Source: Bdellovibrionia bacterium
Lineage (GTDB): Bacteria; Bdellovibrionota; Bdellovibrionia; Bdellovibrionales; JAGQZY01
Assembly (NCBI GenBank): GCA_030424715.1
Contig: JAUHWH010000002.1
Span: forward strand, 211,080-275,079
DNA: 64,000 nucleotides
Direction of reading: 5' to 3'
In this document: positions 1-64,000 of the stretch, piece after piece
How positions within the stretch are numbered: position 1 is the stretch's first letter
Layout of the letters: each line of letters begins with the position of its first letter
Translations under genes and position numbers: made by a program
Notes under the pieces: generated by a model
Seen by the model: the letters and a program-made list of their open reading frames with translations, nothing else
Database searches by the model: none
Told to the model about the DNA's origin: nothing

Positions 1-271
1 CGGAGTCAAAGTTACTGTGAAAAGTCACTCCAGCAGCTAGACAGGCCTGTGCGACAAATTCATGGGCCTTGAACCGAAAGGCCAAAGACTCGGCATTATC
101 AGAGGGCCCGTGGTGAAAATGGGCCACCTCAAAGTCAAACTGAAAATGCTTACGAAAATGGAGGAACAGATAGAACAGCGCCATGGAATCAAGGCCACCA
201 CTCACCCCTACTAGGAACTTTTTATGCCCATGGGGCTTGAGAATTTTCGTAACCTGGTGAAGCAAGTTCAT
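1..271 (-). CDS. tilS: tRNA(Ile)-lysidine synthase, N-terminal part (cut by window edge)
   Basis: The 90 visible codons carry the PP-loop ATP pyrophosphatase motif SGGLDSMAL near residues 25-33, preceded by a hydrophobic strand (KFLVGV) and followed by HFHHG. This is the typical N-terminus of TilS, which adenylates and lysinylates C34 of the AUA-reading tRNA-Ile in the cytoplasm. The ATG follows directly on the TGA stop of the upstream gene, and that TGA is the preceding in-frame codon, so the start is fixed. It is the last visible gene of a long minus-strand operon. Other PP-loop enzymes such as TtcA share the motif, but the spacing to HFHHG favours TilS. The C-terminal domains lie outside the window. 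Confidence 0.85.
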   Translation of the reverse strand, partial: MNLLHQVTKILKPHGHKKFLVGVSGGLDSMALFYLFLHFRKHFQFDFEVAHFHHGPSDNAESLAFRFKAHEFVAQACLAAGVTFHSNFDS

Positions 272-640
272 TCAATCTTCGATAGGCTCCGTGGGTATCG
301 GGTCGTCCTTTTTTTTGGGAACAAACTCGATATCGGCTTGAATCGAGATCTTGTGCTCACGCAAAGCGGTTTTTATCTCTTTCACGATATCAATTTTCTG
401 GATCAGCTTGGAGAATTCTCCCCCCACTTTTTGAACCAATTCTTGCTTCGACTTTTGAGCCCCGCGCAAAATTTGCGAGATCACTTCTTTCGGCAAATTG
501 AGCCCGGCAAGATAGGACTTCAGTTGCTCTTCGGAAAGAAAGGGTGAGGATAAACCGCCAGTGACGATTTTTTTTATGACATCAGAAAGGCCCGACTTTT
601 TATCATCATCCCAGTTGAGTTCTACTTTTTCTTTATCCAT
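272..640 (-). CDS. Small conserved cytoplasmic protein, function unknown
   Basis: This is a 122-residue, charged, soluble protein with no signal peptide. A central block (SPFLSEEQLKSYL, then LPKEVISQIL, then SKQELVQKV) and a tail rich in Lys and Asp resemble an uncharacterised family I recall from delta-proteobacteria and Bdellovibrionota; no domain name can be assigned from sequence alone. The ATG at 640 is preferred over the one at 652 because GGAGG lies five bases before it. It overlaps the end of the START-like gene upstream by 8 bases and abuts tilS, so translation is probably coupled through the operon. Helical, amphipathic segments suggest a protein- or membrane-surface-binding role, but this is only inference. 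Confidence 0.75.
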   Translation of the reverse strand: MDKEKVELNWDDDKKSGLSDVIKKIVTGGLSSPFLSEEQLKSYLAGLNLPKEVISQILRGAQKSKQELVQKVGGEFSKLIQKIDIVKEIKTALREHKISIQADIEFVPKKKDDPIPTEPIED

Positions 641-1073
641 TGGCTCCTCCATACAGGTCTGCCACTCGTTTGTGATAGGCTTTCATCATGGCGGGCAAGT
701 TCACACTCAATACCGTTTTTGTCATGGTCTTGGGAACGAAGAGACCGAAGTTGGCTTCGACAAAATATTCGGCTTCTGTTTTGCCGTCTTTGTCTGACAA
801 TTTCCAATGCCCATGCATCGACTTAAAGAGATCACCTTTGATAAACTTCCATGAAACCTGCGAAGGGCGAACCTCGGTGTGCTCGTTCACATACTGCAAG
901 GTTTTTATCACTGATATCTTGTACTGCACTTGCTTTTGGTCGCCGTCCGATGAGAGCACTTGGCAGTCTTTGACCTCGCTTAGAAACTCAGGGTACTTCT
1001 CGTAATCGATGAGCAGGTCAAAAAATTGCTCCGGACTACAATCAAAAACTTCGATGTGCTTTACTTCAGCCAT
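633..1073 (-). CDS. RatA/COQ10-like START-domain (SRPBCC) protein
   Basis: This 146-residue protein has the short START/polyketide-cyclase fold pattern. It opens with a strand (HIEVFDCSPEQFFDLL) followed by the diagnostic DYEKYPEFL helix-turn, then alternating strands, and ends in a long C-terminal helix with VNLPAMMKAYHKRV. Family members bind hydrophobic ligands such as ubiquinone (COQ10/YfjG), and some are annotated as RatA toxins, but here neither role is shown. The start overlaps the TAA of the zinc-ribbon gene by one base (TAATG). A second SRPBCC-type protein lies at the head of the same operon (3398-4051), so two lipid-binding-like proteins are probably coexpressed. Confidence 0.8.
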   Translation of the reverse strand: MAEVKHIEVFDCSPEQFFDLLIDYEKYPEFLSEVKDCQVLSSDGDQKQVQYKISVIKTLQYVNEHTEVRPSQVSWKFIKGDLFKSMHGHWKLSDKDGKTEAEYFVEANFGLFVPKTMTKTVLSVNLPAMMKAYHKRVADLYGGANG

Positions 1074-1369
1074 TAAGACTCCTTTTTACCAAATAAGGCC
1101 TCGGCCTGGGCCAGCAAATCCTTGCTGTTGCTTTTTTCAAAGCGACTGGCTCCGGACTCAAAAAAATCACAAAAATTACTCGACTCTTTCTCGCGCACAA
1201 CATCGGCCGCTGGCTCTTTACACTCGTTGTAAGAGGCTTCGTCATAAAACCGACAATTCTTACAGACGTGGAGATCGGCGGAGCATTTCTCACACTCATC
1301 ACGACGCCCCACCCGTTCTCCGACGCTATTCTCAGTACCGCATGAAAAACAAAAAACGGAGACTGACAA
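1073..1369 (-). CDS. Small zinc-ribbon-like cysteine-rich protein
   Basis: The 98-residue protein contains an N-terminal C-x2-C (CFSCG), a second pair (CEKC), then CKNCRFYD and the block SSNFCDFF. This Cys pattern is that of a small cytoplasmic protein that probably binds zinc; similar short proteins are conserved in delta-proteobacteria without assigned function. The start is a TTG nine bases after GGAGG, only a few bases past the glpX stop. The C-terminal third is charged and helical. Its place between glpX and a START-like gene, with near-zero spacing, indicates operon membership but does not reveal the role. Confidence 0.75.
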   Translation of the reverse strand: MSVSVFCFSCGTENSVGERVGRRDECEKCSADLHVCKNCRFYDEASYNECKEPAADVVREKESSNFCDFFESGASRFEKSNSKDLLAQAEALFGKKES

Positions 1370-1371
1370 CT

Positions 1372-2349
1372 CTAGATTCCTCCAGAGAAAAAGGTGGGCT
1401 TCAACTTCATATTATGCTCCGACTCCACGAAGCGAATGGTGCCTGTTTTCGACCGCATGACCACCGACTGCGTTAAAACTTTTTGGTTTCCAAGAAAACG
1501 AACCCCTTTAAGAAACTGCCCGTCCGTCACACCTGTGGCACAAAACATGACATCACCCTTTGCCAAATCGTCGCGTTGATAGACTTTGTCCGGATCTTCG
1601 ACACCCATTTTTAGAGCTCTTTGTTTGTCTTCTTCATCACGCCAAATCATCTTACCCAAAAATTCACCGCCTAAACATTTTTGGGCGGCTGCCGTAATCA
1701 CTCCTTCTGGAGCCGCACCAATACCCAGTAACATGTCGATTCCGGTGTCATCCCAAGAAGTGGAAATTCCCGCCGAAACATCGCCGTCTCCAATTAATAA
1801 AATGCGAGAACCCAGTTTGCGCACCCGTGCAATGAGTTCTTTGTGGCGCTCTCTTTCAAGAATCACAATGGTCATATCTTCGATCTTTTTATCCAAAGCC
1901 TTGGCCACCACCCGAATATTTTCTTCTGGTGTGTTGTCAAAAGACACTAGACCCACGGCTTTCGGCCCCACCGCAATTTTGTCCATGTAAGTGTCAGGCG
2001 CGTGCAGGAAGTTCCCCCGCTCAGCGACCGCAATCACCGAGAGAGCCCCAACACCACCACTGGCACAAATGTTTGTCCCCTCCAGCGGATCCAAAGCGAT
2101 GTCCACTTGAGGGCTATCGGGCCCGGCGATCCCCACCTTTTCTCCGATATAGAGCATTGGAGCTTCGTCACGCTCGCCTTCGCCGATCACGATGGTGCCG
2201 TCGATGGAAATGTCTTCAAAAGCTTTTCGCATAGCATCAACCGCGGCTTGGTCGGCTCCATTAGCGTCTCCGCGCCCGGTGAGTTTAGAACAGGCCAGAG
2301 AGGCGGCTTCTGTGATTCGAACAAATTCAAGGGCTAAATTGCGATCCAT
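1372..2349 (-). CDS. glpX: Fructose-1,6-bisphosphatase class II
   Basis: This 325-residue protein matches GlpX over its full usual length. It hydrolyses fructose 1,6-bisphosphate to fructose 6-phosphate in gluconeogenesis, in the cytoplasm, with divalent metal. Visible signatures are IDGTIVIGEGERDEAPML near residues 49-66, with the acidic metal ligands, DPLEGTN near residue 87, and the GDGDVSAG and GIGAAPEGVI segments that shape the sugar-phosphate site. The start ATG overlaps the thioesterase stop by one base (TAATG). It sits in the middle of the minus-strand operon. Some family members also act on sedoheptulose bisphosphate, which cannot be excluded. Confidence 0.95.
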   Translation of the reverse strand: MDRNLALEFVRITEAASLACSKLTGRGDANGADQAAVDAMRKAFEDISIDGTIVIGEGERDEAPMLYIGEKVGIAGPDSPQVDIALDPLEGTNICASGGVGALSVIAVAERGNFLHAPDTYMDKIAVGPKAVGLVSFDNTPEENIRVVAKALDKKIEDMTIVILERERHKELIARVRKLGSRILLIGDGDVSAGISTSWDDTGIDMLLGIGAAPEGVITAAAQKCLGGEFLGKMIWRDEEDKQRALKMGVEDPDKVYQRDDLAKGDVMFCATGVTDGQFLKGVRFLGNQKVLTQSVVMRSKTGTIRFVESEHNMKLKPTFFSGGI

Positions 2350-2765
2350 TATGGGTTTCCTCGCGCCTGGATGAACTCCAGAAGGCTGTCTGGAAGTTTC
2401 ATGGCTTTTTTTAAATTCATGTCATAAGCAACGTGAACTGTCTTACCAAAGGCCAAAGCTTTAGGAAAGGATTTCGTGGAGAACTCATACTCAAAGAGGA
2501 GACGGGCTCCCTGGGCCGAAACTTCGTAGTCGATCACCACTTCATCGTTAAACTGCAGGGGCTTTTTATAATCCACATGGCAGCTCACCAGGGGATAATT
2601 GACTTCTCCCAGGATATTACCGGCTTGGGGGCCAGAGAGCTCTCTGAGAAAATGCAAGCGAGCCTCTTCCATCATCAACACGTAATTGGCGTGATGAACG
2701 ATGCCCATAGCATCGGTCTCATAAAACTGCACCAACCGGTGGTATTGCAACTTACAAACTGACAT
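2349..2765 (-). CDS. YbgC/FadM-type acyl-CoA thioesterase (4HBT hotdog fold)
   Basis: The 138-residue protein has the 4-hydroxybenzoyl-CoA thioesterase pattern: an N-terminal strand followed by FYETDAMGIVHHANYV, in which the Asp and the HHANY segment form the catalytic turn and start of the long hotdog helix. The helix continues MEEARLHFLREL, and strands with CHVDYKKPLQFND follow. Such enzymes hydrolyse acyl-CoA or acyl-ACP thioesters in the cytoplasm; the chain preference is not readable. The reading frame overlaps the PilZ gene end by 14 bases and glpX by one base. It could be assigned as YbgC or FadM; the sequence does not decide between them. Confidence 0.9.
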   Translation of the reverse strand: MSVCKLQYHRLVQFYETDAMGIVHHANYVLMMEEARLHFLRELSGPQAGNILGEVNYPLVSCHVDYKKPLQFNDEVVIDYEVSAQGARLLFEYEFSTKSFPKALAFGKTVHVAYDMNLKKAMKLPDSLLEFIQARGNP

Positions 2766-3411
2766 AGTCTTGCACGATTTTTTTGAAAGATGATAGAGCA
2801 GGCAAATCGACCTCCACCTGTTGAACGATGGCGTGAATTTTACTCGCGATTTGCTGATTGTTCATGGCTTTTATACCCTCCTGCAGGGCCTTGTTTTCAA
2901 AAAACACTTCGTTGTCTTCGAAAACCAACATTGCCTCGGCCGTCTCCATTTGGGCGCGACTCAACTGATTGTCGTCAAACCAAAGATAGAGGTTGGTCTC
3001 TTTGGGGCCGTGAAACCAATAACTAAAATCCGTTTTTCCAGCGTAATGTTTTGGATCAATCAAAGTCATGTTCAATCCAATGATCCGATCGGTGACAACC
3101 CGATCGATGATCACACGGGCCGGCACACTGATCTCGCGAAAGGTGACAGCCACCACCTCTTCACTGACTCGTACGGGAGTGGCTTTGATTTTGGCCTCGT
3201 CAATTTCTGTCTTGAGATGCAACGTAATCTCTTTATCGACGTCCGTGATCTTTTTCTTACCCGGTTGTGCAAAAGCCGCGCCTTCATAGCTCATATCAAA
3301 CACGAGAGTTGAACCATGATCCACAACCTCGACCACCAAGGTCTTTGACGACGGCTCAACCAGCACCCGCTGATACTTTCGACGATCTTTGACACTCTCA
3401 TTTTTCGACAT
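2752..3411 (-). CDS. PilZ-domain protein, probable c-di-GMP receptor
   Basis: The 219-residue protein starts at an ATG preceded by GGAAG. The first 90 residues form a PilZ domain: the basic RRKYQR motif, then DMSYEGAA corresponding to the D/NxSxxG motif of c-di-GMP-binding PilZ proteins. The remaining 120 residues (YWFHGPKETNLYLWFDD onward) form an unrecognised alpha/beta extension. Family knowledge suggests that it changes conformation on binding c-di-GMP and acts on a partner or enzyme; here the partner is not known. It overlaps its neighbours on both sides by 14 bases. In predatory bacteria c-di-GMP controls lifestyle switches, so this is a plausible regulatory member of the operon. Confidence 0.85.
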   Translation of the reverse strand: MSKNESVKDRRKYQRVLVEPSSKTLVVEVVDHGSTLVFDMSYEGAAFAQPGKKKITDVDKEITLHLKTEIDEAKIKATPVRVSEEVVAVTFREISVPARVIIDRVVTDRIIGLNMTLIDPKHYAGKTDFSYWFHGPKETNLYLWFDDNQLSRAQMETAEAMLVFEDNEVFFENKALQEGIKAMNNQQIASKIHAIVQQVEVDLPALSSFKKIVQDYVSL

Positions 3412-4051
3412 TGGTCTTCCTTGCTGCGTGAGATTTGCGATACTTATCTTCAATAAAGGATCGCATTTTTTGTGCGGTTTTTTCAGCGATAACTTCGAGC
3501 GTAAAGCCCAATAAAAACGTAGGCAAGGGCAGCGACTGTCGGTCTAAATTGGCCCAAAGAGCGATTTCCGTTTGCTTCTCAGTCACTTTTCGAAACCGAT
3601 AGTGCCCAACCATGCCAGCCAGCTGACCCGACTTCACCCGCCAGTCCATCTGGGCACGCCCGTCCTTTTGCTGTGACCATTTGTATTCCTGCACAAAACG
3701 CATCTGGTACCCCAACGCTTTGATAAAAAAGTACACTTCGCGTTTTTTAGGACGATGAACCACTTTTTTAAAAAAACTGGAAACTTTCGGCAGTTCCTCA
3801 AAAAGCATCACTTGCTCCTTGGCAAACGCAAGGGGAACATGAACCGCACCGACCCCCACCACTCGAACTTTTGAGGAGACGGGATCACCGCTATCGGTGT
3901 CCACCGAAACCACCACTTTTCGTTGCTGCAGTATTTTTTTTAGTAACCTTGGCTTCGTTCGCCAAAATGGCAACTCCTCTTGGGACATGACCAACGATGG
4001 ACTCAGCCACAAAAGGGGAAACGCAATGATGCAGACAGCCCATAACTTCAT
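3398..4051 (-). CDS. Exported START-like (SRPBCC) protein
   Basis: This protein of about 217 residues starts at an ATG giving a clear Sec signal peptide (MKLWAV, then a hydrophobic run ending LVMSQ). The longer reading frame would need a TTG at 4081 that adds only a polar lead. The mature part shows a SRPBCC-type alternation of strands (EVYFFIKALGYQMRFVQEYKW, broken by turns) and a C-terminal helix, AEKTAQKMRSFIEDKY. A periplasmic or envelope lipid-binding role is inferred. It is the first gene of the minus-strand operon and diverges from pgsA with only 45 bases between starts, so both promoters must lie in or around that gap. Confidence 0.65.
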   Translation of the reverse strand: MKLWAVCIIAFPLLWLSPSLVMSQEELPFWRTKPRLLKKILQQRKVVVSVDTDSGDPVSSKVRVVGVGAVHVPLAFAKEQVMLFEELPKVSSFFKKVVHRPKKREVYFFIKALGYQMRFVQEYKWSQQKDGRAQMDWRVKSGQLAGMVGHYRFRKVTEKQTEIALWANLDRQSLPLPTFLLGFTLEVIAEKTAQKMRSFIEDKYRKSHAARKTNVEK

Positions 4052-4096
4052 TTTTTGAGTATACAAAAGACCAATCAGCAATGCTATGCTGATTCA

Positions 4097-4651
4097 ATGA
4101 AAATATCGCCCTGGCCTATGCTGGCCACTCTTTTTCGAATTGCAATTGTTCCGGTCATAGTGGCACTCATGATGTACCGGCCTCCTTACTGGGCCATGCT
4201 CTGCTGCGCTCTCTTCATTGTTGCGTCGATCACCGACTGGCTCGATGGCTACCTTGCCCGTCGACTGAACAGTGTTTCTACCATGGGCAAATTTCTCGAC
4301 CCCATCGCCGACAAAGTTTTGGTCTCCAGCGTGTTAATCATGTTCATTTCTTTGAGATGGCTGGAAGCGCTGGCCGTTATTCTGCTTATCAACCGCGATG
4401 TTATTATCGGCGGCATTCGATCGATCGCAGCAGCGGAAGGTCGCATTATTGCCGCTGGACCCTTAGGAAAATGGAAAACCACCATTCAGATGATCGCCAT
4501 CCCGAGCCTCTTTTTAGGCCAGATTTCCAGCGCGCTCCCCTTTAACACAATTGGATATTATGGCCTGTGGATCAGCGTTGCCCTCAGCCTGGTCTCGGGT
4601 GCGCAATATTTTAAAGGCTTCTACCAGCAATCGAACCTGCAACCTAGCTAA
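4097..4651 (+). CDS. pgsA: CDP-diacylglycerol-glycerol-3-phosphate 3-phosphatidyltransferase
   Basis: The 184-residue integral membrane protein contains the full CDP-alcohol phosphatidyltransferase motif D-x2-DG-x2-AR-x8-G-x3-D-x3-D, seen as DWLDGYLARR followed by GKFLDPIADK. It makes phosphatidylglycerol phosphate from CDP-diacylglycerol and glycerol 3-phosphate at the inner membrane. About six hydrophobic segments are visible. The start at 4097 is chosen because residues encoded upstream are polar and overlap the divergent gene; no strong ribosome-binding site is visible. The motif is shared by phosphatidylserine and cardiolipin synthases, but length and the segment NRDVIIGGIR favour PgsA. 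Confidence 0.9.
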   Translation: MKISPWPMLATLFRIAIVPVIVALMMYRPPYWAMLCCALFIVASITDWLDGYLARRLNSVSTMGKFLDPIADKVLVSSVLIMFISLRWLEALAVILLINRDVIIGGIRSIAAAEGRIIAAGPLGKWKTTIQMIAIPSLFLGQISSALPFNTIGYYGLWISVALSLVSGAQYFKGFYQQSNLQPS

Positions 4652-4828
4652 AAAGACCCTGGAATTGCCGCCAAAATTGCCTTTTGCAATCCTCATAACA
4701 GGCCGAACGGCCTCGGACCGCCAACTTCCTAAGCAATGCCCGGCAACCCCCATGATGCCGACGCGTCAAGCGATGGAACCACTTGCCAGGCAATCAAAAT
4801 CGGACTATTTCTTTTGTTCTGCCAATTT

Positions 4829-4905
4829 GCGGGTGTAGCTCAGTTGGCTAGAGCGCGACCTTGCCAAGGTCGAGGCCGTGGGTTCGAGCCCCATCACCCG
4901 CTCCA
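4829..4905 (+). tRNA. tRNA-Gly (anticodon GCC)
   Basis: A full cloverleaf can be drawn by eye. The acceptor stem GCGGGTG pairs fully with CACCCGC, the D arm has GCTC/GAGC, and the anticodon stem CGACC/GGTCG closes the loop TTGCCAA with anticodon GCC. The T arm GTGGG/CCCAT encloses TTCGAGC. The variable loop has five bases. The discriminator base is T, as usual for bacterial tRNA-Gly, and the CCA end is encoded. It lies alone between pgsA and a lipoprotein gene on the same strand. Confidence 0.97.
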
Positions 4906-5259
4906 CTTTTTCTCCAGAAATTTTGGTCATAAATTCCCCAACTCCCATCAAAGTTTGTAATATTGGTCGGCCGCTTACGCGCCCTCGTCGTGGGTGATGG
5001 AACTCAGACCCCTTAAGTGGGATTGAGTTCCCTTGGCCGCTCCATTCACTTTTCGTGAAATTACTAGAGTCCGCACCAACTTTTGAGAACCATTCCGCTT
5101 CATCACAGTTTTTTTGTTATTTCGACTACGACTTATTCGATGTCAATTTTTATACGTTTTACCTCACTTTTCTCTCGTTCTTTTAGGTGTTTCGAAGACT
5201 TTTGCCTGCAATTGCATGGCACCAAACTTGCTGCACATATAGGAAATGGGGGGACCTCA
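4906..5259 (+). other. Gene-free stretch after tRNA-Gly with one strong stem-loop
   Basis: No credible coding frame is seen here. The stretch holds a hairpin at 4999-5031, described separately, and a second copy of CGCTCCA near 5038, resembling the tRNA 3' end. The sequence GGGTGATGG near 4992-5000 is the reverse complement of CCATCACCC in the T arm and acceptor stem of the tRNA. The last 100 bases are AT-rich and end in GGGGGGA just before the lipoprotein start. Confidence 0.5.
4999..5031 (+). other. Stem-loop downstream of tRNA-Gly
   Basis: GGAACTCA at 4999-5006 pairs perfectly with TGAGTTCC at 5024-5031. After a two-base internal mismatch the stem continues with CCC/GGG. No T tract follows, so it is not a standard intrinsic terminator. 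It might be a processing or stabilising element of the tRNA transcript, or a remnant of another structured RNA. Confidence 0.4.
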
Positions 5260-6369
5260 ATGAAAAGTATCAAAATAAGAATGATGTCAGTCAGCTTTGC
5301 TTTTGTATCGTTGCTGATGTTGGGATGCGAAGAAACCTCATCGACACCAGCCCTGGAGAGTCCTTCGTCCTCTTCTTCCTCATCCGATGAGACTGTCCTC
5401 GGCGCTGGCTCTGGGGTTACCACAGATGAAAGAGAGGTGCCCCAGTCCGAGGAGCCGGATTCATCCAACCCAACCGGCGACAGTGTCTCACGACCTATTG
5501 CCTCCCCCCACCCAGTGGAGAACCCAGGGCAAGAGCCGAGTTTACCGACCCAACCCGATCCGAACCTAAACCCGATCATCCGAGAGGCCCTTCGTTTGAC
5601 CGGTGGCTCTTACGAGCTAACCTCTACTCAGCGCAAGCAAGTGGATCGAGCGACAGATCCCCCAAAAGTGGCCGACCACCTCGAGGAAAGAGTCTTGAGT
5701 TGGCGCCGTTTGGGTGCCTACAAACTCAATATAGAGTTGAGAGATTTCAGTCCTACAGATGCCTTAAAAGCTTTGAACTTTAGCTCCACCCAGAAGGGTT
5801 GGGGTGACGACCCCAGTAAAATTGTAATGACTTTGGAGTCCTATTTTAGGTCATACAACGACCCCATGTTCATCTTTGAACTGGGCAAGCGTGTGGCGCG
5901 GATTCATCAGGAGAATAATGATTTATCATACTTCTACGGCCAAGAGCTTCAAGCGATAAACAACAGTCGCTTTTTTAAATCATTCCACGAGTTGACCCAG
6001 GAGCAATTAGACAACCCGATTGTTATTGAAATCCGTCGTATGACAGGCGAGTCCTATAAATTTTCATCGGATCAATTGAACCAAATAAGAAGAGCCAAAG
6101 ACCCCCACCAGGTCGCTGAATGGCTAGAAGAGAGAGTTCACAACTGGCGGCGCCTGGTTGCCTTTAAGTTCGATATCAAGCAGACCCACTACAGTGTGGC
6201 GGACGCATTGCGTGCACAAAACCTCAGTTTTGCAAGTCGGGGTTTTCGAAACGACGACAACGACCCCAGCAAAATTGCCATCAGTCGCGACTCAATTTTC
6301 AGATCTCACAACGACTTCACAATACCCTTCGGTTTTGGATACAAATTGGAATCCGGAGAATGGAATTGA
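5260..6369 (+). CDS. Lipoprotein with two internal repeats, unknown function
   Basis: The ATG at 5260 follows GGGGGGA and opens a lipoprotein signal peptide ending in the lipobox LMLGC. A Ser/Glu/Pro-rich linker of about 80 residues follows. The rest holds two tandem repeats of about 110 residues, each starting NPI, each with an R-x-TG-x-SY turn, a WLEERVHNWRRL or HLEERVLSWRRL block, a DALKALN or DALRAQN block, and DPSKI followed by FRS-x-ND. The second repeat stops soon after this point, whereas the first continues for about 50 residues. I recognise no named domain. It is an envelope protein, probably surface- or periplasm-facing, and the repeat blocks look helical. An upstream extension to 5083 is rejected because it lacks a signal peptide and ribosome-binding site. 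Confidence 0.75.
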   Translation: MKSIKIRMMSVSFAFVSLLMLGCEETSSTPALESPSSSSSSSDETVLGAGSGVTTDEREVPQSEEPDSSNPTGDSVSRPIASPHPVENPGQEPSLPTQPDPNLNPIIREALRLTGGSYELTSTQRKQVDRATDPPKVADHLEERVLSWRRLGAYKLNIELRDFSPTDALKALNFSSTQKGWGDDPSKIVMTLESYFRSYNDPMFIFELGKRVARIHQENNDLSYFYGQELQAINNSRFFKSFHELTQEQLDNPIVIEIRRMTGESYKFSSDQLNQIRRAKDPHQVAEWLEERVHNWRRLVAFKFDIKQTHYSVADALRAQNLSFASRGFRNDDNDPSKIAISRDSIFRSHNDFTIPFGFGYKLESGEWN

Positions 6370-6553
6370 TTCTCAATGGGTGGGCCCCACTGAAAACGCT
6401 CCCCCTTATTAACCCAAAAAAGAAGGGTTGCAAAAGGCGGCACGGAATATCCCAATGGACCCGGCTTGAGCCTCTGAAGCTGGTACGTGCTCTCTCACCG
6501 CTTCACATCCACTCAAGAAAATAAGAAGGGTCTAAAGATGGAGAGTTTCTTGG

Positions 6554-7807
6554 TCAGAGACCTTGCAGAAGAGACTCGCCGCTAACGATCCCTTTGCAGC
6601 GATTGAGGTGCTCCAAGGAGTGAACAGGAACGCAAGACTCGACAATCTTACTTTTTAGCTCTTGGTGCGAAAGCTTTGGTGAGTGTGAAAGAAGGAGTGC
6701 CGCCAAACCAGAAACCATTGGTGCTGCCATCGAGGTTCCGCTTTTATACCCGTACCGGTTGCGAGGCAGAGAGCTATAGATCTCCTCGCCGGGAGCAAAA
6801 ACATCGACGCTGGTTGCCCCATAGTTGGAAAAGTCAGATATCCGAGTGTAGCGATCCACAGACCCCACAGAAATGATATTGCTCAGGCCAAAGCTAGCCG
6901 GGACATCGCCGAGATTTTCGTTACTCGCTCCGCTGTTACCAGCAGCGGCCACAAATAAAACACCACGTTGCTCAGCTCGGATGATAGCCTGTTTTAAAGA
7001 CTTAAATTCATCTTTAGTGATTTCATCGGGAGTCGTCCCCCACGAGGCATTGATGATGTGGGCCCCTTGCGCGACAGCATAGTCAATACCACGGATCGCA
7101 TCAGACACCCGCCCCTCGAAGTACCGGGGAAAAACATTCAGAGCCATGATGCGAACGCTCCAGTTTATACCCGCAATGCCAATACCATTATTGCCTTGTG
7201 CACCAATGACGCCGGCCACGTGGGTGCCATGAGAGCGATAGTCGTAGATATCGTTGTTGTCGGGGTAGAAGCTCCACCCCCTCAAATCATCTACGAATCC
7301 GTTGCCGTCATCGTCAACGCTGGGGAGACCGTTCCACTCCGCTTCGTTGATCCAAAGATTCGCACTCAAGTCGGGGTGCTCGTAGGCCATGCCGGAATCG
7401 AGAACGGCCACGACAACACTTTGACTCCCCGTACTCAATTGCCAACTCTTGGCAAGATTGAGATCTAGGCCATCCTTATTTTTCAACCACCACTGTTGCC
7501 GAGCCAGGTCGTCGGGCGCCCCGTAGAGTTCAATTTTATGGTTGGGCTCGATGTACTCAACACAAGGCGAGCCCCGAAAGGACTGGATCACCTCGTTGCT
7601 CAATAAATAAAGATGGGAACTTATCAGATCGCGAGTCCGTAACTCGGGCAACTGGCAATGGGCTTTTACTTTAACAAGAAACCCTCGGGCCACCGAATAC
7701 TCTGGGGTCAGCAAAACAAGAATAGCAATCGCGCAAACAAGGCCTTGTCGCGAAAGATATCCGCCCCACAACGGCTTTGGGCAGTGGTGCTTACTGAATA
7801 CCAGCAC
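6554..7807 (-). CDS. Secreted subtilisin-family (S8) serine protease
   Basis: The catalytic triad of an S8 peptidase is intact: VAVLDSGMA (Asp), SHGTHVAGVIG (His) and GTSMAAPMVSGLAA (Ser), with AAGNSG providing the oxyanion Asn. A hydrophobic stretch (GLVCAIAILVLL) near the N-terminus is a signal peptide or anchor, and about 90 residues of propeptide-like sequence precede the catalytic domain. The start is uncertain: the open frame reaches 7936, deep inside the upstream protease gene. A GTG at 7807, ten bases after GAAGG, is my choice, and TTG at 7771 and ATG at 7849 are alternatives. It follows an S1 protease gene on the same strand, so two secreted proteases are probably cotranscribed, as expected for a predatory or saprophytic lifestyle. 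Confidence 0.85.
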   Translation of the reverse strand: MLVFSKHHCPKPLWGGYLSRQGLVCAIAILVLLTPEYSVARGFLVKVKAHCQLPELRTRDLISSHLYLLSNEVIQSFRGSPCVEYIEPNHKIELYGAPDDLARQQWWLKNKDGLDLNLAKSWQLSTGSQSVVVAVLDSGMAYEHPDLSANLWINEAEWNGLPSVDDDGNGFVDDLRGWSFYPDNNDIYDYRSHGTHVAGVIGAQGNNGIGIAGINWSVRIMALNVFPRYFEGRVSDAIRGIDYAVAQGAHIINASWGTTPDEITKDEFKSLKQAIIRAEQRGVLFVAAAGNSGASNENLGDVPASFGLSNIISVGSVDRYTRISDFSNYGATSVDVFAPGEEIYSSLPRNRYGYKSGTSMAAPMVSGLAALLLSHSPKLSHQELKSKIVESCVPVHSLEHLNRCKGIVSGESLLQGL

Positions 7808-8663
7808 GTAGAATTTCGCCTTCAATCCACGGCAAATAGGCTTGAACATTACTATACACGGAAACCCCGAGACACTTTTTTTCGCCGCCGGCGGTGTAGC
7901 TCGACAAACCAACCAATGTGGCCGTTCCATTTTCAATCATGACCAAAGGGCCGCCACTATCCGCAGAGCAAGTGCCACCCAACTGATTCTCACCTTCTGC
8001 AACCAACGTCATGGCGTCAAAACTTTGGATGCGCTCGATGGTTCGATCTCCAATATCATAATGGTCTCGCAGATGCTGCTTTACTGAGGGCAACAAGAGA
8101 CTAATGTTACTCGAAGCAATCGGATATTGCTCAATGGCCATCAATTGATCCGACGGGTTCTCTAAAAGATTCGGAGGCGTTGTCATTCCCCACCCTGACG
8201 TCACAAAGCGGACTCCTGTCATGGCATGAAAGTCTTGATCCAAGGTGTAAGAAAAACTAGCTCTCGGTAAATCAATCACGCCGACCGTCTGCGAGGTTTT
8301 CACGTCTCTGGTTAGCACCAAAATAGCCAAGTCATGGGCGGTAAAATTCTTGCGCTCAAACTTTGGATGAATGACGATATCTTTAACACCCGCTACCTTT
8401 TGGGTTGCATTCAAGGCGCCTGATGACGAAGCGCCGTTCACCGACAGGTCAGAAGGCGAACTCGTCCAAACACAGTGAGCCGCCGTCAAGGCGACATTCT
8501 TTGCAACTAAAACGGCTCCACAGAAGTGACTTCCAAACCGAGACTCGAGGGAGAGTTGCCAGGGGGCCTCACGACCTGTGATTTGATAGCCGTTGATAAT
8601 CCTGTCTGAGGCTGTTCCGGTTTGAACGAAAAAGAACAATAAAAAAAGAAGATATGTTTTCAT
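7791..8663 (-). CDS. Secreted chymotrypsin-fold (S1) serine protease
   Basis: This 290-residue protein has a short signal peptide (MKTYLLFLLFFFVQTGTAS) followed at once by DR and IINGYQ, the classical activation cleavage form (R before I-x-G). The triad is complete: LTAAHC (His63), HDLAIL (Asp) and CSADSGGPL (Ser). The residue six positions before the catalytic Ser, which is Asp in trypsins, is Gly here, so specificity for Lys or Arg is doubtful; elastase- or chymotrypsin-like cleavage is more likely. Four or more cysteines allow disulfides. It probably acts outside the cytoplasm, possibly on prey or host protein. The downstream subtilisin gene overlaps its end. Confidence 0.92.
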   Translation of the reverse strand: MKTYLLFLLFFFVQTGTASDRIINGYQITGREAPWQLSLESRFGSHFCGAVLVAKNVALTAAHCVWTSSPSDLSVNGASSSGALNATQKVAGVKDIVIHPKFERKNFTAHDLAILVLTRDVKTSQTVGVIDLPRASFSYTLDQDFHAMTGVRFVTSGWGMTTPPNLLENPSDQLMAIEQYPIASSNISLLLPSVKQHLRDHYDIGDRTIERIQSFDAMTLVAEGENQLGGTCSADSGGPLVMIENGTATLVGLSSYTAGGEKKCLGVSVYSNVQAYLPWIEGEILRAGIQ

Positions 8664-8849
8664 ATCTTCAGCGTCTCCACAAAACCAACAAAGAGGTACT
8701 GAAATATTAGGAATGAGTCACCGCGCCGATGAAAGATTCTGCCCTCAGTGACAGACGGAGAAAGAACAGCACACTTGAAACCATGGGGCCAATGGCCGAC
8801 GAATCACCAGAGAAACTTCACCTTTTTCGCTGGGTTGAGTCAACGGCCT

Positions 8850-9929
8850 CTAATCAGGGATACTGTACTTATGTTGAACTCGCTCGAAATTGGACTCCGA
8901 GAATTCAACGCGATTTCGCTTAAAAATGCTCAGCACAGGTCGAACAGCCGTCGCAATAAGCTGAGAACAAACACGGCTCGACTTTTCAATGTCGAGAAAC
9001 TTAATAGAGGGTGGATTATAAAATTTACTGAAACGTTCGCTGGCCGGCTTAATGTTTACTCGGTTGGGCTTGATGTCAAGAGTCACATCATCACCACTCA
9101 TCAACGAACGGAGATGGGTCTGGCATTCTTGGTCAAAAAAACTCGGCGCCCTTTCTAGCAATAGTTGCAGGTCTGCGATCCAAGTCTCGCAAAGGGGACG
9201 CCGCATGACCAACAGGGCTCGATCCTCGCTTATGTGACTGTATCTATACAAACAGTGATGTCCGAAAATACCGTCGCTGCTGGTGGCGAAAAAAGATGGG
9301 ACCGAGTATTGTCCATCCCAACCCTCAATCAGACCGATGCCATCAAGAAATTCCGCTGGTGTTCGAGTCATCATCTTGGCAGTGACCGCCAGAGCATCTC
9401 TATAACGCTCGAGCGCAGAAATACGAATACTTTCTGGGTCAAAGAGACTGACAGAGCTATTACTGAAAATTGAAGCCGCTAGAAAAGCGGACTGCATAAT
9501 ACGAGTCTTGGCATACTTCGTTCGAAGGTATTCTCCGATTGCACTTTCAACGCTTGTGTCGGTTAGAGAAAAATAACCTCCAAAATTAGATTCGAAAACC
9601 AGAGGAGGAAGAGGCAAAACTCGAAAACGACCAGAACCGTAATCTCGGGGCTCGAGATAGAAACCCTCCGGAGCAATCGCCACTGCTCGCTCACATTCAG
9701 CCATACTAGAAAATGGAATAGCAGACAGAGTTTCCTGACCAATAGACAGGACAATGTCATCGTTTTTGGTACTTATACACCTTTGACTGCGAGTGCGCTT
9801 AGACGAAGTGAAGCCCGGGGGCGTTTCATCAAAGGGAACATCTAAAGTTACTCCGTCGGCGGCACCGACCAACGAGCCGAAACTCCCAAGAAGGGTCATA
9901 TGAATAAAACATAGAAAATACCTAATCAC
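8850..9929 (-). CDS. Exported protein of unknown function
   Basis: This 359-residue protein starts at a GTG six bases after GGAGG and has a Sec signal peptide ending around LVGAADG. The mature protein is of mixed composition with seven or more cysteines (for example RCIST, AECERA, HHCLY, PLCETW, QECQTH, RVCSQL), in line with disulfide bonds in the periplasm or outside the cell. No transmembrane segment, lipobox or known motif is visible. It lies between a small exported protein and the S1 protease on the same strand; the 190 bases between it and the protease gene make a shared operon uncertain. The function is not recognised. Confidence 0.75.
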   Translation of the reverse strand: MIRYFLCFIHMTLLGSFGSLVGAADGVTLDVPFDETPPGFTSSKRTRSQRCISTKNDDIVLSIGQETLSAIPFSSMAECERAVAIAPEGFYLEPRDYGSGRFRVLPLPPLVFESNFGGYFSLTDTSVESAIGEYLRTKYAKTRIMQSAFLAASIFSNSSVSLFDPESIRISALERYRDALAVTAKMMTRTPAEFLDGIGLIEGWDGQYSVPSFFATSSDGIFGHHCLYRYSHISEDRALLVMRRPLCETWIADLQLLLERAPSFFDQECQTHLRSLMSGDDVTLDIKPNRVNIKPASERFSKFYNPPSIKFLDIEKSSRVCSQLIATAVRPVLSIFKRNRVEFSESNFERVQHKYSIPD

Positions 9930-9994
9930 TTCGGACCTCCGTCATTTAAACTTAGTAAACAACAAATAAGTTTTTGTCGCCGCAATGGATTTCT

Positions 9995-10423
9995 TCAATT
10001 AAGTTCGATGCACGTGGCTTTGTGCTGTTTCTGATTCACAGTAACTAAGCCTGCATAGTTTTTACTGCCATCTCTCGGGAAGAATTCAATGCCCAGCCAA
10101 CGCGCGGTTTCAGCCACTCCTGACTCGTTCAGTTTTACCAAAAGGGTCACCTCAACATTATCTCCGTCTGGCTGTTGAACATCTGACACATAAGAAATCA
10201 TACCCTCGGCGCTTTCCGACCTATCGGCAATTCCAAATCTGACGTCGAAGTACGTTTTTTCAAAGCCGTCATACCGAGACAGCATCAAAGTGTAGCCTTC
10301 TACGACGCGAACAACCCAGCGAGTTGCAGAATCCGCGGCACACACAAAGCCCGTCCCCTCATTCGCCTGGGCGAACCCACTTCCGACGAATAAAATAAAA
10401 ACAATCGTTCCGATTCTTGTCAT
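9995..10423 (-). CDS. Small exported protein of unknown function
   Basis: The protein has 142 residues with a signal peptide (MTRIGTIVFILFVGSGFAQAN) and a mature part of about 120 residues made mainly of short strands. One Cys lies near each end of the mature protein (FVCAAD and ATCIELN), which could form a disulfide. GGAGC lies before the ATG. The composition resembles small periplasmic beta-sandwich proteins, but no family is recognised. The protein at 15927-16340 has a similar layout: signal peptide, single small beta-rich domain and C-terminal Cys. Confidence 0.7.
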   Translation of the reverse strand: MTRIGTIVFILFVGSGFAQANEGTGFVCAADSATRWVVRVVEGYTLMLSRYDGFEKTYFDVRFGIADRSESAEGMISYVSDVQQPDGDNVEVTLLVKLNESGVAETARWLGIEFFPRDGSKNYAGLVTVNQKQHKATCIELN

Positions 10424-10578
10424 TACAATAAGCTCCTTAGTGACGTAATTGTCTTTAACACAACTACCACAACATCACTGAACCAAAAACTAGGTTTGAA
10501 ATGTCTACATCGAAATTCATTATGATCTCGAAAATACTGGCAATTCTACAAACGTCAGAGCTTTTTAACCGAGACGTG

Positions 10579-10962
10579 CTATTTCAACTTCAATAGGTAA
10601 AGGGTTTTAGAGGTCAGCTCGGTGACGTCATCCAAAATGGTGATAAGCTCGGCATCACCCTGCTCGTTGCGCTCTTCAAAGAATTGCTTGGCTTTGTAAA
10701 TCTCCTCTCGGTAAGACTTTAGCTTCGCTGTGGCATCATCAAGAGAGTATGTCTTTGACTCTGGTCTGACTTGCACTTCTAAAAAGTTGATTTTTTTTTC
10801 GTTACCCAGAGAGGACTCGACGAGACTGTCGGTGAAGGTCTCGTTCTGGGTTAGAAACTGTTCGTAGGTCACATGGTGCTGGGCCGTATCTGTTGTCCAA
10901 TGCCAAAGGCGCGCTGACACGTTAATTTCCATCATTTGTGAGACAAGAGCTTCAATATTCAT
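10579..10962 (-). CDS. Small Dps/ferritin-like helical protein (DUF5856-like)
   Basis: The 127-residue cytoplasmic protein starts at ATG 10962 behind a good GGAGG. Its pattern is a four-helix bundle: a first helix with MMEINVSARLWHWTTDTAQHH, where Trp-His and His-His resemble the conserved WH and H positions of Dps-like or phage DUF5856 proteins, then EQFLTQNETFTDSLVESSLG, and two further helices with EEIYKAKQFFEER and the C-terminal TSKTLYLLKL. Proteins of this type are common in T4-like and marine phages, where they act on an unknown target. Metal binding is not proved. It stands alone, convergent to nothing, with a long non-coding gap on both sides. Confidence 0.65.
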   Translation of the reverse strand: MNIEALVSQMMEINVSARLWHWTTDTAQHHVTYEQFLTQNETFTDSLVESSLGNEKKINFLEVQVRPESKTYSLDDATAKLKSYREEIYKAKQFFEERNEQGDAELITILDDVTELTSKTLYLLKLK

Positions 10963-11298
10963 AAAAACCTCCACAGTTTTCTAGGTTTGGTTACTTATAA
11001 AACAACCGAAACACGAGGTCCAGTGATTGACAAAGATTCAAATCGCGTCTTTGGGCTATTTGATAAACGCTCAATGATATTGGTACCTCGCTCAGGAAGA
11101 CCACGTGAGCGTTACTTGAGCGATACCGAGGACTTCAAGCTGTCTATGAAGTATACATATGAGCGACAATTTACCGCCCGAGCTCAACCAACGACCCAAG
11201 CCCCCCCCTCGACTAGCAGGCGGTACAGGGGCCCAGGCTTGGCCCGGCCCATGCACCTAGGTTGAATAACCAATATTTTCAAAATAAGGAGAAAAAAG
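10963..11298. other. Gene-free stretch upstream of the beta-barrel gene
   Basis: No convincing gene is seen. An open frame of 92 codons from a TTG at 10987 has no ribosome-binding site and a composition (Pro, Arg and Thr-rich C-terminus) typical of noise. TTGACA at 11027-11032 could serve as a -35 element for the plus strand, but no good -10 follows at 16-18 bases. A GC-rich block with GGGGCCC lies at about 11228-11260. An AAGGAG ribosome-binding site for the next gene ends the stretch. Confidence 0.4.
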
Positions 11299-12141
11299 AT
11301 GAAAAGTGGTATTTTAGCGAGCATTTTTGCTGGCGTTACGTTTTCCCTGGCAGCCCAAGCGACTGTTGTTTCTGGAAAGATTCAATCCGTAAACTTGCAA
11401 AAATCAAGAGTGCTAGTCGTGGGTAAACAAGTTCAAGACTTAGACAGAGGAGCCATGGTCAATATCGGCAACAATTGCACTCTCGAGGTTGTCAAAAAAA
11501 GTAAGAATCGAGCCATCTTAAGTTCTGACCTCTGCGACCAAATTGCAGTATTAAAGAAAGGGAGCATCGTTAAACTGACTACCGATGAGCTGAATTCGAA
11601 TAACGACTCCGAAATCGCGATGACGCCTACCTCACGGTCTGGAATTTATCGACCTCGCACCTCCAGCCCCACTCGAGTGTCAAAAGGCATCCGAATCGGA
11701 CTCTACAAATCCTTTCTTGACGCCAAAGCGGATATCTCAACAAATTTTGGCTCCGGGTCGTACAAAGAAGATGCAAAGCAAGAAATCGGTCTTGGCGTTG
11801 GCTATGCCAGTATCAACATCAACTCTTTGGGATTTGCAGGTAACCTTATATACAATCGCTTCGACGGAGAAGCCGAGTCTTTCCGTCTCGATGCAAATGC
11901 TACCACTGGAATCAATAAGAATTTGTACCTGTTTGGCGGTATCAACGCCCATGACTTTACAAACGCGGGTGACGCCTGGGACGTAGGATTTGGGTTTCAG
12001 CTCGGAATGGGCGCTCAGTTTAATGAAGCTGTCGGCATGAGCCTTAGCTATCTTGTACTAAACAACAAAGCTGATTTTTCTTTTGGAACGGCAGAGCTGG
12101 AAGTTTCAGGCATCGAACTGTCGATCCACGCAACGTTTTAA
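11299..12141 (+). CDS. Probable outer-membrane beta-barrel protein
   Basis: The 280-residue protein has a Sec signal peptide (MKSGILASIFAGVTFSLAAQA) and a periplasmic-type N-terminal domain of about 80 residues made of short strands (VVSGKIQSVNLQKSRVLVVG, with two Cys in NNCTLEV and SDLCDQI). After a Pro/Ser/Thr linker the last 150 residues alternate in the fashion of membrane beta-hairpins (GLGVGYASININSLG, GFGFQLGMGAQFN) and end in a terminal Phe, the usual outer-membrane assembly signal. AAGGAG precedes the ATG. A hairpin terminator follows at 12162. It is a monocistronic gene of unknown function. Confidence 0.75.
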   Translation: MKSGILASIFAGVTFSLAAQATVVSGKIQSVNLQKSRVLVVGKQVQDLDRGAMVNIGNNCTLEVVKKSKNRAILSSDLCDQIAVLKKGSIVKLTTDELNSNNDSEIAMTPTSRSGIYRPRTSSPTRVSKGIRIGLYKSFLDAKADISTNFGSGSYKEDAKQEIGLGVGYASININSLGFAGNLIYNRFDGEAESFRLDANATTGINKNLYLFGGINAHDFTNAGDAWDVGFGFQLGMGAQFNEAVGMSLSYLVLNNKADFSFGTAELEVSGIELSIHATF

Positions 12142-12161
12142 TACTGACCCAAATTAATGAG

Positions 12162-12205
12162 GCGATCTCTACCCATACCTCAAGAGAGATCGCTTCTTCA
12201 TCAAT
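12162..12205 (+). terminator. Probable intrinsic terminator of the beta-barrel gene
   Basis: GCGATCTCT at 12162-12170 pairs perfectly with AGAGATCGC at 12185-12193, with a 14-base loop. A pyrimidine-rich stretch (TTCTTCATCAATTTT) follows. The loop is long and the T tract broken, so termination strength is moderate. Confidence 0.55.
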
Positions 12206-12250
12206 TTTACTTTTATAAGACAAAAACATAAATGACTGCTTTATCGGCAA

Positions 12251-13591
12251 TCACTGCTCTTTATACAACGTAGTCTTCAGGTTTTTTAAGTCGGCCTGTG
12301 CTCTCGATAGCTCCGTTTCGTTAAGCTGCCACAGCTCCCACAACTTCTGAATGGCCACCTCATCAAGAGGCACCCCTGCACTTACCATATCGGCCAGAAG
12401 TTTTAGTGTCAGCTCCACCTGCTGAGGGAAACCATTCACAGCATCGCCTAAGTGATGAAGGTAGAAATGCAGATAAACACCCACCAAACCGTCCGCCGCT
12501 TCGCTTGTGCTGAAGTTCTGAGTCGCGCCATCGCCGTAAACATCAAGCACTTTACGAAGGTACTGAGACGACTCCCAAAAATCAGCGCCAACAACCTTGA
12601 TCATGGAACCAGCACAACCCAGGTCTTCTTTAATGTTCTCGCCCTTTTGCATGATAAAGTCTCGAAGAGTGAAAGCCGCCTGATTTTCTGCCCAGACAAA
12701 CTCACCGTCTTTGTATTGGCTTTGCACGTATTGACCACAAAGACCGCGGAGCGCCGGCACCGCTAGGTTTTGATTCTGTGACAAAAGATAATCCAACAAT
12801 GCCTTGTTGCCCTTTTCAGCGGCGCTGAAAGCAAGAGCCTCGTCATACTGGGTTCCGAAAACGGAGCGGATATTTCGCAAGTCTTTAAGGGCTCGCGCCT
12901 GAGTCTTTGAGAAGTGGCTATTCTGAGAGCTCGACAGCGGTAACCCAAACCCATCGGGAATCATTCGATCTTGAAAGAACTCGATCAAATCGGTTTGTTC
13001 GCTGCACCGAAGACTCAGACTTGTGCCCAGGTCCCCAGTCATTTCATAGAATTCATTGCGATTGTCACAGTTCAAAAATTCGAACTGAATGTCTTGTGCT
13101 TGGGGCATGTTGGTCACTGATATCTGATCGTACGACAGAGTGGAGCGAGCGTGCACAGCATACACCGGACGATCGTTGATGAGGGCCGACCAGATCCCCG
13201 TGGTCTCATCACGACGCAGTCCAAAGACAATGCGTCGCCCCTTCCTATCGACGAAGAAGCGTCCCGGCAATAGCATTTCGACCTGACCACCACTTTGAGG
13301 GCTCAGCCGTCGAGTCTCGAAGGTGGCAATCTTGATAAAAAAGACTCTCAAGACTTGGCTCTTCTTTCTTGATGTTGTGTAGAGCTTTTCTAAATTGACA
13401 GAGGTTTCTGGAAAGTGCTGTAAGAAAACCTTCTCGAGGTTTCCGCTTCGATCCGTGGCAACGACCACCTTAGTTCGTCCCACAAATTCTTGATCTAAAT
13501 CTTTCGCTTCTAGCTTCAGAAGGACCTGTTCACTGGCAAGAATCGGCGATGACAGAGTGACGAATAAAATAACCCGTATTAAAAATATCAT
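12251..13591 (-). CDS. Exported protein of unknown function (446 aa)
   Basis: AGGAGG lies before the ATG, and the first 19 residues (MIFLIRVILFVTLSSPILA) form a signal peptide. The N-terminal half is beta-rich (FVGRTKVVVATDRSGNLEK, GRFFVDRKGRRIVFGL); the C-terminal half is helical with repeat-like helices (EALAFSAAEKGNKALLDYLL), which may be an ankyrin- or HEAT-like array. Cysteines occur in LNCDNR, LRCSEQ, RGLCGQ and DLGCAG, possibly as two disulfides. No family is recognised. It converges on the beta-barrel gene downstream and faces the DUF3095 gene upstream, with about 270 bases between the starts. Confidence 0.7.
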   Translation of the reverse strand: MIFLIRVILFVTLSSPILASEQVLLKLEAKDLDQEFVGRTKVVVATDRSGNLEKVFLQHFPETSVNLEKLYTTSRKKSQVLRVFFIKIATFETRRLSPQSGGQVEMLLPGRFFVDRKGRRIVFGLRRDETTGIWSALINDRPVYAVHARSTLSYDQISVTNMPQAQDIQFEFLNCDNRNEFYEMTGDLGTSLSLRCSEQTDLIEFFQDRMIPDGFGLPLSSSQNSHFSKTQARALKDLRNIRSVFGTQYDEALAFSAAEKGNKALLDYLLSQNQNLAVPALRGLCGQYVQSQYKDGEFVWAENQAAFTLRDFIMQKGENIKEDLGCAGSMIKVVGADFWESSQYLRKVLDVYGDGATQNFSTSEAADGLVGVYLHFYLHHLGDAVNGFPQQVELTLKLLADMVSAGVPLDEVAIQKLWELWQLNETELSRAQADLKNLKTTLYKEQ

Positions 13592-13802
13592 TGTCCTCCT
13601 ATTTAATTTATTTAGCCCATTAAAACCAACAATGGGGAGACTGGCTACAGTTCAGCGAAGCCCCTGTAAAAACAACAGAACTGCATTCTTTCAATACACC
13701 TTGAGACCAACTTCAGAGCTCCCCCTAGCCCCCTGCAGCTTTGGGAGAAATCTTGAAAATCGGCAAAGCCAAGACTTGATGCCTTTTCTCGATCAGAAGG
13801 AC

Positions 13803-13815
13803 TGGGTCAGACCCA
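13803..13815. promoter_or_regulatory. Palindrome upstream of the DUF3095 gene, possible operator
   Basis: TGGGTC-A-GACCCA is a perfect 13-base palindrome with a single central base, 45 bases before the start at 13861. The tight centre makes it a poor RNA hairpin but a reasonable two-fold protein-binding site. No matching second copy is seen nearby, so this may be chance. Confidence 0.2.
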
Positions 13816-13860
13816 AGGGTGTTGCTTTGCAAGAACCACCTATGTATCCTGACACCACCT

Positions 13861-15042
13861 ATGACGACGGCACCTTTAGACTCTGATTTTGTTGATTCCC
13901 TGGACAGCCACAACCTGTTCATGGATGTGTTCGACACCAGCCTTTATTCACCACTCCCCAGGCACTGGTTGATTGTAGCCACCGATATCAAAGGCTCCAC
14001 CAAAGCGATTCAACAGGGACGCTACAAAGACGTCAACACTCTGGGAGCCTCTTCCATTATCTCGGCCATCAATGCCTGCTCTCACGATAAAATCTGCTTT
14101 CAATTCGGCGGAGATGGCGCCTTGATCGCCGCTCCCCCGCAGCATCTAGAGGCGCTCAACCAAGCTCTCAATGAGTTAAAGCTCATCGCCCAAACAAACC
14201 ACTCTCTTGATCTTAGGGTCTCGATTTGGACGGTGCAGGATTTTTTAGACAAGGGTTACGATTTCAATGTTCTAAAGCATGACATTGCTCCAAAGTCTTC
14301 GGTTTTTATGTTTCAAGGCAGTGGTGTGGAGGCTTCAGACCTCTGGTTGAAGCAGAGCCCTCAAGGGACAGACCTCTTCGTCGAAGACGCCCTGACTCCT
14401 CTGAGCTTGAAATTTGTAGAAGGCCTGGAGTGCCGCTGGAACCCCTTGCAGAGTCACCAAGGCTCCATGGTAACGGGACTCATTAAATCAAGAAGTGAAA
14501 AACCAACCGTTGAGATCATGAGTCAGATTCATAAAATCATCGACGAGAAAAAATTGGAAAACCACCCCTTGTCTTTAGCCAGCCTGGTCACCCGCTGGCC
14601 TCCAAAGCACTACACTTCAGAGTGGCGCACCAAGACCGCTGGGCAGCCATGGCCCAAGAAATACCTCACCTACTTCGCTGTTATGCTGAAACTGCTGCTT
14701 TTAACTCCCATTGTTTGGATGTTTAAAGCCAAGATCCCTTACCTTGCCGATCTGATCAACAAATCGGACTTCCAAAAGTTTGATGGGATGTACCGCTTTG
14801 TCAGAGATCTCTCCCCGGAGCAAACAAAGCAACTAAAAGACCTCTGCAAGCGCCTCTACCAAGAAGGTGAGATTTTCTATGGCCTTCACGAAAGCCCTAC
14901 GGCTCTTATGACCTGTATGGTCTTTACCGAAGAAAATCACTTGCACTTTATCGACGGCAATGACGGCGGCTACGCCATGGCTGCTACGCAACTCAAAGCA
15001 CAGATTAAAAAAAAGTCCACTGCAACAGGGACTGAGAATTAG
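13861..15042 (+). CDS. DUF3095 family protein, class III cyclase-like fold
   Basis: The 393-residue protein contains the DUF3095 hallmarks: WLIVATDIKGSTKAI followed by GRYKDVN, then CFQFGGDGALIAAPP. These resemble the metal-binding Asp positions of class III nucleotidyl cyclases (ATDIKGST and FGGDG), so a nucleotide-related activity has been proposed for the family, but no product is established. A hydrophobic stretch near residues 275-295 (FAVMLKLLLLTPIVWMF) may contact the membrane. The ATG at 13861 begins MTTAPLDSD; upstream codons look random. The gene is alone on its strand with a divergent exported-protein gene. Confidence 0.8.
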   Translation: MTTAPLDSDFVDSLDSHNLFMDVFDTSLYSPLPRHWLIVATDIKGSTKAIQQGRYKDVNTLGASSIISAINACSHDKICFQFGGDGALIAAPPQHLEALNQALNELKLIAQTNHSLDLRVSIWTVQDFLDKGYDFNVLKHDIAPKSSVFMFQGSGVEASDLWLKQSPQGTDLFVEDALTPLSLKFVEGLECRWNPLQSHQGSMVTGLIKSRSEKPTVEIMSQIHKIIDEKKLENHPLSLASLVTRWPPKHYTSEWRTKTAGQPWPKKYLTYFAVMLKLLLLTPIVWMFKAKIPYLADLINKSDFQKFDGMYRFVRDLSPEQTKQLKDLCKRLYQEGEIFYGLHESPTALMTCMVFTEENHLHFIDGNDGGYAMAATQLKAQIKKKSTATGTEN

Positions 15043-15119
15043 ACTGATGCCTCGGTTTTAATCCCAGGCTGTCTCATCAGCCGAGCTCTGAGGTCTTAAT
15101 TGGTAAGAAACCAAGCCGG

Positions 15120-15797
15120 CTACTTTTCTCGCGCCTCTTGTAACCATCTTTTATTATTCAAAAAGAGTTGGTTTTTGGGCTCCCTAGCTAAAGCTTTTTG
15201 CAGGGCCTGTTCCGCAAGCTGAAACTCACCCCGCAGAATTCGGGCCGTTGCGATATTATTTTGAGCCAGGGGGTATTGAGGGGCCTCGCCTTTAACCAAC
15301 TCCCACACCGCAATGGCGGCTTTGAAGTCTTTCTCTTGGTAGAGCCGCAACCCCACTTCAATGGCCTTGTCCGCCGGTGGGTCGGTAGAGCTCATCAGTT
15401 GCTGCTTTAATTGTGCGGTCGACAGAATCGAGGCACCAAGCCGATCTCTTGCCGTCTTTAAGTTGTTTTTGGCCAGCTCAAAATTGGGCTCTATCTCTAA
15501 GGCCTTCTCGCAGTTCTCAACAGCCTCTGCGTACTGCTTTAACTGGATCAATTGAAAACAGATGTTGTTCCAGCCCACAGGTAACTCGGGCTTGGCTTTC
15601 GCCGCTTGCCGATAGGCCTCCAGGGCCGCCTCATGCTTGCCGTCTCGGGCCAAGGCAATGCCTTCGCTCACAAAACCAATGAAGTCTAGGTGCGCCTTCA
15701 CAGTCTCTTCAGCGCTGCGGCTCTTCTGCTGGGGGCTCTCCTGTGGACTGCAACCCAGCATCATCAAAACCAATAAAATTCCGAGCCTTTTCACCAC
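15120..15797 (-). CDS. TPR-repeat lipoprotein
   Basis: This 225-residue protein starts at GTG with GGGAG five bases upstream. The signal peptide ends in the lipobox LMMLGC, so it is anchored in a membrane by its N-terminal Cys. At least four tetratricopeptide repeats are visible: GKHEAALEAYRQAAKAKPEL, QYAEAVENCEKALEIEPNF, KDFKAAIAVWELVKGEAPQY and GEFQLAEQALQKALAREPKN. TPR lipoproteins act as scaffolds in the envelope, for example in type IV pilus or outer-membrane assembly, but no partner gene is adjacent. It converges on the DUF3095 gene, and a small hairpin (GGCTG/CAGCC) lies between the two stops. Confidence 0.88.
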   Translation of the reverse strand: MVKRLGILLVLMMLGCSPQESPQQKSRSAEETVKAHLDFIGFVSEGIALARDGKHEAALEAYRQAAKAKPELPVGWNNICFQLIQLKQYAEAVENCEKALEIEPNFELAKNNLKTARDRLGASILSTAQLKQQLMSSTDPPADKAIEVGLRLYQEKDFKAAIAVWELVKGEAPQYPLAQNNIATARILRGEFQLAEQALQKALAREPKNQLFLNNKRWLQEAREK

Positions 15798-15926
15798 AAC
15801 AACTCCCTATCAAGTGTGTGGTGTATAGGTTACCAAACGAACCCATAGAAAATCCAATCTGGGTGCCAGACCTAAATCTGGCTGACTAAAACTAAAAATC
15901 GGTTTAGGAAAGAAGGCGCTTCGGAG

Positions 15927-16340
15927 CTATAAAGGAAGGCACTTCAGAAAGGTTGTGACGGTTTTGGGGCCGTATTTTTTGCCGGAGCTTTCGAATGTGA
16001 TTCGAACAAAGCCGGACTCTCCACCTAACACATCTTCGGACAGGATCAATTGATAGATCTTTCGAGGCTTGGTTTCAAACAGGCCCTGTAGGTGGCTGCA
16101 ACTCGCTCCAGCAAGATCCTCGGGAACCCAAGTTTGCCACCCCTCATAGTTGGGACCGCCCGGTCGCTCGGCGGCAAAGCCGAGGGCACAGAGATTCCCC
16201 ACCCTATCTTCAACACTCCATGTCTGCTGCACTTGATTTAAAACAATAGGCTCCTGCAACACTCGAGTATTCATACACTCGAAAGTCGTCGCAAAGGACA
16301 TTGACGGACTTAAAAGAAAAACTAAAAGGTATCGACTCAT
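15927..16340 (-). CDS. Small exported protein of unknown function
   Basis: The 137-residue protein has a signal peptide (MSRYLLVFLLSPSMSFA) and a mature part of about 120 residues with four Cys (FECMN, NLCALG, ASCSHL, LKCLPL), probably two disulfides. CGAGG lies before the ATG. The composition is that of a small, soluble periplasmic or secreted domain. No family is recognised. The spacing to neighbours is over 100 bases on each side, so it is likely monocistronic. Confidence 0.7.
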   Translation of the reverse strand: MSRYLLVFLLSPSMSFATTFECMNTRVLQEPIVLNQVQQTWSVEDRVGNLCALGFAAERPGGPNYEGWQTWVPEDLAGASCSHLQGLFETKPRKIYQLILSEDVLGGESGFVRITFESSGKKYGPKTVTTFLKCLPL

Positions 16341-16545
16341 GGAACCTCGTATATGCCCAACCGGCTACTGAGTAAACCAGAAAGTTATTTTTACAAAATA
16401 CATTCTAGCCCCTCCCATTTGGTGCCATGTCGGCAAGAGTCATTTATTAGAAAAAGTACTGTAAGTGTCTGTTACAATTGTGGTTCCCCAGTAAAAAACA
16501 GCAAGAAACACTTCCTTCTTTTTCTTCGGATTGCTCAAGAGGCGA

Positions 16546-17601
16546 TTATCTCATCAGAACAGACCCCATGAAGTTTCTGGTGCTTTTATCTTTCATCTCG
16601 TAGAGAACGTGATCAGTCCAATAGTGGAGGGCGATATTGATTCCAAAATGGAAATACAAGAATGGCGCCAAATTGAGTTCGGCACCTCCCTCTAACTCTG
16701 TGGCTAGTCTCGTTGATGCAATGAAAAAACACAAAAAGAGGGTTATGATTATCGTAAACTTATGATTGGATTCAGCTCGAGCCTCAGGAGATAGAATGAT
16801 TTTTCTGTATACCAACACATACTCCATCGAATGGATAATTTTATTTGCGGCAAGCGCCACCGGGTTGAGATAAAAGAACGGAAAAGCCATCGATCGAAAC
16901 AAATAGAAACTCTTGGGATGCGACAGGCTCTGTAGGATCTTGGAGCTTTTAAAAATCACAAAGCCACTAACTAACAGGGAAAGAATCAAACTTCCAATCG
17001 CTAGGTCTGAAAAGTTCACGACTGTCGACGAAAATCTTGCGAAATAAAGGGGAAACACCATGATAGCAAAAAAATTAGCAACACTGATCAAATATCGCTC
17101 TTGCTTGGTCCAAGCTGCCCAAGTTCGCTTAGCCTGACCGGCGCTTTGATTCGCAATCTTAATGTTATACAAACTGGAGATACCAAACATTTGCTTGAAG
17201 TAGTGCCCTGTGGAGGCAAACGAAATTATAAAGTTACGCAAAAAGTGAAAGGCCGGAAAAAAATCCGACTCTTCACTAGAAAAATATTGGAACAGCACGA
17301 GCGGAGCAGAGATAAAAAACGCCACTGCCAATAGTTTTTTTGCATTTTTTCGCAAATTTTGAACAAAAACTATCGTTCTAATTCGTTTCACAACAAGGAG
17401 TAGTGAAAAGGATAGCCCACCATGAACACCACTAAGAATAATGGCGTAAACGGCAATGTTCTCGTAATCCGAAGGGTTCATTGCTGAACTAAAGAAGCAC
17501 ACAACCGTGAGGAAAAAACCGACACCAAGATTCAATTGATCGGCCATAGCGCCGAAAATAGTCGGGCTAGGTACTCCGTCTTTTATATCAGGAAAGTTCA
17601 T
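16546..17601 (-). CDS. Multi-pass membrane protein with histidine-rich ends of helices
   Basis: This 351-residue protein has about eight hydrophobic segments (for example LNLGVGFFLTVVCFF, IAVYAIILSGVHGGLSF, LLAVAFFISAPLVLFQYF, FIIIITLFLCFF-like near residue 300). His and Tyr residues cluster at helix ends: STGHYFKQMFGISSLYN in the middle and YFHFGINIALHYWTDHVLYEM near the C-terminus. This pattern recalls polytopic proteins where His residues bind heme or a metal, but no family can be named. It diverges from the HTTM gene with about 75 bases between the starts, so both may be controlled from the same region. I place it at the left edge of the oxidative gene cluster. Confidence 0.65.
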   Translation of the reverse strand: MNFPDIKDGVPSPTIFGAMADQLNLGVGFFLTVVCFFSSAMNPSDYENIAVYAIILSGVHGGLSFSLLLVVKRIRTIVFVQNLRKNAKKLLAVAFFISAPLVLFQYFSSEESDFFPAFHFLRNFIISFASTGHYFKQMFGISSLYNIKIANQSAGQAKRTWAAWTKQERYLISVANFFAIMVFPLYFARFSSTVVNFSDLAIGSLILSLLVSGFVIFKSSKILQSLSHPKSFYLFRSMAFPFFYLNPVALAANKIIHSMEYVLVYRKIILSPEARAESNHKFTIIITLFLCFFIASTRLATELEGGAELNLAPFLYFHFGINIALHYWTDHVLYEMKDKSTRNFMGSVLMR

Positions 17602-17675
17602 ATATCGTTTGCACCATTGTTTATTCTATTAATATAATAACAGACACTCTCAACGAAATCTATTTTAGGTTGAAT

Positions 17676-19025
17676 ATGCTGCGATCCTTTCTCCAGTCCT
17701 CGCAAAGGGGCATAGAAAACAGTTTCACCCTCTCTAGCAAGAGTTTGAGCCTGATGAGGATATCTCTAGGACTCTCTATTCTCGTCCACTCTTATTATCT
17801 GCTGCAAAAAGTAAAATTATTTTATACTGACAGTGGATTACTACCTCGACAAATCGATGTGCCTTTTAAATTTGAATACCTCCCTGGGCTCAGTCACCTA
17901 AGTGGCAATGCCGGTTGGCAGTATGTTCTCGTGTTTTTACTTAGCGCAGGTGCCGCGAGTCTCCTCGTCGGCTATAGGCCGAAGCTGTCATGCTTCCTCT
18001 GCTGGATTATATTAATTGCTTTTTCAGCGCGCGCGCCCATCCTAGCCTATGGCGTCGATCGCTATATTATTCTTGTTCTTTTCTGGTCTTTTTTTCTCCC
18101 GCTGACTGAACACTATTCACTAGGAAGGGCCAGCAGTGAAAACAGAAACGTTCAGTCTCTCGCTTGCGCAGGACTGATCGGGCAGATTTCTTTGATTATG
18201 ATTTTTTCTGGTCTGAACAAAACAAATCCCTCTTGGATGGATGGTTCTTTTCTTCAAAAACAATTTGATTTTTTTATGACATCCAGACCAATGGGTGACC
18301 TCTTACTTTCCTACCCGACTCTCTTAGCGCTCATAACCAAATCCGTGAAATGGGGCCAAATTCTTAGCGGAACCCTTCTCCTCATTCCTCGGGCCCGCAA
18401 TATAGCAATTTTTGGCATTGCTCTTATGCATATCTCATTTGCAGCATCCATGCGCCTAGTGGTCTTTCCTATCATTGGCCTAACATCATTAGTTGGCCTC
18501 ATAAAGATAAAGGGCCCAATTCTTAAAATGGAGATAGGCCGGAAAACAAAAATGTTTATTCGAGCCTGCCTCCTCTATATAGTGCTTGCGAACCTCAGCA
18601 TGCTTTACACAGAAAGTTTAAAGCCCCTTGGGTACCTTGAGTTTTTTGGCAGAACCCTTGCTCTGAATCAACAGTGGCATATGTTCGGACACAAAGTGAA
18701 CCGGTCTGGATGGTATTACGCGGAGGCTATCAAAAATGGACAAGCCACGCCGCTGTGGCAAAGCCCCCCGCTAGAAAAGCTGAACAATCAAAACCGATAC
18801 CATTTTTTTGTTCCCACATTTTCGTTTTTATACTTTATGCGCCTGAGCCGCCCTTTTTTTGAAAAGGCACAGAATCGATTCACCGATTTCCTTTGTGAAA
18901 GGCATCAGAACAAAAATTATGAGAAAGTGAGGCTCTATTATTTAGAGGAATCGATGACGGCCGATGATTTTAGAAGAGTTCGCCCCCCGCCTCTCGCCGT
19001 CTCATATTGTGACAATAAAGAGTAA
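17676..19025 (+). CDS. HTTM-domain membrane protein (vitamin K gamma-carboxylase-like)
   Basis: The 449-residue polytopic protein shows the HTTM (horizontally transferred transmembrane) pattern. The first membrane segment is SLMRISLGLSILVHSYYLL, followed by LFYTDSGLLPR. Further hydrophobic segments include YVLVFLLSAGAASLLVGY and AYGVDRYIILVLFWSFFLPL, with ISLIMIFSGLNKTNPSWMDG later on. The C-terminal 120 residues are soluble and basic (WHMFGHKVNRSGWYYAEAI). HTTM proteins are related to gamma-glutamyl carboxylase, but most bacterial members have no proven reaction. The start at ATG 17676 follows AGG by seven bases; a TTG lies two codons earlier. It diverges from a His-rich membrane protein and precedes the small-enzyme operon. 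Confidence 0.8.
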   Translation: MLRSFLQSSQRGIENSFTLSSKSLSLMRISLGLSILVHSYYLLQKVKLFYTDSGLLPRQIDVPFKFEYLPGLSHLSGNAGWQYVLVFLLSAGAASLLVGYRPKLSCFLCWIILIAFSARAPILAYGVDRYIILVLFWSFFLPLTEHYSLGRASSENRNVQSLACAGLIGQISLIMIFSGLNKTNPSWMDGSFLQKQFDFFMTSRPMGDLLLSYPTLLALITKSVKWGQILSGTLLLIPRARNIAIFGIALMHISFAASMRLVVFPIIGLTSLVGLIKIKGPILKMEIGRKTKMFIRACLLYIVLANLSMLYTESLKPLGYLEFFGRTLALNQQWHMFGHKVNRSGWYYAEAIKNGQATPLWQSPPLEKLNNQNRYHFFVPTFSFLYFMRLSRPFFEKAQNRFTDFLCERHQNKNYEKVRLYYLEESMTADDFRRVRPPPLAVSYCDNKE

Positions 19026-19127
19026 ACAAGACTTTGGTCCCGCGTGGTGAGTTAAATTGAGACTTACCGTGCAGGAAGACTTCTCATTGACCGGACCTTG
19101 AAATATGATGGAAGAAAGGGGAATGTG

Positions 19128-19688
19128 TTGCATAAACGTCATTTTTTAAAGCACATAGCGATTTTTTTAGCGGGCTCGTCCGCCGGCCTCACCTCGGAAA
19201 GCGGTCTCGCATTATTGCGCAACCTCCCATCCTTGACTGGCCCACAAGAAGGCAAGGCCTTCCTGACCAAAAGGACTCTCTGGATTAACGACACCGAGAA
19301 AAACGCTACTTTTGTAAACAACTACCTGAGTAATTGCCAATTTCAAATGAGATCTCAACTCGCCAATATGCCCGGGAATTTTTGGAAAAGCCATGGGGAC
19401 TCAATACGTTATGCCCGTGACACTAAAAACCTTCTCTTTCGAGCGAAAGTCCAGAGACGATCGAGAAATGTTATTGAGATAGTCAATTTATGGTCTTCCC
19501 AGCAGTTCTATCGCCAATCCTATCAACAATGTAATGGACAGTTCTTCACTCGGCAGCTCTCTCAGATTGGTTTTTCTTCGAGAATTGTGGGACACTCAGT
19601 CAGCCTCTCCTGGGCCCAAACCCACTTACCCTTTTACGCAGGTTTGGATCCCAGCACCATTGAAATTAATCAATTGGATAAGGCCTAA
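19128..19688 (+). CDS. Exported small alpha/beta protein, paralogue of the 27942 gene
   Basis: This protein of about 186 residues starts at TTG six bases after AAGGGG (GTG at 19125 is the alternative). Residues 2-25 (HKRHFLKHIAIFLAGSSAGL) form a signal-like segment; KRHFLK resembles a Tat motif with Lys in place of the first Arg. The remaining 140 residues match the protein at 27942-28397 by eye: NNY, MRS, MPGNFW, LLFRAK, then the VIEIVNLWSS and QQCNGQFF blocks. The predicted order is helix-strand-strand-helix, as in dimeric ferredoxin-like barrels of the antibiotic-biosynthesis-monooxygenase type, but no catalytic residues are known. I do not recognise a named family. It heads the left module of the oxidative cluster. 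Confidence 0.65.
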   Translation: MHKRHFLKHIAIFLAGSSAGLTSESGLALLRNLPSLTGPQEGKAFLTKRTLWINDTEKNATFVNNYLSNCQFQMRSQLANMPGNFWKSHGDSIRYARDTKNLLFRAKVQRRSRNVIEIVNLWSSQQFYRQSYQQCNGQFFTRQLSQIGFSSRIVGHSVSLSWAQTHLPFYAGLDPSTIEINQLDKA

Positions 19689-19758
19689 TTTCTTCGCCAC
19701 CACCTACGCTGTGCGTCTTTGGTGATCACAAACGGACTCCGTGGTACTACTCTCTACC

Positions 19759-20031
19759 ATGCCATCAGATTTTGATAAATTTCTCGATAACCAAACTTTC
19801 GAATGGCAGGGCAAAACCTTTCGCCTCTCGGGGGATCTATTCTCAATGCTCCATCATTGGCATTTCGGGACATCGACAGAGTATTATCGCAGTCCAAATA
19901 AACAGCTCATTCTGCCCGACGTCGACGGAAAGCTAGTAAAGATAACCGATCTGGGGGCCGCCCTAGACAAAGCCTTTCATAGATACAACGAACTCTCCTG
20001 CCGAGCCTACGAAAAGGACATGAAAAAGTGA
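19759..20031 (+). CDS. Small protein of unknown function in the oxidative cluster
   Basis: The 90-residue protein (ATG 19759) has no signal peptide or membrane segment. It contains a beta-turn-rich start (QTFEWQGKTFRLSG), a His-rich segment (FSMLHHWHFG) and a C-terminal helix (LGAALDKAFHRYNELSC). Its stop overlaps the GTG of the Asp-hydroxylase-like gene by four bases, so the two are translationally coupled. Possible roles are a carrier or substrate protein for the oxygenases, a small subunit of one of them, or a metallochaperone. None has direct support. I recognise no family. Confidence 0.6.
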   Translation: MPSDFDKFLDNQTFEWQGKTFRLSGDLFSMLHHWHFGTSTEYYRSPNKQLILPDVDGKLVKITDLGAALDKAFHRYNELSCRAYEKDMKK

Positions 20032-20672
20032 GCCGCGGCGAATTTGTAAGCTCAAAGCGAAGTCGCGTCCAAGGAACTGGCCCTGACCGAAAGTTTTTGC
20101 CCGACTATCAATGGGTCATGGCTCTGCCACCCAAAGTCATCGCCGAAATCAAAGCTTTGACGACCGCACCAGATTTCAAGAACGACATCTATGGCGACTC
20201 TTATAGCGTATCGAAGTTCTGTGATTTACGTCGAAAAATCCCACAACACCACGCCAACTTTCTCCTGCAAAAACCCAACGATTCTGATCGAGGCATGGAC
20301 CAGAAGCAGTATAAGACCTGGGACAGCAAGTGCCGTAACGGTGCGATCCAGGCTTTTTTCTCAAACTACTTTCCTAATTCATATCGAGCGAGGATAGCCA
20401 TTCTACCTCCCAATTCGGAAATTGATTGGCACATCGACATGAACACGAAAGTAAGCTGTCGGCTGCACGCCCTCATTGAAAACAAAGACTTTGTTTTTGA
20501 AATTGATCGTAAAGGAACTATTAAGCAAATTCCATTCGAGCCTGGACAGATCTTTTTCACAAATACAGCTTACCCTCATCGCGTGTACAATCGGACAGAT
20601 AGACCGAGAGTCAGTTTGCTATTTGATATTGATTTTGAAGACATTTCGCATCTCTTAAGAGTGGTGCCATGA
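20028..20672 (+). CDS. Aspartyl/asparaginyl beta-hydroxylase-like Fe/2OG oxygenase 1
   Basis: The 214-residue protein starts with GTG, overlapping the previous stop (GTGA). The C-terminal half fits the Asp_Arg_Hydrox domain: LPPNSEIDWHID carries the HxD iron ligands, TAYPHRVYN the distal His, and DRPRVSLLFDID the Arg that binds 2-oxoglutarate. The N-terminal half (residues 1-110) is variable, with one Cys pair (KFCDLR, SKCRNG). Family members hydroxylate Asp or Asn in proteins or free amino acids and peptides. Substrate is unknown. It is translationally coupled to a small protein upstream and to a GNAT-like gene downstream, and a second, distant relative lies at 26305. Confidence 0.8.
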   Translation: MSRGEFVSSKRSRVQGTGPDRKFLPDYQWVMALPPKVIAEIKALTTAPDFKNDIYGDSYSVSKFCDLRRKIPQHHANFLLQKPNDSDRGMDQKQYKTWDSKCRNGAIQAFFSNYFPNSYRARIAILPPNSEIDWHIDMNTKVSCRLHALIENKDFVFEIDRKGTIKQIPFEPGQIFFTNTAYPHRVYNRTDRPRVSLLFDIDFEDISHLLRVVP

Positions 20673-21286
20673 AGTTCGTAAAACGACCAAACTATGATTT
20701 TTCCGTAATGACTCTCGATACTATCGACCGCTGGAAGGGAGACTTCGAGACGGTCCGGCAAAACATACTAGCTCAAAAAAACGAAACTCGTAAAAAAAAC
20801 TACTCACTCGAAAGGTTAAACATTAGCGAGCAAGAAGAAGTGACTGTCCTTTATCGGAACTATGCCTTAGTCGCATTCTCCACCCTCTACCGCCGAGATT
20901 TTTACCCACCCGGTGTATCTCGTGTCTTAAATCGAATGTGGAAAGATCAAAGCATTCGCAATATCGAAAAGCCCTTTCATCTTGTTTCAAAACTGATGCT
21001 CGATCAGCAACTCGACGTGGCTCGGCAGCTCGATAAAAAAGCCGTCTTCATTTCAACAGAGGGGGTCCGAGGCCGCTGGCTACAAGAATGGGTCAAGCAA
21101 GCCAATCAAGCCGGCATGGCCTGGAAAGCCATTCCAGGCAAGTGTCATGTTGCGCCCGGAAATCACATTAGTTGCTGGCAAAATGTTGCCGTTTTTGTGA
21201 TTGACCCCGGCCATGACGTTAGATTTGACACTATCTCCGACAAAGAATGGAAGAAGATGAGAAACCTGGGAGAACGTAGTGCCTAA
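20669..21286 (+). CDS. GNAT-like protein (possible N-acyltransferase)
   Basis: This 205-residue soluble protein overlaps its upstream neighbour by four bases (ATGA) and the desaturase by eight. The middle part (YRNYALVAFSTLYRR, then FYPPGVSRVLNRMW, then LVSKLMLDQQLDVARQLD) resembles GNAT-fold acetyltransferases found in marine phages and bacteria, where a beta-bulge and helix bind acyl-CoA. The similarity is at pattern level only; the Q/R-x-x-G-x-G/A loop of classical GNATs is not evident. It might acylate the product of the hydroxylase, or be a divergent member without catalysis. It belongs to the left module of the cluster. Confidence 0.5.
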   Translation: MKFVKRPNYDFSVMTLDTIDRWKGDFETVRQNILAQKNETRKKNYSLERLNISEQEEVTVLYRNYALVAFSTLYRRDFYPPGVSRVLNRMWKDQSIRNIEKPFHLVSKLMLDQQLDVARQLDKKAVFISTEGVRGRWLQEWVKQANQAGMAWKAIPGKCHVAPGNHISCWQNVAVFVIDPGHDVRFDTISDKEWKKMRNLGERSA

Positions 21287-22028
21287 ATTTTCCAACTCTA
21301 ACAAACTACGTATTGTCCATTTATTGAATCACCTCGCCCTTGCATACGGTCTTGTCGCTGGCGAATGGTGGATGTGGCTGGCGGCATTTTTTGTCTGGAA
21401 CCTAATAGGGTCATTTGGAATTTCCATTGGATATCATAGACTTCTATCCCATAAAAGTTTCCGAACTTCGCTCTGGTTAACCAACCTATTTTCATTCATC
21501 GGTTGCCTGGCAACCGGCGGTTCACCTCTGTCGTGGGTTGGTAGCCACCGCCTTCATCATGCAAGTCCTGACGGGAAACTTGACCCTCACTCCCCGATCC
21601 AGAAGGGGTACCTCCCAATCTACTTGCATTTCTGGGGCAACGTCATAATTCCCCGTAGACACATCCGCGACCTTCTTAAGTCACCTTTCCAGCGCTTTCT
21701 GCATCGACACTATTTTAAGATTCTTGTGCTGTGGGCGGCCCTGCTCTACCTATGGGATCCACTTATTGGTGTTTTTGTCTACAGTGTCCCCGCCGTTTTT
21801 GCTTTCCATGCTTTTGGAATGATAAATACGCTCTGTCACAAGTTCGGATACCGAAACTTCGAGGTTAAAGACACATCAACTAACAATTGGTTTGTCAACA
21901 TTTGGACATGTGGTGAAGGCTGGCACAATAACCATCATAAAAACCCGTCATCATATCGAATTGGGCTCAAACGTTATGAGTTTGATTTGTCGGCATTCTT
22001 GATTGAGGCTCTAAGATTGCGCTCTTAA
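21279..22028 (+). CDS. Acyl-CoA (delta-9 type) fatty-acid desaturase
   Basis: This 249-residue membrane di-iron enzyme has the three His boxes of acyl-CoA desaturases: GYHRLLSH near residue 52, SHRLHHASPD near residue 89 and EGWHNNHH near residue 212, plus extra His in CHKFG. Four hydrophobic segments surround them. It inserts a cis double bond into an acyl chain at the inner membrane, using O2 and reduced ferredoxin or cytochrome b5-type donors. It is shorter than most relatives (about 300-380 aa), lacking N- and C-terminal extensions. The GTG start overlaps the GNAT-like gene, and its stop overlaps the convergent hydroxylase gene end by 18 bases. Confidence 0.93.
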   Translation: MPKFSNSNKLRIVHLLNHLALAYGLVAGEWWMWLAAFFVWNLIGSFGISIGYHRLLSHKSFRTSLWLTNLFSFIGCLATGGSPLSWVGSHRLHHASPDGKLDPHSPIQKGYLPIYLHFWGNVIIPRRHIRDLLKSPFQRFLHRHYFKILVLWAALLYLWDPLIGVFVYSVPAVFAFHAFGMINTLCHKFGYRNFEVKDTSTNNWFVNIWTCGEGWHNNHHKNPSSYRIGLKRYEFDLSAFLIEALRLRS

Positions 22029-22880
22029 AACTTTTTGGATCGGTTGACGAATGAGGTCTCCGTAGTTGACTAACCCTTCAGAAGCATCATCCTCTCGGAT
22101 ACCCAACTGAAGTGATTGCTCACGCTCCGGCACATATAACGTACCGAAAAAGGCATCCCAAAAAGAAAAAATAAAGCCAAAATTTTTCCCTTGATGGGCT
22201 GCCATTGTCGAGTGATGGATCTGGTGCATAGCTGGGCTAACAAAAATATAGCTAAGCACGGGGCCAAACGATATATAAATATGGGAATGACGAAAATTAT
22301 TGAAAATATCATTTAGAGAATAAACGATAATCCAGGAGCCAACTCCGATTTCCACCGGCACTCCACTAACCACAAGAAGTGCTAAAGTCAAAAACTGTCC
22401 CAAAAATACGAAACTGTACAGAAAAATCAATTCTAGTGGGTGACTCCTCCCCCCTGTGAATGGCGAAAGGGTCAAAGCCGAGTGGTGCACTTTGTGAAAC
22501 GCCCAAAACGACGGAAGACGATGTCTAAGCCAGTGAGAGAAAAAACGAAAAAAATCATTGGTTACCAGCAAAACACCACCAGCGATAAAACTCTGCCCAA
22601 AAAGCAGACCAATAGTCGAATCAGAGACACCTTTACTCCCAGCCGCATGGGGTAGAAATTCATAAATTTCCCCCGGCCCCCAGAAGACAAAGGACAACAG
22701 AAAAAGCGAGATACACTTGTTTGTTCCAAACATGAGGCCATCAACGACAAAAGATTTTTGACGATATATTTTAGCAGGGAACAGCCTCTCTAAAAAGACT
22801 GGTACCGACTGGAAGCCTGATCTCTTCAGAACTAGAAGACCACCAAGTACAAGAAAAGATGCGACACCTAAAAGCGACAT
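22011..22880 (-). CDS. Sterol desaturase / fatty-acid hydroxylase superfamily membrane enzyme
   Basis: This 289-residue polytopic protein carries the His cluster of the superfamily: FSHWLRHRL (HxxxH), FHKVHHS (HxxHH), GRSHPLE, FRHSHI and AMHQIHHS. Members are di-iron membrane enzymes that hydroxylate or desaturate sterols, fatty acids or sphingoid bases, or cleave alkyl ethers. Substrate cannot be read from sequence. The ATG at 22880 is used because GGAG lies eight bases upstream; a TTG six codons earlier has no such site. It converges on the desaturase with overlapping ends. Together the pair supplies two lipid-oxidation steps at the membrane. Confidence 0.9.
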   Translation of the reverse strand: MSLLGVASFLVLGGLLVLKRSGFQSVPVFLERLFPAKIYRQKSFVVDGLMFGTNKCISLFLLSFVFWGPGEIYEFLPHAAGSKGVSDSTIGLLFGQSFIAGGVLLVTNDFFRFFSHWLRHRLPSFWAFHKVHHSALTLSPFTGGRSHPLELIFLYSFVFLGQFLTLALLVVSGVPVEIGVGSWIIVYSLNDIFNNFRHSHIYISFGPVLSYIFVSPAMHQIHHSTMAAHQGKNFGFIFSFWDAFFGTLYVPEREQSLQLGIREDDASEGLVNYGDLIRQPIQKVLRAQS

Positions 22881-23032
22881 AGAGCTACTCCAATTCAATT
22901 GTAATACGCTAACGGGGTGCCATTCAATATTTTTTTAGGTACCAATAAATTGGGCGGAGATGACTGAATTGACTCAGATAGGGTCTCATAACAAGACAGA
23001 GCTAGACTCAAGCTTGTGCTAACTCGTGAGGC

Positions 23033-24133
23033 CTATCTGGCACTTTGATAAAAGAACGACGCCTGGCCAAACCAACTTTTCAACTGCTCTTTGCTTATCT
23101 TTTTTTCCAAGATTTTTTGAAATATGGAGTTCGGGAACCTGCCTGAGTAATTTTTTGTCAATAAAGCTGATTTCTCTTTTTGCAAAGCTTGATGTTTTTG
23201 ATCTAGCAGAAGAATGATAAAGCCATTCTTGTAATCAATTTTTTGCTTCATCAGAAAATTCTGCTCGTCCTCGCCCAAGGTTTCAGTAACATAGTACTGA
23301 AATGCAAGATCACGAACAGCTTGCTTTTTCAGGTGTTTTTTATGCTTGTTCCGATACTTCTCAAACTCTTTTAGAATTTCAACTTGAGACAGACCTTGGA
23401 CCTTCTTCGAGAACAGTAACCCTCGATCGCCCCTTGCTCCCCCTAAACTAGAAAAACAGCTTTCAGCCTTTGCGAACTCACGTCCCTCCAAGTAAGAATA
23501 GCAGTTAACAGACTGAAGCTCAGGGCTTGGGCTTGTCAGAGTTTTAAATGTCGGGCGCAATTTTGAAATGCTCTCGGTGAGTCCAAACTGAAAAGCAAGG
23601 AAGAAAGCATCTTCCGGGAATCCATCTCCCTTATGGGGCTCAGACAATTCAATTAACTTTACTATGTTGTCCCGATTTTGAATAAGCATGTCGATATCGG
23701 CTTCGTTTTTAATTTTGCTCAGCATTTTACGACGCAAGACCTTTGAACTCCCGCCGTCCATTGTACCGATGATCTTATTCAACTGCGTGAGGGACTCGTC
23801 TAACCCGATAGAATCCAGAAGTTCGGCAAAGGTTTCAACCTTGAAGGAAGAGTGACCTGACATTTTTATGGCCTCGAACAAGAACAAAACACCCTTTCCT
23901 TCTTTATTGAATTTTTCAAGATAAACTCTTGTGTTTCGGGAGGTTGTGAGACGGCTGTCCATGCGGCCGTCCATTAGAATCCTCTTTTCTAGGACCTCTT
24001 TCTGCGAATCAGATGACATCTTTTCGAGGTTTTTAAAAAACAGTGGCTCTTGCGAAAAGAGTAGCACTAATTGCAAAATAACGATTATTTTAAGCACAGC
24101 TCTCCTTAAAATTGTATTGCTATACGATGTCAT
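23033..24133 (-). CDS. Exported or anchored helical protein of unknown function
   Basis: The 366-residue protein has a hydrophobic N-terminal segment (AVLKIIVILQLVLLFSQ), a signal peptide or anchor with a short basic lead, and then a nearly all-helical body rich in Lys, Glu and Leu. Helical pairs such as AFFLAFQFGLTESISKLRP and REFAKAESCFSSLGG look like solenoid (TPR-like) repeats. No catalytic motif is visible. It lies inside the oxidative cluster on the minus strand, divergent from the radical SAM gene with about 135 bases between the starts, but whether it belongs to the pathway is unclear. Confidence 0.65.
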   Translation of the reverse strand: MTSYSNTILRRAVLKIIVILQLVLLFSQEPLFFKNLEKMSSDSQKEVLEKRILMDGRMDSRLTTSRNTRVYLEKFNKEGKGVLFLFEAIKMSGHSSFKVETFAELLDSIGLDESLTQLNKIIGTMDGGSSKVLRRKMLSKIKNEADIDMLIQNRDNIVKLIELSEPHKGDGFPEDAFFLAFQFGLTESISKLRPTFKTLTSPSPELQSVNCYSYLEGREFAKAESCFSSLGGARGDRGLLFSKKVQGLSQVEILKEFEKYRNKHKKHLKKQAVRDLAFQYYVTETLGEDEQNFLMKQKIDYKNGFIILLLDQKHQALQKEKSALLTKNYSGRFPNSIFQKILEKKISKEQLKSWFGQASFFYQSAR

Positions 24134-24269
24134 ATTGTATGAGAATATGCAAAATTATAGGCGTCTCTTGCTATAAAAATTCGAAAATTGACAAGAGGCT
24201 CCCTCAAAAAGCTGTATTGCCCCGCGATCGACTTTAATCCAACGCTTGAGTGTATCTTTAGGCTTTTCA

Positions 24270-25451
24270 ATGGAAAATTCCTCAGGTATCTTTCTAAAAA
24301 TGAAGGCGACTGGAAAATATCATTGCAACTATTTCTGGAATCATGTCGCTATTGACTCGAGAGGAGCGATCCGGCCCTGCTGTCGATATCTCGACCAGGT
24401 ACCAGCCGGACAACTGAACGACGGCCTCGCGCCTGTTTTTAGTAATGCAAAATTTCAACAACTGCGCTCAAACTCGATGGACGGTCTTCAAATCCCAGGC
24501 TGCCAAACATGCTATGACGCTGACGCGGCTGAACTGCCGAGTTTAAGAACCTATGCAAACTCCAAAACGACGATGCCGCCCCATGGGAACATCACCGGCC
24601 ACTCGGGGGACATTGAAGACATTCACCTCTCCATCGGCAACTTGTGCAACTTGAAATGCACCATGTGCTCACCAAAGTACAGTCATCTCTGGGAGGCCGA
24701 TTATAAGAAGCTGGGGTGGTCAACGAAGTCGTTCACAAACCCTCATAAAGAAAAAATTGACTTCCCGGCTCTATTCACAAGCCTACCTAAGCTAAAAAGA
24801 CTGCGCATTGTCGGAGGTGAACCCTTGTTGTCTCTCCATCACGACAACTTACTGACCTCTTTACAAGAAAAGTACAAGCACTCCATCGCATTGGACTACT
24901 TCACCAACCTTACAAAAATGCCCTGCGAGAACACCCTGAAAGCATGGCAAAACATTGGCAACGTCGCCCTCAACTTAAGCATCGATGCCCATGGAGCCCT
25001 CAACGACTACATCCGCTATCCTTCAAAATGGAAAACCATAGCAAGCAACCTTGAAGGATTCATTGCCCTTGCCAAACGACACTCTTTTATAAAGATACAG
25101 GTACACACGACAGTTTCTATTTTGAACATTGTTCATCTGGCGAATCTAAGACATCACCTGGCTTCTATTTTTCGAAAGCATCGGCTACCACTCATACACA
25201 AAGAGGTCTTGATCCATCAACCCACTTTTCTCAGCGTAAAGCATATGCCGCAAAGACTTAAAAGGATGGTCATTCTGAACGAGTCCAATCCTGCAATCGT
25301 GCAGTTTGCCAAGCAGCATCTCGATGCTGAGCCGCAATGGGAGCCCCTTGTTTCTTATCTCGAAAGTATCGACAAACTCCGAACTCTAAAATCTTTTGAG
25401 GTCTTACCCCATCTTTTCAATTCTTCCGATATAGGGACTCAAGAGAAATGA
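24270..25451 (+). CDS. Twitch-domain radical SAM protein
   Basis: This protein of about 393 residues has the N-terminal twitch/SPASM-type cysteines (IRPCCRY and PGCQTCYDAD) expected to bind an auxiliary iron-sulfur cluster. The radical SAM core motif CNLKCTMC near residue 130 is followed by IVGGEPLL (SAM-binding GGE) and LSIDAHG. It should cleave SAM to a 5'-deoxyadenosyl radical. Twitch-type proteins of this layout occur in marine phages and bacteria without known products; many SPASM relatives modify peptides. The ATG at 24270 is chosen (a TTG at 24246 is possible). The stop overlaps the TauD-like gene by four bases, so these two enzymes are probably made together. Confidence 0.88.
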   Translation: MENSSGIFLKMKATGKYHCNYFWNHVAIDSRGAIRPCCRYLDQVPAGQLNDGLAPVFSNAKFQQLRSNSMDGLQIPGCQTCYDADAAELPSLRTYANSKTTMPPHGNITGHSGDIEDIHLSIGNLCNLKCTMCSPKYSHLWEADYKKLGWSTKSFTNPHKEKIDFPALFTSLPKLKRLRIVGGEPLLSLHHDNLLTSLQEKYKHSIALDYFTNLTKMPCENTLKAWQNIGNVALNLSIDAHGALNDYIRYPSKWKTIASNLEGFIALAKRHSFIKIQVHTTVSILNIVHLANLRHHLASIFRKHRLPLIHKEVLIHQPTFLSVKHMPQRLKRMVILNESNPAIVQFAKQHLDAEPQWEPLVSYLESIDKLRTLKSFEVLPHLFNSSDIGTQEK

Positions 25452-26272
25452 ACCCTAAAGTCTCCCCTCTGGCGCCGTTTGGCGCATCCGTAAAAGGCAT
25501 TGACTTAAACGAGGGCTCACAAAACGATCTTCAGCTGATCATCACGCTGCTGAAAAAGCACCAGTTTGTCGTGGTTAAAAATCAAAATCTTGAACTCTCC
25601 AAGTGGGTCGAAGCTCTCTATGGTCTGGGACAACCCACCCGCTACAAGCATTTTGTCCATCCAGAGCACCCAGAACTTGTCAGGGTCACGTCAAAGAAAG
25701 ATCCGTCCGGAGATCCTCTTGGCCTGTTTGGAGCTGGCGACCTGGGCTGGCATACCAATGGCACAGCCAGATTGAACCCCGAGAATGGACTAGCCATATA
25801 TGGTGCACAAAATGTCGCCGGGAGCGTCACCTCTTTTGCGAACTGTCACCTGTACTACGAAAGTCTTTCCAACGAAGAAAAAAGACACCTCGACACACTT
25901 GAAGCTCGCTTTGCCTACCAAAACAACCGGTTCATTAAATCTGATGAGCGGGAGTCTTCTGTTCTTTCTAAAATGGGCGCTGGCGCAGAGGGTGGTGTTG
26001 TAAAACCCCTCATTTCGACCTGCCCGGCAACAGGAAAGAAGGCTTTTTATCTTGGTGTGAACTATCTAGAATCAATAGTTTCAATGCCGCCTGAAGATTC
26101 CCAACAATTAATTTCTGAACACTCCGCACGATGCTTTAGTGGCCACTTTATCTACAACCACCTTTGGGAAACCGGGGATTGTATTTTCGCAGATCAACTG
26201 CTCACTCAACACAAGCGAGGTCGAGTCGTCGACGACCGGATGGTTCTTAGAACGGTTTTCCATTACCGATGA
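25448..26272 (+). CDS. TauD/TfdA-like Fe/2OG protein 1 with HxN in place of HxD
   Basis: The 274-residue protein fits the TauD/TfdA superfamily: an N-terminal DUF-like strand pair (HQFVVVKNQNLELS), GLGWHTNGTARL at residues 98-109, WETGDCIFADQL near residue 240, the distal His in TQHKRGR (His255), and an Arg in MVLRTVF (Arg268) that would hold 2-oxoglutarate. The first motif gives His102-Thr-Asn104, so the usual Asp or Glu iron ligand is Asn. The paralogue at 26988 shares this. Substrate is unknown. The gene overlaps the radical SAM gene by four bases. The assignment to the superfamily is firm; catalytic outcome is open. Confidence 0.85.
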   Translation: MNPKVSPLAPFGASVKGIDLNEGSQNDLQLIITLLKKHQFVVVKNQNLELSKWVEALYGLGQPTRYKHFVHPEHPELVRVTSKKDPSGDPLGLFGAGDLGWHTNGTARLNPENGLAIYGAQNVAGSVTSFANCHLYYESLSNEEKRHLDTLEARFAYQNNRFIKSDERESSVLSKMGAGAEGGVVKPLISTCPATGKKAFYLGVNYLESIVSMPPEDSQQLISEHSARCFSGHFIYNHLWETGDCIFADQLLTQHKRGRVVDDRMVLRTVFHYR

Positions 26273-26304
26273 ACTCACGAAGTCTCGAAAAAAGGAAGAA
26301 AACA

Positions 26305-26991
26305 CTAATTCTGAAACTGAACTTGGTTTTCGAACTGGCCTAAAGATGGCCTGGAAATTATGAATTCCTTATATTTTTCAAGACTATCTCGCAAACAGGA
26401 GACACCCTCCACGGAAAGATCGCCTTGCCAAGGGGATCCTATACAGACGGTATACTTGGTGGATGAACTGGAGTTTACCATCCCGTGGGATCTCGACCCA
26501 TCGATAACATAGCTATTAAAAATCGACGGTATGTTCTTTCGACCATGTTGGCTCAAAAAATACAATCCGGCGATGTCTCCGGAAATGACGAAACGATATT
26601 TTGGATGGTACTCGCTCTGCAAAGACCGAGAACAATCAATATGGTCTTTAAGACACCCCCCAGGAGGTGTCTTAATAATGGTCACTCGTCCCATGTTCTG
26701 AAAGAGTGGCTGAATCGTAGAAACCACGAAAGGCATCAGGCTAGGGAGCCTGTCAATGATAGTCGTCCACTGCAAAGGCCTTTTTCGATTTCTAAAAACC
26801 TCTTGTTTAGTGGAAGTTTCACCGCCCCCTGAATAAAGACAGCACATATGAGTTTGACGGTACTCATCCCAGAACCAATCCTGAGTCGAAAGAGCATCAA
26901 GCTCTTCCTTGATAGTCACAAGCTTCTCACTATCAAACGAGATTGCTAAAGGTAGAAATGCGGGGCGCGCCACCAGATTGCTTATGTTCAC
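26305..26991 (-). CDS. Aspartyl/asparaginyl-hydroxylase-like Fe/2OG protein 2
   Basis: This 228-residue protein has an N-terminal FWDEYRQTHMCCLYSGGG region and a C-terminal double-stranded-helix pattern. KTPPGGCLKDHIDC contains the HxD ligands near residue 116, EYHPKYRFVISG follows, and SRSHGMVNSS gives the distal His. The place of the 2OG-binding Arg is taken by Lys in STKYTVCIG, or another residue acts. It is only distantly like the hydroxylase at 20028. The GTG start overlaps the TGA of TauD-like 2 (GTGA), so the two form a coupled pair. It converges on TauD-like 1 with 32 bases between stops. Confidence 0.7.
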   Translation of the reverse strand: MNISNLVARPAFLPLAISFDSEKLVTIKEELDALSTQDWFWDEYRQTHMCCLYSGGGETSTKQEVFRNRKRPLQWTTIIDRLPSLMPFVVSTIQPLFQNMGRVTIIKTPPGGCLKDHIDCSRSLQSEYHPKYRFVISGDIAGLYFLSQHGRKNIPSIFNSYVIDGSRSHGMVNSSSSTKYTVCIGSPWQGDLSVEGVSCLRDSLEKYKEFIISRPSLGQFENQVQFQN

Positions 26992-27908
26992 AAATAATCC
27001 AAAACATGGTTATTAAAATCAAAAGCTATGCGATAGAGTTGGCGAGTTTCAACCGAGGACACCTCTGTCCGACGATGGAATCCACTCAATTGGTCATTGA
27101 AAATAAGGTCACCCTTTTTCCACTGATGCTTGTAAACGTATTTATCCTGGAACATGTGATTTTTTAGAAAACTCCATAACTCTTTCTCGTTGAACCCTTT
27201 GCCGTCTCTTCGCCACCATCTTGATAGAGTTGGGTAACTGAAGTAAAGACTTTTTTTGTTAGAAAAAGGATGAACCGACACGAGAGGACGGCACACGCGA
27301 CCATATCGAGTCTCACGACCGTTTATTCGATCAGCCTCCCCGGTAAAAACTCGGTATTCGGGGTCTTCCGGCTTAATCTTGTAGAATGTGTCGGGTCGTG
27401 AGGGGTCAAATTCGTATTCACACTCAATCTCTTCAACCAGCGCCTTAAGGTCGGGAGACAAATCGGCATAACTTCGCTGCCCATGGGAAAACCAAGTCTC
27501 CCCCCCAACCCCAGGGGCAACACAATAGAGCGCAAGAAAAGCTTCTGAATCAGATCGAGTGTTTCCATTGGAGTGCCAGCCAAGCTCTAGATCCGCAAAA
27601 ACACCTTGCTTTCGGCCCTCGGCATCGCGCTGATTCGTGACCAAAGTGATCTCAGGACAGCTCGGATGGTTAAAGAAATAGTCTCGGCGTCGCATATTTC
27701 CAATATTACGAATACAATCAACGAATTCACTGGCACTGAGGTCCTGACCCGTAAAAACAATCGTGTTCCGGTGCGCAATCTCCTGCGCTAACATCAACCA
27801 TTGCTGGGAATTCAGATTCTTAACGTGGAGATCAGAGGAGAAAGCATTCTCGTTGATAAAAGGGGTTAATGTCACAATCCCTGACCTACTATTAATTGTC
27901 GCTCGCAA
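26988..27908 (-). CDS. TauD/TfdA-like Fe/2OG protein 2 with HxN in place of HxD
   Basis: The 306-residue protein (TTG start; a GTG at 27875 is a good alternative) is a TauD/TfdA member. It shows RNTIVFTGQDLS near residue 47, LGWHSNGNTRSD near residue 109, FLALYCVAPGVGGETWF, WKKGDLIFNDQL near residue 263, the distal His in GFHRRTE (His278) and Arg in LYRIAF. As in its relative at 25448, the motif reads His112-Ser-Asn114, missing the carboxylate ligand. The sequence identity to TauD-like 1 is limited outside motifs, so conservation of Asn in both is meaningful. It precedes the Asp-hydroxylase-like gene 2 in a coupled pair and diverges from the small paralogue at 27942 with a 33-base gap. Confidence 0.85.
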   Translation of the reverse strand: MRATINSRSGIVTLTPFINENAFSSDLHVKNLNSQQWLMLAQEIAHRNTIVFTGQDLSASEFVDCIRNIGNMRRRDYFFNHPSCPEITLVTNQRDAEGRKQGVFADLELGWHSNGNTRSDSEAFLALYCVAPGVGGETWFSHGQRSYADLSPDLKALVEEIECEYEFDPSRPDTFYKIKPEDPEYRVFTGEADRINGRETRYGRVCRPLVSVHPFSNKKSLYFSYPTLSRWWRRDGKGFNEKELWSFLKNHMFQDKYVYKHQWKKGDLIFNDQLSGFHRRTEVSSVETRQLYRIAFDFNNHVLDYL

Positions 27909-27941
27909 AATGAGAATTTCATGATATTGTTATACTAAGAA

Positions 27942-28397
27942 ATGTATTTTTTAACGACACTTAAGATTCAGCACAATGACTCGGAGCAAAACCAAATATT
28001 GCTCAACAACTATAATGCGAATCCAGAATACAAAATGCGTCATATTCATTCTGACATGCCGACGGACTTCTGGAGCAACTATGCAAAAACCTTGGTAGAA
28101 CTGGCCACCGAACGTCGACTGATTTTTAGAGCGAAGTTCGCAAATCTTACGGAACAAGTCGTTGAGGTTTTAAATGTCTGGGACTCTCGAAAGACTTTTG
28201 AAAACATGTTTGACCAATGCAACGGCAACTTGCTTCTTGAGAGCTTTGCTCGAAAAAGTTTTACGATTTCATTGGTTAAAAAGAACATTACCCAGGATGA
28301 ATTCAAAAGTCTTGATCAATGGGTTCGAACTCAAAAAAACCCGCAAGTTGTCTTCAACAAACTTAACTCTAATGAGCAAAGCCTTCTCGGGACATAG
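27942..28397 (+). CDS. Small alpha/beta protein, paralogue of the 19128 gene
   Basis: This 151-residue cytoplasmic protein (no signal peptide) aligns by eye with the C-terminal part of the 19128 product over about 100 residues. Shared blocks are NNY, YKMRHIHSDMPTDFW against FQMRSQLANMPGNFW, LIFRAK against LLFRAK, VVEVLNVWDS against VIEIVNLWSS, and DQCNGNLL against QQCNGQFF. The predicted order helix-strand-strand-helix resembles the dimeric ferredoxin-like barrel, but no active residues can be named. It ends the cluster on the right side and diverges from the TauD-like 2 / Asp-hydroxylase-like 2 pair. It might be an enzyme subunit or ligand-binding protein of the pathway. Confidence 0.65.
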   Translation: MYFLTTLKIQHNDSEQNQILLNNYNANPEYKMRHIHSDMPTDFWSNYAKTLVELATERRLIFRAKFANLTEQVVEVLNVWDSRKTFENMFDQCNGNLLLESFARKSFTISLVKKNITQDEFKSLDQWVRTQKNPQVVFNKLNSNEQSLLGT

Positions 28398-28880
28398 AGA
28401 TTCAAAAAAGCGAATCAAGGGGGTGGTCTAATTTTAGTTACGTTAGAAAACAGCAAACTTATACAAGTTTCGTTTGGCTAGCCTCACTCTAATCGCCGAA
28501 TACTATACCTGACATTGAAATCAACTTTCCGGGAGCACAAGAGGAATAGGTTAAACCGATTTCCTCGTAAATGAATAGAAGATGAGAACTGAAATATGGA
28601 ACTGTCATTTTTATAGCCTCCATTAGCGCTCTTGATACTTGGTAAATCGCCGCTGATCATGCTCTAAATTCGATTTCAAATCGTTTTCCCACTTTTTCTA
28701 TTATCACCGGTTTTATGCTCCATAACCATTTGTTTGTTCAAGTAGACAGTGGGTCCACAGGCGTTGTTGTTTTTTTGTTAAAACTTTTTCATTTTACTTT
28801 TTCTCTTTGTGGTCCGCCCCATGGCTATGCTACCTAACCAATAAGAGTCGATCCTGACTCGAAAACAGTATGGGGGGAAT
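28398..28880. other. Gene-free stretch upstream of the B-lectin gene
   Basis: No open frame with a ribosome-binding site is seen on either strand across 480 bases. A small inverted repeat (GATTC/GAATC near 28400-28420) follows the paralogue gene but has no T tract. The last 150 bases are T-rich and contain several possible -10 elements; no single promoter stands out. The stretch may mark the right boundary of the oxidative gene cluster. Confidence 0.45.
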
Positions 28881-29663
28881 ATGAATACTGTGAAAATAAT
28901 GTGGGTATTAAGTTTTTTACTGATGGGCTCAAACGCTTATGGGGGATATGCGTTCTGTGCCGCGGGCAATGATTTAAAAAATCCAATTGAAGTCGATATC
29001 GTTGGCGAACGCATTCGTCGGCCCAAAACGCAATCACAACATTCATTGCGACCCTTGGTTAAACAAGCCTGTGAAACGGCCTTGCAACAGTGCCAGATCC
29101 AACGGAGTCAGCGTATTGATCGCATTGTTAACCGAGTGGCCCCGCCCCGATTTCCGCGGCGGATCCAACGGATGCAGGCCACACCTTGCTACATTCAACA
29201 GGCCAGCGTGATGGGACGAAGAGGCAACCAAGTCTACTCTTACAATGGCATGCTCGGCACCCAACAATTCAAAAGACCTAACGAGCCTGACTTTTTGGCT
29301 TTCGGGAAACGCGAGTTGGCCTTGCTTCCAGGCGAGAGTGTCTCAACAAAAACGGCCAAGCTGATCATGCAAAAAGATGGTAACCTGGTTCTTTACAACA
29401 GAAGAGGTCGCGCCATCTGGTCTTCATGGGATTCGATCCTCAACAACAGTCGACGTCCGAAAAGAAAAGGGCATGTGGCCGTGTTTCAGAGAGATGGCAA
29501 CCTTGTTGTCTACAACATGAACAAGAAGCCCGTGTTCGACACCTTAACCGGTAGTAAGGGTATTCGATCACTGGAGATCAACGAGAGAAACAACCTTTTA
29601 CTTTTAAAGCCGAATGGCCAACGAGCCTTTAACGCTAAAAAAGATTCTGAGCTTCGTCAGTAA
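28881..29663 (+). CDS. Exported bulb-type (B-)lectin domain protein
   Basis: The 260-residue protein has a signal peptide (MNTVKIMWVLSFLLMGSNAYG), an N-terminal domain of about 100 residues rich in Arg and Gln with six or more Cys, and a C-terminal B-lectin domain. The mannose-binding signature QxDxNxVxY appears twice in altered form: MQKDGNLVLYN and FQRDGNLVVYN; a third turn (INERNNLLLL) is degenerate. It probably binds glycans outside the cytoplasm, for example on prey or on its own envelope. The high Arg content (RIRRPKTQ, PRFPRRIQRM) would give a strongly basic protein. Six G residues before the ATG act as the ribosome-binding site, and a strong terminator follows. Confidence 0.85.
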   Translation: MNTVKIMWVLSFLLMGSNAYGGYAFCAAGNDLKNPIEVDIVGERIRRPKTQSQHSLRPLVKQACETALQQCQIQRSQRIDRIVNRVAPPRFPRRIQRMQATPCYIQQASVMGRRGNQVYSYNGMLGTQQFKRPNEPDFLAFGKRELALLPGESVSTKTAKLIMQKDGNLVLYNRRGRAIWSSWDSILNNSRRPKRKGHVAVFQRDGNLVVYNMNKKPVFDTLTGSKGIRSLEINERNNLLLLKPNGQRAFNAKKDSELRQ

Positions 29664-29688
29664 TACGAGGTTAAAGTCCAAGTGAGAG

Positions 29689-29714
29689 AAGAGCCCGAAA
29701 GGGCTCTTTTTTTT
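29689..29714 (+). terminator. Strong intrinsic terminator after the B-lectin gene
   Basis: AAGAGCCC (29689-29696) pairs perfectly with GGGCTCTT (29701-29708) around a GAAA tetraloop, and eight T follow. It lies between the convergent B-lectin and trpS genes and overlaps the trpS stop region. On the minus strand the T tract is weaker (TTCTCTC), so it may work in both directions. Confidence 0.9.
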
Positions 29715-30717
29715 AGCCCAAAGTGACCAAGCCCAAAGCGTCATAGACTTTGTTGCGGGTGGTCCGAGCCACGACGCGAGCCCGTTCCGCATTGGTTGCC
29801 ATGATTTTTTCTAAGTGATCCGGGTTGTCCATAAGCTCATCGTACTTTTCTTGCACCGGTCGAAAGGTTTCACAGACCACTTCTGCCAGAGCCACTTTGA
29901 AGTGCCCATACATCTTGCCTTCAAAATCTTTTTCAATCTGCTCGAAAGACTGATTGTTGAGGATCGAGTAGATTGTCATCAGATTTGCTAACCCCGCCTT
30001 GTTCTTTTCGTCGTATACAATACGAGCATCGGGATCAGAGTCTGTGACCGCTGCTTTGATTTTCTTGGTGATTTGTTTGGGCGAATCAATGATCGATACA
30101 AAGGCTTTCGGGTTTTCATCGGACTTCGACATTTTTTTTGTGGGATCTTGCAAGGACATCACTCGCGCCCCGCTTTTGCCGATAAAAGGTTCCGGGACCG
30201 TAAACACTTGGCCATAACGCTTATTGAAGCTCTCCGCCAGGTCCCTAGTCAACTCTAGGTGCTGTTTTTGATCAGCACCAACCGGGACAAGGTCCGCCTG
30301 ATACAGAAGAATGTCGGAGGCCATCAGCACAGGATAGTTGTACAAACCACTATTGATCTCTTTGGTACGCTCCGACTTCTCTTTGAACTGGGTCATGCGA
30401 TTCAACGCACCCATGGGAGTGATGCACCCCAAAGCCCAACACAGTTCAGCGTGTTCTGGAACATGGGACTGCACGAAGATCACATTTTTGTCGGGGTCTA
30501 AACCACAGGCCAAATACTGAGCAAAGAAACTCTTAGTCCGCTGCTTCAGCTCTTCCGGGTCCTGATAGACGGTCAGAGAATGGAGGTTGGCCACCATATA
30601 AAAGCAATTGTAGGCTTCTTGCATGGCGGTCCAATTGTTGATGGCACCAATGTAGTTTCCGAGGGTGAGATCACCAGTGGTCGTGCTGGCACTTAAGACC
30701 GTTTTTTTCTTCGACAT
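29713..30717 (-). CDS. trpS: Tryptophan-tRNA ligase
   Basis: The 334-residue class I synthetase matches TrpRS in length and motifs. The HIGH-like signature is TTGDLTLGNYIGAI near residues 13-26 (TLGN variant, as in many bacterial TrpRS), MASDILLYQADLVPVGADQ binds tryptophan and follows the typical order, and KKMSKSDEN is the KMSKS loop near residue 194. It charges tRNA-Trp in the cytoplasm. It lies 14 bases after the membrane-anchored protein gene 30732-32246 and is probably cotranscribed with it. The stop lies next to a terminator. Confidence 0.96.
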   Translation of the reverse strand: MSKKKTVLSASTTTGDLTLGNYIGAINNWTAMQEAYNCFYMVANLHSLTVYQDPEELKQRTKSFFAQYLACGLDPDKNVIFVQSHVPEHAELCWALGCITPMGALNRMTQFKEKSERTKEINSGLYNYPVLMASDILLYQADLVPVGADQKQHLELTRDLAESFNKRYGQVFTVPEPFIGKSGARVMSLQDPTKKMSKSDENPKAFVSIIDSPKQITKKIKAAVTDSDPDARIVYDEKNKAGLANLMTIYSILNNQSFEQIEKDFEGKMYGHFKVALAEVVCETFRPVQEKYDELMDNPDHLEKIMATNAERARVVARTTRNKVYDALGLVTLG

Positions 30718-30731
30718 GAAATGGTTTTATC

Positions 30732-32246
30732 TCAATTTGTGATCTTAGGCAAAGCCGAAGACGCCTCTTTCGATGATCGCTCCGCTAACGGAAAGGGGTA
30801 GATATCGCCCCCCGGGTGGGCCGGATGGGTGACCTTCAGCCAAAGCTCTCCCTGATGAGTCATCAGTTGGGCTCGCCAGCGGCGCTTGGTAAACTCTACG
30901 GGTTTCGACAAGGACCGCGAACCAAGCAAACGTCCTCGTTTGTCGAACTCCACCCATTTGTCGATTTTGTTGCCAAAAAATTTCGCTCCAATCAGGCGCT
31001 CATTCTCCACGTCAAAATGCAGGGCCAACAAGGAATACCCGACTTTCTTGGCAAACATTTTCCATTTTTTGGTGACCACGTTGTAGGAGTAGACCTCGCC
31101 TCCCCTGTCGTCGTTGTAAACAAGCAGTTCACTGGTTAAGGGGTTAAAGGTCAAAGCCGTTGGCCAGTAAAGGGCCGGAAGTTTAAGAGGAGCGTGAATG
31201 GCGTTGAAGCGACCCTGCTTCCAATCCCACGTGCCAAACTGGTGATTGTTGATAACATACAGCTTCTTCTCGGCCGCTTCGAAATAGGCCTGACTGACTT
31301 TCTCTGGGAGCGGTAGTTTTTCAACGCGACTGGGGCCCTTGGATAAAAACTGTTTGGCGACAAGTCGAGATCCTTTTCTCTTCCATTGGATCCCGGCGGT
31401 GGGATCAAAAACCGAACGGGCCGAACTGAGTTGCCGAGAGGGACGTTGACGAGCCCGTTCTTTAGCGAGGATGCTCCGAAACGGAACTCTAAACTCGCGT
31501 CCAACAGACTTGCCTTGAAAACTGCTGATGGCAAGCCCGGTGTATTCCTTGAGAGCTGCAAAAAGTCTGCGAAACTCATTGTTGGGATTTTTAGACTCCT
31601 CCCAAGCCACCGGGAAGGCGCAGAGTTGATCTTTGTCAAAGTAGGTCACTTTTACGCTATCATCCACCCCCTCGACCCACGCAAGATCGGGACCGATCAC
31701 AATCACCTCTTTTAGCAATGAGTTGGCGATTTTTTCATCGGGCGGACTGACCTTCGACGACGACAAGTCCGAACTGGCATTGTCGAGACTGACGGATCGA
31801 CGAGTTTGGGCTTTTTTAAGATTCCACTGAATCATGCTTTGGCTGACTAAAACAAGTGTCGCCGGCTTTGGACTTTCCCTTAATTTGATATCAACAAAAT
31901 ACCCGTGTTCCACTTCGCCATCGACCCACCGATGGGGGCGTGGTTTAGTGACCGATACCACATGCAACGGGTTCTCTTGAACGGTCTCACCCGTCCACAA
32001 AGACTCGGGGCAGTCTTCGTCAAAACAAGCCGACATCAACTCTAATTGATTGTCCGGGAGTCGCCAGTAGGATTCATCGTTGTTGAAGTCACCACATTGA
32101 AACTTCACTTGCGCGCGATTGTCTTCCATTCTTTTTTCCGCTTGGTAGTAAATACTTTTTAAACTGAAAAAAGCACCGAGCTGCAGACACAGCAAGAAGA
32201 TAAAAAGATTAAAACACCAACGAAACCATCGATTAGACTTGGACAT
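30732..32246 (-). CDS. Membrane-anchored protein with beta-propeller-like C-terminus
   Basis: The 504-residue protein has a single N-terminal membrane segment (CFNLFIFLLCLQLGAFFSL) after a short basic lead, so its body faces the periplasm. The middle is polar and of low recognisability. The C-terminal 200 residues show repeated short blocks, such as KLYVINNHQFGTWDWKQG, TSELLVYNDDRGGEVYSYN, LLALHFDVENERLIG and DKWVEFDKRGRLLGS, which are typical of beta-propeller blades. No catalytic motif is visible. It directly precedes trpS with 14 bases between them. Function is not recognised. Confidence 0.7.
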   Translation of the reverse strand: MSKSNRWFRWCFNLFIFLLCLQLGAFFSLKSIYYQAEKRMEDNRAQVKFQCGDFNNDESYWRLPDNQLELMSACFDEDCPESLWTGETVQENPLHVVSVTKPRPHRWVDGEVEHGYFVDIKLRESPKPATLVLVSQSMIQWNLKKAQTRRSVSLDNASSDLSSSKVSPPDEKIANSLLKEVIVIGPDLAWVEGVDDSVKVTYFDKDQLCAFPVAWEESKNPNNEFRRLFAALKEYTGLAISSFQGKSVGREFRVPFRSILAKERARQRPSRQLSSARSVFDPTAGIQWKRKGSRLVAKQFLSKGPSRVEKLPLPEKVSQAYFEAAEKKLYVINNHQFGTWDWKQGRFNAIHAPLKLPALYWPTALTFNPLTSELLVYNDDRGGEVYSYNVVTKKWKMFAKKVGYSLLALHFDVENERLIGAKFFGNKIDKWVEFDKRGRLLGSRSLSKPVEFTKRRWRAQLMTHQGELWLKVTHPAHPGGDIYPFPLAERSSKEASSALPKITN

Positions 32247-32451
32247 GAAGGCTTATCGGCTTGTGATGCCCATTTGTTGAGCTTCTGCGCCTGCTAAAAT
32301 TCAATGCAAACACCAATTGTAAACATTCAACATTGAGCAAAAAAATCTGCTGTCTTCCTATACAGAAGCCCAGTAAAACCCCTGTTTTAGGGCGTTAAGA
32401 TCTGACAGTTCTTTAAAATGAATGAAATTACTAGACCTTCATAAATCCTGT

Positions 32452-32480
32452 TTGACAGGTATACCGAGTCACACTACCGT
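32452..32480 (+). promoter_or_regulatory. Possible promoter of nrdAB
   Basis: TTGACA (32452-32457) matches the -35 consensus exactly. Seventeen bases later TACCGT occupies the -10 position but matches TATAAT poorly. If used, transcription would start about 200 bases before nrdA and pass the hairpin at 32586. Confidence 0.35.
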
Positions 32481-32585
32481 CTTTAATCAGGGATACACAT
32501 CACACCTAGATGTAGTATTGGAAACAAGGATAGAAACTAGATTTAGTTATAAAACCACAAGTTGAATGACTTTTTCTGGAAGCAA

Positions 32586-32610
32586 AAAAAGGAGGCCAAG
32601 GCCTTCTTTT
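32586..32610 (+). terminator. Terminator-like hairpin in the nrdA leader (possible attenuator)
   Basis: AAAAGGAGGCC can pair with GGCCTTCTTTT over about ten pairs including one G-T pair, closing a small loop, and the 3' arm ends in TTTT. It lies about 75 bases before the nrdA ATG. It could terminate a short leader RNA, attenuate nrdAB or stop an upstream transcript. The left arm contains an AAGGAGG-like ribosome-binding sequence that would be hidden in the stem. Confidence 0.45.
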
Positions 32611-32685
32611 GGCGTCTTATACGCTAAAATTTCCATACTAACATCGAGGTAAAGCAACCCAAGGCCATCGGGGAGGGCAGCAACA

Positions 32686-35094
32686 ATGGAAGCAACTCAA
32701 CAAACTACAAAAAGAACAAACAAAACCGCAGCACCACAGGAAAATCTCATGCGAGTCAGAAAGCGCGACGGTAGCCTTGAGCCTGTTGACGTCACAAAAA
32801 TTGTCAAACGAGTGACCGAGTGTTCAGAAGACCTGCGAGAGATCGATCCTCATCGCGTGGCGATCAAATCTATCAGTGGTCTCTACGACGGTGCCTCCAC
32901 CAAAGAGCTGGACAATCTCAGCATTCAAACCGCCGCGATGCTCATAGGTGAAGAGCCCCAGTACTCCCTATTGGCGAGCCGCTTGCTGGGAATCTACATC
33001 ACCGAAGAGGTCAAAAATCTTGGCGTCCATAGCTTTAGAGACTCCGTCGCTTATGGTGTTAAAAAAGGCCTGATCTCACAAAAAACACTGGATTTCGTCG
33101 ACGAACACGCTGAAACCCTCGAAGGCGCCATCAAACGACACCGCAACGAGAAGTTCCAGTACTTCGGCCTGCGTACCGTCTATGATCGCTACTTGTTGAA
33201 AGATCCACAGACGCGAGACGTTTTTGAATCGCCCCAGTACTTCTTCATGCGTGTGGCCTGTGGTTTGGCCCATTCAGCGGAAGAAGCCATCGAACTTTAT
33301 AAAATCACCTCAAACTTGGATTATTTGCCCAGTACCCCGACCCTGTTCAACTCGGGAACGGTTCACCCGCAAATGTCTTCTTGCTATTTGCTTGATTCTC
33401 CACAAGACGACTTGCGCTCCATCTATAGTAAATACCAAGACATAGCCATGCTCTCGAAATTCGCCGGGGGTATCGGGGTGGCTTTTCACCGCGTCCGCTC
33501 ACGAGGCTCTTTGATCAAAGGCACCAACGGTCACTCTAACGGAATCGTTCCTTGGTTAAAAACGCTGGATTCTTCTGTCGCCGCCGTTAATCAAGGTGGC
33601 AAACGCAAAGGTGCTTGCTGTGTTTATCTTGAAACATGGCATGCTGACATGGAGGAGTTCCTCGACCTGAGAGAAAACACTGGAGACGAAGCCAAAAGAA
33701 CCCACAACCTCAACCTGGCGAACTGGGTTCCAAATTTGTTTATGAAGCGAGTCAAGGAAGATGGTATGTGGTCCCTATTCGACCCCAAAGAAATTCCAGA
33801 ACTCACTGACTCTTATGGTGACGAATTCGAAAAAATCTTCACCCAAGCAGAAAAAGACAAGAGATTTGTAAAACAAATGAAGGCCCGTGACCTCTACTCT
33901 CGAATGATGAAGACTCTTGCCCAAACCGGTAACGGTTGGATGACTTTTAAAGATCACTCCAACATGAAGAGTAATCAAACCGCTAAAAAAGAAAACGTCA
34001 TTCACCTTTCAAACTTGTGCACTGAAATTTTAGAAGTCACGAGTAACGAAGAGACCGCCGTCTGTAACCTCGGCTCCGTCAACCTGTCTCACCACGTCAC
34101 CGAAAATGGTGTGAACTACCGCAAAATTCGCGAGACCGTGCAAACGGCCGTGAAGTTCTTAGATCGCGTGGTCGACATCAACTTCTACCCCATAGATCAG
34201 GCAAAAGGCTCCAATCACAAATGGCGCCCCGTGGGACTGGGAGCTATGGGACTACAGGATGTTTTCTTTCGACTGGGCCTCCCCTTTGACAGTGACGAAG
34301 CCCGCGAGATCTCCAGAAAGATACAAGAAGAGATCTATTATGCAGCGATCAAGGCTTCCTGCGAGTTGGCTAAGGAGCTTGGCGCCCATGAGAATTTCCA
34401 TGAAACCCGAGCCGCTGAGGGCCTATTGCAGTTTGATCTCTGGGGTGTGAAACCCGAGCGTGCCGAGCGCTGGCAAAAACTCAAAGCTGACATTAAAGAG
34501 CATGGCCTGCGCAACTCGCTGATTATTGCCATCGCTCCGACAGCGACTATTGCCAGTATCTCTGGCTGTTACGAAGCCATCGAGCCTCAAGTGTCAAACC
34601 TCTTTAAAAGAGAAACCTTGTCAGGGGAATTCTTGCAAATCAATCGCCACTTGGTGAAAGATTTAAAGAAGATTGGACTTTGGACTCAAGACGTTCGCGA
34701 CCAAATCAAAGCCAACGAAGGCTCGATCCAAAACATCACAGAAATCCCAGAAGTGCTGCGCAAGGTTTATCGCACAGCTTGGGAGTTACCGATGAAGAGT
34801 CTTATCGAAATGGCCGCAGAACGTGGGGCTTACATTGATCAGAGTCAATCGCTCAACCTCTTTATGGAGAGTCCGACCATCGGCAAGCTGTCCTCTATGT
34901 ATATGTACGCATGGGAAAAGGGCGTCAAAACGACTTACTACCTCAGAAGTCGTCCCGCCACTCGCATCAACAAAACAACAATTAGCAACAAGAGCAAAGA
35001 AGCACCAGCAGCAGCAGTAACGACTGAGTACACAGACGAAGAGGTCTTGGCCTGTTCTCTTGAAAACCCCGACGCCTGTGAAGCCTGTCAATAA
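32686..35094 (+). CDS. nrdA: Ribonucleoside-diphosphate reductase class I, alpha subunit
   Basis: The 802-residue large subunit reduces ribonucleoside diphosphates to deoxyribonucleotides in the cytoplasm. An N-terminal ATP cone (RVRKRDGSLEPVDVTKI) suggests overall activity control by dATP. Active-site residues are visible: MSSCYLLD (first redox Cys), HLSNLCTEI (Asn, thiyl Cys, Glu), AVCNLGSVNLS (second redox Cys), TTYYLRSRP (the two radical-transfer Tyr) and the C-terminal CEACQ pair that is re-reduced by thioredoxin or glutaredoxin. A basic or Thr-rich N-terminal extension of about 20 residues precedes the cone. nrdB follows after 23 bases. Confidence 0.97.
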   Translation: MEATQQTTKRTNKTAAPQENLMRVRKRDGSLEPVDVTKIVKRVTECSEDLREIDPHRVAIKSISGLYDGASTKELDNLSIQTAAMLIGEEPQYSLLASRLLGIYITEEVKNLGVHSFRDSVAYGVKKGLISQKTLDFVDEHAETLEGAIKRHRNEKFQYFGLRTVYDRYLLKDPQTRDVFESPQYFFMRVACGLAHSAEEAIELYKITSNLDYLPSTPTLFNSGTVHPQMSSCYLLDSPQDDLRSIYSKYQDIAMLSKFAGGIGVAFHRVRSRGSLIKGTNGHSNGIVPWLKTLDSSVAAVNQGGKRKGACCVYLETWHADMEEFLDLRENTGDEAKRTHNLNLANWVPNLFMKRVKEDGMWSLFDPKEIPELTDSYGDEFEKIFTQAEKDKRFVKQMKARDLYSRMMKTLAQTGNGWMTFKDHSNMKSNQTAKKENVIHLSNLCTEILEVTSNEETAVCNLGSVNLSHHVTENGVNYRKIRETVQTAVKFLDRVVDINFYPIDQAKGSNHKWRPVGLGAMGLQDVFFRLGLPFDSDEAREISRKIQEEIYYAAIKASCELAKELGAHENFHETRAAEGLLQFDLWGVKPERAERWQKLKADIKEHGLRNSLIIAIAPTATIASISGCYEAIEPQVSNLFKRETLSGEFLQINRHLVKDLKKIGLWTQDVRDQIKANEGSIQNITEIPEVLRKVYRTAWELPMKSLIEMAAERGAYIDQSQSLNLFMESPTIGKLSSMYMYAWEKGVKTTYYLRSRPATRINKTTISNKSKEAPAAAVTTEYTDEEVLACSLENPDACEACQ

Positions 35095-35117
35095 AACGCA
35101 ACAAAGGAGAAACAGCT

Positions 35118-36116
35118 ATGATACTCGATCCTGGTTTTGATTTAACGCTACGACCGATGAAATACCCTGTCTTTTACGAAATGTATAAAGACGCCATCAA
35201 GAACACTTGGACCGTTGACGAAGTCGACTTTTCGAAAGACTTGAGTGATCTCCAAAACAAGATGAGCCCCGCAGAAAGACATCTGATCGGCCGCTTGGTG
35301 GCCTTCTTCGCTACGGGAGATTCCATCGTTGGGAACAACCTTGTTCTGAACCTTTACAAACATGTTAACTCTCCGGAAGCCCGCCTGTATCTGTCGCGCC
35401 AGCTTTACGAAGAGGCCTTGCATGTCCAGTTTTACCTGACACTCCTTGATACCTATATCCCCGACCACGATGAACGAGCCGAGGCCTTCGCCGCCATCGA
35501 CAACATTCCGTCCATCAAAAAGAAAGCCGAGTTTTGCTTTAAGTGGATGGACTCGATCAACGAGCTCGACCGAATCGAGACCGTTGAAGATCGTCGCAAG
35601 TTCTTAATGAATATGATCTGTTTTGCCACTTGTATCGAAGGGCTTTTCTTTTTCGGTGCCTTTGCCTACGTCTATTACTTAAGATCAAAAGGCATGCTCG
35701 ATGGCTTGGCTAGCGGCACGAACTGGGTGTTCCGCGACGAGTCTTGCCATATCAACTTCGCCCTAGAAGTGGTTGAAACCGCTCGCAAAGAAGATCCTGA
35801 AATCTTCACCCCACAAATGAACGACATGATCACCCTGATGCTCGAAGAAGCTGTGGATTGCGAAATGGCTTTCGCCGAGGACGTCCTCGCCCAAGGAATT
35901 GCCGGTCTCTCCATGAAAGACATGCGCACCTACCTGGAGTTCGTGGCCGATCAACGACTTGAGGCCCTTAACATTCCTAAGCGTTTTAACTCAAAAAACC
36001 CCTTCTCTTTTATGGAGTTGCAGGATGTTCAAGAGTTGACCAACTTTTTTGAACGGAAAGTCTCGGCCTACCAAGTGGGCGTTTCTGGAGACGTGGCCTT
36101 CGACGAAAGTTTCTAA
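35118..36116 (+). CDS. nrdB: Ribonucleoside-diphosphate reductase class I, beta subunit
   Basis: The 332-residue small subunit holds the di-iron tyrosyl radical cofactor. Ligands and radical are visible: ATGDSIVGNN (Asp), LYEEALHVQFY (Glu-x2-His-x3-Tyr, where Tyr is the expected radical), CIEGLFFFG (Glu), and RDESCHINF (Glu and His). Presence of Tyr at the radical position argues against the Tyr-free Mn/Fe class Ic. AAAGGAG lies before the ATG. It is cotranscribed with nrdA and followed by a strong terminator. Confidence 0.97.
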   Translation: MILDPGFDLTLRPMKYPVFYEMYKDAIKNTWTVDEVDFSKDLSDLQNKMSPAERHLIGRLVAFFATGDSIVGNNLVLNLYKHVNSPEARLYLSRQLYEEALHVQFYLTLLDTYIPDHDERAEAFAAIDNIPSIKKKAEFCFKWMDSINELDRIETVEDRRKFLMNMICFATCIEGLFFFGAFAYVYYLRSKGMLDGLASGTNWVFRDESCHINFALEVVETARKEDPEIFTPQMNDMITLMLEEAVDCEMAFAEDVLAQGIAGLSMKDMRTYLEFVADQRLEALNIPKRFNSKNPFSFMELQDVQELTNFFERKVSAYQVGVSGDVAFDESF

Positions 36117-36150
36117 CCCCACTCGGTCTCCACCAAACGGCAAAATGGCA

Positions 36151-36182
36151 AAAAGAGCAGGCTCCGACCTGCTCTTTTTTTT
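36151..36182 (+). terminator. Strong intrinsic terminator of nrdAB
   Basis: AAAAGAGCAGG (36151-36161) pairs perfectly with CCTGCTCTTTT (36168-36178) around a six-base loop, and the T run continues to 36182. It lies 35 bases after the nrdB stop. Confidence 0.93.
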
Positions 36183-36258
36183 GACAGCCGGCTTAGCTCC
36201 CCCTTGACTCTTTTTCATCAGCCCACATATTGTCTAAGAACGTAAAGGAGCACGTCCC

Positions 36259-37137
36259 ATGAAAAGAGTGTTTTTGTTTTTGATTACAAATATTTTGGTA
36301 GTGATTTCACTGAATATCGTCTACGCCGTACTGGCTGGCGCAGGTTTGGTACCGACCGGTTATGCCGGAAGCCTCATATTTTTCTCTCTTTTGATTGGTA
36401 TGGGGGGATCCTTCATATCACTCCTGATTTCGAAATGGGCCGCAAAAAAAATGATGGGGGTACAGATTGTGGACACCCGAGGGGCTTATGCGCCACTGGT
36501 TAATAGAGTCCACACCTTGGCTCGTCAGGCCGGCCTCTCGAAAATGCCCGAGGTGGGTATTTATGACAGCCAAGAGGTCAATGCCTTCGCCACAGGACCC
36601 AGCAAGAGCAACTCCCTGGTCGCGGTCTCCAGCGGGCTTTTACAGCGTATGGACGACAATGAAGTCCATGGGGTTTTGGCCCACGAAGTGGCCCACATCG
36701 CCAATGGTGACATGGTCACAATGACCCTTGTACAGGGTATCGTTAACTCCTTCGCCTACATGGTGAGCTTTCTAATCACCAATGCCATCGCTAGTGCCAC
36801 CCGCGGCGACAGCAACCGAGGCATTGGAGACAATTGGTTTGTTCGCCATCTTATTTTCAACTTTGTCTATGGTATGGTTTCGTTTGCGGCCTACCCGATC
36901 GTGGCTGGCTTTAGCCGCTTCCGAGAATTCAAGGCCGATGCCGGTGGCGCTCGCCTGGCAGGAGCGCCGGTGATGATTGCCGCCCTCCAGGGTCTGCAAA
37001 ACAACACGGGCCGCATCGAAGCCAGTGAGCAGTCTTTTCAGTCCATGAAAATTTCGAACAAACAGTCGTTTGCGAGGTTCTTCTCGACCCATCCACCACT
37101 TGAAGACCGAATCAAGGCTCTGCAAAGCCAACGCTAA
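36259..37137 (+). CDS. htpX: Membrane zinc metalloprotease HtpX
   Basis: The 292-residue M48 peptidase has two N-terminal membrane segments (FLFLITNILVVISLNIVYAVL and SLIFFSLLIGMGGSFISLL), the zinc motif LAHEVAHIANGD near residue 141, a further hydrophobic region, and the third ligand Glu in FREFKADAGG near residue 222. It degrades misfolded inner-membrane proteins and cooperates with FtsH in other bacteria. Length and architecture are as expected. AAAGGAG lies before the ATG. It stands alone, following the nrdAB terminator and converging on folE2. Confidence 0.96.
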   Translation: MKRVFLFLITNILVVISLNIVYAVLAGAGLVPTGYAGSLIFFSLLIGMGGSFISLLISKWAAKKMMGVQIVDTRGAYAPLVNRVHTLARQAGLSKMPEVGIYDSQEVNAFATGPSKSNSLVAVSSGLLQRMDDNEVHGVLAHEVAHIANGDMVTMTLVQGIVNSFAYMVSFLITNAIASATRGDSNRGIGDNWFVRHLIFNFVYGMVSFAAYPIVAGFSRFREFKADAGGARLAGAPVMIAALQGLQNNTGRIEASEQSFQSMKISNKQSFARFFSTHPPLEDRIKALQSQR

Positions 37138-37208
37138 AGAGACCCAGCACATAGGTTGCTGGGAAAAACTCAAAACTAAAATGTGACAAGAAATGAATGA
37201 GAAAACGA

Positions 37209-37238
37209 AAAAAGGGCTCAAAAGGTTAGAGCCTTTTG
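37209..37238 (+). terminator. Probable terminator between htpX and folE2
   Basis: AAAAGGGCTC (about 37209-37219) pairs with GAGCCTTTT (37229-37237) with one bulge, and the 3' arm ends in a T run. It lies between the convergent stops. A second stem (CCCAGCA/TGCTGGG at 37142-37163) lies closer to htpX but has no T tract on this strand. Confidence 0.6.
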
Positions 37239-37257
37239 CCGTAGAAGCTCACCCCAT

Positions 37258-38166
37258 CTAAGACGAGACGATACTACCTACGGCATCGTGAGCGTGCAGG
37301 CTTTCATAATGATGGGTCTTCACTCGAAACTGCTTCACTGACTTGAAAGACTCAAGCGAGTTTTTAATAATCCGCAAAGCATCTTCAACAAACATAGCAT
37401 TTTCGCCATTCAGACGAGCAAACTCTTGCTCGTCTTCACGCTTAACGGCACTTTGAACCGGTGTCGAAAGGTCCTCCTCTATGCGGTCGATAAATGGAAT
37501 GACCTGCACGACGTCATCGTCAGTGGCATCATTCAATGATAGCGAGACATCCGCCCGACTTCTTTGACTGTGCGGGGTCGCGATGCGACTCTTGCCTAGC
37601 CATAAATGGACCTTTTCAAAAGTGATATTGTCGTCGCAGAATTCCTTTGAAAACTCTTGTTGATACAGCTGACGAGCGAGGGCCGCCGAGCAGGGACAAG
37701 TGCTTGAGTAAAAAAGAGAGAATTTCACGTCGATGTTGAACTTACCGTTCACCAGTTCGGCTTCGATCTCAACCGGATACTCTTTCCAGCCCTTGTTGTC
37801 ACTGAGAAGAGCTTTTCTCTTATGGAGCTCTTGCCAGCGCAACACCAAACGAGCCGCCGTTGCCAAACCGGCTTGGGAATCGACAAAGTCTTGCAAAAGA
37901 GTTTTAATGCCTTGCAAGCTCACACGCTGATGCTCGAGACCTTTTTGCAACGACATATAAAGTCGGGACATGTGAATGCCTTTGGCATCTTCTTTTGCCA
38001 GATTCACAAAGACATCGGCATTACAAAGCACTTGGGCGCCGTGGCTGAGCACGATTGGCAATGATATTTTTTCCATACCCACCCACTCAAGAGCGCCCAT
38101 CAGATCAGGCATCTCGCTGGTGGCTATATCGGGCATTGATTTCTTGTGACTTGGGTCCATAAGCAT
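37258..38166 (-). CDS. folE2: GTP cyclohydrolase FolE2 (type IB)
   Basis: This protein of about 302 residues matches FolE2/COG1469. VGMEKISLPIVL comes near the N-terminus, NADVFVNLAKEDAKGIHMSR carries the KGIHMSR block, then SLFYSSTCPCSAALARQL with the conserved Cys-Pro-Cys, and HAHDAVGS closes the protein. It converts GTP to dihydroneopterin triphosphate for folate or queuosine, without strict need for zinc. The open frame runs to 38319, but the first 50 residues look non-coding and cross a terminator hairpin; I start at ATG 38166 (38160 is also possible). No FolE type IA is in the window. It converges on htpX. Confidence 0.9.
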   Translation of the reverse strand: MLMDPSHKKSMPDIATSEMPDLMGALEWVGMEKISLPIVLSHGAQVLCNADVFVNLAKEDAKGIHMSRLYMSLQKGLEHQRVSLQGIKTLLQDFVDSQAGLATAARLVLRWQELHKRKALLSDNKGWKEYPVEIEAELVNGKFNIDVKFSLFYSSTCPCSAALARQLYQQEFSKEFCDDNITFEKVHLWLGKSRIATPHSQRSRADVSLSLNDATDDDVVQVIPFIDRIEEDLSTPVQSAVKREDEQEFARLNGENAMFVEDALRIIKNSLESFKSVKQFRVKTHHYESLHAHDAVGSIVSS

Positions 38167-38491
38167 AAGGACGGTTGTATCAGATTCTAATTGAAAAACA
38201 ATCAATAGAGATCCTGGATAGCGGCAATATGAAAAAATTATATCACGCATCAAGTTTCTGAATTTACTCATAAAAAAAGGAAGTGTTTGCACACTTCCTT
38301 TAAAAAACTCTAGCAACAAAAACCATCGTTATTGAGTTGGCTTAGTCAGTATGCCTACGTCTTAGCGCTTCAATCAAGGGAAACAAAAATCGACATTGCA
38401 TATTAGGACCCCCAACCAGGGCGCCTGACTATGGTCTAGAGCCGGAGTTTAAAGTCCCCTTACGCAAAGTGTTTGATATACTTAAGCTTCT
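38167..38491. other. Gene-free stretch between folE2 and an outer-membrane protein gene
   Basis: These 325 bases separate divergent genes and contain a perfect minus-strand terminator at 38272-38301. The part from about 38302 to 38480 on the minus strand could encode a short RNA ending there; it contains several small inverted repeats (for example GGGGAC near 38456 with GTCC near 38406). The plus strand ends in an AT-rich segment that may hold the promoter for the 38492 gene. No riboswitch consensus was recognised. Confidence 0.5.
38272..38301 (-). terminator. Strong minus-strand terminator upstream of folE2
   Basis: An 11-base-pair perfect stem (AAAGGAAGTGT with ACACTTCCTTT) encloses a four-base loop, and seven T follow on the minus strand. 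It lies about 105 bases before the folE2 start on the same strand, so it must end an upstream RNA or attenuate folE2. Confidence 0.85.
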
Positions 38492-39052
38492 ATGAAAAAT
38501 CGCGGAACTTCACTTTTTATTATCTTACTCTGCTCTGTCATTTTCACGACACCGAGCCTAGCGCAAGAAGACAAAACCACAGCCCAGGCTTCAAACCCCA
38601 ATGGGTATTTCGACCTAGGAGTGAAAACCGGCTCGCTCCTCCCTTACGATATCGAGGGCGTGCGAGACCTTATCGCCATCTGGGGGATAAAAATGGGTCA
38701 CAACCTCAGTCAGTCCCTGTCCGTGGAATACGATCTCGATATGGCCAATGCCAAAGGCGTGACTTATTTTTTGGGCTATATCAGTCTACGCCATGACTTT
38801 GTGGTGGGAGACGTCTTGCCCTTGTTCTTCACCCTGGGTTTGGATGCCCACTATTTCAAACGGCGCGACAGCTATGGCGAGATCACCGGCCGACGAACCG
38901 AATATGACTATCGCTTTACTTCTGGGTGGCATATGGGCTTTGGCACTGAGACCGTCGTCTACGGAAATATTTTATTTCGAACCGATTTTCGAATGGGAAT
39001 GAGCCCGGGACGGCAACTCATCGTTTCCATTGCCGGCGTCTATCGTTTTTAA
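38492..39052 (+). CDS. Probable outer-membrane beta-barrel protein
   Basis: The 186-residue protein has a signal peptide (MKNRGTSLFIILLCSVIF, cleaved near LAQED). The mature part alternates in short amphipathic strands (GYFDLGVKTGSLLPYD, TYFLGYISLRHDFVVG, LFFTLGLDAHYFKRR) and ends in VYRF, a typical beta-barrel C-terminus. It would form a barrel of about eight strands. It is followed at once by an OmpA-family protein gene, so the two outer-membrane proteins are probably cotranscribed. No specific family is recognised. Confidence 0.75.
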   Translation: MKNRGTSLFIILLCSVIFTTPSLAQEDKTTAQASNPNGYFDLGVKTGSLLPYDIEGVRDLIAIWGIKMGHNLSQSLSVEYDLDMANAKGVTYFLGYISLRHDFVVGDVLPLFFTLGLDAHYFKRRDSYGEITGRRTEYDYRFTSGWHMGFGTETVVYGNILFRTDFRMGMSPGRQLIVSIAGVYRF

Positions 39053-39082
39053 TTGGAGATTCAACATATGGGGACCATCCAC

Positions 39083-40420
39083 ATGATAAAAAATAGTACT
39101 CTTCTAGTTCTGCTCTGCTTTTTTACCTCGCTGGCCCATGCCAACGTGGTCGGGATTGATGCGCAAAACTTCAACCCGACAAGTAATGGCTTGGACTTTG
39201 TCACCGTGCAGTCTTCCGAGACTTTGGAACCCGGAATCATGAACCTTGGCCTTTTCTTTAACTACGCCATTAACACGCTCCCCAATTATGAAAATACAAC
39301 AACTCAGACCCGAGACATTCCTAAAGACGAACTGGTGTCAATGGATGTGAGCATTGGATTGGGACTGACAAAAAACTGGGACATTGGCTTCACGGTTCCG
39401 CAAGTTCTTTGGCAAGACGTCGATGAAACCTCCACAGTGTTCCGTGGTCAATTTGAAAATACGGGGGTCACGGAATACCGCCTCAACTCGAAGTATCGTT
39501 TTTTTGGAGACTCCCGAGGAGGACTGGCCACAATCCTATCGATGAACTGGTTTGTTTTAGAAAACTACCCCTTCACCGGCTCAGACCCTGGCCCCACTTT
39601 TAATATTGAGTTGGCCTACGATTTCACCCTCGGTGACTTCAACCTAGGGACCAACATTGGTTTCCGCCTGCGTGACCAAGGCACTCCCATTGCGGGCATA
39701 CCCGTTGAGCCCTACCCCAATGAATTTTTGTTCTCATTCGCAGGGAGTTATCTCGTCAGTAGTATTAATACGAAGATCATTGCCGAAATCTTTAGCTCTC
39801 TTCCGACAGAGACGGTTCAGTTCACTAGCGATCGCGAGTTGTCCTCCGCAGAGTTTTTGGTAGGAGCTAAATGGAATGTCAGCGACAGCGTGGCCGTCCA
39901 CCTCGGAGGAGGCACAGAACTCTACCAAGGCGCGGCTTCCCCCGATTGGCGTGTCTACACCGGGGTCAATTGGGCGATTGGCCCCTTCTTTGGGAAGCAG
40001 TACGAGGCTGAGCCGTCCATTGCATTTATCGATGACATGGATTTCAACCTCAATCCCGATGGCTCAGAATCTTTTATCGCTAAAGATGTACTCTTTGAGT
40101 TTAACAGCAGTCGAGTCACCAGTGATTTTAGGGCCACGCTAAAAAAATTAGCTCTCTATCTTCTCAAGGGAGATGGGTTTCAAACTCTCGTTATCACGGG
40201 ACACACCGATTCCATCGGAAGCATTGCCTACAACGATAAGCTCAGCTTAAAAAGAGCTCAATCGGTCCGACAAGAATTAATCAATGTGTTACCTGTTGAT
40301 GAGAGACAAAAAGTGCGGGCCATCGGTCTTGGCGAGCGAGAGCCCATCGCCGACAACGGGAATTACCAGGGGCGGGCATTGAATCGTCGGGTGGAGTTTG
40401 ACATCGTTCGGAAGATGTAA
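39083..40420 (+). CDS. Outer-membrane protein with C-terminal OmpA domain
   Basis: The protein has about 445 residues, with a signal peptide (MIKNSTLLVLLCFFTSLAHA). An N-terminal beta-barrel region of about 280 residues is followed by an OmpA-like peptidoglycan-binding domain: DVLFEFNSSRV, VITGHTDSIGS, NDKLSLKRAQSVRQ and ALNRRVEFDI are its standard blocks. The Asp and Arg that bind diaminopimelate are present (HTDS, LNRR). It should link outer membrane and cell wall. ATG 39083 is chosen after GGGGA; ATG 39068 after GGAG is equally possible. It lies 30 bases from the preceding barrel gene. Confidence 0.9.
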   Translation: MIKNSTLLVLLCFFTSLAHANVVGIDAQNFNPTSNGLDFVTVQSSETLEPGIMNLGLFFNYAINTLPNYENTTTQTRDIPKDELVSMDVSIGLGLTKNWDIGFTVPQVLWQDVDETSTVFRGQFENTGVTEYRLNSKYRFFGDSRGGLATILSMNWFVLENYPFTGSDPGPTFNIELAYDFTLGDFNLGTNIGFRLRDQGTPIAGIPVEPYPNEFLFSFAGSYLVSSINTKIIAEIFSSLPTETVQFTSDRELSSAEFLVGAKWNVSDSVAVHLGGGTELYQGAASPDWRVYTGVNWAIGPFFGKQYEAEPSIAFIDDMDFNLNPDGSESFIAKDVLFEFNSSRVTSDFRATLKKLALYLLKGDGFQTLVITGHTDSIGSIAYNDKLSLKRAQSVRQELINVLPVDERQKVRAIGLGEREPIADNGNYQGRALNRRVEFDIVRKM

Positions 40421-40459
40421 GCTTTGGCCCTGCGCAATGGCAGGGCGCTAAATCTTTAA

Positions 40460-41881
40460 CTATTTAAGGCAGAAGCGAATTTCCACTTCACTACCCAGGG
40501 TTGAGGGTCGGACGTAAGAGTTTTTTGAATCAACCGTATAGTTGGTTCGCCGACCATCAACAAATACCTGCATATTAAATCGACCATCAATCGTGGCCAC
40601 TTGATTCAAACTGATATTGTTGCCGGGACGGTCATAAATCGGGAACTGAGTGTGGGTGCCTACAGACTCATTGGTGATCTCGGCAAGCTCACCCACCAAG
40701 CGGTTGGCCGTGGTTTGCAAACCTAAAAAGTCTTGTGACGCGAGATCAATCATCACGCCTTGGCGACCGGCATTGGCCACAACTTCAGTATAACCTTTTC
40801 CGACACTGGCCTGCGGGTGCGCATATCCGGGGATGGCGGCTTGTCCTGTGTAGACCAAGGCTCCCAAAGCAAAGGGGCGGCTACCGGCGAAGCGAACAGC
40901 CTCGGTATAAGCGCGCGCTGTTGTGATGCCATTGCAATACCATCTCTTCATCTCTTCTTCGTCCGAAGGGTGAGAGTAGTAATGTCCATTCACTTGATAA
41001 GGGCTTGATGCTCGCGGGCTATCAAAAGGAGTACAAGCATCATTCTCGTCAGACATAAACAAAACAACCCAAGCATTGTCACGAGGCACAGAAGCCCGTT
41101 GTAAAGCGTCGGTGAAATTGCGAAGACCAAGCTCATCAGCTCCAGAGTGTGGCCCCGCCAATGGCCATGAGGCATAAAGATTGTTTAGATATTCAATACT
41201 GGAACGGTTGCGCTTTGCCATGGAGATAGGACTCTCACGCATGGTTTCTCGCAGCTTACTCAGCAACTGTTCGCGCTTCGAGTTGATTTCGCTGGTTTGA
41301 TTAATAGTAATGGTAAAAGGCTCACTGCCATGGCGATAAAAAATGGAGGGGCTTACAGCGGGGGCACCAGAGCCGACACCAGCATAGGGGCCACTGGGGG
41401 CGTGACCAACGATAACGGAAATACGCACGGGAACCTGTTGCACGAGATCGCGAATAAAACCATCAGCAAGAGCACGTCCCACCGCGACTCGTTCATCATC
41501 AAAAGAACGGGAAGAATCGACCACCAACCAAACATCAACACCCTTGATAGGGTTACGGCGAGTGTCAGTGCAAGTGTTTGAGAAACAATTACCCTCTCGA
41601 CTTACAGAACATTGTGGGGGATTCCAATCCAAGGGGGGGACGTCATCTGTCAAACCGTCATCACCGCGATCGCAGAAAAGATCACTGCTGTTATCGCAAC
41701 GAACAATATCACCGCTGTCGGATTGGTCAAAGGGATCATCGACATTGTCGGGTGCTGGGGCAGTCTGCCCGGGGGTTCCTTTTGAAGCTTCAAAACTGGC
41801 TTTATTACAAGCCATTTGATTCACGATCAGTGTCGCAAATATAAGGACTAAAGCCTTTGAAAGCATGGATTGGGATTTCAT
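40460..41881 (-). CDS. Lipoprotein with von Willebrand A domain
   Basis: This 473-residue protein has a lipoprotein signal with lipobox NQMAC. An acidic, Cys-containing linker (about residues 30-100) follows, then a VWA domain from about residue 113: VDVWLVVDSSRSFDDER has the MIDAS motif DxSxS, and FMSDENDAC is near the second acidic metal position. Several Cys in the linker and domain suggest disulfides. VWA lipoproteins bind proteins or sugars at the cell surface through the metal site. It converges on the OmpA-family gene, 40 bases between stops. Related large VWA proteins occur as families in predatory bacteria. Confidence 0.88.
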   Translation of the reverse strand: MKSQSMLSKALVLIFATLIVNQMACNKASFEASKGTPGQTAPAPDNVDDPFDQSDSGDIVRCDNSSDLFCDRGDDGLTDDVPPLDWNPPQCSVSREGNCFSNTCTDTRRNPIKGVDVWLVVDSSRSFDDERVAVGRALADGFIRDLVQQVPVRISVIVGHAPSGPYAGVGSGAPAVSPSIFYRHGSEPFTITINQTSEINSKREQLLSKLRETMRESPISMAKRNRSSIEYLNNLYASWPLAGPHSGADELGLRNFTDALQRASVPRDNAWVVLFMSDENDACTPFDSPRASSPYQVNGHYYSHPSDEEEMKRWYCNGITTARAYTEAVRFAGSRPFALGALVYTGQAAIPGYAHPQASVGKGYTEVVANAGRQGVMIDLASQDFLGLQTTANRLVGELAEITNESVGTHTQFPIYDRPGNNISLNQVATIDGRFNMQVFVDGRRTNYTVDSKNSYVRPSTLGSEVEIRFCLK

Positions 41882-42102
41882 TTCTTCCTCCTAAAATTCA
41901 TACCTTCAGTGGTTGCAAGAAAAGGCCCAGCTCAAAAATGCGCTAAACATCTGTAATCACTAGCTTTTGAAAAGCGGGCGGACGACAAAGTGCCAATCTT
42001 CGGCTATGTAAGTGTTACCGACTGCAAAAATTGTCACAAAGAAGATAGATTTTTCACCCAGACAAAGCTAAGAATCTAGAGGCATAGCGGAGTGTTCATA
42101 TA

Positions 42103-42723
42103 GTGACTGAGTGGAACGATCTAGAAAACCCAGAGTTGAAAAAAATCTTCCGTAAACAACTTCTCCGAGGCTTATTTTTTCTCCTATTTCTTGTCTGTTT
42201 TATTTTTGTAATTGCACTGAGCTTTGAACCCCAGATTCGCTTGTTCGCATCTTGGCTCACTGAAAACTTTGGTTTTGCAGGCATCAGTCTTTCGGTGTTT
42301 ATTGCCGACCTTATCATTTCACCCATCCCGCCTGATGCCGCACTTTTCTTTATTGGGCAAAGTCCGATGCACGCGCAGTGGATTCTTTGGGTGCCCCTGT
42401 TAGGACTGGTATCGACTGCCGCTGGTATCTGCGGCTGGATGATTGGCCGGCGTCTGCAACACTTTTCATTTTTTAAAAAAATCATGATGACATTCAGTCG
42501 GGAGCACAAAGGCTCTATCAAACGTTTTGGCTTTTGGATGGTTGTGATCGGAGCACTAACACCCTTGCCATTCTCACTGACCTGCTGGCTGGCCGGAGTC
42601 CTCAAACTGCCTATACAAACCTTTGCCCTTGCGGCATTGGTTCGGGTGCCTCGCTTTGTCCTCTATTACTGGGCTATTTTCTACTCCAGTGAAGTCGGCA
42701 GCTTACTGAGAAACTTTTTTTAA
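42103..42723 (+). CDS. DedA/YqaA-type (VTT domain) membrane protein
   Basis: This 206-residue protein (GTG start, CGGAG about ten bases before) has about five hydrophobic segments (LLFLVCFIFVIALSF, LWVPLLGLVSTAAGICGW and others). Typical VTT/SNARE-associated features are ISPIPPDAALFFIG in a re-entrant loop, a Gly-rich GWMIGRR and ALTPLPFSLTCWLAG. Such proteins are proposed lipid scramblases or transporters supporting membrane homeostasis. The GPxxF/EGPxxP motif of classic DedA is replaced by SPIPP. It converges on sppA with four bases of stop overlap. Confidence 0.82.
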   Translation: MTEWNDLENPELKKIFRKQLLRGLFFLLFLVCFIFVIALSFEPQIRLFASWLTENFGFAGISLSVFIADLIISPIPPDAALFFIGQSPMHAQWILWVPLLGLVSTAAGICGWMIGRRLQHFSFFKKIMMTFSREHKGSIKRFGFWMVVIGALTPLPFSLTCWLAGVLKLPIQTFALAALVRVPRFVLYYWAIFYSSEVGSLLRNFF

Positions 42724-44495
42724 AGCATTTCAATATCAAATGGCAGTCTCGCTTGAACCTTTTGATGAATCGATTGTTTGCTGTCTTTATCTAAAGCCTG
42801 TAGCAACGCCTTCGGAATAAGAGCCTTGATTGTCCAGACCGAAACCCCGTTCATCTGTTTGATAAACTCTTGTAGAGGTGACAGCTCTTTGGGATACACC
42901 TGCACTCGATAATCACTGAGTTGAGCAAGCTCAGCAGCTTTCGCGACGGCTTCATCCACCCCACCGAGCTCATCCACCAAGCCGATTTCCTTTGCCGTTG
43001 CACCGAGCCATACACGCCCCTGGGCGATCTCGTGGGTCTGATCTCTCGAGGTCAATGCTTCTCGCCCCGAGGTCACGACATTCAAAAAGTCTTCATAGAT
43101 TTGATCTACGACTCCCTGAATTTTCATACTCTCCTCAGGGTCGTACAGACGCACCAAACTGTTCATATCAGAAAAGCGATGGGATTTGGCCGTATCAAAA
43201 GTCATCCCTACTTTATCGTTCCAGAATTTTTTGGTGGCAAAAGACAAGCCAAACACCCCTATGGAGCCGGTGATCGTGGTCGGCTCGGCAAAAATATACT
43301 GACTACCAGCGGACATATAATACCCACCACTGGCGGCCACATTACCAAACGAAGTGACAACAGGTTTTGTGTCTTTCAGCCAGCCCGTCGCCGTCCAAAT
43401 CACATCAGACGCCAGCGCCGAACCACCCGGACTGTTGACTCGGATGACCACCGCTTTGACCTTATCGTCTCGCTGAATTTTATGAATGAGCGCCGATAGC
43501 TCAACAGACGAAATGCCTTCACCATCGCCCACTTCGGTATTGATGCCGCCAGAGGCAAAAATCAAGGCCACTGAATTGCCGCTGCTCTCTTTATCTTTTT
43601 GAGTTTCTTTAAAGTACGATCGCCAGTTCACATATTTGGGTTTGCCCTCTGCACCGGTGAGCTCAAGCAACTTTTCTTCGATTTCTTCAAAAGAAGCCAG
43701 AGCACTGACAAAGCCTTTGTCTAAGGCTTCGCTGGCAAACATCACGCTCAGATCATCAGCAATGTTATTTAGTTCGGCGACCGACAACTTGGTCTTCTCC
43801 GCCGCGTATTGTACGATTTGCGACCAACTGCCTTGAATCAAAGCCTCGACTTGCTCTCGGCTCGCCTCACTCATTTTGTCGGAGATGTAAGGCTCAATGG
43901 CTGACTTGTAGCGCCCGACTCGGAACACCTGAGGAACAACTTCAAGCTTTTCCATGGTGTTTTTGAGATAACCCATTTTCGAGAAGAGTCCATCCCATTC
44001 AAAGTAACCCTTGGGGTATAAAGTCACTTCATCGACGGCCGATGCCACAACGTAATCAATTTCTGAGTACATTTCGGCGTAGGCAATCACAAACTTACCG
44101 GAGTTTTTGAACTGCAATATCTTTCGTCGTAAAGCCTCGGCATTGGCCAAACCACTACGAAATCCTTGAAAGTGAAGAAGGACGCCTTTGATCCGATCAT
44201 CTTGCGCTGCTGTCTCGAGCACTCGCGACAGTTCGTAAAGTCCAGAAACGGGAGGCTCACTGTATCGCATCAGTGAACTCACTAAATCACGTCGTTCCAT
44301 TTGATCCTTCAAGGGACCATTCAAGTTGATTTTTAAAACAGAATTGTTTTCAATGGCACCAATATCATCAGTCCACTCTCCCCCACCCGAACTTGCAAGA
44401 CCGGCGATCATGGCGATGGTCATAAAGAAAGTAAAGCCTATGGCCAAACAAGAGCCGATCATTGTAGCAAAAATAATTTTTGAAAACTGTTTCAT
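42720..44495 (-). CDS. sppA: Signal peptide peptidase SppA, long form
   Basis: The 591-residue protease has one N-terminal membrane segment (IIFATMIGSCLAIGFTFFMTIAMI) and two tandem S49 domains. The catalytic dyad of the long form is visible: Lys in FRVGRYKSAIEPY (first domain) and Ser in GNVAASGGYYMSAG (second domain), and VNSPGGSALASD supplies the oxyanion region. It cleaves leftover signal peptides in the inner membrane facing the periplasm. GGAGG precedes the ATG. It lies 52 bases after hemH on the same strand and may share its transcript. Confidence 0.93.
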   Translation of the reverse strand: MKQFSKIIFATMIGSCLAIGFTFFMTIAMIAGLASSGGGEWTDDIGAIENNSVLKINLNGPLKDQMERRDLVSSLMRYSEPPVSGLYELSRVLETAAQDDRIKGVLLHFQGFRSGLANAEALRRKILQFKNSGKFVIAYAEMYSEIDYVVASAVDEVTLYPKGYFEWDGLFSKMGYLKNTMEKLEVVPQVFRVGRYKSAIEPYISDKMSEASREQVEALIQGSWSQIVQYAAEKTKLSVAELNNIADDLSVMFASEALDKGFVSALASFEEIEEKLLELTGAEGKPKYVNWRSYFKETQKDKESSGNSVALIFASGGINTEVGDGEGISSVELSALIHKIQRDDKVKAVVIRVNSPGGSALASDVIWTATGWLKDTKPVVTSFGNVAASGGYYMSAGSQYIFAEPTTITGSIGVFGLSFATKKFWNDKVGMTFDTAKSHRFSDMNSLVRLYDPEESMKIQGVVDQIYEDFLNVVTSGREALTSRDQTHEIAQGRVWLGATAKEIGLVDELGGVDEAVAKAAELAQLSDYRVQVYPKELSPLQEFIKQMNGVSVWTIKALIPKALLQALDKDSKQSIHQKVQARLPFDIEML

Positions 44496-44547
44496 GTTCC
44501 CTCCGGAGGCCTTAAGTCATACCACTGTCTGAGACTCCTCGCAAACC

Positions 44548-45558
44548 TCACAAAACCCCTTTGACCAGTTTGGCACAAGCGGCGATCCAGTACGGATCAT
44601 CATTGAGACAAGGGATATACTCAAATTTTTCACCCCCCCGCTCGAGAAAGCTTTCTTGGCCAGTCATGGCGATCTCTTCGAGGGTCTCCAACCCGTCCAC
44701 CGGAAATCCTGGACAAATCACGGCCAGCTTTTTTACCCCCTGTGCCACCAAGCGTCCGTAAGCCTCTTCGGTGTAAGGCTCGATCCATTTTTGACGCCCC
44801 AGGCGCGATTGAAAGCTCACCGAGTAGTCGCCAGGCTGCAGTCCAGCCGCCTTGGCAATACCATGAGCCGATCGATAACACTGAGCTCGATAACAGGTGG
44901 CCAAGACCTCATCAGAGGCGCGATCACAGCAATTCTCAACTTTCAAACAGTGCCCCTGTTCCGACGGATCCAATTTGGTGAGATGAGTCGTTGGTAGACC
45001 ATGAAAGCTCATAAGGAGATGATCATAGGTTTTGCCTTGCAACATCTTTTGTAAAAACTCGCCGTAGGCCTTCAAGAACTCAGGATGCTCAAAGTAAGGT
45101 GGCACAACCTTCACCTTCTCTTTATCGAAAAACTTATAAAAGTGATCCAAGCCCGTCTGCACCGTCGACTGAGCATACTGGGGGTATTGTGGGAAAAACA
45201 CGATTTCATCACAGTCCGCCAATTGCTTTTTCGCGTTGGCGAAATCAGGTTGTCCGTAGCGCATGCCCACCACTACATGAAAATCTGATCCAAGCTGCTC
45301 TTGTAAAGCGGTTGCAGCCTTCTCGGTTTCTGCCAACAGCGGAGAGCCTTTTTTTGTCCACACCTTTTGATAATTCGCCGCTGACTTCTTTTTACGAAAA
45401 GGCACGATGATTCCTCGAACCAGCAGAGCTCGCACCAGATAGGGTATCTGGATCACATGATGATCCATTAAAAACTCACCAAGATAACGGCCCACTTCTT
45501 TCGGGGTCGCGGCCCTTGGGGTTCCCAAGTTAGAGAACACCACTCCAATTTTAGCCAA
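44548..45558 (-). CDS. hemH: Ferrochelatase
   Basis: The 336-residue enzyme inserts Fe2+ into protoporphyrin IX, the last step of protoheme synthesis. It begins AKIGVVFSNLGTPRA and contains LLMSFHGLPTTH with the metal-binding His, and CPGFPVDGLETLEEI with the Glu that completes the active site. Four Cys in ENCCDRASDE, ATCYRAQCY occur at the place where some ferrochelatases bind a [2Fe-2S] cluster. The TTG at 45558 is five bases after AAGGGAGG and overlaps the hemG/Y stop by eight bases, so I prefer it to the ATG at 45597. It is the last hem gene of the operon. Confidence 0.93.
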   Translation of the reverse strand: MAKIGVVFSNLGTPRAATPKEVGRYLGEFLMDHHVIQIPYLVRALLVRGIIVPFRKKKSAANYQKVWTKKGSPLLAETEKAATALQEQLGSDFHVVVGMRYGQPDFANAKKQLADCDEIVFFPQYPQYAQSTVQTGLDHFYKFFDKEKVKVVPPYFEHPEFLKAYGEFLQKMLQGKTYDHLLMSFHGLPTTHLTKLDPSEQGHCLKVENCCDRASDEVLATCYRAQCYRSAHGIAKAAGLQPGDYSVSFQSRLGRQKWIEPYTEEAYGRLVAQGVKKLAVICPGFPVDGLETLEEIAMTGQESFLERGGEKFEYIPCLNDDPYWIAACAKLVKGVL

Positions 45559-46780
45559 AATAGCCTCCCTTGATTTTTTCCACATTGGCTTGAGCATGAA
45601 ACAATAGTTTTGCCAATCCTAGGTCACCCAGATAGTGGCCCATTAGTAAAAAAGGCCACTTCTGCTTTTGATAGTCCATGATAAATTGTGCCAACGCCGC
45701 ATCGTAAACCGCGATGGACTGGGGCCACTGCGCGACACTCATAGCATCCGGCTCGGTCCAGGATGAACTCAATAGAGAGCGATCCGATCTCACATATCGC
45801 AAAAGAGCCGCTGAGCTCATGCGACTAAAAGCGATTTTTTCGTCATTAAGGATCCATGTCTCCGAGGCTCCTGCGGCGACCCGCCCCGGGAAAATACTAT
45901 GATTAAAGAGTACCCCTAGAGCATGGAATTTTTCTGGTTTTGGGAACAAACAGCCGAAGCCTTCTGACAACTTGTGCTCCTCTGCGGAGAACCCTAAGGA
46001 CACTGAGGTCAAGGAGGCGCACCGGGTATCACTGAGAGAGGCCGGCATCGGGATTTGCTCCGTCACGACCGCCTCTTTTAAACTCTGTAGACCCATGGCC
46101 AAGACTGTAGGCTGTCGAAAATCAAACGTTGTCATTGGAGCGTTGAAACAGAATTCAACACCCTGCTCTTGCAGATAATGACCCATCTTATCAAGCCACT
46201 CTTGCATCCCCCCCTGGGGAGACACCGATCCACGAAGCTGACCCTTACGAGGTCTATTGTTAAGGCTATCAAGAATCAATGAAGCACTGAGCTGGTCACT
46301 GGAGGTCGCGTAAACCCCTTGCAGAGCCGGGCTCAGTAGATAGTCCGTCAGCCCCACACCGAAGCTCCGAATTCCCCAATCCCGCATGCTCTCATCTGGC
46401 AAAGGAGCGTGCCTAGCGCTCTTCCATTTTCTTTGCAGTAAAAAAGAAAGAAAGGGCAATGATTCTGCAAAAGACACCGGCCATCGTTTCATTTGGCCAT
46501 TGCTAAAAATATATCGTCTGCGAGCCGCCCTCTTAGTGCTGACCAACGCAACACCCACTTTTTCGGCGACTCTTTCTAACTCGCGGTTGGCCATCATCGC
46601 ATTCGCGGCATGCTCAAAGAAAAAATCGCCCTTTTGAACCGACCCGATGAGTCCACCCCAACGGTCTCGCTTTTCAATAATCTTGACTGAATAGCCCGCT
46701 TCCACAAGATAATAGGCTTGGATCAAGCCTGAAAAGCCCCCGCCGATAATCTGAATGGTTTGTTTTTCATTTGGCCCCAT
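45551..46780 (-). CDS. hemY: Protoporphyrinogen oxidase, FAD-dependent HemY/HemG-type
   Basis: The 409-residue flavoprotein oxidises protoporphyrinogen IX (or coproporphyrinogen III in the alternative pathway). The dinucleotide-binding fold is clear: IQIIGGGFSGLIQAYYL, then IIEKRDRWGGLIGS. HAANAMMANRE and the C-terminal PFLLMGHYLGDLG (a GxxGxG-like FAD contact) follow. It is shorter than usual HemY (about 450-470), and its C-terminal FAD signature is divergent. The product feeds hemH, whose start overlaps its stop. hemN lies three bases upstream. Confidence 0.88.
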   Translation of the reverse strand: MGPNEKQTIQIIGGGFSGLIQAYYLVEAGYSVKIIEKRDRWGGLIGSVQKGDFFFEHAANAMMANRELERVAEKVGVALVSTKRAARRRYIFSNGQMKRWPVSFAESLPFLSFLLQRKWKSARHAPLPDESMRDWGIRSFGVGLTDYLLSPALQGVYATSSDQLSASLILDSLNNRPRKGQLRGSVSPQGGMQEWLDKMGHYLQEQGVEFCFNAPMTTFDFRQPTVLAMGLQSLKEAVVTEQIPMPASLSDTRCASLTSVSLGFSAEEHKLSEGFGCLFPKPEKFHALGVLFNHSIFPGRVAAGASETWILNDEKIAFSRMSSAALLRYVRSDRSLLSSSWTEPDAMSVAQWPQSIAVYDAALAQFIMDYQKQKWPFLLMGHYLGDLGLAKLLFHAQANVEKIKGGYFG

Positions 46781-46783
46781 TGG

Positions 46784-48127
46784 CTACATCGACTTAGAGA
46801 ATATCTCTGACTCCGGTTTTTTCGCCAACAGCCTCTCATCAAGGGCCATGCAAGCATTACGCAAAAAAGGTTTTCCCTTTTTGGTCAACACCAATTTGTC
46901 ATCGGTGACTTCGACCAACTCATCAGCCAGCATCTCTTTTAAAAACTCGGAGACCTGCTGCTTTTGCCCGGCATCTTCAAAAACAACCTCACCTCGGGTC
47001 ATAAAATTGAGGATCTGCTCGCGACGCGCTTGATCTTGTGAGGTGAGCTTGTGCCCACGCAGTGTGGGTATCTCGCCCGCCGTGACGCGCCTCTCATAAA
47101 CTGGCAGGGCCTTTTCGTTTTGATGGAAGCAATCCGGTGTTTCTGATATCGCCGAGACTCCCAGTCCAAGAAGCACCTGGGTTCTTTCTTCGACGTAGCC
47201 CATAAAGTTCCGATGCAACTCGCTGTTGCGATCGCTGACTGAAAGGCTGTCGTCTGGCAAAGCAAAATGATCCATTCCGATCTCCACATAACCTTTGTCT
47301 ATTAAGAAACGTCGAGAAATCTCGTAAAGTCGACGTTTGTCTTTTCCTTTCGGTAGGTCTTCATCTTTGAAAAGTCGTTGTGCCGGCTTGATCCATGGAA
47401 CCACAGCAAGGCTATAAAGAGCGATGCGATCGGGCTTCAATAACCAAGTCTTCTCCATCATATCCATAATGCTGGACTCGGTTTGCGTGGGTAGCCCGTA
47501 TATTAAATCAAAGTTGACCGAGGTGTAGCCCAACTCGCGGGACTGGTCTGTGATCTTTTTGGTCATATCAAAGGGCTGCACGCGATTAACAAGACGCTGC
47601 ACTTCCGGATCAAAATCTTGCACTCCAAGACTGACTCGAGAAAATCCAATGTCACGTAAGAGCTGCAAATGATCTTTATTGGTTTTTCGAGGGTCGACCT
47701 CGATGGAACCGTGAAAGTTTTCAGCAACATTCAGCTCTTGCATAATTTGTTTGGCCAGATACTGTAAGTTCTCCGGGCTTAAGAAGGTCGGCGTGCCGCC
47801 ACCAAAATGAAACTGCTGAAGGGGGGATTGCCGAATACCTGGTACCTGCTTCAGATAAGACCGAAATTCATTCAACACCATTTCAATATAAGGCTCTTCT
47901 CTTTTGTGATTGCGGGTGATCGAGGTGTTACAACCACAATAGGTGCACAAACTCTCACAAAAGGGAATGTGGAGATAAAGAGACCACGGCGATGGCTTTT
48001 GGAAGGCACGGTTTAAAGAAGTCACCCACTCTTCAGTGGTCGGAGAGTCATTCCAGTAAGGCACCGTCGGGTAACTGGTGTAACGAGGCACTGGCACATC
48101 ATATTTGTAAAAAAGTTGATCGCTCAT
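46784..48127 (-). CDS. hemN: Oxygen-independent coproporphyrinogen III oxidase
   Basis: The 447-residue radical SAM enzyme decarboxylates two propionates of coproporphyrinogen III without O2. YLHIPFCESLCTYCGC has the CxxxCxxC cluster motif extended by a fourth Cys, typical of true HemN rather than HemW. FHFGGGTPTFL binds SAM, and SIEVDPRKTN and VSLGVQDFD are standard blocks. The N-terminus VPVPRYTSYPTVPYW is the HemN substrate-contact region, absent from HemW. The ATG overlaps the hemE stop (ATGA). The only coproporphyrinogen oxidase in the window is this anaerobic form. Confidence 0.95.
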   Translation of the reverse strand: MSDQLFYKYDVPVPRYTSYPTVPYWNDSPTTEEWVTSLNRAFQKPSPWSLYLHIPFCESLCTYCGCNTSITRNHKREEPYIEMVLNEFRSYLKQVPGIRQSPLQQFHFGGGTPTFLSPENLQYLAKQIMQELNVAENFHGSIEVDPRKTNKDHLQLLRDIGFSRVSLGVQDFDPEVQRLVNRVQPFDMTKKITDQSRELGYTSVNFDLIYGLPTQTESSIMDMMEKTWLLKPDRIALYSLAVVPWIKPAQRLFKDEDLPKGKDKRRLYEISRRFLIDKGYVEIGMDHFALPDDSLSVSDRNSELHRNFMGYVEERTQVLLGLGVSAISETPDCFHQNEKALPVYERRVTAGEIPTLRGHKLTSQDQARREQILNFMTRGEVVFEDAGQKQQVSEFLKEMLADELVEVTDDKLVLTKKGKPFLRNACMALDERLLAKKPESEIFSKSM

Positions 48128-49146
48128 GATTGAAACATCTCCCTTACGGTCTGCACAAAATACTTAACATGGGCCTCGGGCGTCTCGGGTAGCACCCCGT
48201 GCCCCAGTCCGCAAACCCAGCCCGCCCGGTCCTCAGGTTTTAATTCTAAAAAGTTTTGCAAATATTCATGAAGATAGCTCTTAAAAGCCTCTTCCGGTAA
48301 AAATAGCAGACTTTGATCGAAATTGCCCTGCACAAAGCCCTGGCCTTTGCCAAACTTCGTTCTTAGATCCCAGCGATGGTCATATCCAAAACCGCCGAAC
48401 TCCGACGACTCAAGAAGTCCACCCAGATGCTCAGAAACCGTGTTTTTAGAATAGTAGCCCAGTTGATTCGGAAACTTCTGAGACAAGCCAATCAGATAAG
48501 GGTGCAGGTGTTTGTAAAAATCTTGCGCGGCCATCTCCCCAGCCGCCGTGTCGAAAACCATGACTTTTTCGGCCCCCGCCTCTAACTGGATGCGAATGTT
48601 TGCCTCCATCAAGGGTGCTATCATTTCACAAAAGTCCGGGAACAAAGATAATCGCTTTTTGACCGGCACCAAGTTGCCTTTATGGGAGCCCGCCACGGCG
48701 TAAACAAAAAGCGTCCAGGGACTTCCCACAAACCCTATTAAACTTTTATCATCGGGCAAGCGCTCTCGGGTTCTTTTTACGGCCTCGCCTTGGAACCCCA
48801 TGTGATCAATGGCCTTCTCCACACTTTGCATCTTGCCGAAATCAGACTCATCAGACAGGTACCATCCCAAAGCCGGCGCCGGACTGTATTCTAGCCCCAT
48901 TCCCAGAGCCTCTAAAGGAAACAGTAAATCACTGAACAGAATCGCCACATCAAAATCAAAGTCTTCAATGGGCCCCATGGCCACCTCAGCGGCTAACTCG
49001 GGATCTTTGCACAACTCAATAAAACTGTGTTTTTTGCGCAAGGCTTGGTAGTGTTTATGATAACGTCCCGCCTGTCGCATCATCCATACTGGAGGGACAT
49101 TCTGCGGAACACGGTTGCATGCGTTTTGAAACTTTTTATTTGCCAT
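48124..49146 (-). CDS. hemE: Uroporphyrinogen decarboxylase
   Basis: The 340-residue enzyme decarboxylates the four acetate side chains of uroporphyrinogen III. PPVWMMRQAGRYHKHYQALR near residues 18-37 is the family signature, with the Arg that bind substrate carboxylates. FDVAILFSDLLFP carries the essential Asp, and GFVGSPWTLFVYAV, VMVFDTAAGEM and CGLGHGVLPETP follow. Length and order are normal. It lies two bases after the response-regulator stop and overlaps hemN by four bases. Confidence 0.96.
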   Translation of the reverse strand: MANKKFQNACNRVPQNVPPVWMMRQAGRYHKHYQALRKKHSFIELCKDPELAAEVAMGPIEDFDFDVAILFSDLLFPLEALGMGLEYSPAPALGWYLSDESDFGKMQSVEKAIDHMGFQGEAVKRTRERLPDDKSLIGFVGSPWTLFVYAVAGSHKGNLVPVKKRLSLFPDFCEMIAPLMEANIRIQLEAGAEKVMVFDTAAGEMAAQDFYKHLHPYLIGLSQKFPNQLGYYSKNTVSEHLGGLLESSEFGGFGYDHRWDLRTKFGKGQGFVQGNFDQSLLFLPEEAFKSYLHEYLQNFLELKPEDRAGWVCGLGHGVLPETPEAHVKYFVQTVREMFQS

Positions 49147-49148
49147 CT

Positions 49149-49805
49149 CTATTCACCTTTCAATATCCACTGGTAGCCCTCGCCGCGAACGGATCGAATC
49201 CACCGATGTTGGTCATCTCCCAACATCTGACGAATTCCCACCACGGCATTATCGATGGTTCGTTGCGAAGGGTTCTGGTCTTTTCCGTAAACATAATCGA
49301 TCATCTCATCACGGGACACCACTTGGGGCGCTTGGCTCGTTAGAATGTCGAGCAATCGGTAGTCTCTTTTGTTGAGCAAATGGGTCTCTTCACCATTGAC
49401 GATTTGTCGCTTGTGCAAATCCAAGGTCACCTGCTCTAAATTCCACAGTTTGTTTTTATCTCGACCGCCGCCCAGAGCACGGTCAATTTTTAAAAACAAC
49501 TCCTGCAATAAAAAGGGTTTAGGAATAAAATCTATGGCGCCCAACTCGGCCCCTTTTAGGCGATTCTCAGGACCACTCAAAGCACTCATTATAATCACCG
49601 GACAATGCAAGGGCGAAATAATTTCAAAACCCTGTCCATCAGGCAAATTAAGATCAACAATGGCAAGATCAAACTCCAGACTTTTGCGCAGCTGCTCGGT
49701 CTCGCTTAAATTTTGCGACCAGTGGACATCATAGGAGCGAGCCACTAGCTCGTCCCGGATCAAACGCCCCAGCTCTCTGTCATCCTCCAGCAGTAGAATG
49801 GTCAT
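49149..49805 (-). CDS. OmpR-family response regulator inside the heme operon
   Basis: The 218-residue regulator starts at an ATG overlapping the kinase stop (ATGA). The receiver domain has LLEDD (acidic pair), LAIVDLNLPDG (phospho-acceptor Asp near residue 51), MSALSG (Thr/Ser position) and IPKPF (Lys). The winged-helix DNA-binding domain follows with NKRDYRLLDIL, RTIDNAVVGIRQML and IRSVRGEGYQW. It is presumably phosphorylated by the kinase encoded just upstream and acts as a transcription factor. Its position between hemL and hemE suggests a link to heme demand, iron, redox or envelope state. Target sites are not known. Confidence 0.92.
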   Translation of the reverse strand: MTILLLEDDRELGRLIRDELVARSYDVHWSQNLSETEQLRKSLEFDLAIVDLNLPDGQGFEIISPLHCPVIIMSALSGPENRLKGAELGAIDFIPKPFLLQELFLKIDRALGGGRDKNKLWNLEQVTLDLHKRQIVNGEETHLLNKRDYRLLDILTSQAPQVVSRDEMIDYVYGKDQNPSQRTIDNAVVGIRQMLGDDQHRWIRSVRGEGYQWILKGE

Positions 49806-50644
49806 GGCCTCTCTCCCGGTAAATCGATGACCACCTGGAGCGCTCCGGTCGCGTTCGTTGAAAATTGCAAATCGCCCTTCAACTTGGTAACCCACTGCCG
49901 CACAATAAACAATCCGAAGCCCGAGCCACGCTGGGAGTATCGTGAAGACCGACCCAACTCCGCCAAATCGCCTCCATAGGGCTGCCCATTGTCGGAATAG
50001 AAAACTTGCACCCGGTCTTTCTGATTTTTTAACTCCACCTGCACTGTGTCCGCTTGCCCGTGGATCGAAGAATTATGTAACAAGTTTTTAAAAATACTGT
50101 GGAGGGCTTTTTTATCGACCATTAAGGTGTCCGCTCCATTGTATTTTATGTGGAACTCAGGCCATTGCGCATGCAGGTCCACAAGAAAATTTTTAAGATT
50201 TACTTTTTCTATAAACAGTTTTTGAGATGCGCCAATCGTCAGATCCAGGCTGTTCTCTAAGTCTAATTGCATCTTGCGGGTGTGGTTAAGAATATTGTCC
50301 ACCTCTCGGCCTTCGACGCTTTTCTGTAGATTCTCCACCTCTAATTGCAATCGAAAGAGCGCTGTTTTCAGGTCGTGGGCGAAACTTGCGAAAAACATTT
50401 CTTTCGCCGATTTCTCTTTGTACATGCGAAAAGAAAAATAAAACAAACCGATACCACCAATCAAAAGACTGGCCAAGAGAACGCAGCCCTCAAGAAAGAG
50501 CATGCGTTGATGTCGAGCGAGCAAACCAGAAACACCGCTGCTCGCCGCAACCGAAAGGGTGTTGACACCAAAATAAAGCCACCAGCTAGCCAGTGACATC
50601 ACAAACACCAGCCAGACAAGGATCACACCGAAGATCCACCTCAT
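49802..50644 (-). CDS. Sensor histidine kinase inside the heme operon
   Basis: The 280-residue kinase has two membrane segments (residues 4-25 and 50-72) with a short loop of about 25 residues between them, then a short linker and HisKA-type domain: FFASFAHDLKTALFRLQ with the phospho-acceptor His90. The ATPase domain has NLLHNSSIHG (N box), YSDNGQPYGG (G1) and RGSGFGLFIVRQW (G2). The small extracytoplasmic loop implies that the signal is sensed in or near the membrane. No HAMP or PAS is visible. Start overlaps the hemL stop by four bases (ATGA), and its stop overlaps the regulator. Confidence 0.92.
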   Translation of the reverse strand: MRWIFGVILVWLVFVMSLASWWLYFGVNTLSVAASSGVSGLLARHQRMLFLEGCVLLASLLIGGIGLFYFSFRMYKEKSAKEMFFASFAHDLKTALFRLQLEVENLQKSVEGREVDNILNHTRKMQLDLENSLDLTIGASQKLFIEKVNLKNFLVDLHAQWPEFHIKYNGADTLMVDKKALHSIFKNLLHNSSIHGQADTVQVELKNQKDRVQVFYSDNGQPYGGDLAELGRSSRYSQRGSGFGLFIVRQWVTKLKGDLQFSTNATGALQVVIDLPGERP

Positions 50645-51942
50645 GAACTCATGGTTTCCTTAAGGCGAGTCAAGGCTCGTCTAAAACGCAGACTGCTTTC
50701 AATCACGATTTTTTCGCTGTGGGCCCAAGATAAAAAAGACACTTCATAGCCACTGGGGGCTAGGTAAAGCCCCTCTTCAAGGCAGTGATAAAACAGTTCA
50801 CCAAATATTTCGGCCTGTTTATCGCCAATCTCTGACAGTTTTTGTGGCTCAGGCTTGGTCGAACCATGAATCCACATTAAAGATCCCTGGTTGACAATGT
50901 TCAAAGGAAGTTCAAGCTCTCGAATATGACCTCCGATGGCCTCAACAAGATTGTCCGCACGTTCAGTGAGTCTCGGAATGACGCTCTCTTTTTGCATTTT
51001 AGCCAATGTGGCCAAGCCAGCAACCATACCCACCGGATTTCCGCTGAGAGTGCCCGCCTGGTACACGGGCCCCATGGGAGCGACCATTTCCATCAGTTCT
51101 TTTTTACCACCGTAGCCTCCCACTGGGAAGCCGCCACCGATGACCTTGCCGTAGGTGACCAAATCAGGAGTCACCCCAGATAGCTCAGCCATTCCGCCCA
51201 TGGCCACCCGAAAGCCAGAAATCACCTCATCAAAAATTAGCAGGGCACCTTCTTGAGTTGTCACTTCTCGCAGATGTTCTAAAAACTCAGGATCTTGTTT
51301 AAGCAACCCAAAGTTGGCCGGCAGGGGCTCCACAATAATGGCAGCAATTTCATTTTTATGTTTTTCAAAAGCGCGGCTCACCGCCTCTTTGTCCCCAAGG
51401 GGCAGCACGATGGTTTCGGACGCGACGTTCTCAGAAACACCAGCACTGTCACTGGCCGCCACTCCAGCCAAGCCACTCCCCGACTTCACCAAAAGTGAAT
51501 CCACATGGCCGTGATAACAACCTTCGAACTTAATGATCTTGTTGCGGCCCGTGGCCCCACGGGCCAAGCGGCAGGCACTCATAACGGCCTCGGTTCCGGA
51601 GCTCACAAAACGAACACTCTCCACATGATCGACGTTTTCGACGATCCACTCGGCCAATTCTAAACTGTAGGGTTCGCAGGCCCCGAAGGTCCAAGCCTTG
51701 CCGATCATCTCCTGGACCCGTGCCGCCACATCCGGGTCGCGGTGACCTAAAATTAACGGGCCGAAACTTTGGCAAAAGTCGATGTACTCGCCCCCTTCCA
51801 CCGAATAGAGGTAGGGGCCTTGGGCGGATTTAAAAAAAATCGGGGTGCCGCCAACACTTTTAAAAGCTCGAACCGGTGATTGAACACCACCAGGAGAAAC
51901 TTGCTGGGCTCTTGCAAACAACTCTTTAGACGTGAAACTCAT
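50641..51942 (-). CDS. hemL: Glutamate-1-semialdehyde 2,1-aminomutase
   Basis: The 433-residue PLP enzyme converts glutamate 1-semialdehyde to 5-aminolevulinate. It begins MSFTSKELFARAQQVSPGGV with PVRAFKSVGG, typical of HemL. RFVSSGTEAVMSACRLAR, KFEGCYHGHVDSLL, LIFDEVISGFRV and TYGKVIGGGFPVG (Lys that binds PLP) mark the fold-type I aminotransferase, and GYGGKKELM is a HemL-specific loop. The ATG at 51942 overlaps the hemC stop (ATGA). It uses the product of the aberrant HemA encoded two genes upstream. Confidence 0.96.
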   Translation of the reverse strand: MSFTSKELFARAQQVSPGGVQSPVRAFKSVGGTPIFFKSAQGPYLYSVEGGEYIDFCQSFGPLILGHRDPDVAARVQEMIGKAWTFGACEPYSLELAEWIVENVDHVESVRFVSSGTEAVMSACRLARGATGRNKIIKFEGCYHGHVDSLLVKSGSGLAGVAASDSAGVSENVASETIVLPLGDKEAVSRAFEKHKNEIAAIIVEPLPANFGLLKQDPEFLEHLREVTTQEGALLIFDEVISGFRVAMGGMAELSGVTPDLVTYGKVIGGGFPVGGYGGKKELMEMVAPMGPVYQAGTLSGNPVGMVAGLATLAKMQKESVIPRLTERADNLVEAIGGHIRELELPLNIVNQGSLMWIHGSTKPEPQKLSEIGDKQAEIFGELFYHCLEEGLYLAPSGYEVSFLSWAHSEKIVIESSLRFRRALTRLKETMSS

Positions 51943-53435
51943 TTTTGAAATTCCTCTATTGCCTTTAGCCAAACCTGTCGACTGGATAGGCGCTGCGGCT
52001 TTTTCTCTATTTGATGGTCTTTTAACACTTTTGAAATCATTGTGAAGGTATGACCGGGCCCACAATAGTGATTGGCCCGCAATAACTCGGGGTGGACCTG
52101 AATCGCCCGCAAAAATTGGGTGCCGCTCATCCAGTAAAAGTCTTTATAGCTTGATAAATCAGGAACTTCCGCTTTTTCAACCAAGCGATAGGTGGCAAAC
52201 ACCTGCTTTCCATGGGGCTCCACTGAGCGGTCATGAGTCCACTTAGCCCACTTGAGGTCGCTCTTTAAACTGACGAGATCGGCACCGAGACTTTGCTCTT
52301 CTCCGAGGGAGTCACTACAGCCCGAGACCCAGTAGCCTCTCTTTGCCAGTTTTCGCCAGGTTTCAACTCCGCTGACCCATAGGACGTCTCCCTCCGGAAG
52401 GGCCTCCCCCTCCGGCAAAGCCGAGGTTCGAGCCACGAAGTGGGCATTGCAAGAAGTGTCTCTCTCAAAAGCGAGAGCCTCTCGGTCAAATAACTGCAAA
52501 GGGTCACAATAGGGCCGAGTCAGCTGAACCTGATCGGTCTCGCATACCACCTTATCAAGGGGCTCTCCCGCCTCGGTCTCGCCTTTTAAAAAAAGGACAG
52601 TTCCGAAGTTAGCGTTGTATTGGGTCACCCCAATCCTCTGGTGACACCCACCGCCGTGGGCCTTCAAAATCTGTCGCTCGGCTCCCGCCGCTTCCCACGT
52701 GGCCGGGCAATGAATTTGCTCTAAGAGCGCTTTTAAATCGGAGCGATCTTTGCGAATCTCAACAGCTAATGCGCCTTGGGCCGCAGCCGTAGGGTTTTGA
52801 GACAGGGGCAAGACCTGCCAGAGACATTGCTCGAGATATCCACGAATCATCTCCTGTCCTGAGCGAAACTCCTCAGCCTCAGCAAGGAGGAGTCGGTCGA
52901 GGGCCGCTTTTGCCACGATCAACCCGTCCACCGAATCGTCTTCAATCATTTTTCGGATGCGAGTGAGAATGTTCCCACGAACATCACTGAATTCCACAGC
53001 CTGCAATGGACCTGGAAAGCTGGTCTTCAAAAAAGGGGTGAGATTGTGGATTCGCCGAGGAGACGAAGAAAACACTCTTAGGATTGGGTCTTTTTGTTTT
53101 TTAGGCAGATGTTTTTTTTTAAAAAGAAATATATCTCGAGCATCCGCCCGCGGAAGGGTCGCCACGATCTCGGTCAGAGGGAGGGGATCAATGGGTAGGT
53201 CTTTCCATGAGTGGACAACCAGGTCCCATTCCCCTTTTTCCAATCCCACCCTGAAGTCTTCTGTGAAAACTCCTTTTTCAGGCATTTGCCAAAGAGGATC
53301 TTCTTGGTTGATATCTCCTAACGACTCTCGGAAATGATACCGAACCGTTTCGCCCAGTTGCTGCAGGCGCTCACCCACTTTATAGGCCTGCAAACGAGCC
53401 AAATCACTTTGGCGAGCGGCTATGAGTAGGCCCAT
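51939..53435 (-). CDS. hemC: Hydroxymethylbilane synthase fused to a HemD-like domain
   Basis: The 498-residue protein is about 190 residues longer than HemC. Residues 1-300 are hydroxymethylbilane synthase: LLIAARQSDLARLQA, DLVVHSWKDLP (with the catalytic Asp), FSSSPRR (Arg pair binding the pyrrole carboxylates), DVRGNILTRIRK and GGGCHQRIGV with Cys264, which should carry the dipyrromethane cofactor. The C-terminal 160 residues have a degenerate uroporphyrinogen III synthase pattern: DVLWVSGVETW, KQVFATYRLVEK, DFYWMSGTQFLRA, YCGPGHTFTMISKVL. It would make linear tetrapyrrole and cyclise it. No separate hemD is in the window. GGGAAG precedes ATG 53435; it overlaps hemA by 16 bases. Confidence 0.9.
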   Translation of the reverse strand: MGLLIAARQSDLARLQAYKVGERLQQLGETVRYHFRESLGDINQEDPLWQMPEKGVFTEDFRVGLEKGEWDLVVHSWKDLPIDPLPLTEIVATLPRADARDIFLFKKKHLPKKQKDPILRVFSSSPRRIHNLTPFLKTSFPGPLQAVEFSDVRGNILTRIRKMIEDDSVDGLIVAKAALDRLLLAEAEEFRSGQEMIRGYLEQCLWQVLPLSQNPTAAAQGALAVEIRKDRSDLKALLEQIHCPATWEAAGAERQILKAHGGGCHQRIGVTQYNANFGTVLFLKGETEAGEPLDKVVCETDQVQLTRPYCDPLQLFDREALAFERDTSCNAHFVARTSALPEGEALPEGDVLWVSGVETWRKLAKRGYWVSGCSDSLGEEQSLGADLVSLKSDLKWAKWTHDRSVEPHGKQVFATYRLVEKAEVPDLSSYKDFYWMSGTQFLRAIQVHPELLRANHYCGPGHTFTMISKVLKDHQIEKKPQRLSSRQVWLKAIEEFQK

Positions 53436-54298
53436 AGATCTTCCCAACCAAAAGGGCGAGGTCTCTCCAATACACTAAGCAGAGCGGCTTTTTGCTTGAT
53501 TGCGCTCACGGCACTTTCGCGAGTTTTATGGGCCCGTACTTTGTTACTTTCGATATTGGCGAACAATGACTGTAGAGTCGTGACTCGAGAGACGGGCAAT
53601 TTATCAACGTGAGAGTTGCCCCGCAAATCGTAAATCTGTTCAAAAAGCTTTAAATCCACCTGCTCGGACAACCACTGACCATCGACGGGAGCCGCCAAGA
53701 TCAAAACCCCTCCCGCTGCCGTTTGCCCCAGATCGGCCAACGCGTGAGAAGTTAAGTTGTTTTGAGATTGAAACAGTTCGTCGTACTTCTCGGGCGACCT
53801 TGTATAGACTCGGATCTTATTTTCCGTTTTAGCAAACCAGGGGAGAATGTCTTGCGCCAGTGAGCCAGCACCCAGCACGACCAGGTCTCTCTTCTGACCT
53901 CTGATTTCTTTACGCAACAGACTGCCGTAGGAGGTGCAGCCTAGATTTTGTAAAAATTGAGCCCGTATTTTTTTGGCATCACGGTTCAAACTGTCCACCA
54001 TTTCTTGGACCTGCACCGTGAACTCACCTCGATGCCTTTTAAAAAACTGTTTGAATTGCCCCAGAATCTCGGTTTCTCCCATAAGGGGTGAATCCAGGCC
54101 ACAAATCACCTGCAAAAGGAACTCATAGGCTCGTTCACCCCTTAGCATTTCATACTGCTGTAAAGACACAGGCACGGACTCTTGTTCTGTAAAAACAATG
54201 GAGCGAAGGCAGGTCGCGAGGTGCCAAAAGCCAGCGGGCAACGCAAGGGCCGGGTCTCCTGCAGATTTCAAATGAAAAATCCTAAATCGGTCAGCCAT
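53420..54298 (-). CDS. hemA: Short, divergent glutamyl-tRNA reductase
   Basis: The protein of about 292 residues has the catalytic-domain block WHLATCLRSIVF (catalytic Cys, normally in STCNR), then CGLDSPLMGETEILGQFKQ, the most conserved GluTR motif, and the NADPH-binding VVLGAGSLAQDIL. It ends about where the V-shaped dimerisation domain starts in the usual protein of about 420 residues. About 20 residues are also missing before the catalytic Cys, and the His that normally precedes GLDS is Phe. It should reduce glutamyl-tRNA to glutamate 1-semialdehyde, supplying HemL. Start at ATG 54298 is favoured; ATG 54340 and 54379 give polar leads without ribosome-binding sites. First hem gene of the operon. 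Confidence 0.82.
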   Translation of the reverse strand: MADRFRIFHLKSAGDPALALPAGFWHLATCLRSIVFTEQESVPVSLQQYEMLRGERAYEFLLQVICGLDSPLMGETEILGQFKQFFKRHRGEFTVQVQEMVDSLNRDAKKIRAQFLQNLGCTSYGSLLRKEIRGQKRDLVVLGAGSLAQDILPWFAKTENKIRVYTRSPEKYDELFQSQNNLTSHALADLGQTAAGGVLILAAPVDGQWLSEQVDLKLFEQIYDLRGNSHVDKLPVSRVTTLQSLFANIESNKVRAHKTRESAVSAIKQKAALLSVLERPRPFGWEDLWAYS

Positions 54299-54395
54299 GA
54301 TGGATTCGACTATAAGTGAAAACCTATTGAGATTTGTCATAGAAGGGTCACAGAGGTCAGAATATGACTCGCTGGGCAAAGCGACTATTAAAGTA

Positions 54396-54689
54396 TCACT
54401 TTAAGTTCTTCTCCAGATCCTGCATCTCTCGAATTCTTTGTTTTAGCAGTTCTTTCAGTGCTTTAACGATGTATTTTTCCAGGTCAGCGTCCGTGGCACC
54501 CGTGTTCGCCACCACCCGGTCGTAAACCTGCCGGGTCTCTTCTTGGACAGAAAGGGTGATCTTAAAGTCGCTCAAATAGTCATCGATGAGATCTCTGATC
54601 AGGCCACTCACATTGAGGCCAGAGTCCAGCAAATGCTGGTGTTGATCTTCCCGGACCATCAGGCTAATTCTACGTAAATCTCCAGACAC
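54396..54689 (-). CDS. Small ribbon-helix-helix-like protein upstream of hemA
   Basis: This 97-residue protein starts at a GTG five bases after GGAGG. Residues 4-38 (LRRISLMVREDQHQHLLD, then NVSGLIRDLIDDYLS) fit a MetJ/Arc/CopG ribbon-helix-helix: one beta strand followed by two helices. The remaining 60 residues are helical and end in a coiled-coil-like, Lys/Glu-rich tail (KALKELLKQRIREMQDLEK). It could be a DNA-binding regulator, or an antitoxin-like protein without a toxin. It lies 97 bases upstream of hemA on the same strand and diverges from a HATPase gene with 90 bases between starts, well placed to regulate either. Confidence 0.55.
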   Translation of the reverse strand: MSGDLRRISLMVREDQHQHLLDSGLNVSGLIRDLIDDYLSDFKITLSVQEETRQVYDRVVANTGATDADLEKYIVKALKELLKQRIREMQDLEKNLK

Positions 54690-54779
54690 GAAACCTCCAT
54701 TGTTACGACTTCCTGTCCTTTCGTCAGACAATTTATACAATTGATATTCAAAAAGGTAAAAGACAATTAACATGGGATC

Positions 54780-55649
54780 ATGACACTCTTGGACTACTTC
54801 CCCGATGCTTTTGAACAACTTGAGGACAGCCCGCTGAAAAGCCTGATGGCTCAAGTGAACGCAATTAATTTGGATAAAGAGGAAGTCAACGAGAACACAG
54901 ACTTACGGGGCAAAATCGCGGTGGGCGACCATATTCAGACCACTGATTTCCTAAAAATCTTTGTTGAGCAAAAGCTGAGTAATGTGGTGCAAACCTCCAA
55001 TGACGACCTTCCCTATGAGCTTTTTATCGCTTCGATCATTTTAAAGAAACCACGCCTGTTTTTGAACAACCCCTTAACCATTCTTAATTCACAGGATGAC
55101 ACCGGCTCTGCCATGCGAGTGTGGCAAGAAAACTTTAATTCCACGGAGCAAAAAGAAAATGTCTTAGAGAGCATTCATAACTTTATCGGACGTAACAAAT
55201 CTATGAATCGTCTCAGCGACAACATACTAATAATTATCGACGAACTGTTTTCCAATGCCTTGTTTAGCGCACCAGTGGATGACGACGGGTATCGCATTTT
55301 TAAGAACATCGATCGCAATGAGACCGTCCGCTACCCTGGCAATAAAAACGCTAAAATTTTTGCCGTGCACACGATGAATGATCTTTTCATTGGAGCTGTG
55401 GACCCTTGGGGATCGGTGAACCGCGATGACATTTGCAAATCGATTTACAATGCCTATGCCGAGCACAAGGTTTCGGATAGCGGAAAAGGAGCCGGTCTTG
55501 GGCTCCGCATGATGCTCGACCGATCACGCTCCCTGTATTTTTTGTCAGAAAAAGGCAAAAGAACTCTGATTTGCTGCCACATGCGTCTTAACATTAGTTT
55601 GAAAAAAGTAGAGAATGTACCAAAACAATTCCACATTAACGTTTTTTAG
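54780..55649 (+). CDS. HATPase-type ATP-binding protein (partner-switching kinase-like)
   Basis: This 289-residue soluble protein has a variable N-terminal region of about 120 residues and a C-terminal GHKL ATPase-like domain. IIIDELFSNALFSAP is the N box, GAVDPWGSVN the G1-like box, and GKGAGLGLRMM the G2 box. No HisKA domain or phospho-acceptor His is seen, so it resembles anti-sigma kinases (SpoIIAB/RsbW). The gene right after it encodes a STAS protein, the usual partner of such kinases. No sigma factor gene is nearby, so the final target is unknown. Confidence 0.8.
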   Translation: MTLLDYFPDAFEQLEDSPLKSLMAQVNAINLDKEEVNENTDLRGKIAVGDHIQTTDFLKIFVEQKLSNVVQTSNDDLPYELFIASIILKKPRLFLNNPLTILNSQDDTGSAMRVWQENFNSTEQKENVLESIHNFIGRNKSMNRLSDNILIIIDELFSNALFSAPVDDDGYRIFKNIDRNETVRYPGNKNAKIFAVHTMNDLFIGAVDPWGSVNRDDICKSIYNAYAEHKVSDSGKGAGLGLRMMLDRSRSLYFLSEKGKRTLICCHMRLNISLKKVENVPKQFHINVF

Positions 55650-55656
55650 GTGAGAT

Positions 55657-56151
55657 ATGAGCGGATTTAAAATTACCAGTAAGATTGACGACAACATGAA
55701 AACGCGATTGCAAATCGATGGCGCCATGGACGAACACTCGGATTATTCCTCCATCGAAACCAAGTTCACCGATGAAGTGGTCTTCGACTTTGATAACGTT
55801 GAACACATCAATTCCACCGGTATTAAACATTGGGTACAATGGGTCGCTAGCATCCATGAGGCCAACCCCAACTTAAAGTTCTTTTTTGTGAACTGCCCTA
55901 AACCTATCGTCGACCAGATCAATATGGTGGACGGCTTTCTCCCTGAAGGCTCCATCGTTAAATCCTTCAAGGTTCCCTACTTTTGCGAAGTCTGTGACAA
56001 AGACATCACCACGACTTTTGTATTAGGTCGAGAGTATAATATTGTTGATGGCAAAGTGAAACTCGAGGTCCCTGACAACACATGTGACCGCGGTGACTGC
56101 GAGATGGAACCGGACGTTGTGGAACAAAAATATTTTAAATTCCTGAAGTAA
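55657..56151 (+). CDS. STAS-domain protein with a C-terminal Cys-rich (zinc-like) segment
   Basis: The 164-residue protein has an N-terminal STAS domain: VVFDFDNVEHINSTGIKHW matches the anti-sigma-antagonist core, where the Ser in INSTG is the phosphorylatable position. Its last 60 residues contain FCEVCDK (C-x2-C) and NTCDRGDCEM (C-x4-C), suggesting a bound metal. It lies seven bases after the HATPase gene. Together they would form a partner-switching pair in which the kinase phosphorylates the STAS protein. The metal-binding extension is unusual for small STAS proteins and could make the switch responsive to metal or redox state. Confidence 0.8.
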   Translation: MSGFKITSKIDDNMKTRLQIDGAMDEHSDYSSIETKFTDEVVFDFDNVEHINSTGIKHWVQWVASIHEANPNLKFFFVNCPKPIVDQINMVDGFLPEGSIVKSFKVPYFCEVCDKDITTTFVLGREYNIVDGKVKLEVPDNTCDRGDCEMEPDVVEQKYFKFLK

Positions 56152-56283
56152 TACACCTTTGCAAGACTAGCCCTTGGTTTAGAATTGTGGCAGATCGGGC
56201 ACTGTCACGTCTCAATTTTAGACATGATCTTTAATTTTTTGGAGAGATACCGATAGGCTAGTAAGCTTCTTTCAAAGGATGTT

Positions 56284-56745
56284 ATGTCAATTTTAGCACG
56301 CTATCGAAAACCAGGCGGATTCAAACAACTGCTTCAGTTGATTGAGACCAGCCAACCTGTGAAACAAGCGAAGCTGCTTGAGGTGGTTGCAAAAGAAGAT
56401 CCGAAGTGGGCTGATTTGATTAAAGCGAAACGAATCAATCCCGAAATGGTGCTGTCCTGGAAGCCCGAGGAATTGGCTGTAATTTTTGAACATATGAATC
56501 CTCGTCACTGTGCGTGCGTATTCAAAAACATGGGCCCTGATTCAATCAAAAGCTACGCCACTCTTTTTACCGGCGAGAAATACCGCGACCTTAAAAGTAT
56601 AGTGGACGAAATTGACTCCCCTAAAGAGTCCGAGGTCATCGCAGCCCATAACAATATGCTAGAGACCGTTCGATATCTGGATGAAGAAAAAAAGATAGAT
56701 CTTCGGTTCATTGATCCGAAACTTGACCTGGGCGACGCCGCCTAA
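56284..56745 (+). CDS. FliG-middle-domain-like protein
   Basis: This 153-residue helical, soluble protein starts at ATG with AAGGA six bases before it. The pattern RINPEMVLSWKPEELAVIF followed by NPRHCACVFKNMGPDSIKSY resembles the armadillo-like middle domain of flagellar FliG, where 'P-x-x-L-A-x-x-L' and 'A-x-x-L-x-x-L' helices stack. No flagellar genes are close, and it lacks the FliG N- and C-terminal domains. It may be a stand-alone FliG-like adaptor. It follows the HATPase/STAS pair after a 130-base gap and converges on phoR with a four-base overlap of stops. Confidence 0.5.
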   Translation: MSILARYRKPGGFKQLLQLIETSQPVKQAKLLEVVAKEDPKWADLIKAKRINPEMVLSWKPEELAVIFEHMNPRHCACVFKNMGPDSIKSYATLFTGEKYRDLKSIVDEIDSPKESEVIAAHNNMLETVRYLDEEKKIDLRFIDPKLDLGDAA

Positions 56746-58181
56746 CGGGGAAAATAGCAGATAAATTCACTGCCGAGCCCTGGAGCGCTTTTAACATCCA
56801 CTGTCCCCCCCAGTTTTTGCATACAATTGCGCACGATTGAGAGCCCCAAGCCTGTTCCCTTGTGACTGTGATTGGTTTCATCTCGAACACGGTAGAACCT
56901 TTCAAAAAGTCGCCCCTGGTGAAAGCTTTCGATCCCGGGACCGCTGTCCTTGACGCTTAAAAAAACATGGGACGCTTTTTGACCCCAGGTGATTTTTATC
57001 TGGGCATCTTGCGGAGAGTACTTTACGGCATTCTCTATCAAATTCATCAACACATGCTCAAGCAAGTCAATATTGGTTCGCACCACATCGATGTCGTAGG
57101 TAAAGAGGAGACTCTGGTTCTTTTCTTTCACATGACCTTTGAGATCATGAATCACTTGTTCTGTGGCTTCAAGCACAGGAACGTCTGTAAAGGTGACTGA
57201 CTCTGCGGATTCGATTTTCGACAGCTGCAATAAATCTTGGATGATCGAATTCAGGCGATTCATATTGTTTTCAACCACTGTAAAGGACTCTTGCAGCTCG
57301 TCATTGGCAGAGCACTGGCTTTTAATGTGAGAGAAATAACCCTGAATGGAAGTCAGAGGCGTTTTTAACTCGTGGGATGCGTTGGCGACAAAATCCATAC
57401 GCACTTTCTCAACCTTTTTGTGGTCCGTAATATCATGAAAAATAGCGACAGCGCCACGGGCCTTGGCCTTTTTCTCGTCTAAAAGAGGAGAGATCGAAAC
57501 CTTAAAGTAGTGAATAGACGAATCAATGGAGAGTTCTTGCTGGGCCTCGACCCATTGTGATTTCAGCTCTTTCATGGCGCGCTGAAAAGTCTCGACGATC
57601 TTTTGACTGCGCACAACCTCGGTCAGCTTCTTGCCCCAACTGCCCTCCTCTTTTTGATCGAACATGAGAGCCATAGGCGCATTGTAGTAGCGAATATTCA
57701 TATCACTATCGACAGCCAAAATGGCATCGTTTGCGGCCGTGATAATGGCTTCGAGCTCGCCACGTTCTCGGGCGACGTCTTCTTTTTTTCTCTTCAAGTC
57801 TTTCCAAATCTTGTTAAGAAAAAGATCCAGCTGATACCACTCGCCTCGGCTCTCTTTGATGATATCACTTTTTTTGATACTCAAGTCACCTCGTAAAATG
57901 GATTTTGCCTTTTCAATGAGCGAGCCCAAAGGACCAAAAAATACCGATACAAACACAACACTGAAAATTAATGCTATCCCTAGCAGAGCCCAAAAACTGA
58001 AAATCAATACTTGATCGATCTCAGCCAGCAGCTCAGGGATCCAGGGCTCATCCCCCTGCAACAGACTGTTGAGGTAAAAGCGAAACACAGTCCCGATAAT
58101 GAGTAAGTTCGCCACCGAATAGACCACCAGCCACTTCAGTGCCTGGGTCCGAGTTTGAGGCGCACGACTAAATAATGTCAT
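56742..58181 (-). CDS. phoR: Phosphate-regulon-type sensor histidine kinase
   Basis: The 479-residue kinase has two membrane segments (residues 15-40 and 58-85), a HAMP-like linker, a PAS domain (ELEAIITAANDAILAVDSD) and HisKA plus HATPase: FVANASHELKTPLTSIQGY, NLIENAVKYS, VKDSGPGI and HKGTGLGLSIV. The order and proximity to phoB, phoU and pst genes support PhoR. It has about 20 residues between the membrane segments, consistent with sensing via the Pst/PhoU complex, not a periplasmic ligand. Start at ATG 58181 overlaps phoB by 14 bases. Confidence 0.9.
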   Translation of the reverse strand: MTLFSRAPQTRTQALKWLVVYSVANLLIIGTVFRFYLNSLLQGDEPWIPELLAEIDQVLIFSFWALLGIALIFSVVFVSVFFGPLGSLIEKAKSILRGDLSIKKSDIIKESRGEWYQLDLFLNKIWKDLKRKKEDVARERGELEAIITAANDAILAVDSDMNIRYYNAPMALMFDQKEEGSWGKKLTEVVRSQKIVETFQRAMKELKSQWVEAQQELSIDSSIHYFKVSISPLLDEKKAKARGAVAIFHDITDHKKVEKVRMDFVANASHELKTPLTSIQGYFSHIKSQCSANDELQESFTVVENNMNRLNSIIQDLLQLSKIESAESVTFTDVPVLEATEQVIHDLKGHVKEKNQSLLFTYDIDVVRTNIDLLEHVLMNLIENAVKYSPQDAQIKITWGQKASHVFLSVKDSGPGIESFHQGRLFERFYRVRDETNHSHKGTGLGLSIVRNCMQKLGGTVDVKSAPGLGSEFICYFPR

Positions 58182-58884
58182 CTCGAACTCGGTAACCGAT
58201 CCCGCGAACGGTTTCAATCAATTCGGCATGTTCTTTTAATTTTTTTCGAAGGCCAAAGATATGGGTGTCGATAGTGCGTCCGATGACGGAAATGCCCTCT
58301 CCCTGCACTTCTTCAATTAACTTCGCTCGAGTCAACACGCGACCTCTATACCCAAGCATGGTCGATAACAATTTAAATTCAGAGGGCGTCAAGCTCATGG
58401 CCTCTCCGTCGAGATAAGCTTTATAGGTCTTCAGGGACACTCGCAATGGACCAATTTCAATATCGTCTTCTGATCCACCTCCGGCGGTGTTGGCAGCCGG
58501 CGCTTCGGCCCTCTTCACCCGGCGGAGTAAACACCCCATACGTGCCTTCAGGATTTCAGTACTAAATGGCTTGGTAATATAGTCGTCAGCTCCCGCCTCT
58601 AAGCCCTCAACAATATTATCGGGGTCGGCTTTTGCCGTAAGCATCAGAATGCCAAGATCTTTCATTGAGTCCATTTTTCGGACCAATTGCGCAATTTCGA
58701 TTCCGCTAAGACCGGGAAGCATCCAATCAAGAAGCATCAAATCATAATGGTTGCGATTCAACAATGCCAAGGCTTCCTCACCGGAAGAAACATGTTCGGC
58801 GGTATATCCCATATTCTGCACCTGCATATAGAGCAATCGCCCAATATCTAACTCGTCTTCGACAATTAGTATTTTTGAACTCAT
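58168..58884 (-). CDS. phoB: Phosphate-regulon-type response regulator
   Basis: The 238-residue OmpR/PhoB-family protein has the receiver residues VEDELD (acidic pair), LLDWMLPG (phospho-acceptor Asp), LTAKAD and TKPF (Lys). The winged-helix domain carries LTPSEFKLLSTML and RTIDTHIFGLRKKL, close to PhoB. A Gly/Ala-rich linker of about 20 residues joins the domains. Its ATG overlaps the phoU stop by four bases (ATGA). It would activate Pho-box promoters; no clear Pho box was found in the region before pstC. Confidence 0.92.
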   Translation of the reverse strand: MSSKILIVEDELDIGRLLYMQVQNMGYTAEHVSSGEEALALLNRNHYDLMLLDWMLPGLSGIEIAQLVRKMDSMKDLGILMLTAKADPDNIVEGLEAGADDYITKPFSTEILKARMGCLLRRVKRAEAPAANTAGGGSEDDIEIGPLRVSLKTYKAYLDGEAMSLTPSEFKLLSTMLGYRGRVLTRAKLIEEVQGEGISVIGRTIDTHIFGLRKKLKEHAELIETVRGIGYRVRDDII

Positions 58885-59549
58885 TTTTTCCCCTCATTTT
58901 TTTGATGTCTCACATCTTCTCCCGATATTAAAAATATAGCTTCTTCTGCAATATTGGTCGCATGATCTCCGATGCGCTCGAGGTTTCGAACGATGGTAAA
59001 GAGCTCGAGATGGGCATCGAGATTCATATTGCTGACCTTCAGAGTCTCTCGGATCGACAGGCTTAAGGTGTCCCGATAGTTGTCCACCGAATCATCCATT
59101 CGTAAGACTTCGCGGGCCATACCCTCATCACTCAACAAAAAGGCGTCCAATCCTTGGCGCACCATCAGGCGCACCAAATCAGCCATTTTAGGAATCTCAT
59201 TGCCAATGGGGACCGGCTGCAATTTTAAATAATCACCAATACAATGGGAGATTGAGCAAGCCAAGTCACCCATTCTCTCCAAATCCACATTCATTTTCGT
59301 GCAAACAATCAAAAGCCTTAAATCCGAGGCCACCGGAGACTGCCTTGCCAACAGCTTAAAGCAGTCTCGATCAATCTTTTTATGAAAATCGTTAATCTGG
59401 TTTTCGAGTTCAAAAACTCTTTTCAAACCGGATTCGTCTTTCTTTGCCAGAGATTTTGTAGCGACGACAATGGCTTCTTCCACCAAACCGGCCATCTCAT
59501 TGACTGATGACTTGAGCTGGGTCAAAAACTGTTCAAGTAAAGTATCCAT
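58881..59549 (-). CDS. phoU: Phosphate signalling protein PhoU
   Basis: This 222-residue helical protein has two PhoU repeats of three helices each with conserved acidic E/D-x3-D-x3-D metal-binding patterns: AIVVATKSLAKKDES, then FELENQINDFHKKID, and in the second half MDDSVDNYRDTL. MNVDLERMGDLACSI and VRNLERIGDHATNIA match the two PhoU signature helices. It links the Pst transporter to PhoR and represses the Pho response at high phosphate. It is directly between pstB (three bases upstream) and phoB (overlap). Confidence 0.95.
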   Translation of the reverse strand: MDTLLEQFLTQLKSSVNEMAGLVEEAIVVATKSLAKKDESGLKRVFELENQINDFHKKIDRDCFKLLARQSPVASDLRLLIVCTKMNVDLERMGDLACSISHCIGDYLKLQPVPIGNEIPKMADLVRLMVRQGLDAFLLSDEGMAREVLRMDDSVDNYRDTLSLSIRETLKVSNMNLDAHLELFTIVRNLERIGDHATNIAEEAIFLISGEDVRHQKNEGKK

Positions 59550-59552
59550 AAA

Positions 59553-60314
59553 TTAACCAAACCTTCCCGTTAAATAGTCTTCGGTACGGTGATCTCTCGG
59601 ATTCATGAAAAGATCGGATGTCTTTCCCACTTCGATAAGTTCACCATTCAATATAAATGCTGTACGATCTGAAATCCGCGCCGCCTGCTTCCGGCTGCTC
59701 GTCGTAAAAATAACTGGAATTTTCGCAGAGACCTCACGAATCAGTTGCTCAAAAATCATGGTTTTTTGCAGCCCAACTGTTGATGTTGCTTCATCCATCA
59801 ATATTACTTTTGGTCGAAGCACTAAGCTGCGAGCAAAACAAAGCAACTGCTTCTCTCCGCGACCAAGGCGTTGCGGTGAACTGTGTAATTTTGACTTTAC
59901 ATCGTCCCACAGACCGACAGTTAACAATGCTTTTTCAACAGCCTCCCCGATGACCGCTCCGGACTCCACTCTCTCCAAGCGCAGCCCCAAAGCAATATTC
60001 TCGAAAATAGAGAGATGATTGAAGGTGGTGGGTTCGGCAAACACCATGGAGAACTTTCTCCGCAACTTTAAGATATCTCGAGACTCCGCGTATATACTGG
60101 TGCCTTCATACAGAACGTCTCCCGCCACCCTATTTCCCGTGCGTTCTTCGAACAGGCGATTAATACATCTCAGTAAAGACGATTTACCACTTCCCCTGGG
60201 GCCAATGATGGAGAGGACCTTCTTGTTTTCTACATTGAGATTTATGCGATCTAAAATTTTGCGATCATCGGACCAAGCCTCAAGATCTCGAACTTCAAGA
60301 ATGGTTCTAGCCAA
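59553..60314 (-). CDS. pstB: PstB-like ABC ATPase with altered catalytic loops
   Basis: The 253-residue ATPase matches PstB in length, order and context. Walker A (GPRGSGKSS, residues 38-46) and Walker B (VILMDE, 170-175) are preserved. Other motifs are not: the Q-loop Gln is Ala93 (MVFAEP for MVFQKP), the signature LSGGQ reads LGRGE (150-154), the D-loop SALD reads STVG (178-181), and the H-switch His is Ser206 (TTSSRKQAARISD for THNMQQAARVSD). Such changes should lower or abolish transport-coupled ATP hydrolysis. No frameshift or stop is seen, so the protein is maintained. The start overlaps pstA. The family assignment is sure; transport activity is doubtful. Confidence 0.85.
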   Translation of the reverse strand: MARTILEVRDLEAWSDDRKILDRINLNVENKKVLSIIGPRGSGKSSLLRCINRLFEERTGNRVAGDVLYEGTSIYAESRDILKLRRKFSMVFAEPTTFNHLSIFENIALGLRLERVESGAVIGEAVEKALLTVGLWDDVKSKLHSSPQRLGRGEKQLLCFARSLVLRPKVILMDEATSTVGLQKTMIFEQLIREVSAKIPVIFTTSSRKQAARISDRTAFILNGELIEVGKTSDLFMNPRDHRTEDYLTGRFG

Positions 60315-61071
60315 ACTCTACCTCCAAATAAGAAGTTTTCCTGTCTAGAAACACTCGCAGCGAATGAAAAATGACGACCGTCAAAGCGAAAAGAGCCGCC
60401 GCCCCGGAATCTCTCCCCAGCCAATGATACATTTTAAGGCCAAGTACCGAAGACGAAACAGCATAACTTTTTAAAAAGAATACCGGGGTGACAATGACAA
60501 AAAGATTGCAGAAAACCGCAACCAGGTGACCTAAGTAGTGAAACAAAAACTGTCTCATATAAAGAGTCAAGGTCACTCCAACAACGTTGTGGCCAAGAGA
60601 GAGCATGCAGTCAATATCAAGGCTTCGCACCCGAGACGACAACCGGATCCAACGTCGGGAAAGTTGCGAAACAGCCAAGAGTACATACACTAAAATTAAA
60701 TAGAGCGGCTGTAAAAAAGAAAAATAGAGAAAGACGACACCTAGGATCAGCGCTGGAGTTCGGTCCACAAAATGAAGAACCTCTGAAAAGCCAAGGGCAT
60801 ACCGAGTGTTGGACCAGGTCACAGCCAGATACGTGAGGCCCACTGCCAAAGGAATAGACCAAAACATGGCAACAGATATGTACCCCAAAGACTCGAGCAG
60901 CAGCTGGCCCAGTCGCTGTCTCTGACTCCACTCCACCCGAGTGATCAAGTGGTAAAATAACGACACCAGAAAAACGAGGCTCGAACCCAATGCAAAGAAA
61001 GACAGGGAATAAAGACTCAACATCATCGAGCGACTTCTATTTAACCGCGCCTCTAACTTAAACATGGGCAT
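60307..61071 (-). CDS. pstA: PstA-like ABC permease
   Basis: The 254-residue protein has six hydrophobic segments, as expected for a PstA/PstC-type permease (LYSLSFFALGSSLVFLVSLFY, YISVAMFWSIPLAVGLTYL and others). The cytoplasmic coupling region LSSRVRSLDIDCMLSLGHNVVGVTLTL stands in place of the EAA loop (typically EAxxALGAs), retaining Ser-Leu-Gly. It would form the membrane channel with the pstC product for phosphate import. Similarity to classical PstA is low; membership rests largely on gene order. The gene overlaps pstC by 14 bases and pstB by eight. Confidence 0.7.
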   Translation of the reverse strand: MPMFKLEARLNRSRSMMLSLYSLSFFALGSSLVFLVSLFYHLITRVEWSQRQRLGQLLLESLGYISVAMFWSIPLAVGLTYLAVTWSNTRYALGFSEVLHFVDRTPALILGVVFLYFSFLQPLYLILVYVLLAVSQLSRRWIRLSSRVRSLDIDCMLSLGHNVVGVTLTLYMRQFLFHYLGHLVAVFCNLFVIVTPVFFLKSYAVSSSVLGLKMYHWLGRDSGAAALFALTVVIFHSLRVFLDRKTSYLEVEFG

Positions 61072-62047
61072 CTCGCGATCGCCGATTTATTTTTTCAAAA
61101 AGGATGAACCCCAAATACGAAACCGAAAGCAGGCCTGCAAAGAAATGTAGCAGCTGCCGCTGCTCCGATGGCTCGATGGCTGCATCAAGAAACATGGAGG
61201 TTAAGCTCGTGCCCCAATAAGTCGTCTTTGAGCCTGGACCCACAAAAAATAGGTGCAACAGCGTGTAAGTTATCAAACCCTCAAAAAAACAAACTCGCGT
61301 GCAATAAGCGATCACTTCGGTGAAGCTATTTTTCATTGATTGCATGACCGTCAAATGAATGCTCTCCCATGAAGTCCCCCCTATGGACTTGATGATTTCA
61401 GAACTTTTTACATTTTCATCGTCTCGGAGCAGGGCTCTCATCTTCAATACCATTTTCGGAAAAATAAATAGAAAAAGTCCGATCACAACCACCGATGCCA
61501 CAATACCCACCTCCGCGAAATCGATGACAGCCTCTAAGATCTTTCGATAAAAATGATCAATAGTCGGAGCCCCTCCCCACTCGGCCATTGCCACTAGAGG
61601 GTAGAGCAAAAGAGTCAGCGCAAAAGAAATGGATTGCGTGAGGAAGTTTGGTGATGCAAAGAGTAGCGTCCAAAACTTTTGAATGGAGGCGAACCCCGCT
61701 TGGCCAATCACCTCGATATAAACATAAACAAACAAAAGTAGAGGGAGACCACTCAGATAAGCTGTCAAACTCAAGAACCAGCGATAGATGGGACGCGCTC
61801 GGTTGTGCTCTAACAAGGTCGCTGTGGAAAGTGCAAAGGGCCATGTACACAGACTGGCCAAGAGCGCCAAGCTCAGTCCAACAACCAGCTCTCCAAAGAC
61901 TTTGACCAAAGGCATAGAGAAATCAGTCGCTAGCATGAACAGGGTTCTCAGGATATAAATTCCATGGCTTCCGAAAACGAAAGCGAAATAAGAGATAACA
62001 ATTACGAGCAGCAAGTTTCCAAAAGTTTTTGAAGTCCAGCGTTTCAT
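61058..62047 (-). CDS. pstC: PstC-like ABC permease
   Basis: The 329-residue permease has six to seven hydrophobic segments. The cytoplasmic loop SIGGTSWESIHLTVMQSM corresponds to the EAA coupling motif (EAA-x3-G-x9-I), and the following segment with FTEVIAYCTRV matches PstC order. It should be a membrane subunit of a phosphate ABC transporter. Its sequence is divergent, like that of pstA. No pstS gene for the periplasmic phosphate-binding protein precedes it; a 28-codon open frame lies there instead. No ribosome-binding site is seen close to ATG 62047, so it may depend on coupling to that upstream frame. Confidence 0.7.
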   Translation of the reverse strand: MKRWTSKTFGNLLLVIVISYFAFVFGSHGIYILRTLFMLATDFSMPLVKVFGELVVGLSLALLASLCTWPFALSTATLLEHNRARPIYRWFLSLTAYLSGLPLLLFVYVYIEVIGQAGFASIQKFWTLLFASPNFLTQSISFALTLLLYPLVAMAEWGGAPTIDHFYRKILEAVIDFAEVGIVASVVVIGLFLFIFPKMVLKMRALLRDDENVKSSEIIKSIGGTSWESIHLTVMQSMKNSFTEVIAYCTRVCFFEGLITYTLLHLFFVGPGSKTTYWGTSLTSMFLDAAIEPSEQRQLLHFFAGLLSVSYLGFILFEKINRRSRDAHV

Positions 62048-62074
62048 AAAACCGGTCGCTTTCGTTATAGATTT

Positions 62075-62161
62075 CTAATTTTGTACTGTTTCGGGTAACA
62101 CAAGTCCAGCCCGTTGTGTCAAGATTGCGTTAAGATAATCGACCGTGGCTTTGTAAGTCAT
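62075..62161 (-). CDS. Short open frame upstream of pstC (possible leader peptide)
   Basis: A 28-residue frame starts at ATG 62161, eight bases after AAAGGAG, and ends in TAG 27 bases before pstC. The peptide starts MTYKATVDYL and has no hydrophobic run or codon repeat that would indicate attenuation. The good ribosome-binding site, lacking for pstC, suggests translation and possible coupling. It could also be chance. No homologue is recognised. Confidence 0.35.
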   Translation of the reverse strand: MTYKATVDYLNAILTQRAGLVLPETVQN

Positions 62162-62219
62162 AGAGAACACTCCTTTTCTAGAGTCTTGCTATCTCAAGAT
62201 GGCCAAAGTAACTTGAAGC

Positions 62220-63287
62220 GTGGACCCGATTTCTCAGAAAGTTATTCATATTGATATGGACTGCTTTTACGCAGCCGTCGAGATGCGTGACCGCCCTGAT
62301 CTCCGAGATCGCCCCATGGCGGTTGGGGGGCGACCTGAATCTCGAGGCGTCATCACGACCTGTAACTACAAAGCTCGTGATTTTGGCGTCCATTCGGCTC
62401 TTTCGTCGCGGGAGGCCTTAAGGCGCTGCCCCGATCTGGTCATTCTCCCCACTCGTTTTTCAAAATACAAAGAAGTGAGCCGGGCCATTCGTGCCATATT
62501 CGATCGGTTCTCCGAGACCGTCGAGCCCATTTCTCTGGATGAGGCTTATCTCGATGTCACAAATAACCGTCAGTTCGATGGCAACGCCACCCAAACAGCG
62601 CGCGCGATCCGCGCCGAGATCGAAAGCTCCTTAGGGCTCACCGCGTCCGCTGGGATTTCTAATAGTAAGTTTTTGGCAAAGATCGCAAGTGATTGGAAAA
62701 AGCCCAACAACCAGTTCACCATCGCGCCGCCAGAGATCCCAGCATTTATGAAGAATCTTCCCGTGCAAAAAATACCGGGAGTCGGTAAAGCAACGCTAGC
62801 GAAAATGCACAAGCTCGATATCCTTAATTGCCAAGATCTCCAGGCGTTGTCGGTTCAACAACTCACTCACCAATTTGGTGAATTTGGTATTCGGCTCTTC
62901 GATCTCAGCCGAGGCATCGATCATTCAAGGGTTCGAACAGGACGAGCGCGAAAGTCTATTTCCGTTGAAACAACCTTAGCGAAAGATCTGGAACTTTGGG
63001 AAGGCATCGAAAAACACATTCACGCTCTGTTTGATGAACTCATGTTTCGTATGAAAAAATCAAAAGTAGATCCAGAATCCATAAAGTCGATTGGGGTCAA
63101 ATTTAAATCCAGTGAATTTCAGGTCACATCAAAGGAAAGTGCCCGGCCTTGTGACAAAGACAACTTTGTTAAGCTGGCGAAACAACACTTTTTTGATAGC
63201 AATATCTCCGTTCGACTGATTGGCATCGGCTGCAAGCTCAACGTCAAAGAGCCGCAAAAGTCGCGTCATCAGCTACGATTGTTTTAA
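62220..63287 (+). CDS. dinB: DNA polymerase IV (Y family)
   Basis: The 355-residue polymerase carries out error-prone translesion DNA synthesis. HIDMDCFYAAVEMRD contains the first catalytic Asp, VITTCNYKARDFGV the nucleotide-contact YKAR, and EPISLDEAYLDV the catalytic Asp-Glu. ASAGISNSKFLAKIASDWKK and IPGVGKATLAKM (helix-hairpin-helix) follow, then the little-finger domain. The final residues QLRLF form a beta-clamp-binding motif, as expected. The start is GTG 62220. The end overlaps the convergent pdxJ by 15 bases. No LexA-type operator was recognised in the 58 bases between dinB and the divergent open frame. Confidence 0.96.
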   Translation: MDPISQKVIHIDMDCFYAAVEMRDRPDLRDRPMAVGGRPESRGVITTCNYKARDFGVHSALSSREALRRCPDLVILPTRFSKYKEVSRAIRAIFDRFSETVEPISLDEAYLDVTNNRQFDGNATQTARAIRAEIESSLGLTASAGISNSKFLAKIASDWKKPNNQFTIAPPEIPAFMKNLPVQKIPGVGKATLAKMHKLDILNCQDLQALSVQQLTHQFGEFGIRLFDLSRGIDHSRVRTGRARKSISVETTLAKDLELWEGIEKHIHALFDELMFRMKKSKVDPESIKSIGVKFKSSEFQVTSKESARPCDKDNFVKLAKQHFFDSNISVRLIGIGCKLNVKEPQKSRHQLRLF

Positions 63288-64000
63288 ACAATCTAAATAC
63301 AAGGCGATGGTCTTTTCCCACCCGTAATGAAGAGCGTCGCAAACCAGGGCGTGACCAATCGACACTTCTTTAAGCTCCGGAATATTTTCTGCAAAATGGG
63401 CCAAATTATCCAGATTCAGGTCGTGACCGGCATTCACACCCAGTCCCATCGAGTGGGCGAGCTGAGCGCAATTTTGAAACACGCTCAAAACCTCAGCCAC
63501 CGTCTCTTCGGCATGGGCGACTGCGTAGGACTCTGTGTACATTTCAATACGATCAGCTCCCATATCTCTCAACGCGAGTAGTTCTTTGGTGTTGATTTCG
63601 TGGGGGTCTACAAATAGTGAAACTCGAATGCCCGCGCCCTTTAAGCGAGAGATTGTCGACGCCAGAAACTCCTCGTTACCAAAAACCTTCCAGCCCGCAT
63701 TCGAAGTGAGCACGTCGGGAGGGTCCGGTACAAGAGTGCACTGCCGGGGTTCAATCTCGCAGACTTTTTCAAGAAACTCGTCACTGGGGAAACCCTCAAT
63801 GTTGAGTTCCACAGAGATGTTATCTTTAAGCTCCAAGACGTCAGGCCACCGTATATGACGGCCATCCGGACGAGGGTGAACCGTGATTCCCTGGGCGCCG
63901 AAGCTTATGATTTTAAGAGACTCTTGCAGGACGTTGGGCCGGTCTCCGCCTCGGGCATTGCGCAGAGTTGCTACTTTATTAACGTTAACACTTAAAATGG
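63273..64000 (-). CDS. pdxJ: Pyridoxine 5'-phosphate synthase, 5' end cut by window edge
   Basis: The visible 242 codons cover almost all of PdxJ, which condenses 1-deoxyxylulose 5-phosphate and 3-amino-2-oxopropyl phosphate into pyridoxine 5'-phosphate. Standard blocks are SVNVNKVATLRNARGG near the N-terminus, GITVHPRPDGRHIRW, NIEGFPSDEFL, CTLVPDPPDVLTSNAGW (PdxJ usually has EkreELTTEGG), RVSLFVDP, RIEMYTE and GLGVNAGHDLN, then VSIGHALV. Only the first one to three codons appear to be missing. The block NAG in place of TEGG is a natural variation. It converges on dinB. Confidence 0.95.
   Translation of the reverse strand, partial: ILSVNVNKVATLRNARGGDRPNVLQESLKIISFGAQGITVHPRPDGRHIRWPDVLELKDNISVELNIEGFPSDEFLEKVCEIEPRQCTLVPDPPDVLTSNAGWKVFGNEEFLASTISRLKGAGIRVSLFVDPHEINTKELLALRDMGADRIEMYTESYAVAHAEETVAEVLSVFQNCAQLAHSMGLGVNAGHDLNLDNLAHFAENIPELKEVSIGHALVCDALHYGWEKTIALYLDCLKQS

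Follow-up and report, generated by a model that had tools for sequence, protein, structure and literature searches.

We found that two TauD-like proteins encoded in the window, a 64,000-nucleotide stretch of Bdellovibrionia DNA, carry Asn where TauD/TfdA enzymes have their metal-binding Asp, and we are inclined to regard them as members of a distinct TauD/TfdA-fold subfamily of active Fe(II)/2-oxoglutarate (2OG) oxygenases in which this replacement is stable. Textbooks define Fe/2OG enzymes by their 2-His-1-carboxylate triad; in the known exceptions the site has either no side chain (halogenases) or bare water (AspH).

Direct reading of the DNA bore out the HxN motifs described in the first-pass annotation: tgg-cat-acc-aat-ggc encodes W-H102-T-N104-G in TauD-like 1 and tgg-cac-tcc-aat-gga encodes W-H112-S-N114-G in TauD-like 2. 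Both proteins therefore have HxN...H in place of the HxD...H iron-binding triad, and alignment located the distal His and the 2OG-binding Arg that had also been noted in each (Table 1), the latter being invariant in the family. As the annotation had remarked, the two proteins are otherwise rather different, sharing 28-32% identity. They are the only PF02668 matches in the whole genome by Pfam search, both scoring above the cut-off of 27 bits, and the same search gave no PF05118 match for either. The model of TauD-like 2, built without metal, has a mean pLDDT of 88.9, indicating an intact fold, and its best PDB matches in Foldseek were ScoE (E 1e-21), SfaA and TauD (E 4e-19); TauD-like 2 is thus predicted to adopt the TauD-type double-stranded beta-helix.

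Table 1. Features of the window discussed in the text.
Feature	Position	Strand	Details
Small protein, Tat-like N-terminus	19098..19688	+	Paralogue of 27942-28397; homologue L020:15431-16018
Small conserved ORF, 96 aa	19741..20031	+	Heads overlapping gene row 19741-22028; homologue L020:18906-19238, 6.5e-27
Asp/Arg beta-hydroxylase-like 2OG oxygenase	20028..20672	+	PF05118, HxD; part of conserved module
Protein between two module genes, GNAT-like by eye only	20669..21286	+	Conserved there in G128; homologues also in L023, L025
Acyl desaturase-like protein	21279..22028	+	PF00487; part of conserved module
Twitch-domain radical SAM protein	24246..25451	+	NF033640, 245.7 bits; 4-base overlap with TauD-like 1; homologues in L020, L021, L025
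TauD-like 1	25448..26272	+	274 aa; PF02668, 102.4 bits; His102, Asn104, distal His255, Arg264 (2OG), Arg268 by alignment
H102-T-N104 of TauD-like 1	25751..25759	+	cat-acc-aat, sequence read
Putative further oxygenase, 228 aa	26305..26991	-	HID and later His; 4-base overlap with TauD-like 2
TauD-like 2	26988..27908	-	306 aa, TTG start as listed; PF02668, 121.3 bits; His112, Asn114, distal His278, Arg289 (2OG), Arg293
H112-S-N114 of TauD-like 2	27567..27575	-	cac-tcc-aat, sequence read
Small paralogue of 19098-19688	27942..28397	+	Divergent from TauD-like 2

Whether the Asn is invariant among homologues had been proposed as a check. Asn was present in all nine members of a first bacterial alignment (pairwise identity 22-40%) and in 7/7 full-length relatives found in other Bdellovibrionota-type genomes, which are 22-40% identical. 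Collection scans yielded 126 distinct homologous ORFs in the fetched loci, nearly all of them viral, and among the 124 with a readable motif the site was Asn in 120, encoded by AAT (75) as well as AAC (45), and Asp in the remaining four. Since H[ST]N formed part of the genome pattern and of one viral search pattern, ORFs whose motif lay outside the search pattern were counted apart; these gave 60 Asn and 4 Asp out of 64, which rules out a search bias towards Asn. Members of the HxN family are present in more than 100 marine virus fragments; a viral scan with TauD-like 1 alone returned no match. Nearby non-TauD oxygenases of the window retain HxD (WHID at 20028-20672, DHID at 26305-26991), and together with the family-wide occurrence of Asn this excludes a local sequencing error or decay as its origin.

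A tree built with the Asn column left out, and with 13 HxD rows as the outgroup, placed the HxN proteins on one branch apart from their HxD TauD/TfdA relatives, with moderate support (94/94, against these 13 outgroup rows only) and with a less than firm position for TauD-like 1 inside the branch. This tree requires no more than two changes at the site, a switch between HxD and HxN and a single reversion to Asp (support 100/98); bootstrap trees needed two to three. The return occurred in phage proteins that are 52-55% identical to their Asn-bearing sisters and keep all other marks of the family, so Asn and Asp seem to be exchangeable in at least one lineage. The first-pass annotation had named Asp-bearing homologues of identical function as grounds for giving up its reading; homologues with Asp do exist, which speaks to the residue but not to the function. 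Ka/Ks was 0.05-0.27 wherever it could be estimated, indicating strong purifying selection, and with the family-wide Asn on one branch this strongly upholds the annotation's view that the change is conserved and not random decay.

The best structural and sequence matches of the HxN proteins are TauD/TfdA enzymes (PF02668; E. coli TauD, ScoE/SfaA), with which they share the fold, the first and distal His, the 2OG Arg and a second Arg. They differ in having Asn for Asp, Gln for Asn after the second Asp, an extra Arg two residues after the distal His and an acid four residues before the first His, and the last three are the family's own marks. W111, H112, D267, D272, H278, R280, R289 and R293 (TauD-like 2 numbering) are invariant in 58/58 family representatives, whereas R280 and Q273 are absent from nearly all rows of the HxD outgroup, which has Asp at the motif site in 13/13. 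Because the other features required for catalysis are all strictly conserved, the HxN proteins are probably working iron enzymes and not broken ones.

What the sequences show is the motif, its conservation, the single branch with its one return to Asp, and the gene module described below; we infer from them activity, the role of the Asn and the type of reaction. Iron would be held by the two His and 2OG by the conserved Arg, while the Asn at the third protein position might bind iron through its side-chain oxygen or hold a water, as second-sphere residues do in AspH. Reaction of O2 with 2OG would then give an ordinary ferryl that could oxidize a C-H bond of a substrate, with lipids, amino acids and protein side chains as the classes considered. 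The lipoxygenases offer a natural precedent for Asn at or close to a non-haem iron, although they are unrelated in fold and chemistry and use no 2OG. Human AspH (PF05118) hydroxylates with two His and water, without a carboxylate, and does not halogenate (PMC13168262); the HxN proteins, if active, would likewise work without a protein carboxylate on iron, but AspH belongs to another family and has no Asn in the HxN position, and the PF05118 member near the TauD-like genes carries HxD. A point against activity comes from prolyl 4-hydroxylase, for which Glu is the only reported substitute for the iron-binding Asp that preserves activity (PMC2767507), so that loss of the carboxylate often kills such enzymes; no Asn variant was found among those described. 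A more far-reaching version, offered tentatively, is that the site is a natural 2-His-1-Asn center whose carboxamide binds iron directly across a largely viral branch of 2OG oxygenases, producing a ferryl that differs from the carboxylate type in both charge and product choice, within a marine-phage host-recognition cassette common to Bdellovibrionota.

The altered chemistry suggested in the first-pass annotation, halogenation in particular, fared less well. A chloride or other anion could sit on iron at the carboxylate-free site and be passed by the ferryl to the substrate, and the known Fe/2OG halogenases (WelO5, BesD, DAH) have indeed lost the carboxylate ligand (PMC12346261, PMC11301626); the extra Arg after the distal His, invariant in 58/58 representatives, could in principle steady an anion. 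Those halogenases, however, have Gly or Ala at the site, while the HxN family, known from sequence, has Asn, which would occupy the anion site. Prolyl 4-hydroxylase does not become a halogenase when its Asp is changed to Ala or Gly (PMC2767507), AspH does not halogenate despite lacking the carboxylate, and the one return to Asp left the Arg and the other marks unchanged. We thus rank ordinary Fe/2OG oxidation above halogenation, which is possible but not favored and, on balance, unlikely.

It is also improbable that the HxN proteins are non-catalytic, as the annotation had allowed, and are kept for binding or scaffolding. Since the carboxylate is missing and genes for HxD oxygenases whose motif is intact nearly always lie close to the HxN genes, a role as inactive partners of these oxygenases is conceivable. 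Pseudoenzymes usually lose several catalytic residues, though. In this family every representative retains the two His, the two Arg and the entire motif region unchanged, selection is strong, a single viral locus can hold up to four HxN copies and Asp has returned once.

There is little to suggest that another carboxylate completes a disguised, normal 2-His-1-carboxylate center. The sole new conserved acid in the family is E108, at the position four residues ahead of the first His, which is Glu or Asp in 57/58 members while Glu occurs there in only 2/13 HxD relatives, but it aligns with TauD N95, a substrate-contacting residue, and the proteins in which the triad Asp has returned still have an acid (Asp) at this position, so the two acids have not simply traded places. 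Least probable of all is self-maturation, in which the Asn-Gly, a classic deamidation pair, would convert post-translationally to an iron-binding Asp or iso-Asp: Gly follows the site in 48/60 representatives with Asn against 3/15 with Asp, and the one return to an encoded Asp lies in a Gly-less subgroup (HSNL to HSDL), but in 12/60 the Asn precedes Leu, Glu, Met or Val and should deamidate slowly, the loop may simply require Gly, and Asp lies only one base away, so that some cause would have to be found for Asn being selected.

Of 105 viral loci, 97 encode an Asp/Arg-hydroxylase-like oxygenase, 87 an acyl-desaturase-like protein and 80 a PLP enzyme with weak HisC/GntC-like similarity only, and the genes of the module lie on the same strand, mostly overlapping or less than 30 bases apart, in an operon-like fashion. 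The hydroxylase-like and desaturase-like genes are also present in the window, and the module is common to the window, genome G128 and pelagiphage Mosig. From this gene neighborhood alone we infer that the hydroxylase-like and desaturase-like proteins and the HxN proteins may act on a shared substrate. PHROG 24590 ('taurine catabolism dioxygenase') and Mosig EXVC030M protein QOI69039 are annotated by name only; the Mosig protein is an HxN-family member by sequence (32% identical to TauD-like 2, 2e-37, and 64% to a viral HxN protein), and its gene neighborhood resembles the module. The open-access papers searched contained no remark on the Asn of Mosig or PHROG 24590, and no relevant report of 2OG oxygenases with a 2-His-1-Asn or HxN motif emerged from the open-access literature. 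The family has been little noticed, and its Asn site is probably an unusual metal site in a known fold. With its Asn conserved over long times and one natural reversion to Asp, the family offers a ready-made way to probe the role of the carboxylate, and it points to an uncharacterized oxidative pathway in many marine phages and Bdellovibrionota, usually labeled 'taurine dioxygenase' by name alone. Taurine catabolism itself was ruled out for the window genes, which adjoin no tau transport genes and score 59.3 and 53.7 bits against the TauD equivalog threshold of 313.

A prophage origin of the TauD-like region was likewise rejected, given its chromosomal flanks (trpS family; nrdA/nrdB-like from ORFs) and even GC. 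Despite these flanks, horizontal movement of HxN genes is likely, because a G137 copy nests among phage proteins. The 26305-26991 product, a putative oxygenase read from its motif, had no Pfam or PDB match and has a homologue in the G128 cluster (L020:19256-19966, E 8e-69); the protein at 20669-21286 had no Pfam match. The 96-aa ORF holds the same position in the G128 gene order as in the 19741-22028 row, and the model of the small paralogue at 19098-19688 (pLDDT 62) weakly matches a dimeric ferredoxin-like fold.

The first-pass annotation had read both TauD-like proteins of the window as carrying HxN at the iron-binding HxD/E site, with the distal His and the 2-oxoglutarate Arg kept. The codons, read directly, confirm His102-Thr-Asn104 in TauD-like 1 and His112-Ser-Asn114 in TauD-like 2, and the distal His and both family Arg residues are seen in each. 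The two clearly belong to PF02668 and are the only PF02668 proteins in the genome. TauD-like 1 shares a four-base overlap with a twitch-domain radical SAM gene, and a putative further oxygenase with HxD, encoded between the TauD genes, overlaps TauD-like 2 by 4 bases.

A profile built from the pair found relatives in a few of the 291 phylum genomes, and every full-length group member has HxN (three in genome G128, two in G137, one each in G287 and G219). Across nine proteins, the window pair included, identity is 22-40%, while W-H-x-N, GDxxxxDQxxxH[KR]R and two Arg are invariant. Ordinary HxD TauDs occur in the same phylum (G180 and G253), and therefore Asn is not simply phylum-wide usage. In genome G026 only the C-terminal part of a family member is left, a truncated remnant of 123 aa whose locus is rich in other oxygenase-like genes.

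Scanning of viral contigs gave 80 loci, and further scans gave 28 and 9. The collection-scan loci held 126 distinct HxN-profile ORFs, nearly all viral, with a motif readable in 124, of which 120 have Asn and 4 Asp. To allow for the H[ST]N in one search pattern, ORFs with a motif outside that pattern were counted apart (60 Asn, 4 Asp). Both AAT and AAC encode the Asn, and Ka/Ks was 0.05-0.27 where estimable, synonymous sites being saturated in most pairs. With HxN in all nine bacterial members as well, the proposal that Asn is conserved and not random decay is upheld. Pelagiphage Mosig EXVC030M was the sole match among isolated phages in the collection. An 8.6 kb contig labelled Candidatus Paceibacter (L029) bears a phage-type HxN protein and is probably viral DNA in a bin.

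In a maximum-likelihood tree of 38 rows, 11 of them outgroup, built with the Asn column left out, two state changes suffice (2-3 in bootstrap trees), and a 75-row quick tree agrees. One separates the HxD outgroup from the HxN branch (94/94); the other is a regain of Asp (100/98) in the proteins of loci L054 and L085, which branch from within the Asn proteins. These two are 55% identical, L054 is 52% identical to its Asn sister L071, and both returners retain the other family marks. A single origin of HxN is likely but not proved, because the HxD outgroup is small (13 sequences overall). A Bacteriovoracaceae-type protein from G137 nests among phage proteins, which suggests that marine phages and Bdellovibrionota have exchanged genes. 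There is a second, deeper HxN group with HSNE, and DN in place of DQ, including further viral proteins and, from a plasmid of Methylomagnum ishizawai, a protein that is annotated as TauD/TfdA dioxygenase and reads WHSNE.

The AlphaFold2 model of TauD-like 2 (53 sequences; mean pLDDT 88.9) had ScoE, SfaA and TauD as top PDB matches; its top viral match was a 269-residue protein (31% identity), the same length as that of Mosig. Compared with HxD relatives, family members have E/D at His-4 (57/58), Gln after the second Asp (57/58) and Arg at distal His+2 (58/58).

Two outcomes of natural carboxylate loss are known: halogenation, with Gly/Ala at the site (PMC12346261, PMC11301626), and hydroxylation by AspH, where water substitutes for the carboxylate (PMC13168262); in prolyl 4-hydroxylase, only Glu among laboratory replacements keeps activity (PMC2767507). 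We favor the reading that HxN proteins are active oxygenases in which Asn would act as a ligand or hold a water, since all else is strictly conserved, copies are multiplied and Asp has returned once naturally. Altered chemistry or loss of catalysis had been suggested earlier; the loss of the carboxylate proves family-wide, but both halogenation, whose known cases have Gly/Ala rather than Asn, and a dead scaffold, which sits poorly with the conservation, multiplication and Asp return just named, rank below an active oxygenase. A substitute acid as iron ligand also ranks lower: the sole new conserved acid, E108 of TauD-like 2, aligns to TauD N95 and stays acidic where the triad Asp is regained, and it is therefore likelier to serve as a substrate residue. 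Asn-Gly is a classic deamidation pair and Gly follows Asn in 48 of 60 representatives, yet self-deamidation is likewise ranked below active oxygenases.

Features in the window and at related loci
Feature	Location	Strand	Remarks
TauD-like 1	25448-26272	+	L-G-W-H102-T-N104-G
TauD-like 2	26988-27908	-	L-G-W-H112-S-N114-G
Asn-Gly pair	25757-25762		TauD-like 1
Asn-Gly pair	27564-27569		TauD-like 2
Putative further oxygenase	26305-26991	-	HxD
Asp/Arg-hydroxylase-like	20028-20672		family member
Acyl-desaturase-like	21279-22028		family member
Small paralogue	19098-19688
Small paralogue	27942-28397
Relative of small paralogues	L020:15431-16018		G128 cluster
Membrane protein	16546-17601
Membrane protein	17670-19025
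TauD remnant	L025:9051-9422		G026
Bacteriovoracaceae-type HxN protein	L022:9736-10572		G137
M. ishizawai plasmid protein	L151:88-1152

Among 105 viral loci with an HxN member (loci, not independent viruses, some from one contig met in two scans), 97 have an Asp/Arg-hydroxylase-like gene, 87 a small acyl-desaturase-like gene and 80 a PLP enzyme, and 64 hold two to four HxN-family copies. Neighboring genes mostly overlap or lie <30 bases apart on the same strand. In the window, the hydroxylase-like and desaturase-like genes belong to an overlapping row (19741-22028) whose order is kept in G128. Mosig has a single run of Asp/Arg hydroxylase, desaturase, aminotransferase, TauD, methylase and acetyltransferase adjoining tail-fibre genes, a region characterised in a pelagimyophage paper as a hypervariable host recognition cluster in which many genes have no apparent tie to tail fibres (PMC7029224). 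The sequences point to a conserved Asn-type TauD-fold subfamily that is common to marine phages and Bdellovibrionota and accompanied by a recurrent gene module, its newness judged against open-access literature and databases. Whereas the desaturase suggests an acyl substrate, synthesis of a small molecule would fit the PLP enzyme and the radical SAM genes; we favor neither.

Paralogous small proteins flank the window's gene group; two of these three, counting the G128 relative, have Tat-like N-termini, and their fold match is weak (dimeric ferredoxin-like). By eye, the neighborhoods of the L022 and L025 oxygenases also contain small proteins whose N-termini look Tat-like. The membrane proteins near the window cluster are an HTTM-domain protein (PF05090) and a member of a conserved integral membrane family, and similar ones were seen by eye near HxN clusters in L021, L022, L024 and L025.
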